Of a DNA stretch of 64,000 nucleotides, positions 1 to 64,000 are shown piece after piece. The stretch is from Thuidium tamariscinum. Taxonomy: Eukaryota; Streptophyta; Bryopsida; Hypnales; Thuidiaceae. The notes beneath the pieces were generated by a model. The model was not told the DNA's origin. It was given only the letters and a program-made list of their open reading frames with translations, and searched no databases. Each line of letters starts with the position of its first letter. The first letter of the stretch is position 1. The stretch covers positions 30,924,821 to 30,988,820 of the forward strand of contig OX344750.2 in the NCBI GenBank assembly GCA_947034885.2, read 5' to 3'. The position numbers were made by a program, and so were the translations under genes.

Positions 1-659
1 GATTTGCACTATGGGGGTGCAGAACTTGCAACCTTTTTTAGAGCCAAAATTATTCCTAATAATAAATTCAACTTATAATTTTCAACTTTGATTGATAATA
101 ATCTTAGATTTTTATTGTTGAAAACTTTTACCTCAAATAATATATAATACGACTTTCAAGAAGATTGAGAAATGAAGGGAAATGACTCATATTGACTTAT
201 AGTCCAACTCAAATACTTATTGAAAATACATTTTGTTGACCATTGCATCAATATTCAAAAAGTAGAGGGTCTAAAGTCTTTATTACATGTGGTTTGCTAA
301 CAATATAAATACATGGAGTGCTTCCCCTAGGTATATCTTATTCATTTCTTTTTAAACATCTTGTTCTAGAATGCAAGACTTCTTTTGTTTTATAATTTTA
401 TTGTGAAATGATGCATTGTTGGTGGTCTTTTTCTTTATTTGTGTATAATATTTTTTTCTTTAGGGTCCATTTTTATGTTTTGTTTAAATTCCTATGAATA
501 TGCCACCAATACTTCTAGAAACGTGTGCCATTGTCATTGCACTAGTTTTGAACACTTCATATAATTTACATTTGAAATATAAAGAATATCAATAAATTTA
601 CACTAAAGTCTTTAGAAAGAACCCAATAGTAATTATTAAGTCACATTTTTTCACTCTAG
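1..659. other. Gene-free AT-rich sequence
   Basis: No open frame of note, no terminal repeats and no clear regulatory motif seen. Confidence 0.5.
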
Positions 660-1864
660 TTCTACTACAAAATGACAACATCACGACTGTGGTTCTACTA
701 CAAAATGACTGCGTGTAACTGCGAAACAACTATTCAAAAGTTTAGTACTCTTTCTATGTCAATCCTTTTCAAATCTTCTAGCAAACTTGTCTATAACTTT
801 TGAATTAAGGCTCAAAATCCAAAACGGATTTTTGGAGGTGAAAGTGACAATGATCTTCTAACTTTCATCAGTTCAAAGTTTTTTGGAAAAAATTCATATA
901 CTATATTCCAATGAGGTTCAAAATATTATTTGTAATGCAATTCCTGCGTTTTACATATCCCACAAGCTTTGTCTTGCCAACTACTATCCCACTTCTATAA
1001 AAGGCTTGACATTTCTTCTATTCATACTCACACACTAAAATACATGGAATAATGCATGGTGTATGGTGTATGGTGTATGGTGTATTGTATAAGGTGAATG
1101 GTATATGGCATATGGTATATTATATTGTATGAATTGTATATGGTGTATTGCATGTGGTATATCATGCAATACAAAATTATTGTGTATGGTGTATTGTTGC
1201 AAAATTATGAATGTATTCATATGACTGTGAAGTGACTACTTCTCATATAATTATTAATATATATTTTTTGCACACATAGCCACAAAAAAAAATTGCATTT
1301 AACATTTTTGTATAGTGACTACATTACAACTGCAAAATGACTAAATAATGACTTTACAATGACTTTGACGTTAGCAACCTACGGATGATTCATAATACCA
1401 AATGACTACATAATGACTTCTACGTGACTTCTACGTGACTCTGACGTCAACAACGTACGGATGATTCATAATATCAAAATGACTACGTAATGACTTCCAC
1501 GTGACTCTGACGTGGATGTCCACATCAGCAGGATTCCAACTTGACAATGACTCCATAGTGACTGCAAAGTGACTCTGAAATTTGGTGACGTCATGCTACT
1601 TCTCCAAAATTTTGGAGTGGAATGGGCAACTGCCCACAATTTTTGAACAACTGCCCAAAAATCACAAGTGCCACGTAGATCTTATCATCCTTTTTTCATC
1701 CAAGTGTGTGATAATACACTAAGCTGCACTGTAGTCACTACCTTGTCCACAATGACTGCAATGGTGTGTAGTCACTTTGTAGTCATGAAAGAGTGGAATG
1801 ACTCTTGTGCAGTCACTCTGCAGTCATTTTTTGCAGTCACGTTTTTGGGTTTTTTTTTGTAGTG
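660..1864. mobile_element. CACTA-like non-autonomous element with subterminal repeats
   Basis: The right end is TTTTTTTTTGTAGTG (reverse CACTACAAAAA, the plant CACTA terminus) at 1850-1864. The left end is probably one of two TACTACAAAATGAC copies near 664 and 695. Between about 1310 and 1850 the motif AATGACT or AGTCAC recurs more than a dozen times, with a repeated block (ACGGATGATTCATAATA at about 1381 and 1453), as typical of CACTA subterminal regions. A matching 3-bp target duplication was not seen. Confidence 0.5.
1050..1195. repeat. TATGGTGTATGG-type minisatellite
   Basis: Irregular runs of TGGTGTA and TATGGTATA, lying within the CACTA-like element. Simple sequence, no coding potential. 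Confidence 0.8.
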
Positions 1865-1922
1865 TACCTCAACATTGTTGCAGCTGTCGTTTGAAGCCCG
1901 CCCAGGTACCAAAGCCACTAGT

Positions 1923-2894
1923 TCAGTCCCGGGCCTTGCCTTTTCCTTGCTCCTCAATTTCTATCCCCTCCCCCTCCAATGCTGCCAATGATAATGGTTT
2001 GGAGGGGTTGGTGGAACACTTGGCTCGAACATGCCCTGATTTACCACATCCCTAGCATCTCCCTTGCCTTTGATACTCCAAGCGTTCCGCAACGGTCTTT
2101 GCCATTGCAGTCGTTCCACGAATAGCATCGATCTCCATAGGAACCAGCCCTAAATGTACTAGAGTAGGTTGAGGTCACCCAACATGGTCACACAAAGTAG
2201 AAGAAGACCCAAGAGGGCGCCGACCTTGATGGCGAGACCACAACCGCTCATCAATTCTAGAGGCCATTGCCATCCATTCATGGAGCTTGCATGGTTGTTT
2301 TTCTGCTGTGGCAATCGAGTCAAGAACCTCATCTTTGAGCCCTCCTCGGAAACGAGCCACCAAACTTGCCTCGTTCCAATCAACTTGCGTTGCGTGCTCA
2401 TTGAATGTTGAGATGTAGCTTGCCGCCGATCCGGTTTGTTTGATCCTCCCAAGGTGGTCTTCAACGGTGCTTTTCCGATCAATTTCACCATAAATCGCAA
2501 TCCCTGCCTCTCTAAAGGCATCATAATTGGTTAGTAAATCATGATGACGGCCCTCATCCAATGCTTGTAAAATCGGTATAGCCCAATTTTGTGCCACCCC
2601 GGTCATGTAAGACAAGGCATATGCTATCTTATCCTCATCAGACCGATATGTCCGAAGCTTGCCTCAGAAAACCAACCGGAGTTGCAAGAACCACCTATAT
2701 ACTTCTCCACCCTTCTTCCCTGAAAACTTCTCGGATGGTGCTACTTTTGATTCCCTACCTACCATTTCTAGACCATTATATCCTTCTGTTCTCTCATAAC
2801 CATGCTCCCCCGCCCGCATAGCTAACGAGGGAGGTGTAGTCATAGAAATTATTTGGAAAAAAGCATAGTGCTTAATTTTTGGTAATTTTTCCAA
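1923..2894 (-). pseudogene. Broken gypsy-type retrotransposon gag
   Basis: One minus-strand frame runs from about 2894 to a stop at 1923-1925 and is interrupted by in-frame stops at 2664-2666, 2175-2177 and 2052-2054. It reads as a Ty3/gypsy-type gag: a FSGKKGGEVYRWF start of the retrotransposon gag domain, ALSYMTGVAQNWA, then YISTFNEHATQVDW and a FRGGLKDEV segment, a VPMEIDAI linker and a CX2CX4HX4C zinc knuckle at about 2013-2056 whose second position is one of the stops. Protease, reverse transcriptase and integrase do not follow; a CACTA-like element end lies at 1864, just beyond. The copy is dead. Family assignment rests on the domain order and knuckle. Confidence 0.75.
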
Positions 2895-3976
2895 TTTCCA
2901 GCACTTGGATCTATAGTACTTGGGAGGTTAATGTTTGGCTTTTATCAATAGGAATTGACTTCGTGGTGTTTTATCATCAATAGTTGAAAAATAGATGTTT
3001 AACAAGGGATGAATGTTATTGAGTCTTGGGAAGGAATCTATTGTCTAGTGGTTGTGGTAGTTAGCTATTGATTTTCAGGTGAAGTGGAGCGGAGGAGGAC
3101 AATGGTACTCAGTCTGGAAGAGAGTCTAGAGCTCCTATGGCAGGGAGGCCGACAATGTATGTAGAACGATAGATCTTGTGTTAGCGCTGTGTGTGTGTGA
3201 GGAGGAGTTGTGGTGTCTATAGTTCTTGTGTTAAATCGAGTGTGCTGGAGCAATAGTTTTACCGAAAGGAGGCTGTGGAGATGAATGAGAGGATCAATTG
3301 TAATTTTCAGTGATGAAATACAATCGGAGTTGAATTGCAAATTTGGTGTTTAAGTATGTTGTGTGATGGAGTCTATTGTCTATTATACTGGATTTGAGGA
3401 ATTTTGTGTAAATGAAATTAATTGTCTTACAATGGGATGTCAATTGTGGTATGTATGGAGTGTTGAATTGCTATTGTGAGAATCTATGGTAGTGGATGTG
3501 CTGAATGATGTATGGAACCATAGTAGATATGGTTGGTGGATGTCGATAGACCTATAGGTTGTTGTTTTGCAATTGTGCATATCTGATGAGATGGCTAATA
3601 TGAAATAGATCTATAGAATCAGAGAAAGAGAGAGCATCCTATAGTTCTGAATTGTTGTATACCATTGAGAGTTCTATTATAACTGTGAGATTATTTGAGA
3701 GAGACCGATTGGTGAATTAAAGAAAAGGAGATTTGGTGAATCAATTGGTGTTAGAAGACATGCTGGGACATTGGAGCAATGGTGATGCAGTCCAGCTTCA
3801 AAGAGAATCAATTGAAGATTATGCTGGTTGGAATTGGAGAAAGCTAGAGCTATAGAAGAAAGATTCAAAAGTTGGCTAAGTGTCCCTGTCTCAATTATAA
3901 TATAGCTATGGGTTATGTCTATTGTGAGATTGGGATTGAGTGTTTTCCTCATTTTCTATTGTACAATCCTTAGGAA

Positions 3977-4267
3977 TTAACGGCAATAATCACCCTTAGA
4001 TTTATTTATTGGCCGATTCCTTCCTCCCTGTGAACGAACTCTACTATAGGTATTTTCAATAGTTTCCATGCTATTAAAATATCCATCTACAGGAGGATTG
4101 GTCGATAGTGGTGGAATGGCTAATTTGGAGATTTGTTGTACAAGATGTAGGATGGCTGCTTGAAACACCAATTGAATTTGTTGTTGTATGAAAGCGGCCC
4201 ACTCAGGTCCTGGCCCTTCCATTCTCAATGATCGTCCCTCTATAGCTGAAGCCTCTGGATCCATCAC
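3977..4267 (-). pseudogene. Possible N-terminal gag fragment
   Basis: A 96-codon frame starting MMDPEASAIEGRSLRMEGPG with a glutamine-rich helix (EWAAFIQQQIQLVFQAAIL) resembles the variable N-terminal part of plant gypsy gags. It has the same strand as, and lies upstream of, the gag at 1923-2894, but 1.1 kb of unrelated sequence lies between. It could belong to the same element after an insertion or to another one. Confidence 0.25.
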
Positions 4268-4269
4268 TT

Positions 4270-5930
4270 AACAACTAATTCTTAATTACCAAGATAACGG
4301 TGTGAATAAGTTGCAATCCTTCATAGGATCACGTTATTGTTTTCAGCTATAGACCTACATGCAAGGGATTGAGCCTCCCATGCAATCATTTGTGCAATAT
4401 TTTAATAGCAACCATTTAAAACAACCCAGCCACAACAATATGGAAGGTTATTCATAAAAATTATTCTGCCTCGGTTATCTAAATATTCCGCATCACTCAT
4501 TTAACTATTCCGCATTATTCATATCAAATACCCAACATCATACTATGCAATATTCCGCATCCGCATTACAATGACGAAGTAGCCAAAAAAACCTGATAGA
4601 AGAAACATTGACTTGGAATCCGGCACCAACTGTACGGATCAAGGAACGCAAGTCTGGTCGGCTCTGCAAGTTGCAACGACTGAGCGCCGAACTGTCAGCA
4701 CAACCTCGGCGCAAGGAGGACGGACATCCCTCCATGGTCAAGTTGCAATTCTTCAATCGAAACAGATTCTGGAGCACCACCTTTGAGCCAGAATAATTGC
4801 TTCAACCCCGAGCAACGTCATGCATCAAGCTAACTTAGGAGCAACCACATGCATCTAATTTTATCAAATCTCTACACCATCCGGAGCGTGGACAGTATCA
4901 TGACGTCACATAATGTTATGGATTGGGTTTGAGATCAAATTACTATCAATGCTCCGTTCCAATTCCTCACAAATTTATTTCAAGCAAATTGATCAACGAT
5001 CCTTTCTTTCTCTCCAAGATCCCTCCAATACTCTAGAGACCTCAAAGACATGAATGGTACATTAGTTAATAAAATGTGACGTGAAGGACAAAGCTCCCTT
5101 CACTGAGCTTTAAGAGAGACGACGACCCACTGACCTAACCGCCACGGTTCATAACTACCCATTGTAACCTCCCTCCCTTAGTAGTTAGTCCAGTTGTTAC
5201 GACTTGGTTGTAACAATAAGTAAGCTATCATTTATTATAATGGCTTACTAATCTTAAGAGAATATATAGTGTGTAGAGGGGTTACCAAGTACTAACTCCT
5301 TCAAACATGGCTTATTCGGGGGGACAAAGTGAAGGTCAAGTCTAACATACACTAAAATTGATTGCTTATCATCCAAAAATTAGAGAAGAGGGGATACTTG
5401 GAGGGTTGCAAGAGATGTTCTAAGGTAACCTTGGAATGCTCACTCATTTGTTGAGTTAGGTGGATGATGAATGTTTTGAAAATGGGAAACTTTTCCCAAT
5501 TCTAGTGGAAGCATCCAAAACTATCAATATAAGCAATTCAGTATAGTTTGAGACATCTTTTCCTAAAAATTATATATATTATAATATTAGCAAGTGAAAA
5601 TCATCAAAATTTATAAAGAAAAATTAGATTTTTTGGATGTCATATGTAATTTTTGTGATATTTGAAAGTGATGGCTCCTTTTATCACTAAAACTATGACA
5701 TAGGTGGATACAAATTTGAAATCTACCAAAAAAATAGTAGCCAACAAATCAAAGTTAAATATGTGTCCTTCAAATGTGTTAATGAATTAAAGTTAAGCAT
5801 TTAGAGAACACATTATCTAAAGTCTTTAGACACAATTAGATGTAGTCTAGGATACAAAAATGAAAAAAATGCACTAATGGGTGTTTCACCCTAAACCTCT
5901 AAAGGATCATAAGGCTACCAAACACTTACT
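4270..5930. other. Gene-free sequence, possible decayed LTR segment
   Basis: No convincing gene. The stretch about 5160-5290 has a TGTAACCTCCCTCCC start and repeated TTGTAACAATAAG-type sequence with a TATA-like AATATATAG, as in plant LTR promoters, but no partner LTR was found. Confidence 0.3.
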
Positions 5931-6300
5931 ATTATTTTTTTGGTTTGCTGACCAATGGTTATGTGGCCTTTCTTTCAAGGAGGTTTTGAGTTTCTTGGCT
6001 ATTTCATTTTAGAGGGTGGGAAGGGGAAAAATAGACTAATTTTGAGTGTATAATTTGTAATATGCAAGTTCTATATATATTGACCATGCATGATGAATGA
6101 AATGATGTATTAAAACATTGTAGCATTGATGTGAATGGCTATGATTATAGTTTGGCACTTATAGATACATTTTTTTCTTTGATTTTTATCTTTAGGCTTA
6201 TATTTGTTCATTTCTTTTGTAGGTAATTGGGCATTAAATTGCCTACAAAAAAACATTGCCATCAAAAGCTTGACTTTTTGCAACTACATTTATAGAAAAT
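5930..6300 (+). repeat. Dispersed repeat, copy 1 of 2
   Basis: Diverged match to 26775-27090, sharing ATGTGGCCTTTCTTTCAAG, a TTTTGAGTGTATAATTT stretch and TGATTATAGTTTGGCA-like sequence, in the same order and orientation. Type unknown. Confidence 0.5.
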
Positions 6301-6418
6301 TTGAAATGTGAACCTAATTTATCCTTAAGATGGAAAGTATTCTTCTAGATTGATGATGTGAGAAAAATCATATATAAAATATTATATGGAAGAATATTTT
6401 GGAATTGATTTACAAATA

Positions 6419-6991
6419 CTACCTCCATCCCACTAAAAAGCTCCAAATCAAGTAGAATTTTTGTCCCACTAAAAAGCTCCATTTTTTAAATTTCAACCAT
6501 TTAGTAAGTGTTTGTTGTGTTGAACAACCTCGTGTAGGACAAGTATAACAATCTTGGAGCATTATTTTGGCCTTGCAAGCTTGGTCTTGCTCATATAAGG
6601 CACTTTTTACTGATTGCTTTTACACATAGTAATATTGACAATGCATTTAGTGATCACTTTGGTACTACGAAAATTTGATCATAAAATGACCTAGTATTTT
6701 TGGAGGGGATATTTAGGTTAGGGAACATGTTTCTAAGATCCCATTGTTGCCACCACATTTTAAATCATCTAAAATGATAGAATTGGCGGCATTCACAAAA
6801 TATGCTCAAATACCACACTTTCTACATGAATTTTGGGTGCCTAAGTAGCAACACCAAAGCTAAAGATTTTGCATAGATCTAAAAGATGGTTTACTTGTTC
6901 TTGAATGCATGACTTTGTGGCACTATGATTGAAATTATAGTTAATCCCTCAAGATACATGTTTTTCAAGCTTTTTAGTGGGATGGAGGTAG
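6419..6991. mobile_element. Stowaway-like MITE, 573 bp
   Basis: Terminal inverted repeats CTACCTCCATCCCACTAAAA (left) and its complement ending GGGATGGAGGTAG (right) are flanked by TA on both sides (6417-6418 and 6992-6993). This is the plant Stowaway type of Tc1/mariner MITE, whose ends read CTCCCTCCGT. A second copy of the terminal motif (GTCCCACTAAAAAGCTCC) lies just inside the left end. No transposase. Confidence 0.8.
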
Positions 6992-7990
6992 TAAAGTTGT
7001 AGACTTTGAGTTTTAGATTTCATTTATATGTTTAGTTCACCAATAACATCACCAATACTTTTTTATAAATTAAAAAAATTAAATTGCTTCTAAATTTCAT
7101 TCCAAATAAAATATAATAATTTATTTGAGTAAAATTTGTAGGAAGGGATTTGAAATGAAGTTTTCTTGACGTAATGAATTTTTTTGAATTTTTTGAATTT
7201 TTTGAATCTATGACCACATTTTTGCAAATTTAGTTTTGAACTAGAGTCAATGCAATGCTAACTTGGTCAACTTCTTAACATACTTGTATATTTATAATTT
7301 TAGAACAATATATGTACTGTAGTAACACCAAATGCAACCATTAGATAGAAAATCAACTTGATAGAATATCTTTGTTGAAGGTGGAAACTTTACTATATTT
7401 TATGAAAATTGCAAACTTCATCATTTCCTATCAAGTTTCTCAAATGTTTTCTTTTTTAGGCGGGCACAAAGAATAGACCTTTTCAAAACTGAGCCATATG
7501 GAAACTTCAGAGATATTACAAGAAATAAACCAATTTGACCTTCAAAATATTACTACATTGGAATGACACATATGATGTATTATTGAATTTGAATAAGAAA
7601 AACTATTTATGAAAAATTACCCCCTAAAAATTAACATCCAAAAATTGACCAAAAGTTGGAAATTCACTTAGTTTCTAGATATGGGAAACTTTGGACTAAA
7701 TACAAATTTTCATTGTTATATATTGTGTTTATGATTCATGAGTTGTATTTAGAATTATAGAGATTTTACAAGAAGGATAATTTGGATATAATATATGAAT
7801 AAAAGTTGTAGACTTTGATTTTAAGATTCCATATAATTAGATTCAATAATACATCACCAATATTTTTCTATAAATTTTGAAAGGAAAATTTCTAAATTTC
7901 CTCTAAATTCAATTACAAATAAAATATTGTCGTTTTTGTGTAAATTTTGATGGAATAGATATGAAATGAAGATTGTTTATTACAACATTT
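6990..7990 (+). repeat. Diverged direct duplication (about 6.99-7.20 and 7.80-7.99 kb)
   Basis: AAAGTTGTAGACTTTGA followed by CACCAATA and TATAAATT motifs occur at 6993 and again at 7803 with the same order of flanking sequence. A related pair, ACTAGAGTCAATGC with ATATGTACT and CTTGATA, occurs at 7240-7365 and 8496-8615. These suggest several copies of one old element. Confidence 0.5.
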
Positions 7991-8176
7991 GTGCAATTGG
8001 GATTGGCAAGTTTTAATTTCACAAATAAATTCTTAACAATTTAGTATTTGAATCATTCTCTACTTTTCACTTACAATTTCTTTCCTATTTATTGTACAAT
8101 TCCAAATGATTTGAAAATTTTCAAGCATGTATCCGACTTGCCTAAGAAAATGGATCCAAAGAAGCACTACCATTTT

Positions 8177-9112
8177 GGACTTTTTTTCATGCAAATGTGA
8201 ATTTGTAAAGTGTAGCTACCCAATTTTTTGTATGGCCAAAAAAAAGGATTTTGGTCAATTCAAATGCTCATATCAATCTTGTAATCCACATGGTAGAAAT
8301 TTCTGAAATTTTTTTGTCATATTTTCAAACCAATATACTAGAAGACCCTACAATTTCATATGTCTAAACAATATTTTCCAATAATTTGGTACTTGTGCTA
8401 GAAATGGCAGTTTGGGAGGGTTTTGGTGAAAACGTAGTCAAAGAACTTTAGGGGTTAAATCTATGACCTTGTTGTTGCACATCCCATTCTAAACTAGAGT
8501 CAATGCTATATTGACTTGGTTAACCAATTGACATACTTCGACCTTTGTAATTTTATAAAAATATGTACTTTAGTTACTTCAAATTTAACCATCAGATAGG
8601 ACAAAAACTTGATAAAGTATCTCCACAAATTAAGATGACTTTTATCCAAGCAATAATGGAAAAAAATTGCTTTCCCATTTGTACATTGTTCAAAAATTGG
8701 ACTTCAAAGTGCTTTAGGTTAATATTGTAGATTCTAAATGGCCTTGACAACATCACTGACATCAACTTCAAACTAGAGAGAGAGAATTTTGTTGAATTTA
8801 TCAAAGAAGTCTCATCAATTAGATTGCCATTTATTAAATCCCTAAATTTTTTGATTTCTTTTTTCACAAAAATACTGCAAAACTCCCATTTCTGAGTACA
8901 TGTATCAAATTTTGAAAAAACTCCATTTGTAGGCACATGTAACCATAGGATCTTCTAGTGTGCTAGTTTGAGAAGATGTAGAGATGTTTTAGGATTTTTC
9001 ACCGTATGGATTGCAAGATATTAGCATTTGAATTGACAAAAATCTTTTTTTTGCCTACATGAAAAATAGGGCAATTGCACTTTCTAAGGTGTCATTTTTA
9101 TGAAAAAAGTCC
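8177..9112. mobile_element. Long inverted repeat, probable MITE or foldback element
   Basis: Arms at about 8177-8365 and 8936-9112 are inverted copies: GGACTTTTTTTCATG at the left mirrors ATGAAAAAAGTCC at the right, and a GCATTTGAATTGACAAAAAT-type core occurs in both. No TSD is clear. Confidence 0.55.
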
Positions 9113-9377
9113 ATGTTGGAGGTGCTTCTTTCATTTTCTTTTTAAATATGATTGTTGTGAATTCTTGGATCATTTACAATGACTTGAGTTTCAAATTCCT
9201 AACAGATCCTATTACCCATTTGTCATTCCAAATGAAATTGGCAAAAGTGTTGACTTTGAAATGACTGGGTAGAGTAACAAGTTTTCTGAGTTTTGCCCCC
9301 CATGTAAGGTGGGTACACCTAAAAGCACCACTTTTGGGTACTGTGCCTAGTTACTATTACTTGTTTGTTCAAATTTT

Positions 9378-9482
9378 CATATAGACTTCTTGGCAAGTGA
9401 AAGCACATTCCAATGCACCAAAAAACATAGCATTTGGATAGAATATACAAAAGTTATCAAGGTTCAAAGTTCGTTTCTAAAA
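9378..9482 (+). repeat. Dispersed repeat shared with 24.6 kb
   Basis: GTGAAAGCACATTCCAATGC and AACATAGCATTTG recur at 24600-24645 in the same order. A nearby motif AAGGTGGGTACACCTAAAAG (about 9307) has an inverted counterpart near 24765. Confidence 0.7.
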
Positions 9483-9520
9483 GTGCCAAATAGGTACATA
9501 ATGGAATTAAAAAATGTACA

Positions 9521-9712
9521 TTGGCTATAGATGGCACTAATAGGTTAGGTGCGCTTTCTGGTGTCCCTGCCTTGTGTGCAACACATGAACCCTGGTCTAT
9601 GGAGAAGACTAGGAAATTGTGTAAAGTTTGCAAGAGAAAAATTTCATACATGTGCTCAGGATGCAAAGGAATTCATCTCTGTGAATACCCTTCCTACTGT
9701 AAGTTAGTAGTC
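9521..9712 (+). pseudogene. Possible piggyBac-type transposase C-terminal cysteine-rich tail
   Basis: The open frame ends with RKLCKVCKRKISYMCSGC, then a further LC and a final C: spacing CxxC-x7-CxxC-x5-C-x5-C with a Tyr two before the third Cys. This resembles the zinc-binding tail of piggyBac-type transposases (CxxC..YxCxxCxxxLCxxxC). The preceding residues (HEPWSMEKTRK) also sit where such proteins have a basic linker. No DDD catalytic core is visible upstream; the preceding 500 bp is AT-rich repeat. The presence of TTAA-flanked elements elsewhere in the window supports the idea but does not prove it. It could also be another small zinc-ribbon exon. Confidence 0.35.
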
Positions 9713-9829
9713 ATTGGTCTTTGCTACTGTGATCTCCAATTGGAAGATAATAATTACTTTAATTCTTGTTTACTGTATTCCGAAGTATGCTTTGAGCTCC
9801 AGCTACGGTGTTGGATTAGCTGCTAGATG

Positions 9830-11779
9830 CCTTCGAGCTAACTTGAGGCATTTCGATTGCGAATATGAATTCAGAATTTGCAAAGCATTTCATGCGAGGA
9901 ACATAAAAAATTTCAGTGTTTTCCCAAGTGACCGAGCAAGGACTGTTCGATTCGCCCCGGCCCTGTCAGGGAGGGGTTTATCATGAAACCCTAATCGCTC
10001 CTTCAGTGCCCTGTTGCGGGAGGTGAAGGACTGTTCGCCGTGGCATTTTGTTAGCGGTCATTTCTCTTACCAGTGAGGGAGTGACCTGCTGGTGAACGAA
10101 TTGCGGCAACTGCTTCCTCAGGACGAAATGAATTGTACCCGGAAGACTCCAGACTTGTTCAACATTTCCGACGTTCAAAACTTCCAAGCAGGTGCTTCAC
10201 TACCATTGCTCTTCGCGTTCATTTCTTCCGCTGTTTGCATTAATTGAGAAAGAGAACACAACGAGGAAGATTTCGAAGAAGACGGGAAATGCCTTGCAGA
10301 CGATGCTGACTGTGTGCTAAGTAGTGGACGTGTTTTCCAGACAAGTGCCTTGTGAACAATGTGAGTGCCATCTGCGCTGAGGAGAACTCGCTGGTATGGC
10401 TTCGTGACAGCTCGATACTGGGGACAATGGATGCTCAGATGTAGGGGGAGAATAAGTAGGCAACGCAGTCAGTGAATCTGTGGGAAACTTACTGAGCCAT
10501 GAAAAAGGTACGTCAATTGGGCTTTTGCATTAGCGTTTGCAGTGTGATTGTCCGAGTCATTCAGCTTCGCTTCACCTTTACTGTGCAGGCAGCCACTTCT
10601 TAGGTTGCTGAGAAGGAGGCACTTGAGTCACTCCAGCGTGGCTCCATTATGAATTGTGCATTTTCTCCATTTTGTCAACGGTGCTTTTGGGAATCTGGAG
10701 AAACGTCATTCCAAATTCCGCAAGTTCTTGATTGTTGTCATAGATTCCGAACTTTGACTGACGAACTTGGTTGCGGCAGGCGTCAGTGGAGCGGGATATG
10801 TCGCTTCTTCTTCTGCAGTACGATGTGCTCTTCGTGAAGGTACATGACTTGGAGGAATTTTTCGGTCTCTTCAATGACAGCACCGTCCTATGTGAGTCTC
10901 TTGTGTCTGAAATTCGACTTCAGCTCATGAAGCTGAACTGTCGGAAGAGAATTTCAGACCTCAATGTGAGTTCAGCAATGTCCATGGTCATTGTCATGTT
11001 CACGAGTAGATAGCAATGTACATTTCAGGGTAATGAGCTCCCGTGGTCTCATTCTGTATCTCAGTGAACGTAGTAATTGGTTGTGTTCTGCACTCCAGCG
11101 GTTTCAAAAGGTGAGAGCAGTCATTGGTGCTCACCATGTCATCTTTTGTATTCTGGTTCCCCTCCTGTCATTTTCCCAATTTGTTTGTGTTGTTTTCCAC
11201 ATGTGGATCACTATCAAGGAGCTTGTAGAAACGTGGACATGACTTTCTTGTTCTCATCATGTGCACTGTATCGTATATGCAGGTCCATAAGAACATGACC
11301 TGGAAAGCGTGTGGAATAGAATGTTACGTGAATGTGCTTCATTCAGTCTCTAGGTATGATCGTTTCTGTTCATCAGGCGGAGAGAATCGATGCTGCAGCA
11401 AGAAAGTGATTTGTACCAAAGAGTTGGGATGCAAGCTCCGACTTCCCATATGAATATAAGCTTTCAATTGAAGTAGAGTAATGTTCTGCTTCCACTGTTC
11501 CCCTTTTGCAGACGCCGGGCTGCCCAACTGCATTGTTTCCGTAACACTGTTCATAGATCGTGAACAGTGTGTCCACCTTCGGTCAGCAACACTAGTCGCA
11601 GCCCGCTTTCTCCGACGGTGCCCGGTCCGACGTTTAAGGGTTAATGTGTTCGGGTTTTCAGGATTGGATCAATTTGATGTGTTTCTGTCCACAGGTTCAA
11701 TTCTGAGGTCCATTCCGGCGTTGTTCTTTGTGATGTTCTTCTTAGTAACAGTTAGTGTGAATTGATTTCTGTAATGCAG
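9830..11779 (+). promoter_or_regulatory. GC-richer leader region upstream of the PPR gene, exon-like patches
   Basis: Base composition changes at about 9.83 kb from AT-rich repeat to mixed sequence. A telo-box-like AAACCCTAA lies at about 9984. Several splice-like signals are visible: donor ggtacgtc near 10507 with acceptor ctgtgcag near 10590, acceptor gcggcag near 10780 followed by an open stretch reading ASVERDMSLLLLQYDVLF, and acceptor gtaatgcag ending at 11779. No continuous reading frame joins to the PPR gene upstream of 11780. I infer promoter plus 5' leader exons; coding remnants of another gene are possible. Confidence 0.35.
11610..11644. mobile_element. Possible right end of a TTAA-type element
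   Basis: The sequence CCCGGTCCGACGTTTAAGGG is followed directly by TTAA (11641-11644). It resembles the right end of the TTAA element at 52884-53615 (GGCCCGGCGTTTCAGGG then TTAA). No matching left end was found, so it may be the only surviving terminus of an old insertion in the leader of the PPR gene. Confidence 0.3.
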
Positions 11780-11789
11780 GCAGATAGTG

Positions 11790-14700
11790 ATGGGACTGCC
11801 TCCTCAATTGGTGTCGTGGGATTTAGATTGTAGACAACAATTGCAGTGCAGGAGAGAACAGAGAAGCTTTTTGTCGGTGTGTGGACTAGGTGGTGCGCAG
11901 GTGAGTGAATTAAGCGGTTGGATGACTTGTGACATGGGTTGGACAATTGTGGTTATGCTGACAACAAATGTGTCGAGATATGAGGTCTCGTTTACAGCAA
12001 TGTTTGATAAAGAGTTTGTCACATTTTTCCAAACGTAACCGGATATGAACATGGTTGACTGAACCCTAAACCCCGGTATTGATGGGAAGAGCGCTTTGAA
12101 TGGTACGAAGTTGCTTATTAACAGAGTGTTGACGTTTGTGTACCCAGGATATCTGTGCAATCTCAGTATTCAGGTCTCCATGGCCTATCTACCCTTCTTT
12201 ATCCCTGCCCTTGTCCTCTCACATACGAGGCAGTGGACCAATCCGGTGTTCACCATTTTCATCAGTTTGGAAGAGATCACCTTCGAATTCCAATGCTTCA
12301 GGTATGTATCATATGCCCATCGTCACAGAAATATTTTGCCTTTCCTGGTGAGAAAGTGACTGACATGGGTAAAGCATGTTGCGGTGGATTCAGGTGAACT
12401 AAAGTCGGTTGAAGAACTTTGGAAAGAGTACTTTGCGGATCCTACGCAGTGGTGGGACGACAGAGCTGACAAGGTATGACTAGATAAAAGAAAGCGGATA
12501 CAATACTCGGCTCAACAAGTGACGGACGTTTCTTGCTTGTACAAGGCCATGGGCACTTGTGGGCACTTGGTAAAGCAACAAGTATGAAATTGCGTTGTTT
12601 GCTGTCATTGAGTGGAGTGAACACTGCTCAGATCATTGCAGTGTCATCCAACAGATATTCCTGGAATATTGATTGTTAGATGCAAAATGAATATGAGACA
12701 TTTTTTTAGGATCTGATCATGGGTTGTGATGCCTACAGAGGAATCCTCGATCACCTGACTTTAGGCATAAGGTGGCAAGGAAATCACTTTGGATATATGG
12801 CTGGTCAACTCCACCATGGGTAGAGGCAATGCTCAAGTTGACAACTGAAGGGAGAATGCAACCTCCTGTTGATAATCGCTCCAAAGATTCTCAAGACACA
12901 ACACAAGGAGACAGGTAACTTTAAGAATTGAGTTGGCTACCTTGTCTAGTGACTAGAGTAGGTGCATCTAGAAATATGTGATTTTGGATGAGTTTAAGGA
13001 TTTTTGTGTGTGCAATATGTCTGTTCTTCCTTTTGGTGATTGGGTGCACTTAACGTGGAATGATTTGCAATGACTTGCGGTGTATGTGAGAGATGTTAAG
13101 AATTCAAATGGATGGATGCAAATTTGTGGATGTTAAAATATGTTAGTACTGGGCATTAGTGGTCTTGTACCCTTTCACTGTGTATCAGTGTTCTTCTTTC
13201 GAAGGGATTTCTATTGAAGAATCTATTGATGAATCAGGCCATCTAAGGGCTACAATGGAAGAGGATGCACTGTGCCTAGTACTGCAAGAGAGTCGAGGCA
13301 TACTGTACCGGGTGGTGGCGGTAGTATGTCCTTGAAAACTGCAAGAAGCACGACTGAAGCAATTGGTAATTTGAAGAATGGACTAGAACAAGGCATGGCC
13401 ATCGACTCGTTTATGTATGTTGAAGTTTTGAGACGGTGCTTGAAGGAGAAAAACCTTAATGTTAATGTCCCGAAGCAGGTTCACGACTACATCAACCAGA
13501 GTGGAATGGAGCAGAATACATATGTGGCAAACAACCTAGTGAGCGTGTATATCAGGTGTGGAGAGTTGGAGGATGCACGTGGAGTGTTTGATAAACTTGT
13601 GAAGAAGAACGTGTTCAGTTGGACCATTATGATTGAAGGTTATGCAAAGCACAATCACGCTGAAAAAGCAATGAAACTTTTCAATCAAATGTGCCAAAAA
13701 GGGATCCAGCCAACTGCATTTACTTTCTCGAGCATCCTGAAGGCATGTGCCAATCCATCAGCTTTGCAGTGGGGCAAAAAAGTTCATGCGTATGTAAGAC
13801 ATGCTGGGCTTGAATCAGATGTGCGTGTCGGCACTGCGCTTGTCCACATGTATGGAAAGTGTGGCAGTTTGGTTGATGCCCGGCTAGTTTTTGACCGGAT
13901 AGAGGATCGTGATGTGATCGCGTGGAACGTGATGATTGGTGGACTTGCAGACCATGGATGTGGGCACGAAGCATATGAACTGCTTGTCCAAATGAAACAG
14001 GAAGGCCTCGAACCCAATGCAATCACTTATTCGAGCATTCTGAATCCATGTTCAAGCGCAGGGGCTCTGGAGTGGGTGAAAGAGGTTCACAAGCATGTTC
14101 TCAAAGCGGGACTTGAGTCGGATTTACGTGTGGGCAATGCGCTTGTCCACATGTATGGAAAGTGTGGCAGTTCGGTTGATGCCCGGCTAGTGTTCGATAG
14201 GATGGAGGATCGTGATGTGATCACGTGGAACGTGATGATTGGTGGCCTTGCCGAACACGGATGTGGGCAAGAAGCATATGAACTGTTTATGCAAATGCAA
14301 AGGGAAGGCCTAGAACCCGATGCATTCACTTATGCGAGCATTCTGAATCCGCATTCAAGCGCAGGGGCTTTGGAGTGGGTGAAGGAGGTTCACAGGCATG
14401 TCCTCAAAGCGGGACTTGAGTCCGATTTGCGTGTGGGCAATGCGCTTGTCCACATGTATGGAAAGTGTGGCAGTTTGGTTGATGCTCGGCTAGTTTTTGA
14501 CCGGATGGAGGATCGTGATGTGATCACGTGGAACGTGATGATTGGTGGCCTTGCACAGCATGGGTGTGGGAGTGAAGCTTATGAACTGCTTGTCCAAATG
14601 AGACAGGAAGGCTTCGAACCCAATGCATTTACGTTTGTGAGCATTCTGAATCCATGTTCAAGCACAGGGGCTTTGGAGTGGGTGAAGGAGGTTCACAAGC

Positions 14701-17564
14701 ATGTCCTCAGAGCGGGACTTGAGTCGGATTTGCGTATGGGCAATGCGCTTGTCCACATGTATGGAAAGTGTGGCAGTTTGGTTGATGCTCGGCTAGTGTT
14801 CGATAGGATGGAGGATCGTGATGTGATCACATGGAACGTGATGATTGGTGGCCTTGCACAGCATGGGTGTGGGAGTGAAGCATATGAACTGTTTATGCAA
14901 ATGCAAAGGGAAGGCTTTAAACCCGATGCAATCACGTTTGCGAGCATTCTGAATCCATGTTCAAGCGCAGGGGCTTTGGAGTGGGTGAAGGAGGTTCACA
15001 AGCATGTCCTCAAAGCAGGACTTGAGTCGGATTTGCGTGTGGGCACTGCGCTTGTCCACATGTATGCAAATACTGGAAGTGTTGATGATGCTCGGCTAGT
15101 GTTTGATAGGATGGAGGATCGTGATGTGATCACATGGAACGTGATGATTGGTGGACTTGCACAGCATGGGTGTGGGAGTGAAGCATATGAACTGTTTATG
15201 CATATGCAAAGGGAAGGCCTCGAACCCGATGCAATCACGTTTGTGAGCATTCTGAATCCATGTTCAAGCGCAGGGGCTTTGGAGTGGGTGAAGGAGGTTC
15301 ACAGGCATGTCCTCAAAGCGGGACTTGAGTCGGATTTGCGTGTGGGCAATGCGCTTGTCCACATGTATGCTAATACTGGACGTGTTGACTGTGCCCGGCT
15401 AGTTTTTGACCGGATGGAGGATCGTGATGTGATCACGTGGAACGTGATGATTGGTGGACTTGCAGACCATGGATGTGGGCACGAAGCATATGAACTGCTT
15501 GTCCAAATGCAAAGGGAAGGCCTCGAACCCGATGCAATCACGTTTGTGAGCATTCTGAATCCATGTTCAAGCGCAGGGGCTTTGGAGTGGGTGAAAGAGG
15601 TTCACAGGCATGTCCTCAAAGCGGGACTTGAGTCGGATTTACGTGTGGGCAATGCGCTTGTCCACATGTATGGAAAGTGTGGCAGTTCGGTTGATGCCCG
15701 GCTAGTGTTCGATAGGATGGAGGATCGTGATGTGATCACGTGGAACGTGATGATTGGTGGCCTTGCCGAACACGGATGTGGGCAAGAAGCATATGAACTG
15801 TTTATGCAAATGCAAAGGGAAGGCCTAGAACCCGATGCATTCACTTATGCGAGCATTCTGAATCCATGTTCGAGCGCAGGGGCTTTGGAGTGGGTGAAGG
15901 AGGTTCACAAGCATGTCCTCAAAGCGGGACTTGAGTCCGATTTGCGTGTGGGCAATGCGCTTGTCCACATGTATGGAAAGTGTGGCAGTTTGGTTGATGC
16001 TCGGCTAGTTTTTGACCGGATGGAGGATCGTGATGTGATCACGTGGAACGTGATGATTGGTGGCCTTGCACAGCATGGGTGTGGGAGTGAAGCTTATGAA
16101 CTGCTTGTCCAAATGAGACAGGAAGGCTTCGAACCCAATGCATTTACGTTTGTGAGCATTCTAAATCCATGTTCGAGCACAGGGGCTTTGGAGTGGGTGG
16201 AGGAGGTTCACAGGCATGTCCTCAAAGCAGGACTTGAGTCGGATTTGCGTGTGGGCAATGCGCTTGTCCACATGTATGGAAAGTGTGGCAGTTTGGTTGA
16301 TGCTCGGCTAGTTTTTGACCGGATGGAGGATCGTGATGTGATCACATGGAACGTGATGATTGGTGGCCTTGCAGACCATGGGTGTGGGAGTGAAGCATAT
16401 GAACTGTTTATGCAAATGCAAAGGGAAGGCTTTAAACCCGATGCAATCACGTTTGCGAGCATTCTGAATCCATGTTCAAGCGCAGGGGCTTTGGAGTGGG
16501 TGAAGGAGGTTCACAGGCATGTCCTCAAAGCAGGACTTGAGTCGGATTTGCGTGTGGGCAATGCGCTTGTCCACATGTATGGAAAGTGTGGCAGTTTGGT
16601 TGATGCTCGGCTAGTGTTTGATAGGATGGAGGATCGTGATGTGATCACATGGAACGTGATGATTGGTGGACTTGCGGACCATGGATGTGGGCACGAAGCC
16701 CTGGAAGTGTTCAAAGATATGATTGCAGGCGGTGTGGAGCCGAATGTGATCTCCTTCGTTGCAGTCTTGTCGGCCTGTAGTCGTACTGGCCTTGTGGATG
16801 AGGGCCGCAGACTTTTTCTCGCTATGACACAAGATTATGGCATCGAACCTACTGTTGTGCTTTGTACCTGCATGGTGGATGTTCTTGGCCGAGCAGGACA
16901 CTTGGAGGAAGCAAAGCTCTTGATTGGGAACATGCCAGTGGAACCAGATGGGACAACTTGGGGAGCCTTGCTTGGTGCTTGTAGAACGTACAGTAATGTG
17001 GATTTGGGCAAACTTGCCGCTAATGAGTGTCTCAAGTTGGAACCGATGGATGCTTCTGCATACGTGCTTCTCTCGAATATCTATGCTGCAGCTGGCAAGT
17101 GGGAGGAGGTGTTGTGGGTGCGCACTATGATGCAGGAGAGAGGTATACGCAAGGAGCCAGGGCGTAGCTGGATTGAAGTTGATAATAAGGTCCATGACTT
17201 TGTCGTAGGGGATACTTCTCACTCAGAAGCGAAGGAGATCTATGCTGAGCTGAAGAGATTGAGTGAGAAAATCAAGGCCGAAGGGTACATTCCTGATACC
17301 CGGCTAGTGTTGCGGAACATTGAGGAGGAGGAGAAAGAACTTGCGCTTTGCTCCCATAGTGAGAAGTTGGCTATTGCTTACGGACTCATGCGGACACCCC
17401 CTGGAGAGCCAATTCGGGTGTTCAAGAACCTTCGAGTGTGTTCAGATTGCCATACGGCAACCAAGTTTATCTCAAAGGCGACTAAACGAGAGATTGTTGT
17501 GAGGGATGCTAATCGCTTTCACCACTTCCAAAATGGTGTGTGTTCTTGTGGTGATTATTGGTGA
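11790..17564 (+). CDS. PDF-motif plus PLS-class PPR-DYW protein, five-exon model, 1615 aa
   Basis: Model: coding exons 11790-11900, 12148-12301, 12394-12473, 12739-12914 and 13238-17564; introns are GT-AG (for example gtgagt, gtatgt, gtatga, gtaact donors) and every junction keeps frame, giving 4848 nt, 1615 codons plus TGA. Residues 1-88 are rich in Ser, Arg and Pro and may be an organellar targeting leader. Residues about 93-144 form a PDF motif: LWKEYFADPTQWWD, then NPRSPDF (PDF at 121-123), then LW and STPPWV; this motif is known from plant OSB proteins. PPR motifs follow, with ten 101-residue PLS triplets at about 357-1366, then E/E+ motifs, a PG box (PGRSWIEV near 1481) and a DYW domain with HSE (1547-1549), CSDCH (Cys 1575 and 1578) and terminal CSCGDYW. 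H, C and C are the expected zinc ligands and Glu1549 the catalytic residue of DYW cytidine deaminases, so organellar C-to-U editing is the likely role. The exon-5 ORF and domain calls are secure; exon 1 and the ATG are the weakest part. Confidence 0.85.
12394..12914 (+). other. Two exons coding for the PDF motif (exons 3 and 4 of the PPR gene)
   Basis: Exon 12394-12473 encodes GELKSVEELWKEYFADPTQW and on to ADK; it ends at AAG before gtatgac. Exon 12739-12914 begins after ctacag and continues in phase with RNPRSPDFRHK, then LWIYGWSTPPWVEAML. Together they rebuild the whole motif (LW..FF/YF..P..WWD..R....NP..PDF.HK....LW......PPWV) as in OSB proteins. The intron between is 265 bp. The second exon ends with AG before gtaact; joining to 13238 gives AGG and enters the PPR frame 34 bases before the first GTG at 13272. 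Confidence 0.8.
13785..16814 (+). repeat. Ten tandem 303-bp units coding for near-identical PLS triplets
   Basis: Units start at 13785, 14088, 14391, 14694, 14997, 15300, 15603, 15906, 16209 and 16512, always 303 bp apart. Each codes for an S motif (31 aa, core NALVHMYGKCGS), a P motif (35 aa, core VITWNVMIGGLA) and an L motif (35 aa, core SILNPCSSAGALEW). Units 2, 3, 4 match units 7, 8, 9 more closely than their neighbours, including private variants such as QEAYELF/DAFTYAS, FEPNAFTFVS/SSTGALEW and FKPDAITFAS, so a five-unit (1515-bp) block was duplicated. Unit 1 is the most diverged at the left and unit 10 merges into the conserved C-terminal PPR motifs. Confidence 0.97.
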
Positions 17565-18398
17565 TGAGGTTGGTAATCCTGACCAATTGTAGCCTATGTT
17601 GATGTTTGGAGCTCTTCGTTGAAATTTGTCATCATTTGTGAATATGTTATGGTGTTGATCATGAATTGAAAATTATTTTTTGGTTGGAAATGATTCCAAG
17701 TTCATGTTCACAAAGGTTGTCACCTCTTGCATTTTCTTCACCTATTGTTTTTGTGAAGAGTGCAAAATCAAAGGTTGGCAAATTTATCTATAGAATTGAT
17801 TGTGGCACTATTGAACCATCCTTCTATTGGCAACACCAGAATCTAAGGATTATTTATTGAGAAGACTATTCACATGGAAATATCAATTGGACGATGTAAG
17901 CTTTTATTTTTTTCCAATAGTGAATTTATTCTAATTGCTTGAACTATTGTGCTTGTAATTAGGTAATGTGATTTCTGATCCTTGCCTTGGTGTCAATTTT
18001 AGAAGTTGATCTTTACACGATTGAGAGCACATTTATCGAAAATTATAGAAAAAGTTTCTTTTTTGAAATTTACTTGTATGAAAGAGTACTAAATGGTGGA
18101 ATTTTTTTGCCTATATGATTGTGTAGATTGCAAGCTTATATAAGAAAAGTTTTTTATGGACCTTGTTCAGTAGGGTTAGAAATCTTTAATTTCTTATAGA
18201 ATGAGATTTTTATACTATACTATACATGATGTTTTTTTAACCATTGCCTATTATATCATAGTAGTTATATATGTGCGAAATTTTTGAAACAAACGAGTTT
18301 TTTTCACTAATTATTCAAAATTGCCTTATTTGCTTGAGAAACTCCAAGCAACATAACTTTTCATTTGGGCACTCGATAGAAAAAAAAAATTTAATTTA

Positions 18399-18461
<63 letters not shown>

Positions 18462-19500
18462 GTATTTTGATGAAGTTCATATGAGTGTACATCTTGTTTC
18501 AAAACTTCACAAAAATCCATTCTATATTGACTTGTTCTACAGTACCAACCCAAAGATCTTTGAGGGACGATGGACTTTTAGGGATTAATATTGAAGCTAG
18601 GTGATTCAAGTGTGTGCAATGTATATTGATGTCACTATAAATTCAAGAATCATAAATGATTTTTTTGTTTGGTATGTACTTTTACAATTATTTAGGATTG
18701 GTTACATGGTATTGCTTTTTCCTCCATTTCTTGTTCTTGTATATGTTTATTGGTTTGAGTGGTCTTTAATTTGTTGCTATAGGTGTTTGATTTATACTCT
18801 AGTTTTGAAGCCAATTGTTGAATGATTCTGTATGAATTTTAGGCTTTTCAATTGTGATAAGCGATTCACTTTAGGAATTATAATTGGTTTGCTAAGTCAA
18901 TAATTTATCCTAAGAGTATGTAACACTAATTTACAAATGACACACTATTTGTAGTATACTTAAATTAGTTTAGATTGAAATCTTTAGTATATTCTATTAA
19001 TTTTTACAGGTATAAAATTAATACTTAGCAAATTCGTAACCTCTACAATCTATGGTTGTTGAGGTAGTGACTAGCAAATTTTATAACTTTAGTGTTTTAG
19101 TTCTAAAGAATAAAAATGATAAATTGGCAAATCTATAACCTATTTTATTCTTGCAAAGAGACTAATATTGTGCATTTATTAGTTGGATAAATTTGTATAG
19201 CTTAAACTAGAGCTAACAATACACTTGGTCCTTTGAAATGACATTATTTTTGAGGAGAAACAAGCTTCTAAATGAAGTTGCATATATTTAAAACTTCTAA
19301 TGTAGAACTTGTTAAATCAAATGTATACATAGCATGTCAAATTCTCAAGATACATTGGAAATGTCCAATTACAAAATGTGTCAATAGAAAAGGTTGAAAT
19401 CCCTAATTACTACTAAAGTTAGAATTTACCAAGCAAGAAATATCTATAGATTCCTAGAACTTCAAACAACTAGAGTGTGTCATTAGAGAATGTGTAGGAA
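17565..19500. other. Gene-free 3' flank of the PPR gene
   Basis: AT-rich sequence, first part presumably the 3' untranslated region; no clear poly(A) signal could be chosen. Nothing gene-like seen apart from the dinucleotide repeat listed separately. Confidence 0.5.
18402..18455. repeat. (TA)n microsatellite
   Basis: Uninterrupted AT alternation of about 54 bases followed by TATGTATATG. Confidence 0.95.
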
Positions 19501-19501
19501 C

Positions 19502-19823
19502 CATAAGAGGATTTTTGGGCCCCAAGAACACCATTTTAAGGTTGTTCCCGAAAATTGTTCTCATTGTTGTAGACCAGTCCTCTGCTAGTTTGAATTTTTG
19601 AATTTTGAAAAAAAAATAATTTCTTTTACCAAAAAACTTCAAAATGTATTTAAAAAAAAGAAAATGATTTTTAAAATTTTTTAATTTAAATTTAAATAAT
19701 TAATTAGTATTTGTTGACGTGGTAGTCACTCAACTACATCAGCATAGCGTTCCCAGCGTTCCCATAGAGTTCCAAATGTTTAGAAACTTATAGTCTTCTA
19801 AACTGGCCAAAAATCCTCTTATG
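19502..19823. mobile_element. CATAAG/CATTAG-ended MITE, copy 1 (322 bp)
   Basis: Ends CATAAGAGGATTTTTGG and its complement CCAAAAATCCTCTTATG. The interior (TTTGAATTTTTGAATTTTG, then TTGACGTGG before CATCAGC) resembles that of the elements at 25940 and 52021. No TSD was found. Confidence 0.6.
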
Positions 19824-22600
19824 ATTGCTTACCACTAAAGTGAAAATCTACTAGTTGACTAAGAAATAACTCTAAGTTTTTAGAAATTTAAATGATTGTA
19901 TCATTGTTTGTGTTGTAAAGAATCATTTTGCTTGTGATGTACATCGTAGGGCTTATACTTATTTCAAAATGTTTCAAATTTCAAATATCTCTACAAAGTT
20001 TCAAAATTGCTTACAACCAAGTTTGTTGTTAGTTGGTGCTAAGCTCTAGTGTTGGCCCTCCACTAAGGGTGGATATTCTTAACTAAGTAACTTGAAGCAT
20101 CCTCACTCCAACTTGTAATATGTACCCAACAATGCAACAAAGTACACTTTCATCAATTCTTCAATTTCAAGGGACCCAATCACAATCTCTATATGTACCC
20201 AAAATATAGTTAATGCACCAATCATAAGTCATCTTATTTAGAATGTTTGACAAGATGCCATCTCAAGTGTAATCATACACAAGAATCCACCTAAATTTAA
20301 TCTTAAAGGATGCTTTCAACATTATATTCATTAAAATGGAGGGTGGGGGCCCTCTCAAAATAGTCTTAGGTATTTGAAAGCACAACCAATGAATTGCATG
20401 GGCTCTAATGGCTAGTTCAAAAATCATTCCATTTATTAGTCTAAAGTGACAATTTTCATTATAATGAGTCATACAGATAAGAACACCTTCCAACAAATGT
20501 TATATTCCATGTCAAACATTCTATGTGTTTAAAAAACAAAGTATCCATAAAATACAATAGCAAATACATGAAGATGATATTTTAATTGCACTTGCAATAT
20601 GAATACGGCAAATACATCATCGAAACATGTATCATCCACTAGAAACCAATATTTATGAGTTGTATTCATAGAAATGAATTGTTAACCTTTTGAAAAAATA
20701 AAATCTAGATTCCCACATTCATGAGAATATAAAATGATGTCTTTCACATATACGCAAACTAAAGCATATGTAGACATATAAATGACAAAATAATAATACA
20801 CTATTGTATAGACCTAACAACATAGGGAGCTTTTCTCCAACCATTCTTGTGCTTAAGATTAATGATTTTCAATCAAATCTCTACTTAATTATTTGAATTT
20901 GAGTAGCAAGAATTTTAATTGATTAGTCATTGGTTTCTTTCTGGATCCTAGACTTTCAGGCTATCATAACAACATCCATGTGCTGCCAAAGTGGCAATTC
21001 TTTTGCACCAATCATCCAATGTAGACCTCTTTTGCTATCCATCTAGTGTAGCAATTTTGAATATCATCATCTACTATTGTTAGATAAAAGTATTGAATGA
21101 ACAAACAATTTAGATGTATACAATCATTGTTAAGATTAGACAACCCCTTGCAATCCACATTGAATGCAAGTCATTTTACATAGGAGTAATTGCAACAATA
21201 TAGCCTTCAATGAGATCTTGCCCCACCTTGAAGTTCAAAATTCCCGTGAACTCCAAGATTCCACTGCACATGTCTGAGAAAAGAAAATCAAGGACACCTT
21301 TTGCAGCTTTCAACCATCAAGTTGCCGCTCTAGTAATCCTTGGTCTAAAAAAAGTTGGTTCCTTGTAGGAAGAAGTTATTACTTTTGCCTTTTAATTAGG
21401 CAACTAGATTCTACATTCAAGAGATTCCATAGACTTTCCAGCCTGGATTGTGCTCTACCCATGACTTCTGGTGTTACATTCTTAGGTTGTAGATTTGTCG
21501 CTTCAAATTTGGAATTTCTAGGTCACTAGGGTTGAGGGTTAGGATTTAGGGTTTTTAGAAATTAGGGAATGCAAGGTAGAGTTCAAGTTTTAGGATGTAG
21601 GATATAAACATTATATTAATTTCATTACTTGACAATATAAATGTTGCAGCCCTCCTTTAAAATTCTAATGGAATTATCAGAATGATAATAGAAAACTTAT
21701 ATGAATGTTACATTCATCTTATTGATTAACAAAGGAAGTATTGGGTTCCAGTGAAATACTTTCCATATAAAAAATTGGTATTAACATTACATTCATCTTA
21801 TTACTTAAAGTAGGAGGTATTGTATTGTATTAAAATGTCTATTGAATTTTAGATTAAAAATGGAGTTTGAAATATTTTAACAATATTATGTCAATTACCC
21901 AAAACTTTGGAATATAAGTTCTTCAAGTGTTTAGAAAAATGAAGTGAAAACTACATATGAAAATTAAGAACTCTATGATTAAGTCCAAGTCTAAGATTCA
22001 ATAGACAACTAGTGCGACATAGAACAATGTCTTTGAAAGTAATTGTAACATTTCATTTCAACAAAATGTCAACAATCTTTCCGTCAAAGCTAAAAATTGT
22101 AAACATGAAGAATTTCAATCACAAATTACTAGGGTTAGCCACAAGTTAAAAAAATAGTTTCAATGTCAAATTGATGATTGATTTGAAGAATAAATATTAG
22201 CCTTTTCTTGAAGGTATGTTGATGCATACAACAAAAGAGTCTACTTTCCATCAATACTCATGAAATAAATAAGAAAACAACAAAAGAATAAGATTGTCAT
22301 GCTTTAGTAAACATTAATCTGAAATTCTAGTTGTCAAGGAAATTTAGTAACCTTATTACGTTAACTCAATAGAATTTGAAAAAAAAAGAAATAAGTTGAC
22401 TAGGAATTTCTGTATAAACTCTAGAAGATGGACTTGAAATTGATTTGCAATGATATTTGTTTGTATTAAAAAATTCCCCTGAAATGAATGAAAGTCATAA
22501 TGACTCAATACTTTTTGTTGAAATACGAAATGAAAAATTTCTTAGAAACAAATTTTTGTTAAAGTAAAATTTTCAAATGGTTTTGAATTTGGAAGACACA
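19824..22600. other. Gene-free AT-rich stretch
   Basis: No open frame above chance. Around 21.18-21.58 kb composition is more mixed and a short TAGGGTTGAGGGTTAGGATT tract (near 21530) recalls telomere-like repeats, but no gene model could be made. Confidence 0.4.
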
Positions 22601-22749
22601 AATGCCCCTAAACAATTCTTTTTTACATTCAAAGCCACAAATATCTTGAAATTCAAGTGGAAAGAAGCCAATAAAAATTTGGTACAAGTTGAAATGTTGT
22701 AAAAGAAGATGTCTTGAAATTCACATGGAAAAAAGGCAAAAAAAGGATA

Positions 22750-24570
22750 GAAGCTATAATGTCATAAAATATGAATGTTCAAACACCAAATTAATTTTCA
22801 TGTTCTCGAATTTTCCACTATTTAATTCATGCAAGAAAAAGGTAGCCCAACTACTTTTTTTTTTTCAAATTCCAAAGTTACAAATGTCTTGAGTCTTGAC
22901 ATTCACTTCTAGAAAAAGAAAAGAAAAAATGGTAGAAGTTGGAATATTATAAAATAAGAAAGCTCAAAGACCAAATTAAATTTCATGCTCTCCAATTTCC
23001 TATTTTCTAATTCATGCAAAAGAAAGGTAGCCCAACCATTTTTTTTTTCAAATTTCAAGGTCTCAAATGTCTTGAAATTCACATGGAAAAAGCCAAAAAA
23101 AAATGGTAGAAGTTGGAATGTCATAGAACATGAATGTTCAAAGACAAAATTAAATTTCATGCTCTCTAATTTCCCACTATCTAATTCATGCAAATAAATA
23201 GGTAGCCCAACCATTTCTCTTTTCAAATTCTGAAATCACAAACATCTTGACATTCATGTAGAAAAAAGACAAAAAAATGGTAGAACTTGGAATGTCATAG
23301 AATATGAATGTTCAAACACCAAATCTAACTTCATGGTCTTCAATTTCCCACTATTTAATCCATGCAAAAAAATAGGTAGCCTAGTCATTTTTTTTTCAAA
23401 TTCCAAAGCTACAAATGTCTTGATATGCGAGTGGAAAAAAGGGAAAAAAAATGTAGAAGTTGGAATGTTATAGAACATGAATGTTCAAACACCAAATTAA
23501 ATTTTATACTCTCCAATTTCCTACTATCTAATTCATACAAAAAAATTGGTAGCCCAACCATTTTTTTTCAAATTTCAAAGTCACAAATGTCGTGAAATTC
23601 ACATGGAAAAAAGCCAAAAATAAATTGTAGAAAGTGAAATCTTATAGAATATGAATGTTCAAATACCAAATAAAATTTCATACTCTCCAGTTTTCCACTA
23701 TCTAATTCATATAAAAAAATAGTTAGTCCTGCCATTTTAATTTTCAAATTCCAAAGCCACAAATGTTGTAACATTCATGGAGAAAAAAACCAAAAAAGAA
23801 TTGGTAGAAGTTGGAATGTTGTAGAACATGAATGTTCAATGATGAAGTTAAATTTATACTCTCCAATTTCTCACTCTCTAATTTATGAAGAAAATCAAAA
23901 ACCTTGCCATTTTTTCTCCAAATTCCAAAGTCACAAATGTCTTGACATTCGTGTGGAAAACCCCCCCCAAAAGTTGGTAGAAGTTGGAATGTTATTGAAC
24001 ATGAATGTTCAGTAACCAAGATAAATTTTATACTCCAAATTCCAAAGATGACAAATTTCATTAAATTGGCGGTATTCCAAATGCCACTTTTAGACCGTAC
24101 AGTCTGAATTGAAAATTGACATCTAGGACTAGTATAGATTTTTAGACACCTTGGACATATATAGATTTTCAAAATCTAAGAAAGATTTAGATTTTAGATT
24201 GCATAGTCTGAAACATCTTGGACATGTATAGATTTTAGACATCTACAACACATGTAGATTTCAAAAATCTATGGTAGATTTTGATTTCAAACCATATAGG
24301 CTGAACTGTCAAAAGTGTCAAACTAATGGAATGCTACCATTTTAATGAGATTTTCCATAAAGTTACAAATGTCTTGACATTCATGTGAAAAAAGCCAAAA
24401 AAAAGTTGGTAGGAGTTGGAATGTCATAGAACATAAATGTTCAAAGACCAAATTAAACTTCATGCTCTCCAATTTCCCACTATCTAATTCATGCAAAAAA
24501 ATAAATAGCCCTATCATTTTTTTTATAAAAATTCCAAAGTTACAAATGTCTTGACATTCACATGGAGAAA
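22750..24570. repeat. Tandem array, unit about 174 bp, nine or more copies
   Basis: The motif GTAGAAGTTGGAATG recurs at 22932, 23106, 23280, 23453, 23627, 23804, 23977 and 24409, spacing 173-177 bp except across an inserted element; a weaker copy starts near 22750. Units hold GAACATGAATGTTC (a short palindrome), CCCACTATCTAATTCATGCA, GTAGCCCAACCATT and AAATGTCTTGACATTC. Several units stay open on the minus strand because 174 is a multiple of three; this does not look like a real protein. Confidence 0.9.
24048..24354. mobile_element. MITE with AATTTCATTAAAATGG ends, inside the tandem array
   Basis: Left AAATTTCATTAAATTGGCGG and right CCATTTTAATGAGATTT are inverted repeats. Flanks CCAAAG (left) and CCATAAAG (right) may be a worn target duplication. 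The interior has repeated TAGATTTTTAGACA motifs. A homologous element lies at 63192-63424. Confidence 0.7.
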
Positions 24571-24582
24571 CCACTGAGATTT

Positions 24583-24800
24583 TCATATTCACCTTGGAAA
24601 GTGAAAGCACATTCCAATGCATCAAAAAACATAGCATTTGAATATAGTATGCAAAAGTTATTAATTGTCAAAGTCTATTTTTAAAAGAATCATCTACAAC
24701 TTGTGAACATGGCTGATTTTGGAAATGTACACCACACGTAAATGACACTTTTAGATCATGTGTGCTTTTAGGTGTATCCACCTTACATAGTATCAATTTT
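24583..24800 (+). repeat. Dispersed repeat shared with 9.4 kb
   Basis: Holds GTGAAAGCACATTCCAATGC and AACATAGCATTTG as at 9.4 kb, and CTTTTAGGTGTATCCACCTT, an inverted counterpart of sequence near 9310. It abuts the end of the 174-bp tandem array. Confidence 0.65.
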
Positions 24801-24953
24801 TAATATCAAAGTGTCTTTCATTCAACTCTCAATGTTTGGAGATTTTCTTGAATGGAATTTACTTGGATGGTATTGAAAATTTCTTTGATAAGGTTTGTGA
24901 CTTTTATATAAAAAGATGCCCCAAGAAATTATTACAAAAATTTCATTTTAATG

Positions 24954-25182
24954 CACTAGAAGAAAATCGTGTTAAAATCCATAGAAACACGTCAAGTAGT
25001 TTATGTTGAGTTCATGTTTCAAAACGCAGTCAAAATGCAGTGAAAACGCAAAAAAATGTAGAAAAAGCATTTTTTTGTATTTTTGTGTGTTTTCACTGCA
25101 ATGTGACTGAGTTTTGAAACAGGAACTCAACATAAACTACTTGACGTGTTTTCAGGGATTTTAACATGGTTTTCTTCTAGTG
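24954..25182. mobile_element. CACTA-type hairpin MITE, 229 bp
   Basis: Ends CACTAGAAGAAAATCGTG and CATGGTTTTCTTCTAGTG, with ATG target duplication on both sides (24951-24953, 25183-25185). The two arms of about 100 bp are close to perfect inverted repeats through ACACGTCAAGTAGTTTATG and GTTTCAAAAC to a short AT-rich loop near 25065, so a transcript would form a long hairpin. Confidence 0.92.
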
Positions 25183-25939
25183 ATGTATGGGAGCATTTTG
25201 ACATTTCTATTTTACAATTTGAATTTCGTACTTAAAATATGATATTTTTAAAATTTGAGCCTAACTAAGAAAAAAGTCATCAATTCTAAGATTCTAGTCT
25301 AATTGAACTTGGTTCTCTAACTATCTTCTATAGAATTTCTAATTTTAGAATGGCATGAAAATTTGATTTAAACAACAGTACAAACCTATGGTGAAATTCT
25401 CAATTTTTTAAGCTAATTTTGTATTTGATGAGGGCCATTTTTTTTTCACTTTTTCTTCAAAAATTCACAAAAATTTCAAATTTTGAGAAAAATATCCTAA
25501 AATATTTGAAGACTTATAAATGTCATGTGACTTCAAGTGTAGAAAAAAAACTCCATGTATACAAAGTTGCAAATTGGGAGTTTATATAGAGTGAAGTATC
25601 TTTTTCTTTCAACTATATTATCATAGATTTGACATTTTAGGGCATGAATTTAGGGCAATACCATTCTAGGATATTTGGTACACTAAAATGGTAATTTGTT
25701 ATGGTCTAATTTCTTAATCTCAAGAACATACTATTCAACATTAGTTGTAGTTGTGGCATTGTAGCATTTGTAGTCACTAAAAGGAAAAATTCTATATAAA
25801 GTATTAGAAATTTTTTGGATTTTCCAAGGCTTGCTAAGACTTGACAAACTAGTCTATTTCTAGAGCTCTACTAAGCTTTTGAAAGAACAAAATCTTTGAC
25901 AAAAATTTAGATTCCCCTTGAATAAATATCAAGACTAAC

Positions 25940-26297
25940 CATTAGATGAGATTTGAGGGCAAGACGGAAGGCTATTTTAGGACCATTCGCTTGCCTCTTC
26001 CATAAACTGTCTTGAAACAATATATTAGCCCATAATGACTAAATTTTTGAATTTTTGAAAATAAATAATTAAACTTTATCATTCAAAAACTCTAAAAGTG
26101 TTAAGAAACTTCAAAGTGATTTTTTTTAATTTAAAAAAAATTCAATTTTTTAAAAATAATTGATTTTTCAATTTAAAATAACTATTTTTGATGTGGCAAT
26201 CTCTTGACCATGTTAGATTGTTGATGTAGCACATTTCCATAGTCTAGGAACTCAAAATAACTCGTGGTCTTCTAATGCCCTCAAATCTCCCCTAATG
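25940..26297. mobile_element. CATTAG-ended MITE, copy 2 (358 bp)
   Basis: Ends CATTAGATGAGATTTGAGGG and the inverted CCCTCAAATCTCCCCTAATG. Interior resembles 19502-19823 (AAATTTTTGAATTTTTGAA, then TTGATGTGGCA). TSD not seen. Confidence 0.7.
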
Positions 26298-26774
26298 AAA
26301 TTCAATGTCTCTCTATTTCCAATTTTGGAATTTTCACAAAAGGTAAAGCCACCTATAAGTGATCAAATAAGAAATTCTAAACATGATTTGGTGTAGTGCA
26401 AGGCTTAAAAGCTAAGCAAATACTTTCAAAGGTGCAATGGTAGAAATGATGGGAATTGCAAAAAATTTGGCAATTTTATGGCTTGAATTGAAATTACTAT
26501 GAATTTTGAAAGTCAAAGTGCTTTAGATCTATAGTCAATCCGCTTTGTACTTTTCAAATTCTGAACATTCAAGAACTACCTTCCCATTCATTGCTTCCTA
26601 CTTTTTTGCTCACTACTTTGGTAAATAGGTCACGTATTTCTTTATCCCAAGCTTGAGAAGGAAAAAAAATTCTAGCTTTGGTTGGAAATTAGTGAATCTA
26701 CAAGTTGGATATGGAGTGCTAGTGAAGAACTGGTGGCTTCACCTTACTTGCTACACCCTTCTTCTACAAGGTTT

Positions 26775-27090
26775 TTTGTTTTGTTTTTGGACAAATGATT
26801 ATATGGCCTTCCTTTCAAGAAGTTAAAAAAAAAAATTATTTTGGCTCTTTAATCTGGGAGGTTTTAATAAAAGGTGGCCAATTTTGAGTATACAATTTTG
26901 AATATGTAATTTATGTATACAATTTTTGTATGTATTGGCTTTGCATAATGGATGAAATGAGGCTTTAGAAGCATTTTGGTAACAATATAAAGGGCTTTGA
27001 TTACAGTTTGACATTTTTTAATACATTTACCCTCATTTTTTTCTATAGGCTTGAAGTTGCCATTTTTTTTTGAGGAAATTAGGCATTTAA
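26775..27090 (+). repeat. Dispersed repeat, copy 2 of 2
   Basis: Diverged match to 5930-6300 (TATGGCCTTCCTTTCAAG, GAGTATACAATTTTGAATATG, GATTACAGTTTGACAT). No ends or target duplication defined. Confidence 0.5.
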
Positions 27091-29899
27091 TTGCCTCAAA
27101 AAAAATCTTATTCCTCCATTTCACAAGTTTCCATTTAAGTGCTAATACTTGTGAATCATTACTTTCATTGACAATTGAATGTATGTAAGCCCCCAATTCA
27201 TCACCTGGGACTCACTAATCCTTTTAATTCAATTTTTTGTAAAATATAGTGTGAAAAATAGTAAAAAGAGCCAAAATAAAAGTGTAAAATCTAAATAGGT
27301 ATGTTATATGCTAATATAGTATTTGGTCATATTTTGAGTGGTTTTGCCCAATTTGATTCAAATTCCACTTGAAAAACTGCCAAAATCTAAATTAAATATA
27401 TTTTTGGTAGATTTATATAAAATAGCCCTTCCTATCATACATTTAACGAAGTTGGCTAAAATAGGTCTAAGAGAACTTGGTGAGAACCCTAGAATCTAGT
27501 TCCAAGGATAGGTTTCAAATTCCCAATTGATTTTGAATTTTCATAATAACTCTACTATTACCATATAGATTGAAAAACATGAGGATGGATTGATGAAGGG
27601 AATCTATGATTTAAGGATGGTGTTTCAAAGTAGAATTCACACTAAGAACTTAAGGACAAAGTCATTGTGTCAAGATTCCTCTCCATGTAAAAGATTTTCT
27701 TTAATCCGATAATTGAAGTATGGCACATGATTTTACTCTCTTTGGACAATTGTCTAGAGTTTAGATTTGGACTTACACATCTTTTGCAAAATTCTATGGA
27801 AGGTCTTACAAAAAGTTTTGGAATTTTCTGCTACTCAAAAGATATTTCTCTAGAGAGTCAACTACTTTAATGTATAATTAAAAAATTCCTAAAAATTATC
27901 CAAGTTGCAATAAAATCTCAATAGAAATTAGAGTAAATTATTTAATATTGGTAAATATCTTAAATAAATTTCATGACATTTTAATAGGCAAAAGTATCCA
28001 AACTAATGAGATCCTTCATGAACCGGTAAAATTAAAGATTACGATGGAGTATGACCGGAAATTTGAATGCCTATGGAATTGGAATGAGGTCAAAGTTACA
28101 TCTTTTTTTACTCCCTTATACCCACTAAGACCCTAGGCTATTTTTTTTTCAAAAAAAGTCAACCTCAAAAAGTTGAATTTTTATCATTTTTGATCATTAA
28201 GTTAGTGTTAGCCAGGGTTCGTTGAGTTTTTAGCATAAGAAAAAGGGGAAAGAGTTGCTTCATACTAAAAATGACCTTCTAAATCCAATGACACAATCTC
28301 TTTGTCATTTGAAGTTAATCTCCACAAGTTAAAAAATAGACTAGTGTAGAAAGTTAAAAATGGTTAGATTAGGATGAAAAGGTTAAGTGATAAGATTACT
28401 ACAAGAAGTTGAAAGGAGGTAGGTGCCCTTGGAGTAGTAAAAATGGGCACCCCTTTTTCTCTCAAATCACCCCTTGTAGCCATTTTTTGGGCACGTGACT
28501 ACATTGTTCATTTAATTGAATTTTTGTCAAGTTTGAGCCAAATTGCTAAAACGTGTGTATTTTGGAGCATTTCAAGTTCCTATTTTGTGTCTTTGGGTAA
28601 AAATTTCCAAATAATGTGAGTAGTTGGTATTCAAAAAAACCAATAAGGGGAGTTTCCAAATTTTTCGAAATACCTAGTCAATTTGGTAGTCAAGGCTTGT
28701 AGACAATACAAGGCAATGGTAGCCTACCAAATCGGTTTGGTATTGAGGTTGTCAATCTCAAAGGGCTGGTACCAGACTACTTGGTTCTGATTACAAATTG
28801 GTCACTAGGTCCTGATTAGTGAGCCAATACTAGATCAGTTATTGGATATTGAGCCCAATAGTGCTGGTTTGGAGGTCTAGGTTGTACAACCCCTAAATTT
28901 CAATGTTGACTTTTGGAAAAAATCAAACCAAAACATAAAAAAGAAACAAGATTAGGGCAATAGGCTCAATGTTGGCATAGAAGTAGTTTAGAATAGACAA
29001 GGGAAAGAGAGATAGGAAAATAGAGAATTTTTCAAGCAATTAGCATTCTCAAAATTAGAAGGTAGGAATAATAGAATTTAGCAATCTCTAACTCTCCACT
29101 CTCTCTCTCTCTCTCTCAATTATCATAAAAAGTATTGAAATTCAAATCTGCAAGTAGAATGATAGAATGAAGTAGGAAGTGATTGCTATACAATTTTGAA
29201 GAGACACTTACAGAAATAGATAGGATTAGGTGAAAATCCTTAGAAGACAATTTAGATCATTAGAAATTAAAATAAAATAATAATTGACTTGAATAAGAGA
29301 TAGTAGTTAATTATTATTTTGAAGTTTGAAATATTATTGCATAATACTTGAGTCAACTCTTGAAATACAATAATGGAGTTTAAATAGTGGAAAAAGAAAA
29401 GAAAGAAGATTTAGAAAAAGATAGCCAAGTCCAAAAAATTATAAGAAACCTCCTTCTTTAAGAATGAGCAAAAATTTTATAGGTGTTTCAAGATGGAAAA
29501 TGAGAAAGGACATAAGAATGTCTATTACAAATGTTCAAGATGAGCTACAAAACAAGAAAAGTATCTAAAAGCTCTAAAAGTTATTGAATTTCAAAGTAGG
29601 CTTTTCAAAATATAAGAATCAAACTAGAAGTGCAAGTTAAAGTAGTAAGATTAAGTTTTTTTTTCCAACTTCTAGGTTCAAATTAATATTGATCTAATTC
29701 ATAGCTTTCCAAAAACATATTAAATATGTAATTTGGAGCTAAATTGAGAAAGTTAGAAGCAAATGAAGTTTAGAGGATAAATTGGGTGATAAATGGCTAA
29801 AACTTAAAACTTTGGAATAAGTTGAGCAAATGTGAGAGAGATCAAAGCTTAAAGTCTGGAAGTGAAAGAAAAACTTAAATTTGAATTGTTATTTAGTAG

Positions 29900-29960
29900 C
29901 AAATTATGAATGAAGTTTGATAAATTGATTAGTGGTCAAACTTCATTCACCTATAAATTC
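29900..29960. repeat. Small hairpin, copy 1
   Basis: TGAATGAAGTTTGAT and TCAAACTTCATTCA are inverted around a loop of about 14 bases. The same hairpin core recurs at 30.37 kb. Confidence 0.6.
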
Positions 29961-30356
29961 TAGTAGGAAGGTTTGATTAGAAAATTTAATATGAATTTTA
30001 AGAGTTAAAATTAATACCTAAAAGAAGAAAACCTAAATTTTTTTTAAATAGCAAACTTACAGAAATTAGAGCAAGGCATAGGATTTGAATAAGCGCACTC
30101 AAACTTTTAATATAAGATAGATTAAGAATAGACAATTAGAACCACAAATGCCTAGAATTAATCAACTAGAACTCAAAAGTGTATTTCAATTTTTTTTAAA
30201 CTTAAAATTGTAGAAAATGGAGAGATGAAGTATTAGCAAAGTGTCAAATGAAAAATTAAGAAAATCATCTAAAGTGAACAAACCTTAGAATTTCAATAAA
30301 AAAATTTATTCAAAATTTATTTTAAAATTTTTAACTCATTTCAAAACTTAGGACTG

Positions 30357-30421
30357 TTAAAAATCATGGATGAAGTTTGATGAACTGATTAGCAATCAAA
30401 CTTCATTCTTCCATGATTTTT
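30357..30421. repeat. Small hairpin, copy 2
   Basis: Arms AAATCATGGATGAAGTTTGA and TCAAACTTCATTCTTCCATG surround a loop GAACTGATTAGCA; arms of about 22 bp pair with one bulge. Related in sequence and loop (TGATTAG) to the hairpin at 29.9 kb. Confidence 0.65.
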
Positions 30422-31313
30422 GTTAGGAAGGTCAAATTGGAATGATTTTTATACTTTTAGAAAGGAAAAAAAATGTTTTACAAGTTGAAGTCAATAGCTT
30501 TCATCTACACCATCATTCATGAAAAACCTCAATGACCTTGTTATTTCACCAAAATCTCTGATAAAGACATTTTCAATTTACATTTTGAATTTATTCTATA
30601 ACTTTGAATCATTTAAATACTAATAAAAATTCATTGCTTAAAAGGCACAATGGATTTTTGTCTAAACATCGTGAACCTATGCTTAGACACCCTCTAATAG
30701 AATCATATCAACTCAATTAAAAAAACATGGTTATGTTAGATTAATTACTATAGGTGGATAATTAGTTGCTCACAATGTACCAACAATGAGCAACACTTAC
30801 CTAAACGAAAGTTTCAACATGGCCAAAATAAATGTAATCCAGAGATCCTTCCTAATATTTCTAGAGAATTCAGATTTTCTCTAATGTTACATTTGTTGCT
30901 AACGAATTTCTTTGATTTGGCGGTATTTCAGGACTTCAGCGCTTACATGGTGTTTGGCCTGAAACGTAAGTCTTTACTTTCCCTACATTTGAGAGCTTCG
31001 TGTTTGTTTGTGTCACAATTTCTGGATCCCAGAATCACTCCAGTCAATTGAAATTGAAGATCCTAGTTCGGCATACTGTACCACCCTCCAACAGTAATAA
31101 CTGTCTAAAATCCCAAACCTCCGGCTGTGCAATTAAAACTGCACTGGCTCATCTTGTTCAAGTTTGCATCGAACTCTCTCACACCCGAGCTTTCCGGAGT
31201 ACAACCTGGGCTGGGGGACGTAGTTCATGAATTTCAAAACTCCTTACTTGGACATTGCAAATTTGCAATTTGCCATCCTTCCTCCGTCTGTCTGCAGTCC
31301 CTTGCAAGTTCAG

Positions 31314-31320
31314 TATAAAT
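31314..31320 (+). promoter_or_regulatory. TATA box of small-protein gene
   Basis: TATAAAT about 150 bases before the ATG at 31469, in a stretch of mixed composition. A transcript start near 31345 would leave a leader of about 120 bases without upstream ATG in a good context. Confidence 0.55.
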
Positions 31321-31468
31321 GGACACAAAACGAGGAACAAATTCACAAGCTCAGAGCCAAGCCAGTCTCGTAGCTTGCTTGAATTCCTCTGTTTTACACC
31401 AGCGTCCAGCGTTCAGTAAACTTCAGTTTCATTGCAATTCACTAGCATAGCAAAGGATTCGATCAGAG

Positions 31469-31717
31469 ATGGTGAGCACCAGGGCTATGCCGGAACTTGC
31501 GACATTCTCAGTGCAGGAGCTGCGCCGCTGCCTGCTGCCAGGACTTGACCAACTCAGTTCATACTCCATTTGCAACACGGAGAGTCTCTATGATTCTCCA
31601 TCGACAGAAGGTCCAGTGACTTCAGTGGACAACGATGGGGAGCCACCTTTTACGAGCTTCAAAGATATTCCGTGCACCTGCAAAAAATGGTCCTGCCCCG
31701 AGTGCCGCAACAAATAA
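31469..31717 (+). CDS. Small cysteine-containing protein, 82 aa, unknown function
   Basis: The frame runs from an ATG in good context (cagagATGG) to TAA. The product begins MVSTRAMPELATFSVQELRR, is acidic and Ser/Thr-rich in the middle, and ends PCTCKKWSCPECRNK, with four cysteines in a CxC-x4-CxxC pattern that could bind a metal. I see no signal peptide or membrane segment and do not recognise a family. A TATA box lies upstream and an AATAAA at 32133 downstream, so the gene looks like a complete intronless unit. It sits alone in an island of non-repeat sequence. Its layout (TATA, leader of about 115-120 nt, short product with a cysteine cluster) resembles the gene at 40116-40316. Being a real gene is likely; function is open. 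Confidence 0.6.
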   Translation: MVSTRAMPELATFSVQELRRCLLPGLDQLSSYSICNTESLYDSPSTEGPVTSVDNDGEPPFTSFKDIPCTCKKWSCPECRNK

Positions 31718-31849
31718 TGAATCAATCAAGAAACTCTTCCAATCGATCTCCGCTTGCATGTGGAGATCATGCAGTACGTACTTACAATCTGTTGATCGAT
31801 TGTTCTCCCGATCCGCCCTCGCGAACTTGAAAGCCTGATCAATAGCATT

Positions 31850-33100
31850 AATTATATAGTATTCTAGTATACTATCGGTCTTCGTTAATTTATTCTCCGT
31901 ACGTCGAGTTTAATGTGTGATGTGAGATTTACAAACTAGCTAGTGAAGGTTCGACAGGGAAGCGTGAGGTTGGCTTTATTTTTTATGAGAATTGGTATAG
32001 ACCAATACTACGGTATTAATCTAAATAATTGAGCAGACTGAGATCGATCTCTTAGCCTGCCTCATAATTATCGTCAGTCTATGAGGGCTGTCAGAAATAT
32101 TTCTGTTGCACATTCCAGATTCATTTGAGATCAATAAAAGCTTCAGCATATATATGAACTGAATTGAAATTGGTATCTTTCAAGAGCTTCCGGCGAAATC
32201 GTCTTCTCATTACGTACATTTCTTTAGCGAAAGCTTTCACATAAATGAGAGCTGCCTAGCCAGGATCTTTAGGTTGATATATTAGTGATAAAAGGCTGCT
32301 AGAGAGATTCAGAATACGATTAGAATCAGCCCGAATTTTGAGAGTGCGTCAGAAGGGCTTTAGAATGTTATGTATGTCGTTCTTAATGTGATCATATATG
32401 GTACCTTGATTTTAATTTCTTTGTAGCACGGTACTGTCACTTTGTTCAGAAATTCAATTTCGAAGAGAGGAGAACTGGTAGAAGTGAAAGCTTTTCGGAA
32501 TGTGAGAAATTCAGTCGAGTGACAACGGCCAAATATTATATGATCAATGTCAGGAACCCGCCATGGCCAGGCTTTTAGTTCTGTTTTCCTCCATAGATGG
32601 ATGCCTACTCAGTCTTACAAAGCATAACAGATTGACGAAGATTCATCTCATCTCATCTTATGATTGCATATAATTATGGAGTAAGTCGATTCATCAGATC
32701 ATTCAGATGAAACGTAGGAATTATCTAACTTTTAATGCCTTCAAATTCATGGTTTCTATAGCCAGAGTTCAGTGTAGATTTAGTTGAAGGCAAGATGCGT
32801 TCTATGGAGTTCGTACGTTGTTGAAGGTTTTAGTAGATCGAAAGAAATATTCTCAGGATGTGGATTACTTCAGATCCTTTCACTCATAGTGAACGTCCTC
32901 AGATGAAATCACTTCACCTAGGAAATTAAATACAATTTGCTCACTGACATCAATTACTTGTAAAAGAAGATCACTAACATTCAATCACACACACAGAACC
33001 AGTTGGTAGTCTGTTATATTCGACAAAATGTGGTTGAATCAAGCTTCCAGTCGTAGCAGCCAAACTTGCTTCTTACCTAAGAAAGAAGCTACCGACTAGA
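31850..33100. other. Non-repetitive sequence without a recognised gene
   Basis: Mixed composition. The first part is probably the 3' untranslated region of the 82-aa gene. No other frame is supported. Confidence 0.4.
32133..32138 (+). terminator. Candidate poly(A) signal AATAAA
   Basis: AATAAA lies about 415 bases after the stop codon of the 82-aa gene, followed by a T-rich stretch. Position fits a plant 3' end but no other proof exists. Confidence 0.35.
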
Positions 33101-33108
33101 ACTCCCAC

Positions 33109-33309
33109 TTACACAAAACAATGTTCAGATGAGAATGATGTAAAAAATTCATAAAAATAAATCATAGAACCGACAAGGTCGAAGGTTGGTGTCGTCACGG
33201 AGCCATGCTCAGACAACTGAATGACGAGTACGTGGCGACTTTGACCTCCTGGTTGAAGTGTAGACCCGAATTCTACGAAACCAAAATCATGCTGGCCTTC
33301 ATCATCCAA
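33109..33309 (-). CDS. Open frame of 66 codons, possible exon, unrecognised
   Basis: The minus-strand frame starts MDDEGQHDFGFVEFGSTLQP and continues through GGQSRHVLVIQLSEHG before becoming hydrophobic and aromatic. The first 48 codons have mixed composition unlike shadow frames in AT-rich DNA, and a possible donor (GTCGGT) lies where the character changes, so a single exon is conceivable. No promoter, partner exon or family was recognised. It may equally be chance. Confidence 0.22.
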   Translation of the reverse strand: MDDEGQHDFGFVEFGSTLQPGGQSRHVLVIQLSEHGSVTTPTFDLVGSMIYFYEFFTSFSSEHCFV

Positions 33310-33739
33310 TAACTTAGGTACTTACTCTGAAAACAGACAGTGCGTGCAGCCACTGGCTTGTCGAAATTGACTTAAGTTTAAATGGTAGATTTGAAGTTGC
33401 GTAGCCGAGTGCTCGTTAGATTAGCCAGGCTATCGATCTAGGAGTGTCCAATTGCGAAAGAAATTCAGAGGTTATGCAGAACTGTGGAAATGGGTGGGAA
33501 GATTAACTGAGAAACTCATTCAAATTCAAATGGGTAGGAGCTCCATACATTTGGCGGTGCATCTAATGTCTGTCTGTCTGCGCAAGATTCCTGGGATTCC
33601 AAGCAGGGAGGTTATTTTAACGTTTCAATTCACTGAGCTATGCCGACAATATGCGAACTCAGGAGAGCCCTCATGACGCGAATCGGGTCTGGAATTGAAC
33701 TGCATTCTCTGCTCACGCGATATTCTAGAGAATTGTATT

Positions 33740-33772
33740 GGTTTTAGGGTTTAGGGTTTTAGGGGACTTGAT
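33740..33772. repeat. Short telomere-like tract
   Basis: TTTTAGGGTTTAGGGTTTTA: about three TTTAGGG-like units in a row. Could be an interstitial telomere trace or a telo-box cluster. Confidence 0.6.
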
Positions 33773-34225
33773 TTAGCGCTTCTGCAAAAAGGTGTTGGAA
33801 ATTCTCTCATTGTCATTGTGATATTGTTGACTTTTTTACATATAAAGATGCTTAATCATGCATCACCGTAGTAGTAGTAGTGTACTTTGGCCACTTATAT
33901 ATTGCTCTTTACTCTTTACTCTTGATGTAAATTTTAACCTTAAAATGAATGTTGTTTTTAGAATTTGAGCAAAACCAATGACATGAAGTTAATTTGAAAG
34001 TCTACATTCTACATTTCTACCTCAATTTTGAAATTTTCCTAAAATTGAATTGTTTGTTGCAATATGAATGTTAGACTTGTAACAAAGTAACCATGGTTGA
34101 GTGATTGACTAAATTTCTATCATAGAAAGATATGGTAAATGTTTTTACTTGATGATATTCTAAACTATTATATATACATATAAATATTAAGAAATTTTTA
34201 GATTTGGTGAGCATATTTTGTACAT

Positions 34226-34500
34226 GGGTGATTGCAAGAAACACTTGTACTATTTTATATCACATGTCGCATGTTCATCTATTTTTTCACCATAACTTTT
34301 ACGATTTGGCTCCAAATGATTCAAGATTTATAGAGACAGTACTCATGGATATCATGTGTCTTACCTAATTTTTTCATAATTTTAAAAATAGTACACTATT
34401 CAAAAATAGACCCCAATTGAATGTCACAATTGTCAATTTGGAGATTTTTAATACTATTTAGTATCTAAAGAATTATGATTCTTGTGATTCTTGTGACTTA
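34226..34500 (+). mobile_element. Partial GGGTGA-family element
   Basis: Begins with the family end GGGTGATTGCAAGAAACACT and follows subfamily I for about 270 bp (CATAACTTTTACGATTTGGC, AATTTTTTCATAATTTT). The right end was not found; the copy seems truncated or diverged. Confidence 0.6.
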
Positions 34501-34967
34501 TTTATTACAACTATGGTCTCCAATTTGTCATTTGAATTCATTATCAACTATGGTCTTCAAAATTAATTGCAAATTTTAGTTGCAAAATCCTTCATTTTCT
34601 TCTAGTATTAAAGTAATTTCAAATTTTCACTTAGAAAATGTGAGTTTTCATAAATTTAACTTGAAAGGCTTGTGATTTCATCTTTTAAAAATAAATATTA
34701 AAAATTTCAATAAAAAGTTGTTTGAAAATAGGATCTTACGATGTAAAAGGATTTCAAAGTATTCTTTTGTGGTCACAAGCCTAGGTATGATAGGACAAAA
34801 CAAAATAATTTTCTTCTATCTTAAAAGAATCTAGTGGTTTGAAAAAATTGGTTAAAATAAGTCTCAAACTTTATCAAACAACTATAGTACATTGGTACTA
34901 AGTGCTTGCAATATGTATAGTAGACCAAGAATTGTTTTTGGCATTGTACTAAACATCCTTTCTTATA

Positions 34968-36436
34968 GGGTGAATGCAAGAAACACTTGTAGGGTCATTG
35001 CAAGAAACACTTACCGGTTTTGGCTCAAAATGGCTCAAAATCAATGAGTCCTGTGAGTCCTATGACCCTTTGAAATAAAAAAATTTTAAATTAAAAAAAA
35101 TATGTATAATTTGAAGAGCAATGAGAATATTATGTCTCTTGAAATTCAGACCTAAGAAATTTTTTCTCTAAATGTTATAGACAATGGAAAATACAATGAA
35201 AATAGCTCTTTTTTCACTAATTTGGTAAAAATAGTAAAAAAATTAAAGAAATAAAAATAAAAAATTCATTTTTTCTTCAAGTAAAGTTCTTTCTTTTCCA
35301 CCAAATTTCATCTTTGGAAAAAATAAATTCTATTCTCTACACTTGCACAAAGTCAGCCACTTTGACGACATGTGGAAGTTGGACAGTTTAATATTTTCAA
35401 AAATCATTTTTAGGGATTGTGTAACTATACTACATATCTAAGCATGCCAATTTTCAGCTCAAAATTTGCATTTTTGGGTCAAAAATAGGACTAAAAACCC
35501 CCAAAATGGCCAAGGTAGATAGCCAATCGGGGGCAGTTTAAAAATAGTAAACTAATTTTTAAAAAATTCAAAAAATTACACAACATATAAAACTTTTTTG
35601 TTCACCTTCATTCCAAATTTCAAGTTGATACGGCAAACGATGAAAAAGTTATGAGCAAAAAACTACATGTTGGAGGTCAAGGGGACAATAAATAGGACAA
35701 GTGTTTCTTGCAATCATCCTGTACTATTTTCCATCACAACTTAAGTACTGATCTATTTTTTAGCCATAACTTTTGTATTTTTGTTCAAAATGACTCATGA
35801 TTTCTGAAAGAGGTACTCGTGACTATCATAAACCTTACATAATTTTTTCATAATTTTTAAAAATATTTTAATACTAAAATAGTACTAGTGATTAAATTTC
35901 ACAAATATCAATTTGGAGGTTTTTAGTACTAAGGAGTACCTTTTTTTAATGATTTTGAGATGAAATTTGGATGAGATGGTCTTCTAGTAATCTTCTAGCT
36001 TTCCAATGAAGGATTTTTGAAAATAGTTGATTTTATGTGGTGTGGAAGTCTACAAAGTGAGCTTCTTTCTGCTTGAATTTTGAAACACTTAAAATATTAT
36101 TTTGGTGGGTTTTTTGGTGAGTGACCATCCCCATAGAGTTGTTGCAAATGTAAAATTTTTATTTTTTGTATTTAATTACTTTTACTACTCTTCCCAAATT
36201 AAAACATGAAGGTATATATTTTCTTAAGGTTTGGCACTTTTCAAGTTCTCCTACTTAAAGAATTTTTCTATAACATTCTATCTGTGGGTACCTTCGTCCT
36301 AAAGGTATATACATAAGCCATATTTTTTTTTAAATTTTTAAATTAATTTTCTAATTTTATAGTACTCCAAAAAAAGTCATGAGTACTATAGTAAAACGCA
36401 ACAAATAGTGTAGACCTGTGTTTCTTGCATTCACCC
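34968..36436. mobile_element. GGGTGA-family element (subfamily I) split by a nested one
   Basis: Ends GGGTGAATGCAAGAAACACT and TGTTTCTTGCATTCACCC; target duplication TATA (34964-34967, 36437-36440). After 23 bases it is cut by the element at 34992-35719; removing that and one TGTA restores the terminal sequence CTTGTACTATTTT and a length of 737 bp. Confidence 0.9.
34992..35719. mobile_element. GGGTCA-family element (728 bp), nested
   Basis: Ends GGGTCATTGCAAGAAACACT and AAGTGTTTCTTGCAATCATCC; duplication TGTA on both sides (34988-34991, 35720-35723), made from the host's own TTGTACTA. The interior differs from the host element, so it is a separate subfamily. Confidence 0.9.
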
Positions 36437-36995
36437 TATAATGACTTCTTTTAACAAAATATAGGAAATGTAGCTTTTATCGGGAAATGTGAGGTATGGA
36501 ATTTTATTTAAGAATAATTTGTGCATTTTTCAATGTTATTTGAAGATGTCTCCACCTCCAAATCAACTCAATTTATAAAATTTAGTATCCTAGATTGTAG
36601 ATTTATACTTCAAATTTCTAACTTTAATGTAGATCATGTTAATGGATTAGTGCATATAATCAATACAATTCATAGATTTTGGAGGCTTAATTCTAATCAA
36701 TATACAAATATTGAACTTTCAATTTGATTTGTACATTTCAAATTTTTTGGTCTAGAGTCTAGACCTTCTTTTTGGTTTCAATATTTCAAAATATTAATAA
36801 TATATAGATTATTTCATTTGTTTAAAATTTTATAAATTTTATAAATTATAAAAAAAGTTAAGTTTCTAATACATAAAAACCCTAAAAATGTTAGATTTGG
36901 AGGAATACAATTCATTCATGCCTTGGAAATTGACAATTAAAGTTACAATTCTTTTGTGTTTAAACAACCTCATGGTACCCTTTACAATTGATATG

Positions 36996-37687
36996 GGATC
37001 ATTGCAAGAAACGGTGGTACTATTTTGATGTCACAATTGGACATACTCTCTCATTGTTTGCAATAACTTTTGAAGGACAATCCAAATGAACATTGAATTC
37101 TTATTGAATATGTATAACTTTATTGTTATTACATCTCTTATTTTTTAGAAATAAAAAAAATCATTTTATATTTAAAAACTATTTTTGTTAATTTGTCACA
37201 AATTGAAGTTTAGGGGTTTTCATTACGTTATGAGCCCCTAAATTTAATTATCTGGAGTTGAAACTTTCATGGTCTACTTGTATAATAAAAAAAACTCATA
37301 TATACCAAAGAAAATAAAAAATTAATTTATTTTAAGTCCTCCACATGAGTACAAACAGCATTTCTGTTGCATACAATTTTTGAACATTGAAGATGGTTCT
37401 TGGATCTTTTTTTTTGGTGAAATGTCATCAATATCAACTCTTCCTAAATGGCCAATTTTTAGTTTTAAGAAAAACTACTTTCATGAGATTTTGCACTTTT
37501 CTAGTTCACCTACTTAGAAAATTTTTCTATACTTTTCCTTCTTAGGGTACCTTTTGTTTAAAGATATATATAACTTATTTTTTATCTTTCTTAAAAATTA
37601 TTTTTCTAATTTTAAAGTACTCCTGAAAAAAATAGGAGTACTTTGAAAAATGCTACGCTTTTTAACCACTGTTTCTTGCAATGACCC
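36996..37687. mobile_element. GGGTCA-family element (subfamily II, 692 bp)
   Basis: Ends GGATCATTGCAAGAAAC and GTTTCTTGCAATGACCC, target duplication TATG (36992-36995, 37688-37691). The interior carries TAATTATCTGGAGTTGAAAC and AAATGGCCAATTTTTAG, also present in copies at 43.5, 56.3, 62.6 kb. Confidence 0.9.
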
Positions 37688-37785
37688 TATGGGACAATTG
37701 CATCTTTTAAAATCTACCAAATATTAGGTGGGAACAACATTAAAATGTAAGTTATACCTATGTACCATTTTAAAATTTAGTACCA

Positions 37786-38519
37786 AGGTGAATGCAAGAA
37801 ACACTTGTACTATTTGTTGCATTTTATTACAATACTCATGACTTTTTTTAGAGTACTTTAAAATTAGAAAATTAATTTGAAAAAAATTTGAAAAATATAA
37901 ACAATGTATAGACCTCTAAGATGAAAGTTTTCACTGAAGGAAATTGATAGAAAATTTCTCTAAGTAGGAGAATTTAAAAAGTGCCAAACCTCAAGAAAGT
38001 ACATACTTTCATGATTTAATTCGGGAAAAATAGAAAAAATAATTAAATACAAAAAATAAAATGTGGCCATTTGCAACAACTCTATGGAGATGGTCATCAA
38101 CTAAAAAAAACACCAAAATAATATTTTATATGTTTCAAAATTCAAGCAGAAAGAAGCTCACTTTGTAGACTTCCACACCACATAAAAATAACTTTTTTCA
38201 AAATCCCTCATGTGGAGTGATGTAAAACTACTAGAAGACCATCTCATCCAAATTTCATCTCAAAATCATTAAGAAAAGGTACTCCTTAGTACTAAAAACC
38301 TCCAAATTGGCATTTGTGACATTTAATCATTAGTACTATTTTAGTATTAAATTATTTTTGAAAATTATGAAAAAATTATGTAAAGTGTATGATAGTCATG
38401 AGTACCTTCTCTAGAAATCTTGAGTCATTTAGAGCAAAAATGCAAAAGTTATGGCCAAAAAACAGATCAGCACTTAGGTGATGACGGGTCGAAGGTACAA
38501 GTGTTTCTTGCATTTACCC
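37786..38519. mobile_element. GGGTGA-family element (subfamily I, 734 bp)
   Basis: Ends AGGTGAATGCAAGAAACACT and AAGTGTTTCTTGCATTTACCC, duplication ACCA (37782-37785, 38520-38523). Inverted in orientation relative to the copy at 42646-43378. Confidence 0.93.
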
Positions 38520-38558
38520 ACCATACTACTATTTGGATTATATATGGGGATTTGGAAA

Positions 38559-38796
38559 CACGGTTGCTAGTATGTGAGTATAGAAGTGTGAGCTTGTGAG
38601 CCTCAAAGATGATGCACCTATAGTATAGGTGCTTATATTATAGAAACCTTCTATGATAAGAGTGTATTTATACTATAGATATCTATACTATAGGTATTTT
38701 TACTATAAACACCTTCAAAGGTGGTAGTATATCTACTTATATACATATTAGAAGCTCACATGCTTGCATATTCATGCTCACATACTAGCATTGTTG
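38559..38796. mobile_element. Mutator-type MITE, 238 bp
   Basis: Ends CACGGTTGCTAGTATGTGAG and CTCACATACTAGCATTGTTG; perfect 10-bp target duplication GATTTGGAAA (38549-38558, 38797-38806). The interior is a set of imperfect palindromes of ACCTATAGTATAGGTG type. The copy at 62093-62330 has the same length. Confidence 0.88.
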
Positions 38797-38809
38797 GATT
38801 TGGAAAGAA

Positions 38810-39990
38810 TTTGTAAAATCCTTACAAACAATGCAAAAATTTTTTAGTCTTTTTGTGTAGGAATCTTTTGAACACTCCCCAGGCCATGATGACATTAGAT
38901 CACTGGGAAACATAAAAATTGAAAAAAAACTAGTAGGAAAAAACTACATAATCTTGTCTGGGCAAGTGATAGGGAATTCCAAACAAGTCCGTTGTGCCAT
39001 TACAGTATTGTACTGTGAGAAATTTTTATCCACATTTAAAAAAAAATGCAATTATAGACTCATCTTATTTTAATTAGTATTTTCAACCTACATAATTATT
39101 TGCATGAGTGTGCTTTAAGTTTTTGTCACAGAATCTTAAAATAAGTATACACAATACAATAATCAAATTGTGAGAAAAAACTTGCAATTTAACCTTGAAG
39201 CGCGCCGACATCCATATTCTAGACGATGAACAGAGGGCTTCAAGGCCCAATTTCATCCAATTAACCTCTCATTTGTCAAATGCAATACTTGAATCTAGAA
39301 AAGACAATCTTCCTTAATGATCAAATTCATTAAATTCTGGAAAATGATATATCTATACAAAGCTATAAGCGAAAATGTGCAAAAATTTAAAAAAGGATTG
39401 AGACGCTCAAGGGTTAAAATGTTCTATGTACAATAAATCTACAATATTCACATGTGATGAAAATTTCAGTTGATTTACTTAACCTTTTTTATATTTGATA
39501 AGACGATAAAGACTTGACTGCAACAATCTGAAAACTGAAGTTTCAATCATACTCAAGTTGAAACAGAAAAACTCTCAGCACTTACTGCACCGTATCACAT
39601 CTAATTATGCAGCTCCAAGTGCGTTATCATTTCTCTATTTAATCAAGAGGGTTGATCAGTGCAAAATCAAGCCCATTTATTTCTTCGTATAATTAAATTC
39701 TGCTAGATCCCAAGTTAACACCATTGAGCAACGTTATGCTCCCTCAAGTCTAAGCCACAAGAGCAACTTTGAAGGAGTCCACTCAGCTAGAATCGCCACT
39801 AGTCAGGTAGCCAACTGAAGCAAAACCTTCGAGACATGCGTCCATTTTCGCATGTCCTTATTAATTAAGATAAAACATCAAATGAATGTCACTTCTCGCT
39901 CTAGCTATATAGACTCAGTAATCGATCTGAGCACATATTAAATCGATTCTCCCAGGCCAAAGGTCGATACTAATTACAGCTAATACAGCT
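38810..39990. other. Gene-free stretch
   Basis: AT-rich to 39.2 kb, then more mixed. No gene recognised; the last part would be the 3' side of the 66-aa gene. Confidence 0.4.
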
Positions 39991-40115
39991 AAATAGCCCA
40001 TAGACAATTAATATCAAGCTAAATCATACTATAAAGTACTGTAAATTCATTAATTCATGTCGATCCATTTGAAGATTCCGGTAACCATGGCATGAAAACG
40101 GTCGATCGATCAAGC

Positions 40116-40316
40116 TCAAACCGGATCCGGATCCATCCGATCCATCTCTCCAGGTTTGGTCGCGTTGGGGCAATTAGGGTCAGTGCAAGGAAAGGTCGTG
40201 CACTTGTGTGGAGGATCTTCTTCTCCATAGCCAGTGATGTCCTGCATCTGCATGAGCTTGCAGTTGGGAAACTCGGGCTCACGGCGAGCTCCTGGCGGTG
40301 CCATCATAATCGACAT
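40116..40316 (-). CDS. Small cysteine-containing protein, 66 aa, unknown function
   Basis: On the minus strand an ATG at 40316 opens a 66-codon frame. The product starts MSIMMAPPGARREPEFPNC, is rich in Met, Pro and acidic residues, and holds HKCTTFPCTDPNCPN near the end, three clustered cysteines (C-x4-C-x4-C) plus one further upstream. No signal peptide, membrane helix or known family is evident. TATAAAA on the same strand at 40459-40465 gives a leader of about 115 nt, as at the 31.5-kb gene. The surrounding sequence is unique-looking and less AT-rich than the flanking repeats. Overlapping frames on the plus strand lack a promoter and were not chosen. Confidence 0.5.
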   Translation of the reverse strand: MSIMMAPPGARREPEFPNCKLMQMQDITGYGEEDPPHKCTTFPCTDPNCPNATKPGEMDRMDPDPV

Positions 40317-40458
40317 TTTGGTGCGTGACTTCCTGGCACGAATTGAATCGAAGGCAGCTGGGTATGAGATCGATCGATCGAGAGGGCGCTGGCACGTCGA
40401 ACTGGAGCGTCAATTGAGTGAGAGAATTGTACATTAATTGTGAGGCACCTGATCATGG

Positions 40459-40465
40459 TTTTATA
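40459..40465 (-). promoter_or_regulatory. TATA box of 66-aa gene
   Basis: Minus-strand TATAAAA about 145 bases before the ATG at 40316; the spacing is close to that of the plus-strand gene at 31.5 kb. Confidence 0.5.
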
Positions 40466-40499
40466 GGTAAGCCTGAATTGGAATGGCACTTGCAAGAGA

Positions 40500-42640
40500 T
40501 CGATAACATGGGATGGACCGTTACGTTGAGGTTGTCTATTCGGAGATGTTTTGGATTAATCAGTCGAAATGTTCACAATGTCTTCCTTGATCGACTGGTC
40601 CAAATTCAAGCCCGTCCCCGAATCAGCGGGACACTTTGAGAGTCCAACACGATGTAGTGTTGGATCAGAATTGACTTCGCTTACGTTGCCTGTCACTACA
40701 AATTACGTGAGATTCATCTAGACGCTCATGGTTGTGACTCGTAAATAAGTTATTGCAAACTGTTTGAATCGTGTATGCTAGATTCTTGTGGCGGGGTGTG
40801 GGGGGGACGAACTAGCTAGCCAGCTGGTTTAGGTTATAAAGGTTAATTAATATGGTTATGAAACTCGTAGTACCTCATTAAGCCTTCTTCGATCAATAGA
40901 TAGAACTAGTTTTTTTTAATTAAAAATCGTCTAGTCGCCGTGGTTGAGAGTTCGAAGGTCCAGCACCGTCTAGTAACTTAGTCTGTCCTCACTGTCTAGT
41001 TCGTTGCGATTCCATATGAGATTTAATTCGTTAATTTTGATCCTTCAGTTCACGCTAATAATTGGTCCTAGCGCAATTACAGGGATTTTTTCAAGGTCAG
41101 ATTCGTTAAATGACATTCCATCTGAGCCTAAATTGTGCCGTTGAAGAGTCCAGAACACTGAAAACTAGGATTGAGTGAATTTTCAGTCCGGTGATCGACC
41201 CGAACCTATCACCTATGCCGATTTCAGTGAAATCCGCCACTTTGAGGTTTCTGATAAGGCATGAGGTTTTAATCACCAGATTCCATGTTGTCCGACAGCA
41301 TTCAAGCATATTTGGGGTAGATTCTAGCTGAAATGCAAATTTTTCCTGGTTCATCCTAAATTTAGACCTTTAATTGTTGAGTTGTGGAAAAATTCAAGGT
41401 ACTAAGCTTACTCTGACTATCATTGCGCGAAGCTTGAATGATGTTTCTGTCTGCAAGTGACTTCGAAGTTCCAATGTTTGGATTCTCAGATTCCTGGAGA
41501 TGTCAAAACGCTGAAGGCATTTTCAGTTCCAACACATAAGCTTATAAGTTAAACTTACGGTGGCCTAATGAAACTTAAAGACCACTGACTCTGTCTGTCT
41601 GTCTGTATGTCGATCCAGAGTCCCATGTAACGACACCTGTCCGCTCCCACATCACCGACACTGTTGGAAATTAAATGAAACCTGGGTATGACCATGTTGT
41701 GACCACGTTTCAGAATTTCATTGCTTCATATTCACTCATTCCCGCATACAGTAACTTATGCTGTATATTCGGTCCCTAGCTGCTTCAATTCCATTGCACC
41801 ATAGTTGCAGGCAGAATTCCATTCAGAATTAATTCCAGACATGCTGATGAGGTGGGCCGGGTTGCACATTTGGACTGAGCATTTTGCTTTCAAGTACCGG
41901 AAACGTCGGTACCTTAAATCCATTTAAATCCCTGGCAGGCCTTCCAATTTACAAGTGGCAGCCTGTTATTTGAGAACAGGTGATAGAAAGTCAACAACTG
42001 GTTATGTTTGATAACCTCTTTGTTGCTACAGTAGTGTAGTTCATCAGTTATCTAATACATAATCAAAACCAATTAGTGATTTTCTTATTTTGGATTTGTT
42101 TCTCAGTGAAGGCAAGTTTATAGTATAGTCAATCAACCTATGAACAAAGATTCCATAAGTGGTTGAACATTGACTTTTCAACTCTAATGTGGCAATGTGG
42201 CATGACTGGCATCATTCCATTGGCAAATGGCAACCCATCATCATTGCTATGGCAAGTTGTAACTTGTAACCTTCTTTCCTCTCAATTTGTTTCCAACACC
42301 TTTGGATTCATGAAGACTAAAGGTAGTGATTGAAAATGTACAACTCATCATGTCCGATAATCTATTTGCCGCTAGTGGGGCTCATCAATCATCTAATACA
42401 TACAAGTTAAGGTAGAAGGCATGCCCATGAATTGTTTACTTGACAGATGTTCATGGAGAAATCATTGTATAAAACATGTTGAATTTTTTTACTAAAGATA
42501 GAAATGAGAAAGTAGAGACTTGCAATTTTTTTACTTAACTTGAATTAGGTACAATATTTGAAAATGACATGTACGTGGGTCGCTATTTATGCTTGTAGGG
42601 ACATAGGCTATAGAAGTCATCAAGGAAAACATGCCTTTGA
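40500..42640. other. Non-repetitive sequence without a recognised gene
   Basis: Mixed composition with a short (GTCT)n run near 41590. Only short frames without promoter support. Confidence 0.4.
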
Positions 42641-42645
42641 ATAGA

Positions 42646-43378
42646 GGGTAAATGCAAGAAACACTTATACCTTCGAACCGTCACCACCTAAGTGCTGATC
42701 TGTTTTTTGGCCATAACTTTTGCATTTTTACTCGAAATGACTCAAGATTTCTAGAGAAGGTACTCATGACTATTATACACCTTACGTAATTTTTTCATAA
42801 TTTTCAAAAATAATTTAATACTAAAATAGTACTAGTGATTAAATGTCACAAATGCCAATTTGGAGGTTTTTAGTACTAAGGAATACCTTTTCTTAATGAT
42901 ATTGAGATGAAATTTGGATGAGATGGTCTTCTAGTAGTTTTACAACACTCCACATGAGGGATTTTGAAAAAAGTTATTTTTATGTGGTGTGGAAGTCTAC
43001 AAAGTGAGCTTCTTTCTGCTTGAATTTTGAAACATATAAAATATTATTTTGGTGTTTTTTTTGGTCGATGACCATCTCCATAGAGTTGTTGCAAATGGAC
43101 ACTTTTTATTTTTTGTATTTACTTATTTTTTCTATTTTTTCCGAATTAAATCATGAAGGTATGTATTTTCTTGAGGTTTGGCACTTTTTAAATTCTCCTA
43201 CTTAGAGAATTTTTCTATCAATTTCCTTTGGTGAAAACCTTCATCTTAGAAGTCTATACATTGTTCATATTTTTCAAATTTTTTTCAAATTAATTTTTAA
43301 TTTTAAAGTACTCTAGAAAAAGTCATGAGTATTGTAGTAAAACGCAACAAATAGTACAAGTGTTTTTTGCATTCATCC
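42646..43378. mobile_element. GGGTGA-family element (subfamily I, 733 bp)
   Basis: Ends GGGTAAATGCAAGAAACACT and AAGTGTTTTTTGCATTCATCC, duplication TAGA (42642-42645, 43379-43382). One base different in length from the copy at 37786-38519. Confidence 0.93.
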
Positions 43379-43811
43379 TAGAATAAGTCGAAAAACTAAT
43401 AAATACAATGCTTTGGATGTTCATGTAATTCATGAAAGTGAGTTCTTCGTGTCAAATATTCCTTTTCAATTAGTCTACACTCTACAGGTGATTGCAAGAA
43501 ATACCGGTTCTATTTTCTATCATAATTGGAGTGATGTTATTCTTTTCTATTATAATTTTTGAATCCAAAGATTTAAGAATATGAAATAATTAGTGGACAC
43601 CTCCAATTTGATGGTTTTTACATACTTTATTTTTTGGAAATTAAAAAAAATCATTTTATATTTAAAATTCATTTTTTTAGTTTCTCACAAATTGAGGTTT
43701 GGGGTTCTTTTCTACGTTAGGAGTCTCCAAATTTAATGATCTAAAGTTGAAATTTCCATGATGCATTTGCATAGTAGGAAAGCATATTCCTACCAAAAAA
43801 AATATAAAAAT

Positions 43812-45099
43812 GGGTGATTGCAAGAAACTCTTGTCCTATTTGTTGTGTTTGGCTAATTTTTTGGGGAGTACTTTAACCCTTTAGGGCCTAAGGAGCCCCA
43901 AGCAACCTCTTGAATTCTTCTAGAATCAAATTTGCATATTAAAATTTTATTATTTAATTTAATTTATTATTTTTCTACAAATAAGCATTCATATCTTCTA
44001 TCTAATTTGATTTTTAATTATTTTTGGAACGAAAAATGAAATTTATATGATTTTTTTAAAGTTTATGTCTTTGAAAAATCATAGTAATTACAAAAAAGCT
44101 CACTTTACAATGAAATTTTTATGGAAAATAGAGTTCATTATATTGAACATTATGGTGAAGTTGGCATGCTCTCTTTAGTTATACAAAAATCAATTCAATA
44201 GAGAAACATGTTCCTCAGTGCATTTTGAAACTCTCAAATTCCCAACTTCAAATTGCCATAGACAAATCATCATCGCTCCAAATTTGATGGCCAATGGCTC
44301 GTTAGAAGAGGAATACCCGTGCCCTCACATCCTATTCATACGTCAAGAGAAACTAAGGCCAAGAGAGTGTTCCAATTCCCAAAATTCAATTTAAAAGAAC
44401 CAAAATTGGCATGCTAGGCCCTAAAGGGTTAAAATTAGAAAATTAATTTTCTTAAGATTTGAAAAATGTGAATAATGTATACACCTCTAATTTGAAGGTT
44501 TTTACCAAAGGAAAGAGATAGAAAAATTCTCTAAGTAGGAGAACTTGAAAAGTGCCATACCTCAAGAAAATATATACCTTCATGTTTTAATTAGGTAAAA
44601 ATAGTAAAAATAATTATTTTCAAAAGATAAAAAGTATAGATTTGAAACAACTCTATGGAAATGGTCATTCACCAAAAAAACCACCAAAATAATATTTTAT
44701 ATGTTTCAAAATACCAATAAAAATAAGCTCACTTTATAGACCTCCACACAATATTAAAATAACTTTTTTGAAAATCCGTCTTATGGAGAGCTGTATTGCT
44801 ATAAGTCTACTAGAAGACCATTTGATCCAAATTTCATCTTAAAATCATTAAAAAAAAAAGGTACTCCAAAGTACTAAAACCCCCTAAACTACAAAGTGTG
44901 ACATCCAATTGAGATCTATTTTTGGATAGTAAATTATTTTTGAAAATTATGAAAAAATTAGAGAAGATTTATGATAGTTATGAGTACCTTTTTGACAAAT
45001 CTTAGATCAATCAAAGCCAAAACACAAAAGTTATGGCTACAAATAGATCAGCACACACAATGTGACACAAAATAGTACAAGTGTTTCTTGCAATTGCCC
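43812..45099. mobile_element. GGGTGA-family element (subfamily I), middle layer
   Basis: Ends GGGTGATTGCAAGAAACTCT and AAGTGTTTCTTGCAATTGCCC, duplication AAAT (43808-43811, 45100-45103). Removing the TTAA element inside leaves 732 bp. Confidence 0.92.
43877..44428. mobile_element. TTAA-type (piggyBac-like) MITE, 552 bp, inner layer
   Basis: Ends CCCTTTAGGGCCTA and TAGGCCCTAAAGGG, flanked by TTAA on both sides (43873-43876, 44429-44432). The empty site in sister copies reads ACTTTAAAATTAG, so TTAA is a true duplication. CCY starts with TTAA fit the piggyBac superfamily; Kolobok also uses TTAA. Confidence 0.88.
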
Positions 45100-45509
45100 A
45101 AATATATTCTTCACATGCATGCAAACAACACTCACATTGCACACAATTTCTGAACATTGATGATGGTACTAAGATTATTTTTTTGGTGAATTCTCATTAC
45201 CATCAACGCTTCCAAAATGGCCATTTTAGAAATTTAAGAAAAATAACTTTTCCTATTTTTTACAAATTAAAATGTAAATATGGCCATTTTTATGCATGAG
45301 ATTTTACGCTTTTCTAAGTTTCCTACTTAGAGAATTTTCCTTAGCTTTTCCTTTATAGGGTACCTTTTTCTTTAAGGTATATACATTGGATATATTTTTC
45401 ATGTTTTCTTAAAATTATTTTCTAATTAAATAGTACTTCCAAAGAAAAAAGTGTCCAATGTCAAAATGCTACAAAAAATGGACGGTGTTTCTTGTAATGA
45501 CCCCTACAT

Positions 45510-48030
45510 TGTATTATTGTAAATTGAAATTAGTGCAACTTACTCTTTAGTTGCACTTGTATTTTAGCCTAAGAAAATCAAGAAATCAATTATGAGAGGA
45601 AAAAAATGCACATAATAGTAACAATTATCACCTCATAATTGTCCTAAAAGTGAAGCATATAGAATGGCATTTTCTCACTAGACCTATGTGTAATATTTCC
45701 AGTCCTTTTAATAGGGATGATTCTAATGCCCAAGTAGAACTCAGACCTTCTATTGTACCAATATTGCACTTTGAATATAATATGCACATTTGTGGAAATG
45801 AAAAGTTTTGAAATCAACCTTACTATATACAGCCTTACTAAAATGAAAAATGAAATGAACCCGTATAAGAACATTTTAACTACTTATCAACCATAGAATA
45901 AACTTTCAACTTGATAAAATTGATTTATCCCAAAGTTTTTAAATCTCACATCTTTCATTTTAATAGTAATTTGACCAATTTCTATCCAAATTAACTATGT
46001 TTGATTTGGATTAGAAATTTCATCAATACTCTTCTAAAAGATATCATTTCAAAAAAACATCCGAAGAAAAGTTCATCATCAAAAAAGGTTTTTAAAGTAG
46101 AGAAACAGTTCCACCAAACTTCAAAATAAATGCCAATTAAATTTTGATTTTTGAAATAAATACTGATTTTGAGGTAAACTTTTTTTTTTTCAAATTTGAA
46201 TGAATGAAAAAATTATAGCTTGAATTTATCAACAACTATGTTTTCATGAAAATTGGAGTACACTTTTACAAACAAGCTATGCAATGTTTTATGGAATCTT
46301 GTGTTTTTGTAAAAATATATTTATCACTAAGATTAATTTTTAATATGTGTTGATAATATTTTCCACATCTCCAAGTTGGGAATTAATGAGTGCATTAGGA
46401 CACAAGAGTCGGCACTCTCTTCTGTGCATTCACCCTAGCAATAATTTTTCATGTCAATGTTTGTTTCTTCTATTCATCAAACTACCAATGTTAGGGGAAA
46501 TGTTAGCAAGAAATTATCTAATTTTGAAAATTTTCAGACTTTTAGAAAAATAAAACTAATAAAGGATCAATAATAAATAATTTAAATCTCTTTTCAATGA
46601 AAAATTCAAAAGGAAAGCACATGATTAATATTGAGAGGTTTAGTTATTTGTACACAAAGTTATTGTTGTAATTGTTCATTGATTTTTGGAAAAAAATTTG
46701 AAATTTGAAATAGAATAGAACCAAATTTATCCCTAAAATGCCTAAATGTCCAAGCAACTATTATGTGGTCATTGTCCTTCTTAGACAAGCGTCTCACTTA
46801 AAACAAAAAGAAACATTTTTATACGTATAATAATTTATTTCAAATGTAATTCATTGACTTTTCTTTCTATGCTAGAAAATCTTCATTTGGATCAAAATTC
46901 TTTGACTTGAGTTGATCTATCAAAATCAAGTAGTTCAAGGGATGATAATTGTCTTGGGAAAAAGACAAGTGTAGCCAATGAGAGGTGATCTTTAGAAAAA
47001 AAAACATTCCATGGATAGTGCAAGTGGAAAAGGGTTGAGAGCTTGGAGGCTTGGAGTATATATTTGATAGGCATGGTCAAGTGACTAATTATTATTTTTT
47101 TGATGTTTAAGTAATTACAAGGCTTTGAAAATGATCTTCCATTTGTTGTAAAAATTGGCATAGATGTTCTTAAGTAATCAAAATTGAATTTGGTAAAAAC
47201 TTCAAACTAATTTTTTTTAATTTTGAAATATGCCCCCCCCCCCCCCCCCCCCCCCTCCACTAGTCATTCTACTTGAGGAAAAAAACACTCAATCTTCAAA
47301 AAAGTATACTTTAGATTGTAGTCTACATTGAATCCATCAATGTGAACTATTAAATGCTTTGAAAATTGAATAGATGGTTCATTAATTTCATAGATATCAT
47401 AGTATTGAACAAGATCGTATGGTTATATTTTTTTTAAATGATTTTAAGAAATAGTTATGAATTGACTTTTAAAGATGGAAACTTTGAAGTGATTTTGAAG
47501 GGAAGAACAATGGAATGAAGGAATCACTTTGATTCTTTAGGGCTTAATTTATACAATTTTAGTTTTACAACATTTAAAAATATCTAATTGACACAAAATC
47601 TAAGAATTTTGACTATTTGATCATGGTACATACATTTTTCAAATGTTTAGATATTTAATGGGTTAAATTTCAATGTAGTATGGACATAAAGTCAACCTTC
47701 AAAATCCCCCCATTTCATATATTTTGTTCTTCAATATATATTTGAATAAAAAAAATTTCCAAAGATAACATCACATGTCTTTTGCTGTGTAATTCACTGA
47801 AATTTATTTTAGTGAAAAATTGAGATCATTGCACATTTAAAAAAAAGTTGTTATAAATACAAATTTCTTAAGGAATTTGAAAAAATTCCCTATTTACATG
47901 AAAAAGTGAAACTAAGTTGCCCTATGCTAATCTCTTGACATTTGACACTATTGTACAATGTACAGTACAAGAATGCATTACTTTTGAATTAGGTATTGTT
48001 GTAATTAAATAGGATTCATGAATCTTTATG
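45510..48030. other. Gene-free AT-rich stretch
   Basis: No genes or bounded elements recognised apart from the poly-C tract. Confidence 0.4.
47233..47255. repeat. Poly-C tract, 23 bases
   Basis: Uninterrupted run of C in otherwise AT-rich sequence; length may be an assembly estimate. Confidence 0.9.
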
Positions 48031-48034
48031 TGTA

Positions 48035-49399
48035 CAGTGGGGTCCCAATTAAAATGGCATTTTGGGATCCGCAGTGAAAATAATTTCAGCTCTACCAACT
48101 TTGACAAGCTTCATGAGAGCTCAAAAATTGATATTTTACTATGAATTTTTTTAAAAGATCATCTATAAGTTAATAACATGCATACGATATTTCAAATCCG
48201 AAAGACTTATACAAAAAAAGATATTCAAAATCTACCAATATGTGTAGTTGTGAGAAACATTTAACTACTTTCAACTTTGACACCCTCCCAAGGATTGAAT
48301 TGTTTTTTTTGCCATGAGATTTTTGTCATGAAATAATCTCTATGTTTATAATAATATGTGTGAAAAATTTCAAGGTCAAAAAAAGATATTTGAAATCTCC
48401 CAACATGTGTAGTTTTGAATTCTTTTTTACAATTGCCAATTTTGCCACCCTCTCAAAAATTGGTTTCCTACCATGAATTCTTTTTGTGAAGTCATCTCTA
48501 TGTTGATAACATGTGCTCCAAATTTCAAATTCAAATGAATTACCAAAAAAATATATCCAAAATCTCTCAACATATGTAGTTGTGAGGAGTTTTTGAGCCC
48601 TTAGTATAGTGTTATTTTCTGGAGCAAAGTTTGACACGGATGTAAAAACTCATCCTCACAACTACACATGTTGGGAGATTTTGAATATCTTTTTTTGGTT
48701 GAGCTTTTCAAACTTGAAATTTAGAACATATATTATCAATATAGAAGTGATCTTGTGCAAAAAATTTCATGTTAAATAGACAAATTTTTAGCCCTTGGGA
48801 GAGTGTCAAAGTTGGCAATAGTGAAAATTTTCTCACAATTATATATGTTCAGAGATTTTGTATATCTTTTATTTGGTAATTTATTTGAAATTGAAATTTA
48901 GAACACATGTTATCAACATAGAGAAGGCTTCACAAAAAAAATTCATGATAAGAAATCCATTTTTCAGCCCTTGGGAGGGTATCAAAGTTGGCAATTATGA
49001 AAAATTTCTCAAAACTACACATGTTGGGAGATTTCAAATATCGTTTTTTAAATTAATATTTTTAAATTTAAATTTTCTACACATATTAAAAACATATATT
49101 TCATTTCATGCAAAAAATTTCATGAAAAAAGACTCAATCCTTAGGAAGGTGTCAAAGTTGAAATTAGTGAAATGTTTTTGACTACTACACATGTTGGTAG
49201 ATTTTGAATACCTTTTTTTGTGTAAGTCTTTTGGCCTTTTAAATTTGTCATGCATATTATTAACTTACAAAAAATGTTGGAAAAATATTTTCATAGTAAT
49301 ATATCAATTTTTGAGCTCTTGGGAGGCTATCAAGGTTGGCAGAGTTGAAATTGTTTTCATTATGGATCCTAAAACACCATTTTGATTGGGACCCCATTG
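48035..49399. mobile_element. Pogo/Tc1-like foldback element, 1365 bp
   Basis: Ends CAGTGGGGTCCCAATTAAAA and TTTTGATTGGGACCCCATTG, flanked by TA (48033-48034, 49400-49401). Inside each end lie tandem units of about 175 bp, three in one direction (to about 48.6 kb) and about four in the other, sharing ACATGTGTAGTT (or complement), TTGACACCCTCCCAAGG and ATGTTGATAACATG motifs, so each half can fold on the other. Confidence 0.85.
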
Positions 49400-49404
49400 T
49401 ACTG

Positions 49405-50406
49405 TACAAATGAAAATATTTTCAGAAATATTTGTTGATTTTGATGGCTTACAATAAAATAACTTTCTTGATGTAAAGCAATCTAATTTCTCTATTTTGT
49501 ATAGACATACAATATAATGTAGTATTTCATAATATAAAACAAATATCTAAGCAATTCTATATTTTAAAACAAAGGTTTGACACTTTGAAAGTTCAAACTA
49601 TAAAAATGCACACATTTAAAAAAAATTCAAGTACATTAGAAAGTACAATTGCAAAGCTAATATTCTTTTGTTTTATATTCAAATTAACTAATATGATTTG
49701 AATTTAATTTTTAACATAAATATACCATTAACAAAGTTGTTCACAAAAATTTGAAGAAAATTATATAATGTTCTTTTGTAAAGTCAATAGCATTTTCACC
49801 TATTATAAATTGAATTTTGGCTCTGGTGATTTTATCATGTTGAACAAACAGAAGAAAAGGACTAGTTAAATACAAGTAGAAACAACATACTATCAATGAC
49901 TCAAGTCAAGGAATTTAGGTTTACTAAAATTAATTTTCAATTTTATTATGACAAGGTGATAGATAGAGATAGAGATAGATACATATTTTTAGTTGCTTAA
50001 TAATCAATTATTTGAGTGTAGACTATGATTACATTTTCTTAGGAGTCACAAAATTATCTTGATTAGTAGGAAGTAAGATATTCATAGCTATCCAATCATC
50101 AAGCGTAATAAAGATAGATACAACTAATGGAATTTTTGTCTTTTTTAACTATATATCAACCTAAAGAATTTCAATTTGTGAAATTATATATTTATCAACA
50201 TCAAATAACATCAATTGTGGAGGTGTCCCTTATTAGGGATAGTGAGTGCTCCTCCACTTAATAAGTATTTGAATTATAGTAAAAATAGTTTTCTATTATC
50301 TCCATTAGTACATTTTTTTCTAAACATGCTAGATTACAATTGAAATGGGATCAATAAACATATCCCATATCCCATACCTACACCTATATATGTATGTTGT
50401 ATCATA
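49405..50406. other. Gene-free AT-rich stretch
   Basis: Nothing gene-like; a short (AGATAG)n run lies near 49965. Confidence 0.4.
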
Positions 50407-50410
50407 TTAA

Positions 50411-51334
50411 CCCCTAAAGGACCAAGGCCTTTTTTCTATCAAAAACCTCTCAAAACTACCATTTCTGTTCCATTCATCCAAGAAAACAAAAAGAATATTT
50501 TTTTAAGAATCTAACCATAGGATCTTGTACTTAACTTGATTGAGATCAGGTGGTAAAAATTTCATGAAGTTTGACCGTACAGATTGGAAGATATGAGCAT
50601 TCGAAGTTGGAAATACAAGTTTTTTTGAACTATGGTTTGCAATTTCAGATGACTTTGACTGGCATTTGTAAGAAAAAATTGCACTATAGACTTTGAATTT
50701 ATAATTTTTTGTGTTAAAAAATTCAATTGAGAGTCTAGGAAAAAAATTTCACACAAAAAACACTTGATTTTCATTCTTTAAAAAATTGTTAAGTAGATGT
50801 AGGTCCAAGATTGAAAGAAAAACTAAATGGTTAATAACTCTAAGTTGGGATTGAAATACAATAATCCCAATGGTGAGATTGTTCTAGCAAGTAACCATAA
50901 CCTTGTCCAACAAGTTTTTTTTTTAAAATGGTGAAAATTGCATTAAAAAATGAATCCTATAAGTTATTTTTTGAGGAAATTGTTTAGATTGCCCCAAAAA
51001 CAAGATTGTCCATAACTTTCTCATTATAAGTCCAAATAGAATGAATCAAAGCTTCACATGTAGGTAAAGATATATTATTTTAGGAAAAAAAATTTAAAAA
51101 TCAAATTTTGACTTTTTGCAAAAAAAAAATTCTGCCTGCCGAATGAAAATTTGGGCTTTTTGTGGTATAACTTTTGCCCCCAGTCACCAATTGAAATAAA
51201 AATTACATTCCCATGAAGATAATTAGTTTCCCTATCTTACGAGAAAGTTTCAAAAAGATTCATTAAAAATTGAGGTCTACGGAACTTGCCCGAACTCCAA
51301 ATTGTCCCCTGAGGGGACAATGGTCCTTTAGGGG
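50411..51334. mobile_element. TTAA-type (piggyBac-like) element, 924 bp
   Basis: Ends CCCCTAAAGGACCAAGGCC and ATGGTCCTTTAGGGG, TTAA on both sides (50407-50410, 51335-51338). The body has TAACTTTTGCCCCC and TTCATTCTATTTGGACT-like sequence (on one or other strand) shared with copies at 59067 and 60784. No transposase frame. Confidence 0.92.
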
Positions 51335-51339
51335 TTAAT

Positions 51340-52020
51340 GTTTGTAAATCATACTTGTAGATATTTGACATGTATTTTATATCTCATATATATAAGAAAA
51401 AAATTGGTTTTGGTTTTAGAAGGGTGAGTGGTTGAATCATGTATTTTGCTTTGTTTATTTTTTATTTGTGGAAATGGTTAAAAAAAACCTTGAAGAAAGT
51501 TGAGGACCTTAAGCGTTGGATGAATGACTTCATTGTTCACTATCAAAACAAAACAATACACAAGCAAGTATAATAATCAAAGCATTTTGGTGACTACCTT
51601 GATTATAGGAGGCCATATCTTGTAATGAACAATTGATAAGATGTATGTAACTATTTTCCTTTTGAAAGATAAGGTAGGAGGTTTTTAAAGCACTCAAGCT
51701 CTTAAATCACCCACTTCTTCAAATGTACACTATTTGAACATGTTGTTTATTCAATGTACTAGCAATGTACAAATAGTGTGCATTTGAGGAGGTAGGTGAT
51801 TTTAGAGCCTTCTACGATTTCAACTTCAAAAATTCACATCTTGTTTCACAAAGCTCCAAAAAATATGAAAGAACTTGGGTTAGGTGCCAATTCCATTTGT
51901 CTTTTAAGGAAAATTTATTTAAAAATATCTCAAGAAGTTTCATTTCTCCCCAAATCGAGTTTCAACTTTGAAGTAGGCACTTTATGAACATCCTTTCTTG
52001 GAGCATTGCTACTAAAGTAG
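51340..52020. other. Gene-free stretch
   Basis: A short inverted pair around ATTTGAACATG (51720-51790) is the only structure noticed. Confidence 0.35.
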
Positions 52021-52311
52021 CATTAGATGTTTTTTGAAGCCTTTGGAAGAGTGAATTCCCAGACTATGAAAACGTAGAAACTGTTGCAAAAATGCAGAAC
52101 TGCAAGAATCTTGATTTGATCGAGACTGTGCAATGTCATTAAATTTTATATTTTAAAATTTATTTTGCGTTACAAGATAAAAGAAATTATTTATTTATTT
52201 ATTTATTTGATAATGATTAGCCTGACACTTTGACATCAGTCAAGAGTTTGGAGAACAGTTTGGGGAACAGACCTAAAACAGCCTTCTAGAGGCTTCAAAT
52301 CTCTCCTAATG
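52021..52311. mobile_element. CATTAG-ended MITE, copy 3 (291 bp)
   Basis: Ends CATTAGATGTTTTTTGAAGCC and GGCTTCAAATCTCTCCTAATG. Interior has the same plan as 25940-26297 (AT-rich core, then GACATCAGTCAAGAG). TSD not seen. Confidence 0.7.
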
Positions 52312-52883
52312 TTTGCTCATAAAGCAACCATGTAAGCCTACCTAACTCATCATTGACAATGATACATATTTCAACATGTCACTTATTCCTAAAGGAGAAT
52401 CTCACCCAATACTACACTTGTACCTTGCATTGGACCCTAGACTCATCCAAAACTGTCCCTAGACTGCAATTAATGTATTTGCCAAATGCTTGACCTTAAT
52501 TCATTGACACATATTAAGGATACATACCAAAATCTGATTGGCTCACTGCTAATTTTAGCAACATTCAGATTTTGGAACATCTATTGAACAGTTTCAGTGG
52601 TTTAGGGAGCCAATACTTTGAAAAATCATAAAAATTTCATACGGCATCTAAAAAACCTAATTTTTTTGGAAATATTCATGATTTTTACTTGCTATTATTA
52701 GAAAAATATCATTTTTAGAAAAACCTACCTCCAATTATGTTGAGTTCCTTATTTGAATGATTTTAGGTGTTTCCACCGTAAATAGAGATCACATGTAGAA
52801 CACAATCACTTTTGGAGTAGACTACCTTAGTTGTTTCCAATGGCCTTTGCAATGGCACTCAGTGCTTTGCATTGCTTGTTTGA

Positions 52884-53615
52884 CCCCTAAGCGCCGGCAG
52901 AGCCATTTAATGGTTTTCGGATGACTTCTCTAAGCCACCAAAAGGCTTGAATAGTAGTTTTTTCATCCATTTTTTTTCCAATGACCTTTCTTGTTGAGTT
53001 ACAAAGAGTGTCCAATTGAATTCTTATTGTAATTGATGTTTTTTTTCATGTAGTTGAAAAGTAATTAAGAAAAAAGGATGGCAAAATTTGTCATTTTAGT
53101 GTATTTTAAGAAATTGAGTAAATCTGAAATTTCTCCTTGGAAACGACATTTTTTGAATTTGAGCCCAACTAATGAAATGGAGTTCCTCTACTCTAGTTTC
53201 TTCTCCAATTGAAATTTTGGAAAAATTCGTAAACTTGAATATTTTATTGCAGTTTGAACTTTGACTGTATTTTTAATGTCCATTGCATTTTAATTATAGA
53301 TGTACACTGCAAATTAGTTTACACCATGATGATTTCCACTGTATTGTTCACACATGGTGAAATTTTCATATTTTTTGAGATTATTTTCTATTTTCTATGA
53401 TTTTTTCTTCAATTTTTCTTCGAAAAATTCCAGAAAATACAATTTTCCTCAAAAAAATCTGAAATTTCTGTGAAGTACAGAGGACATACAGGTTTCATCT
53501 TTGAAAAATAAAAATAAAAATTTCCATACACATCTGGTTACAAAATGGTAACAAATTGAGTGACAGACAGACAGTGCAGCCTGAAACCAGTGGTCATAGG
53601 CCCGGCGTTTCAGGG
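52884..53615. mobile_element. TTAA-type element with GC-rich ends, 732 bp
   Basis: Ends CCCCTAAGCGCCGGCAGAGCC and GGCCCGGCGTTTCAGGG; right flank TTAA (53616-53619), left flank TTGA (52880-52883, one change). The CGCCGG-containing ends set it apart from the AT-rich TTAA families but resemble the terminus at 11640. Confidence 0.7.
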
Positions 53616-53619
53616 TTAA

Positions 53620-56280
53620 CTTAGTCGGTTGCGAAGTTGATTTATCCAAGTCCCAGCACGTTTGAGCACGTTTTCATGTGGGGAATTATTGACCCCAAAT
53701 GAAGGCCTTTCAGTTCTAAAGTTGACAAACAATAATTTGCATCCAAGCCAGGGAAGTACAGGTGGGGCATGTTAGGTTGGGTATTCATCAGAGCTGATTG
53801 GGAAGTCCAAGCAAATATGGTAACTACGTTAGATTGCAGATGTCCAGACACACAATGTACCCCAAAGTGGTAGTAATTGCCAACTCCAATTTAAGATGTC
53901 CAGCAAAGCAACTCAGCAAAGCAACACTGTAAATGGTCTGGTCCATTGATCTTCTCTGCAGGAGGAACGCCGTCCATTGATTTCATGTGCTGAGTTGCTT
54001 TGCTGAGTTGCTGTGGGGCTGCTCTTAAACAGTACCTTACTTTTCGAATGATAAGTCATATGGTAAGTCATATGGTAAGCAGAGTTGCAGGCACGGGAAA
54101 TGATCACACAGTGAGTTACCAATTTCTTTCTTGTATGACTTTTTGAAACTGCCTGCCCTTACCATATAAGTTGAGAATAAAATTCCAGGTCCATTAGACA
54201 GGCAGATTCACAACCACACAATCATGGATCATATGGGGCTGACATCACTTTTGAACAAAGGGAATGCTGCCCTCAAAGTACAGTACTGGATCAAACTTTT
54301 TGATAAAGGCATGCTCAAATCACTTCCAAATCACTTCCAAAGCCTAATGGTAAGGCACCTACACCTAAAATCACACAACTTATTAGCATTTCATCATTGT
54401 TCCTATTATGAGATTGGAAAACTTTCTGTGGGGTCATATTGGTAGTCAAAAGGTAGTCAACATTTCAAATGTACTCTCTCTAATACACACTTCGTACTCA
54501 AAATTCAGAAACATTTTCTTACTCAAAATTCAAAAGCATTTGTGAACATCCCATCCTACCACAATCCAAAGCATCATCACCCCTCGATTGTAATGGATTG
54601 GCAGATACTGCCACTTCTTGGTACATTGTGTGTAATGGATTGAACAATGTACCAAAAAGTGGCAATAACTACCAATTCTAAAAAATTTAAAATTTTAATA
54701 CACTTGGCATGTTTGTACAAGCCAAAGAATTTAAAATTTTTAAACTTTTAAATCTCCATTTCCCTCGCCCCCCTCCTCTTGTAATTTTTTGAAACCAACT
54801 AATTGACAAACATTATGGGACAAGTGATCCTGTATTTATATTCATATCTGTATTCTTATCTGTATCTGTATTTGTACTTGTACCTATGTTTGTATCTGGA
54901 CCATATCTGGACCATTCCGTATAATATATGTAGAGTATCCGTATCCATATCCATATCCATATCTGAACGGTTCAGATTAAATCTTACATGATCAATGGCT
55001 TGGGAATTTTTGAGAAATCAACAATGATTACAAAAGTAAGTTTAAAAAAAAAAATCAATGGCCTGTAAATTTTTTGAGAGAGGAGGGGAGGGGGGGGGGC
55101 TAATTAATTGCCCTGGGTGGTACGCCACTTTTTGTCACATTGTATGGAGCAAGTTCAATTTCTATAAATTAGACAATCCTCTTTTATTTATATATATACC
55201 AAAAAAAATTCAAAAACTTAAGCATTCTTTTGATTATTTATTTTCTAACTAAGCTACAAAGGACCTATGGTGTTTCAAAAAATTTCATCCTAATTACATC
55301 TACTATTTTTTTCTAATACTTGTGATTAATAGTCAACATGTATTGATTAATTATATATATTTTTATAAAAAATTATAAAAGCATTTTTTTTCCTAAATCA
55401 ATTATAATTTTTATCTTAAAGTTTTCAATGGCATCATTTGTATATTAGTCTTCAATCCTCATGTAGTTTCCAATACCTACTAGTAGTGTTCTTCAAGTAG
55501 AAAATTGAACATAATTAAGAAAAATGCAACTAAGGTAGTTCTATGATTTTTTTTATGCTAATAATATATTCGAAAATTCAATTCAAAGTTGAAAACATAG
55601 GGTACATGGCCTATAAAATAAACATTCTTGAACATCTTTGAATACTCAAAACATTTCAAAACTTCACACGTAGATTAGGATGATTAGCATTATAACACCA
55701 TTTTGATAAATATTAAAAAATTTGAATGTCAAATTGTTTAGAAAAATATATATTCTAAAAATAAATAAATAATATTTTTTGGATTGTATAGATTGATACC
55801 TACTCAAAAACATTTCATTATTTGAATCATTCAATTTTGAAGAATGTGTTGAAAGTTATGAGGAGTTTTATATTGCAGGCAATGAAGGTAGAAAAAACAT
55901 TTAAAGTTGTCTTTTATTTCTTCTACACTCAATTTTGAGAATTTGAAGATTAAAAACATTAATTCTTTATTAGAACATTTTCACTATCAGAATTGACAAT
56001 TTTTATATTCTTAAAAAAGTTATTACTAGTTTAGTATTTTTTTTCATCCAATATCACATCATGCTTTATATATTTTTAGAAGACGAATATGTTCAATTCT
56101 TGTACGTTTGCTGGGATCTAGTGCCCTTGATTCTTTATATTATTTTCTCTTTCAATGGAAATGGTTCATATATTTAAAAACAACAACATGAATATAGCAT
56201 TTTTTTTGGGTAAAGTATTTGTATATATATTTCTAACACATTTTCCAAATTTTTTACTAAAATTCATAAGTTATAGGAGT
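53620..56280. other. Gene-free stretch
   Basis: 53.6-54.5 kb is of mixed composition with a short inverted pair CAGCAAAGCAACTCAGCAAAG / CTTTGCTGAGTTGC (about 53890 and 53994). No gene recognised. Confidence 0.35.
54836..54966. repeat. Hexanucleotide-like TATCTG/ATCCAT microsatellite
   Basis: TTATATTCATATCTGTATTC then GTATCCATATCCATATCC: irregular 6-base periodicity over about 130 bases, giving an artificial YSYLYLYL reading frame. Confidence 0.85.
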
Positions 56281-56914
56281 AATGTAGGGTGATTGGAAGA
56301 AAGTGTGGTACTATTTTTAGAGTGATGGAACTGTTTTCCTCTAGAACTTTTGGAATACGGAGTTGGTGCACTTGAATGCAAGCATATATCTTATTTTTTA
56401 GGAATTAAAAATAATAATTTTATATTTAAAATTTAATTTTTCTAATTTATCACATTTTGAGGTTTGGAACTTTTTAGTATTGGAAAGTATCCAAAATTAA
56501 TGATTCAGAGCTAAAAATTTTGTAGTCTATTCCCACAATAGGTGAGTAGGGAGGCATGTGCCTACCAAGAGGCATCCAAAAATGCATTATTTTATAGCCT
56601 CTATATTTTTGCAAATAGGGCTCTCTTGTGCATGTACTTTTGAACATTGAAGATGGTTTCAACTTTATTTTTTTGAAGAATTTTCAAGTAGTCATATCAT
56701 CATAATACTTGCAATGATACTTTTAGCCATCAATTCTTCAAATTGATGATAGAGATTGCTTTGTTTTGTAGTACTCGTAGGGTCATTGCGAGAAAGAGGG
56801 TCTAAAAATGTGTAGTGTTTTACACAATACTAATTTTTTTTCTTCAGAAGTACTTTATAGTTAGAAAAATAATTTAAAAAAGCTGAAAAATGTGTTTTAT
56901 GTATGTACCTTTAA

Positions 56915-57655
56915 CCCTTAAAATTTCTAGCAACTTTCAAGGTATTTTGGATTCTAATTTTGTAAGTTATAAAGAATTGAAGCTCAAAGGGTAATGGATT
57001 ATTTTAAGCCAAATTAATTGTAGGATCTTGTAAAAAGTCAAGTTCCTTCAAAGAAATCAATGTTTTGGCATAACTGAAATTGTTTTTTAAATTTGATTGC
57101 TTCTTTTGGATACATAGTGTTTTAGAAAGTTGGCATCCTAGGTTCATTTTTAAGGTAACTAAGTCCTCATGCATGGAAACAAGTCTTCTATTCTTAGGAC
57201 CAAAAATGAGTGAAAAAATGGTCTTGCAATAGTGATTATTTCATTGTTAAATTTCAAGAAAATATGAGAAAAAATAAAAGATTTGCCACAAATTTGGAGC
57301 CAAAATTCAAGAATAAACATGGTGAAGTGAAAGAATAGAAAAAAGATACACAATAATTTTTTTTTGAGAAATAGATGGAATCCAAAAGCAAGATATGTAT
57401 TCAAGTGGTTATTGCTAGATACAAGTTATGAAGAGCTAGAAAACACATGCCTCAATTGTAATTCCCTATTTGATGATTTTTTGACTCTTTACCTCTAAAC
57501 TATCCATTGTTTAGTTTACCTAAATACACCTTTTTATAATTAACTTTATTTTCTTGAAGATGACATTAATAATAAGTAATTTTTCACATTTTTGAGTCTA
57601 AAAATGGCCATTCTAAGAAAATCAACCATACTATAGTTGATGAAAACTTATAGGG
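56915..57655. mobile_element. TTAA-type element, 741 bp
   Basis: Ends CCCTTAAAATTTCTAGCAACT and the inverted counterpart AGTTGATGAAAACTTATAGGG; TTAA on both sides (56911-56914, 57656-57659). Confidence 0.75.
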
Positions 57656-59045
57656 TTAAGGAATACTAGGAAAAGGTATTCTAATAGAGTGGTATTCTAT
57701 GAGTATGTGAATATGGTCTTGTAAACTTGTGAGCATATAATTTATTAAGGATTTTATTTAAAAATTTTGGCCATAATTTAATAACTCCCATAAATTTTAG
57801 TACCTATTACTATAGTTTCTTCAACAACCTTCTTATGCCATTTATTGTACTTTGCTAAATTCGAAGAAGAAAAAAATTGGTGACTAATTAAAGTTTTTTT
57901 TAATCAAATGAGGTTATTCCATTCAAATTTAGATTTCTATGATCATTCTTTTATTGTTCTCTCTTGGCACCGAGGGGAGTCCCGTAGGTACAAAAAACTA
58001 AAAAGTAAAATATGAATATTTTTGGCTACAACCACAAGACTCTTTCAGACACCGAGAGGTAATAAGAAATAAGATAGATTGGAATGATTACAAAAATATA
58101 ACAAAGTTTGATAAGTATCATATTGAGATGACATGTTCAATCCTCTTCTCGACGATGAGAGGTGGTTAGATACCAAAAAATAAAACGAGAGTGATCAATT
58201 AAACATCCATTAGCTCCAAAAAGAATAATTGGATCCTTGGATGGATCCTACAAGAGGACAATGATCTACTAATCAATAATTTTGTATCACTAAGTTCATT
58301 CTTTACAAAATGAATCCCTATCCACCAAATATTTTTCTTTTAAAATCTTAACAAGTCCAATTACTAACACATTGAGATAGAAGTGTAGGTATATAAGCCC
58401 CTAATAGGACCCATGCTACTAGAAGATAGTCATCAACCAAATGAAATGTGGTGTACCTTAACTCTTTCCACATGTAATGAAATCCTATGAACAAATTTTT
58501 TTTCCAAAATCTAAACAAGTCTTTTAATTTGCAAATCAAGGGGGAAGAATTGATACCTTCCTATTGACCTTGAAAGGACTTATAATGCTTCAAGATAATG
58601 ATCAACCATATAAAACTTAATGTAGCAATGATTCTTATCAACAATTGTAGGACAATGTTCAACTAATATTCTAAACAAACTTATTTTCATCTTCATTCAT
58701 CATTTATAGAAATTTAGATCTTCATCTTTGTGATGTATAATCCTTAAAAAGATTGAAAATTAGAATTTTCATCTAAATTCTATAAAACCATGGTAATAGG
58801 TTCACAATAGTAAATATTAGAATTTATTAAAAATAATAAAATTTGATCCAAATTTTAAGATAGAATATAATTTTGTAGATACTACTAAATTTTCTAATGC
58901 TTCTTAAAATTTTTGGACTCTATGCTCTTATGATCCTTGCTCTACGCTCACAAATTCACACTCACATGCACACAAAATAGCACCATATTATAGTTGATGA
59001 AAATTTTGAGGATTAAAGAATAAGGAGAAGGTATTTTAGGGAGGA
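57620..59045 (+). repeat. Direct repeat pair bounding 1.3 kb
   Basis: ATAGTTGATGAAAACTTATAG...GGTATT at 57631-57682 recurs as ATAGTTGATGAAAATTTTGAG...GGTATT at 58993-59032. Both span the right end of the TTAA element plus host sequence, so a segment was duplicated or the copies are from an ectopic event. Traces of the Mutator-type MITE (GAGTATGTGAATATGG; CTCACATGCACAC) lie just inside each side. Confidence 0.55.
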
Positions 59046-59066
59046 AAAATATAGAAAATTATTTGA

Positions 59067-60019
59067 CCCCTAAAAGTCCAAGGCCATTTTTCTAGTCAAA
59101 ATCCATTCAAAATTGCCATTTTTGCTACATTCATCCCAAAAAACAATTTTATTTATATATTTTAAGAATCTAACCATATAGTCTTATGCTTATTTCATTC
59201 AAAAAAAAAAATTAATTTATATATTTTATTTTTCTTAGATCTTGTGATAAAAATTTCATCAAGTTTGACTATATATATTAGAAGATATTTGCCCTCAAAG
59301 TTGAAAAAAAGAATTGTTTTGAACATTGTCTTGCAATTTTTGATGACTTTGATTGCCAGTTGTTAAAATTTTATGCATGATAGACTTTGACTTATAAAAA
59401 AATTTGCATTGAAGAATTGACTTGAAAGTCTAAGAATTTTTTTAAAGTAATTGATTTTCATTCTTAAAAAAATTGTGAAGTAGAGGTACATCTAAGATTG
59501 GAAGAAAAACAAAATTGTTAATTGTTCTAAGATGGGATCAAAACACTATACTTTTAATGGTGAGATTTTTCTAAAATTCTTTTTAACTTTGTCAAGCAAT
59601 TTTTTTTGAAAAAAGAAAGAAAATCACATTCTGAATTGAAACCTATAAGTTATTTTTTCAAGAAATTGCTCAAATTATCCGAAAAGCAAGATTATTCATA
59701 ATTTTAATATAACTAATCCAAATGGAATGAATAAAAGCTTCACATGAAGACAAAAGTATAATATATAAGATTAAGAAAAATTAATTCTAGTTTCAATTTT
59801 TTGTGGATTTATTTTTCTGCTTGCTGAGTTCAAATTTCAACTTTTTGTGGTATAACTTTTGCTCCCAAGGACCAATTGAAATAAAAATTATATTCCTAAA
59901 TAGGTAATTAGTTTTCCTATCTTATGAAAAAGTTTCAAAAGAATTCACTAAATATTGAGGTCATTGGAACCTACTTGAATTCCAAATTGTCTCTTGAGGG
60001 GATGATGGGCTTTTAGGGG
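59067..60019. mobile_element. TTAA-type element, 953 bp
   Basis: Ends CCCCTAAAAGTCCAAGGCC and TGGGCTTTTAGGGG; right flank TTAA (60020-60023), left flank TTGA (59063-59066). Body homologous along its length to 50411-51334. Confidence 0.85.
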
Positions 60020-60675
60020 TTAAATAGGAGAACTAAAAATTAAAGTGTAAAATCTCATAAAAATAGTTATTTTTACTATAATTTCACATTGTAATTTTTG
60101 TAAGAAATAGGAAAATCCATTTTCTTACAACTAAAAATTGGCCATTTGAGATCACTTCATAGTGAAGAGATTTCATCAAAAGAATGATCTTGAAATCATT
60201 TTCAATGTTTAGAATTGCATATGCAAGGGAGCCTTATTTGCATGAACATAGAGGATGTAATCATGTAAAATAATGTTTTTTTTAAAAGACCTTTGGTAGG
60301 CATATGCTTGCCCTAATGTAGTAATGGACCCTAGAATTTTAAAGCTTTTAGCTCTAGATCATTAACCCCTAAAAGACAAAGTTGCATTTTTTGGCAATAC
60401 AATGATTTTGGGTAGCTCAATATACATGGATTTTGTTTGTTTTTTCTTAGAAATTCACATGTGTATCTAAAGAGTAGCTTTAAGGTCCAACAATTTTTAT
60501 AACTTTTGACTACATAGTTAAAAAGTTATTGCATGATATGTCATTTTCATTGCTTCATGGTAGCTATGGCAATCCAAAAAACTTCTTTAAGAATCACTTT
60601 TAAGAAAAATGAAAATTTTAAACTAATTCTTTAAACTTATATATACATTAGAGGCTTTTAATCATTCCATTATAA

Positions 60676-60783
60676 TTAGTGAGATGAAAGTAATAAGGAG
60701 TTGAAGTTTGTGGATAGGTGTAGAGTCTCTGAAAACCATACCTACCCACAAACTTAAATTTCTTATGACTTTCATTTCATTAA
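60676..60783. repeat. Inverted repeat of about 44-bp arms
   Basis: TTAGTGAGATGAAAGTAATA...GTTTGTGGATAGG pairs with CCTACCCACAAACTT...CTTTCATTTCATTAA around a 20-bp loop. Confidence 0.75.
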
Positions 60784-61507
60784 TCCCTATAGTTCCATTT
60801 GCCCTACAAGGGCCAAAATGCAACTTCAAGTAGGCTTGTATAGTCTCAATATTCATCACATTTTTTTATAACTTACTATGAATCTCGAAAATTATAAAAT
60901 CTTTTTTGAAATATATATTTTTATTTCAATTAGAGTTCAAGAGAAAAAGTTACGGCATAGCAAGCTGAAAATAGAGGTTAGCGAGACGCAGGTAGCCCTA
61001 AAAAATCACAAAAAGTCAAAATAAATTTTTAATATTTTTTTTCTTAAAATATTTTGTTTTTGTGTACAATGAGCGTATATGTAAAGCTATGATTCATTCT
61101 ATTTGGACTAGTGATGAGAAAAATTATGAACAAATTTAAGCTACTTCTTTAGAAAAAATTTGATTCTTTACGCTACTTCTAAGTTATTTTTCTAAAGAAG
61201 TAGCTTAAATTTTTTTTAATTCAAAGTTTATAGTGCAAAATATTTTTGCAATTGGCAATCAAAGTCATCTAAAATTATAAGATGGTATTTAAAGAAATTG
61301 ATATTTCTAACTTTGAATGCTAATATTTTTCAATCTATAAGATCAAACTTCATGGAATTCTTACCACATGATCTTTGTCAAGTGAAGTGAAAGATCTTAA
61401 GATTACATTCCAAGAAGATTGTTTTCAAAAAAATAATTGTAATGGATGCAACAAAATGGCAGTTTTGAGTGTTTTTTCGCAGAAAAATAGCCTTCGGACT
61501 TTAGGAG
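60784..61507. mobile_element. TTAA-type element, 724 bp, nested
   Basis: Ends TCCCTATAGTTCCATTTGCCC and CTTCGGACTTTAGGAG, TTAA on both sides (60780-60783, 61508-61511). Reverse-oriented relative of 50411-51334 (shares GATTCATTCTATTTGGACT). Confidence 0.85.
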
Positions 61508-62092
61508 TTAAAGTAAACCATTCCATGACAAGCCAACTACCTAATACAGACATCTATCAAACGACCCATTACAATTTTCCATAAATTCATGCAAAGTTTT
61601 TTCTAATTAATGTAAATAAGACTTCATTAGGTATATCAATGGCTGAAATCAATGTTTTGAGTGATGGTTATAAAGATAGTAGAGACTATTTTAGGAACTT
61701 GCACCTTTCTAGTATTATTTTATTACATGAACTAATTTTTTCTTATTCCTGTATGTCATGTCTATGTTAGAAAATATTTCAACCATGTTAGAAAATTTTG
61801 TAATTGCATAAGGTGGTTTGATGACCACCATGGGTATAGTTTTTAATGGCTTTGGAGTAGACTTAAGACTGTTGTAAGTCATTTGTCCAGTTCACTTCAA
61901 AAACTTGTAACAAATTCATACTCCCTAAAAAATAAAATTTTAGTTCATCTCCCCATTTCTCATATTTGCCTTTATATAGAAAAAAATTAAAATGTTTCAA
62001 ATATATCAACAAGGCAAACCAATCAATCTACTTGTCATTCTAGACTAGTTTATTCTAATCATAATAGAATGATTCAAAACTTCTAATCTATA

Positions 62093-62330
62093 CAACGATG
62101 CTAGTATGTGAGCATAGAAGTGTGAGCTTATGAGCCTTGAGCCTAAATATTAGTAAGTATACTACACTCATTGAAGGTGTTTATAACACAAACACCTATA
62201 ATATAGGTGTTTAGAACATAAATACACTATAACTATGGAGGTGTTTAGAGTATAGACACCTATACTATAGGTGTATAGAATTCTAAGCTCATAGGCTTAC
62301 ACTTTCTATGCTCACATACTAGCAACCGTG
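62093..62330. mobile_element. Mutator-type MITE, 238 bp, second copy
   Basis: Ends CAACGATGCTAGTATGTGAG and CTCACATACTAGCAACCGTG; 10-bp flanks CTAATCTATA and GTAATATATA agree at 8 of 10 positions. Same length as 38559-38796. Confidence 0.85.
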
Positions 62331-62631
62331 GTAATATATAGGTCTAAAGAATCATTTTCAAAATTTTATTTAAAAGAATAATGATTTTTATGTAGTGTTT
62401 TTGGGCTACCCAAGATGCCTATCAAGCAATGAAAATTACATATCATGCAATAGCTTTTTAACCATGCAATCAAAAGTTATGAAAATTGTTGAACCTTAAA
62501 GATACTCCTTGGGTTGTTGGATACATGTTGTGTGAAAATTTCAAATAAAAAAATAAAAAATCCATCTGTAGTGAGCTACCTAAAATTGTTATATTGCTCA
62601 AAAAATCCAATTTGGTCCTTTAGAGATTAAT

Positions 62632-63629
62632 CGGTCAATGCAAGAAACAATGGTCCGCCTATTTTCCATCACAATGGGATTATGGAGATAACCTAGTATT
62701 GTCTATTATAACTTTTGATGCAAAAGTCCAATGAATATGAAATTTTTATTGAACATGTCTAGCTTTGATAATTACATCCTTTTTTTTTAGAAATTAAAAA
62801 AAAAATTATTTAAAAATCGTTTTTGTTGAGTTGTCACAAGGTGTGGTTTAGGGATTTTTACTACATTATGAGTTCCCAAATTTAATGATTTGTAGTCAAA
62901 ATTTTCATGGTCTATTATTTGCATAGTAGTAAAGTATATATCTTTCAAAAAAAATTTAAAATATGTTATTTTATGTCCTTTATAAGTCCATATGAATGTA
63001 AATAGATTAATAAAACTTCCATTGCATACAATTTTTGAATATTGAAGATGGCTCTTAGATCATTCTTTTGGTGAAATCTCATCACCATCAACTCTTCCCA
63101 AATGGTCAAATTTAAAACAAACAAACTATTTCTTCTATTTTTTAGAATTAAAATGTGAAAATATCAATTTTCATGAAATCTTTTACTTATAGCAAATTTT
63201 ATTAAAATGGTGGTATTCTATACCATCTTTTAATTTTAGACTACATAGTCTGAACTAAAAACTGACATCTAGGATTGGTATAGATTTTTAGACATCTAAG
63301 ACACATATAGATTTCAAAAATTTATGACAAATTCAGATTTCAAAATACGTGATGTCATCATGATATGGTTTAAACTATAAAAAAAGTCAAAGTAATGGAA
63401 TCTTGCCATTTTAATGAAATTGGCAATACTTTTCTAATTCTCCTACTTAAACAATTTTTCTATGCTTTTCCTTTCTAGAGTACCTTCTTTATATTGAAGG
63501 TATATACAAATATACAATAAAATATTTTTCACATTTTCTTTAAATTATTTTTTAATTTTAAAATACTCGTAGAAAAATAAATATAGTAGAAAATGCTACA
63601 AAATTGTATGGTGTTTCTTGCAATGACCC
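62632..63629. mobile_element. GGGTCA-family element (subfamily II, 998 bp with insertion)
   Basis: Ends CGGTCAATGCAAGAAAC and GTTTCTTGCAATGACCC, duplication TAAT (62628-62631, 63630-63633). It landed on the TTAAT at the right edge of the 60367-62626 element and itself holds the MITE at 63192-63424. Confidence 0.9.
63192..63424. mobile_element. MITE with AATTTTATTAAAATGG ends
   Basis: Ends GCAAATTTTATTAAAATGG and CCATTTTAATGAAATTGGC; TACTT on both sides may be the target duplication. Interior shares TAGTCTGAACTAAAAACTGACATC-like sequence with 24048-24354. Confidence 0.75.
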
Positions 63630-64000
63630 TAATTTTGGATCATAGTCCCCAATATTAAAAATTCCAACAATATTTCAATTTGCAAAGTGTGACAAACTAG
63701 CTAAATTGATATTTAAATATAAAATGTTTTTTGAAAATTTCTAAGAAATAAGGAATTTGATTGCTATCAAGTTAGCCATGTTCAATAAAAATTTCAAGTT
63801 CATTGAATTTATGCTTTAAAAGTTATAGCACATGAAAACTTTGTCATTCCAAGAGTTGAAAGTGTGACAAAATAATACTAATCTTTCTTCCAAATTCCAA
63901 TCACTTTGTACTCTTGTAGTACTTCTAATATAGAGTACAAAAATTGTAGTTTTGGCAAAATGCTATTGAAAACGTTTTTCTTTTTTTGCACCCACCCTAT

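Follow-up and report, generated by a model that had tools for sequence, protein, structure and literature searches.

Does a single gene of the moss Thuidium tamariscinum join the PDF motif of organellar single-stranded DNA (ssDNA)-binding proteins to an RNA editing factor of the PPR-DYW type? The question arises from the initial annotation of a stretch of 64,000 nucleotides (hereafter the window; C2:30924821-30988820 of an assembly with 363 Mb in 19 contigs), which read three in-frame splice junctions as fusing the two parts. Our description of the PDF motif, about 50 aa long, is taken from PMC6963530; as described there, the OSB family is organellar and the PDF motif of AtOSB1 alone suffices for ssDNA binding. 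The characterized Physcomitrium editing factors covered in PMC10482289 are PPR-DYW proteins. Physcomitrium patens has 10 DYW proteins (PMC9459714), and nine DYW proteins edit 13 sites there, with no non-PPR helpers identified (PMC9459714, PMC10482289). With nine DYW proteins, 13 sites and no identified helpers, mosses are thus a simple model of plant editing.

In the window, five coding exons between 11790 and 17564 form a single frame of 1615 aa, from the ATG at 11790 to the stop codon at 17562-17564 (Table 1). The junctions reported initially (12301/12394, 12473/12739 and 12914/13238) hold, each having GT..AG borders and being in phase, and splicing of 12394-12473, 12739-12914 and 13238-17564 gives one open frame, ELKSVEELWKEYFADPTQWWDDRADK / RNPRSPDFRHKVARKSLWIYGWSTPPWV... 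/ RPSKGYNG...DYW (slashes mark junctions). A fourth junction, 11900/12148, absent from that annotation, links the ATG to the later exons. In the predicted protein, a short N-terminus and the PDF motif are followed by a variable tail and the linker; about 35 PPR motifs come next, and E, E+ and DYW close the chain. Exons 1 and 2 (exon 2 was not found in L041 and has 152 nt in L043) encode an 88-aa N-terminus that is rich in Ser and Arg and poor in acidic residues (R8 K1 D3 E1 S17), possibly an organelle transit peptide. A phase-0 intron divides the PDF motif between ..DDRADK and RNPRSPDF.., and the unspliced exon-4 frame runs immediately into a TAA inside the intron 12915-13237. In Pfam searches the last exon matched PPR repeats, E, E+ and the full length of the DYW deaminase profile; the Pfam PPR families and motif tiling agree on a P-L-S triplet array, in which we counted by hand 11 P-L-S triplets plus one L and one S motif for the window copy. 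HSE, CSDC and CSCGDYW are found in 16 of 16 copies printed, the first two corresponding to the HxE and CxxC deaminase motifs, which we take to be essential. Pfam, which has no PDF model, returned nothing for residues 1-225 with E values allowed up to 10, and an Rfam scan of the window gave 0 matches.

Table 1 Features of the window gene (positions in the window) and of the PDF-like proteins on viral contigs (positions in each locus).
Feature	Position	Strand	Remarks
Coding exon 1	11790..11900	+	37 codons, ATG start; ATG in 32/33 copies, donor GT in 32/33
Coding exon 2	12148..12301	+	154 nt in 45/46 rows where found
Coding exon 3	12394..12473	+	First half of PDF motif (..LWKEYFADPTQWWDDRADK)
Coding exon 4	12739..12914	+	Second PDF half (RNPRSPDFRHK..LWIYGWSTPPWV) and variable tail
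Intron between PDF part and PPR part	12915..13237	+	GT..AG in 47/47 rows
Coding exon 5	13238..17564	+	Linker, PPR array, E, E+, DYW, stop
Linker, PDF to PPR	13238..13325	+	In-frame stops in 0/34 copies; pN/pS 1.44
Tandem array	13809..16699	+	9.5 copies of 303 bp, that is, 101-aa P-L-S triplets
E motif	16989..17177	+	Pfam PF20431, above cut-off
E+ motif	17190..17273	+	Pfam PF20430, 25.0 bits (cut-off 24)
DYW deaminase domain	17283..17561	+	Pfam PF14432, above cut-off, complete profile 1-93, ends CSCGDYW
Phage PDF-like proteins	L072 512-1097; L073/L076; L075 4470-5118; L079 2536-3123; L080 2512-3183; L081 2461-3180		Small, motif C-terminal

Whether the PDF and PPR-DYW parts belong to one chain was judged from other copies in the same genome. 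We collected 47 candidate sequences, 30 from PDF exon-4 matches and 17 from DYW matches; having been picked by one of these matches, the set is uninformative on copies without both. Thirteen were identical to others over the compared stretch (11 of them one place fetched twice), leaving 34 distinct copies. Each of the 47 rows has an exon 3 of 80 nt and an exon 4 of 176 nt, both with AG/GT borders. Among 31 copies, the intron ahead of the PPR exon differs in length and shows every remainder modulo 3, and the spliced frames (exon 3, exon 4 and the first 363 nt of exon 5) carry stops in 0 of 34 copies. In the linker, stops occur in 0 of 34 copies in the coding frame and in 5 and 32 copies in the two alternative frames; a star-tree neutral simulation expected 3.0 stop-bearing linkers in 29 and gave zero with a probability of 0.045, which is modest. 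The first downstream Met, at 13326, is replaced by K, I, V or V in 4 of 29 copies and is T in L026, and the second is missing in 2 of 29 (present in 27).

Next, selection on the parts was estimated from the 29 main-group copies of the same length (L022, L026, L041, L043 and L048 were left out). The pN/pS ratios are descriptive: pS differs between segments (0.019-0.092), and the copies share ancestry and may have undergone conversion, so that the intervals are too narrow to serve as tests. From the N-terminus onwards, the ratio was 0.51 (0.25-1.06) in exon 1, 0.84 (0.43-1.85) in exon 2, 0.22 (0.11-0.38) in the PDF motif, 3.5 (1.45-13.6) in the exon-4 tail, 1.44 (0.78-3.5) in the linker and 0.66 (0.42-1.06) in the first PPRs. 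The intervals of exons 1 and 2 reach 1, which leaves the transit-peptide reading without clear selection. The PDF pN of 0.020 is about one third of intron divergence (0.054-0.067). Corresponding ratios were 0.18 for the DYW domain and 0.31 for the E region (14 copies), and 0.38 for the central triplets (88 triplets from 15 copies). The PDF motif and the DYW domain are under purifying selection and the linker is not; two constrained ends joined by a free bridge are the pattern expected of two working parts in one chain. Within the triplets, the fifth and final positions of P and S motifs vary more than the rest (mean 0.154 versus 0.072 elsewhere; Mann-Whitney P 0.028). These RNA-code residues rank 15 to 43 among 101 positions, so we make no claim that diversifying selection targets them alone.

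Together, the junctions kept in all 34 distinct copies, the stop-free linker frame, the lack of conservation of the first two downstream Mets and the selection on both PDF and DYW confirm, at the level of sequence, the PDF-PPR-DYW fusion that had been proposed. A pair of neighbouring genes that were duplicated jointly, one for a small PDF protein (exons 1-4) and one for a PPR-DYW protein starting at Met 13326 or later, would make use of the TAA just inside the intron after exon 4 and of the Met that the window copy and 25 of 29 copies have at 13326. We consider this arrangement very unlikely, as GT and AG are kept in all rows, the linker frame is open in 34 of 34 copies, Met 13326 is replaced in four of the 29 copies as well as in L026, and a stand-alone PPR-DYW protein would be without the N-terminus. 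It is also highly improbable that the PDF exons are a functionless remnant that hitchhikes with the editor: the unconstrained linker and exon-4 tail would suit a remnant, but the PDF motif itself is constrained and is still recognizable in copies such as L041.

The fusion is real at the level of sequence, but the gene in which it was first read is not single. There are 86 DYW matches in this genome (91 of 91 candidates scored), and 68 of them are preceded, at a distance of up to 9 kb and on the same strand, by a PDF exon. These 68 loci rule out a single freak gene, and the co-occurrence of PDF and DYW at them rules out a chance motif. Two PDF queries agree on this. In the first, 150 of 200 candidates were scored, and in the second, diverged one, all 121 were; the top 68 matches of the latter (E up to 4.6e-10) all lie 5' of a DYW match. 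The PDF exon stands about 316-323 bp ahead of the PPR open frame in the main group and at a variable distance in other copies. The open frame around the DYW match has at least 734 aa at 63 of the 68 loci; at the other five it is short or broken, with 103 to 582 aa.

Of the remaining 18 DYW matches, 11 lie in frames of 830-1142 aa and seven in short frames; at 9.6 kb from one of the short ones, beyond the 9-kb limit, is a degraded PDF-like match with three stops (E 0.0075). For three of the 18 (L039, L045 and L052), a sensitive search of about 4.9 kb of 5' flank gave a best E of 0.36; the same search detected the PDF motif in L041, L043 and L048. Since PDF was undetected at 18 of 86 matches, it is not required for a DYW protein as such, and these 18 may be the ordinary moss DYW set, which numbers 10 in Physcomitrium as described in PMC9459714.

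Many DYW open frames across the genome differ in steps of 101 aa. The 303-bp P-L-S triplets are nearly unchanged and vary in number between copies, which sets them apart from the degenerate repeats of an ordinary PPR array. PDF-DYW loci are concentrated towards contig ends: of the 63 on the nine contigs whose length is known, 19 are no more than 750 kb from an end, where 2.6 would be expected. The P value for this excess assumes independent copies, which the PDF-DYW loci are not; for other DYW matches the count is 2 of 18. A single region, C4:20.1-23.1 Mb, holds 18 of the 68 loci.

A possible source of the PDF exons was found in the same genome. The SSB domain (PF00436) matches at two places, C1:35.468 Mb and C3:7.468 Mb, and a PDF exon, reading PSPKSPDFKHKTTNEALWIVSKRTPAWV, lies 803 bp further 3' of the first; we take the two as one putative OSB-like gene (C1:35467327-35468977), whose PDF exon scores 44 bits with the motif profile. 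Its PDF acceptor, for which only the 3' PDF half was read, falls at the same codon and in the same phase 0 as that of the window gene. This common intron position supports an OSB-type donor. The window protein thus resembles OSB proteins in the PDF motif and, for the OSB-like gene here, in intron codon and phase; it differs in having the PPR-DYW part and no OB-fold/SSB domain found, Pfam giving no N-terminal OB-fold match in the first 225 aa (E up to 10) or in the PPR part.

The motif is not confined to the OSB proteins named in the initial annotation: at least 42 further PDF copies lie elsewhere in the genome, and phage proteins carry a PDF-like motif. These copies, away from DYW matches (for example C9:5758427, C2:25732577 and C6:808183), are uninterrupted, though SSB domain matches occur at only two places. 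Eleven of them were read in part (L059-L069), and nearly every piece has a stop soon after the uninterrupted motif. DNA 3' of the stop looks conserved between some of these copies, and some have in-frame stops. Transposon-like open frames follow one PDF copy on its 3' side (L070; C6:808350-812900, minus strand), one of them resembling a Ulp1-type protease by eye. AlphaFold modelled the contiguous PDF copy L064, with 8 others, as helix-strand-strand-helix (mean pLDDT 85.9, pTM 0.64). This model had no match in BFVD or the PDB at E up to 0.001, and the PDF sequence had none among PDB sequences at E up to 1. Pfam gave two weak single-member matches for 11 PDF peptides (best E 0.0059), and one contiguous PDF matched phrog_726, of unknown function, in PHROGs (E 0.0016).

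Two scans of viral contigs yielded 11 PDF-like loci on 7 contigs (Table 1). The plant PDF profile scored 26.9 to 56.1 bits on the first four phage loci and reported 0 of 544 other ORFs; the motif in L080 and L081 is diverged. The neighbouring genes were scanned with Pfam on five contigs: on four of the seven contigs (L072, L073/L076, L079 and L081), the PDF-like gene stands between a gene for a PD-(D/E)XK nuclease ahead of it and one for a DnaB-type helicase after it, and the helicase was confirmed on a fifth (L080). Three PDF queries against 50,697 annotated phage records gave 0 matches, and of 44 stretches with the PDF pattern in prokaryote genomes 0 were confirmed. Common descent of the plant and phage forms is likely, with the reservation that the motif is so short.

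The gene structure and the selection on its parts allow us to propose, with moderate confidence, that one chain acts as an organellar C-to-U editor with an added single-strand-binding PDF clamp from an OSB-type exon donor. The nuclear gene, presumably transcribed, would encode a 1615-aa protein that its N-terminus probably directs to an organelle. There, the PPR array would read an RNA sequence and the DYW domain would convert a C downstream of that sequence to U. PPR arrays bind with their N-terminus towards the 5' end of the RNA. An N-terminal PDF would hence grip the single strand on the 5' side of the PPR footprint, where it could serve as a sequence-independent clamp that adds affinity or aids scanning. 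Such proteins would probably have arisen when OSB-type exons for a transit peptide and PDF were spliced onto an intron-poor PPR-DYW exon, the fusion then spreading to about 68 copies with differing numbers of triplets and differing RNA-code residues. In the PPR code, ND specifies U. As given in PMC10482289, NN specifies either pyrimidine, TD specifies G and TN specifies A. For the window copy, the code predicts from the P and S motifs a mostly pyrimidine target with two G positions, and targets may differ between copies because their code residues do.

Other functions of the same chain have to be weighed. PDF could tether the protein to organelle DNA or nucleoids, or act on ssDNA, rather than clamp RNA. 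The known PDF proteins described in PMC6963530 are organellar ssDNA-binding proteins, and the phage relatives adjoin nuclease and helicase genes; we nevertheless regard a role at DNA as rather unlikely, the remaining parts of the protein being those of RNA editing factors. The family could also serve mainly the splicing or stability of organelle RNA, as does PpPPR_43, a DYW protein needed for cox1 intron splicing according to PMC9459714, and the many copies here exceed the nine or ten DYW proteins needed in related mosses. This role seems doubtful to us, with the DYW motifs intact in 16 of 16 copies and a DYW pN/pS of 0.18, and with the DYW domain of PpPPR_43 set apart by its description as distinct in the same source (PMC9459714). 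A bolder form of the editor reading, which we put forward as a speculation that is unlikely to hold, is a new PDF-DYW editor class in which an organellar (perhaps ultimately phage) replication module was recruited to a cytidine deaminase and now evolves as in an arms race near chromosome ends; in its boldest form the class would act on selfish organellar transcripts, or on organelle ssDNA or R-loops as well as RNA.

Proteins that combine a PPR array with a nucleic-acid-related module have precedents in those with an extra RRM, SMR or NYN domain, such as PPR4 with its RRM; the ones named in PMC9459714 are P-class, whereas the window protein is a PLS-DYW protein with PDF. The PLS-class DYW factors of Physcomitrium patens have the same P-L-S triplets, E, E+ and DYW with its usual motifs, but, compared by description, differ from the proteins here, which have an N-terminal PDF, a near-unchanged 101-aa triplet and about 68 related copies. 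Restorer-of-fertility-like (RFL) PPR families resemble the PDF-DYW family in their many recent copies in clusters and their shuffled repeats; they differ in being P-class proteins that are not known to carry DYW or PDF. The literature searched gave no earlier account of a PDF-DYW protein, most subscription journals being outside its coverage, and such a protein may already be known or be present elsewhere. About 68 DYW proteins with a built-in PDF would show another single-chain way to raise editing power and would offer a new part for engineered RNA editors. They raise the question of what purpose so many near-identical editors serve, and place the little-studied PDF motif in a testable setting.

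Finally, contig C18 of the assembly carries a split cox1 (C18:3315-11056) and so is probably the mitochondrial contig; the exon borders of this cox1 fit moss intron positions.
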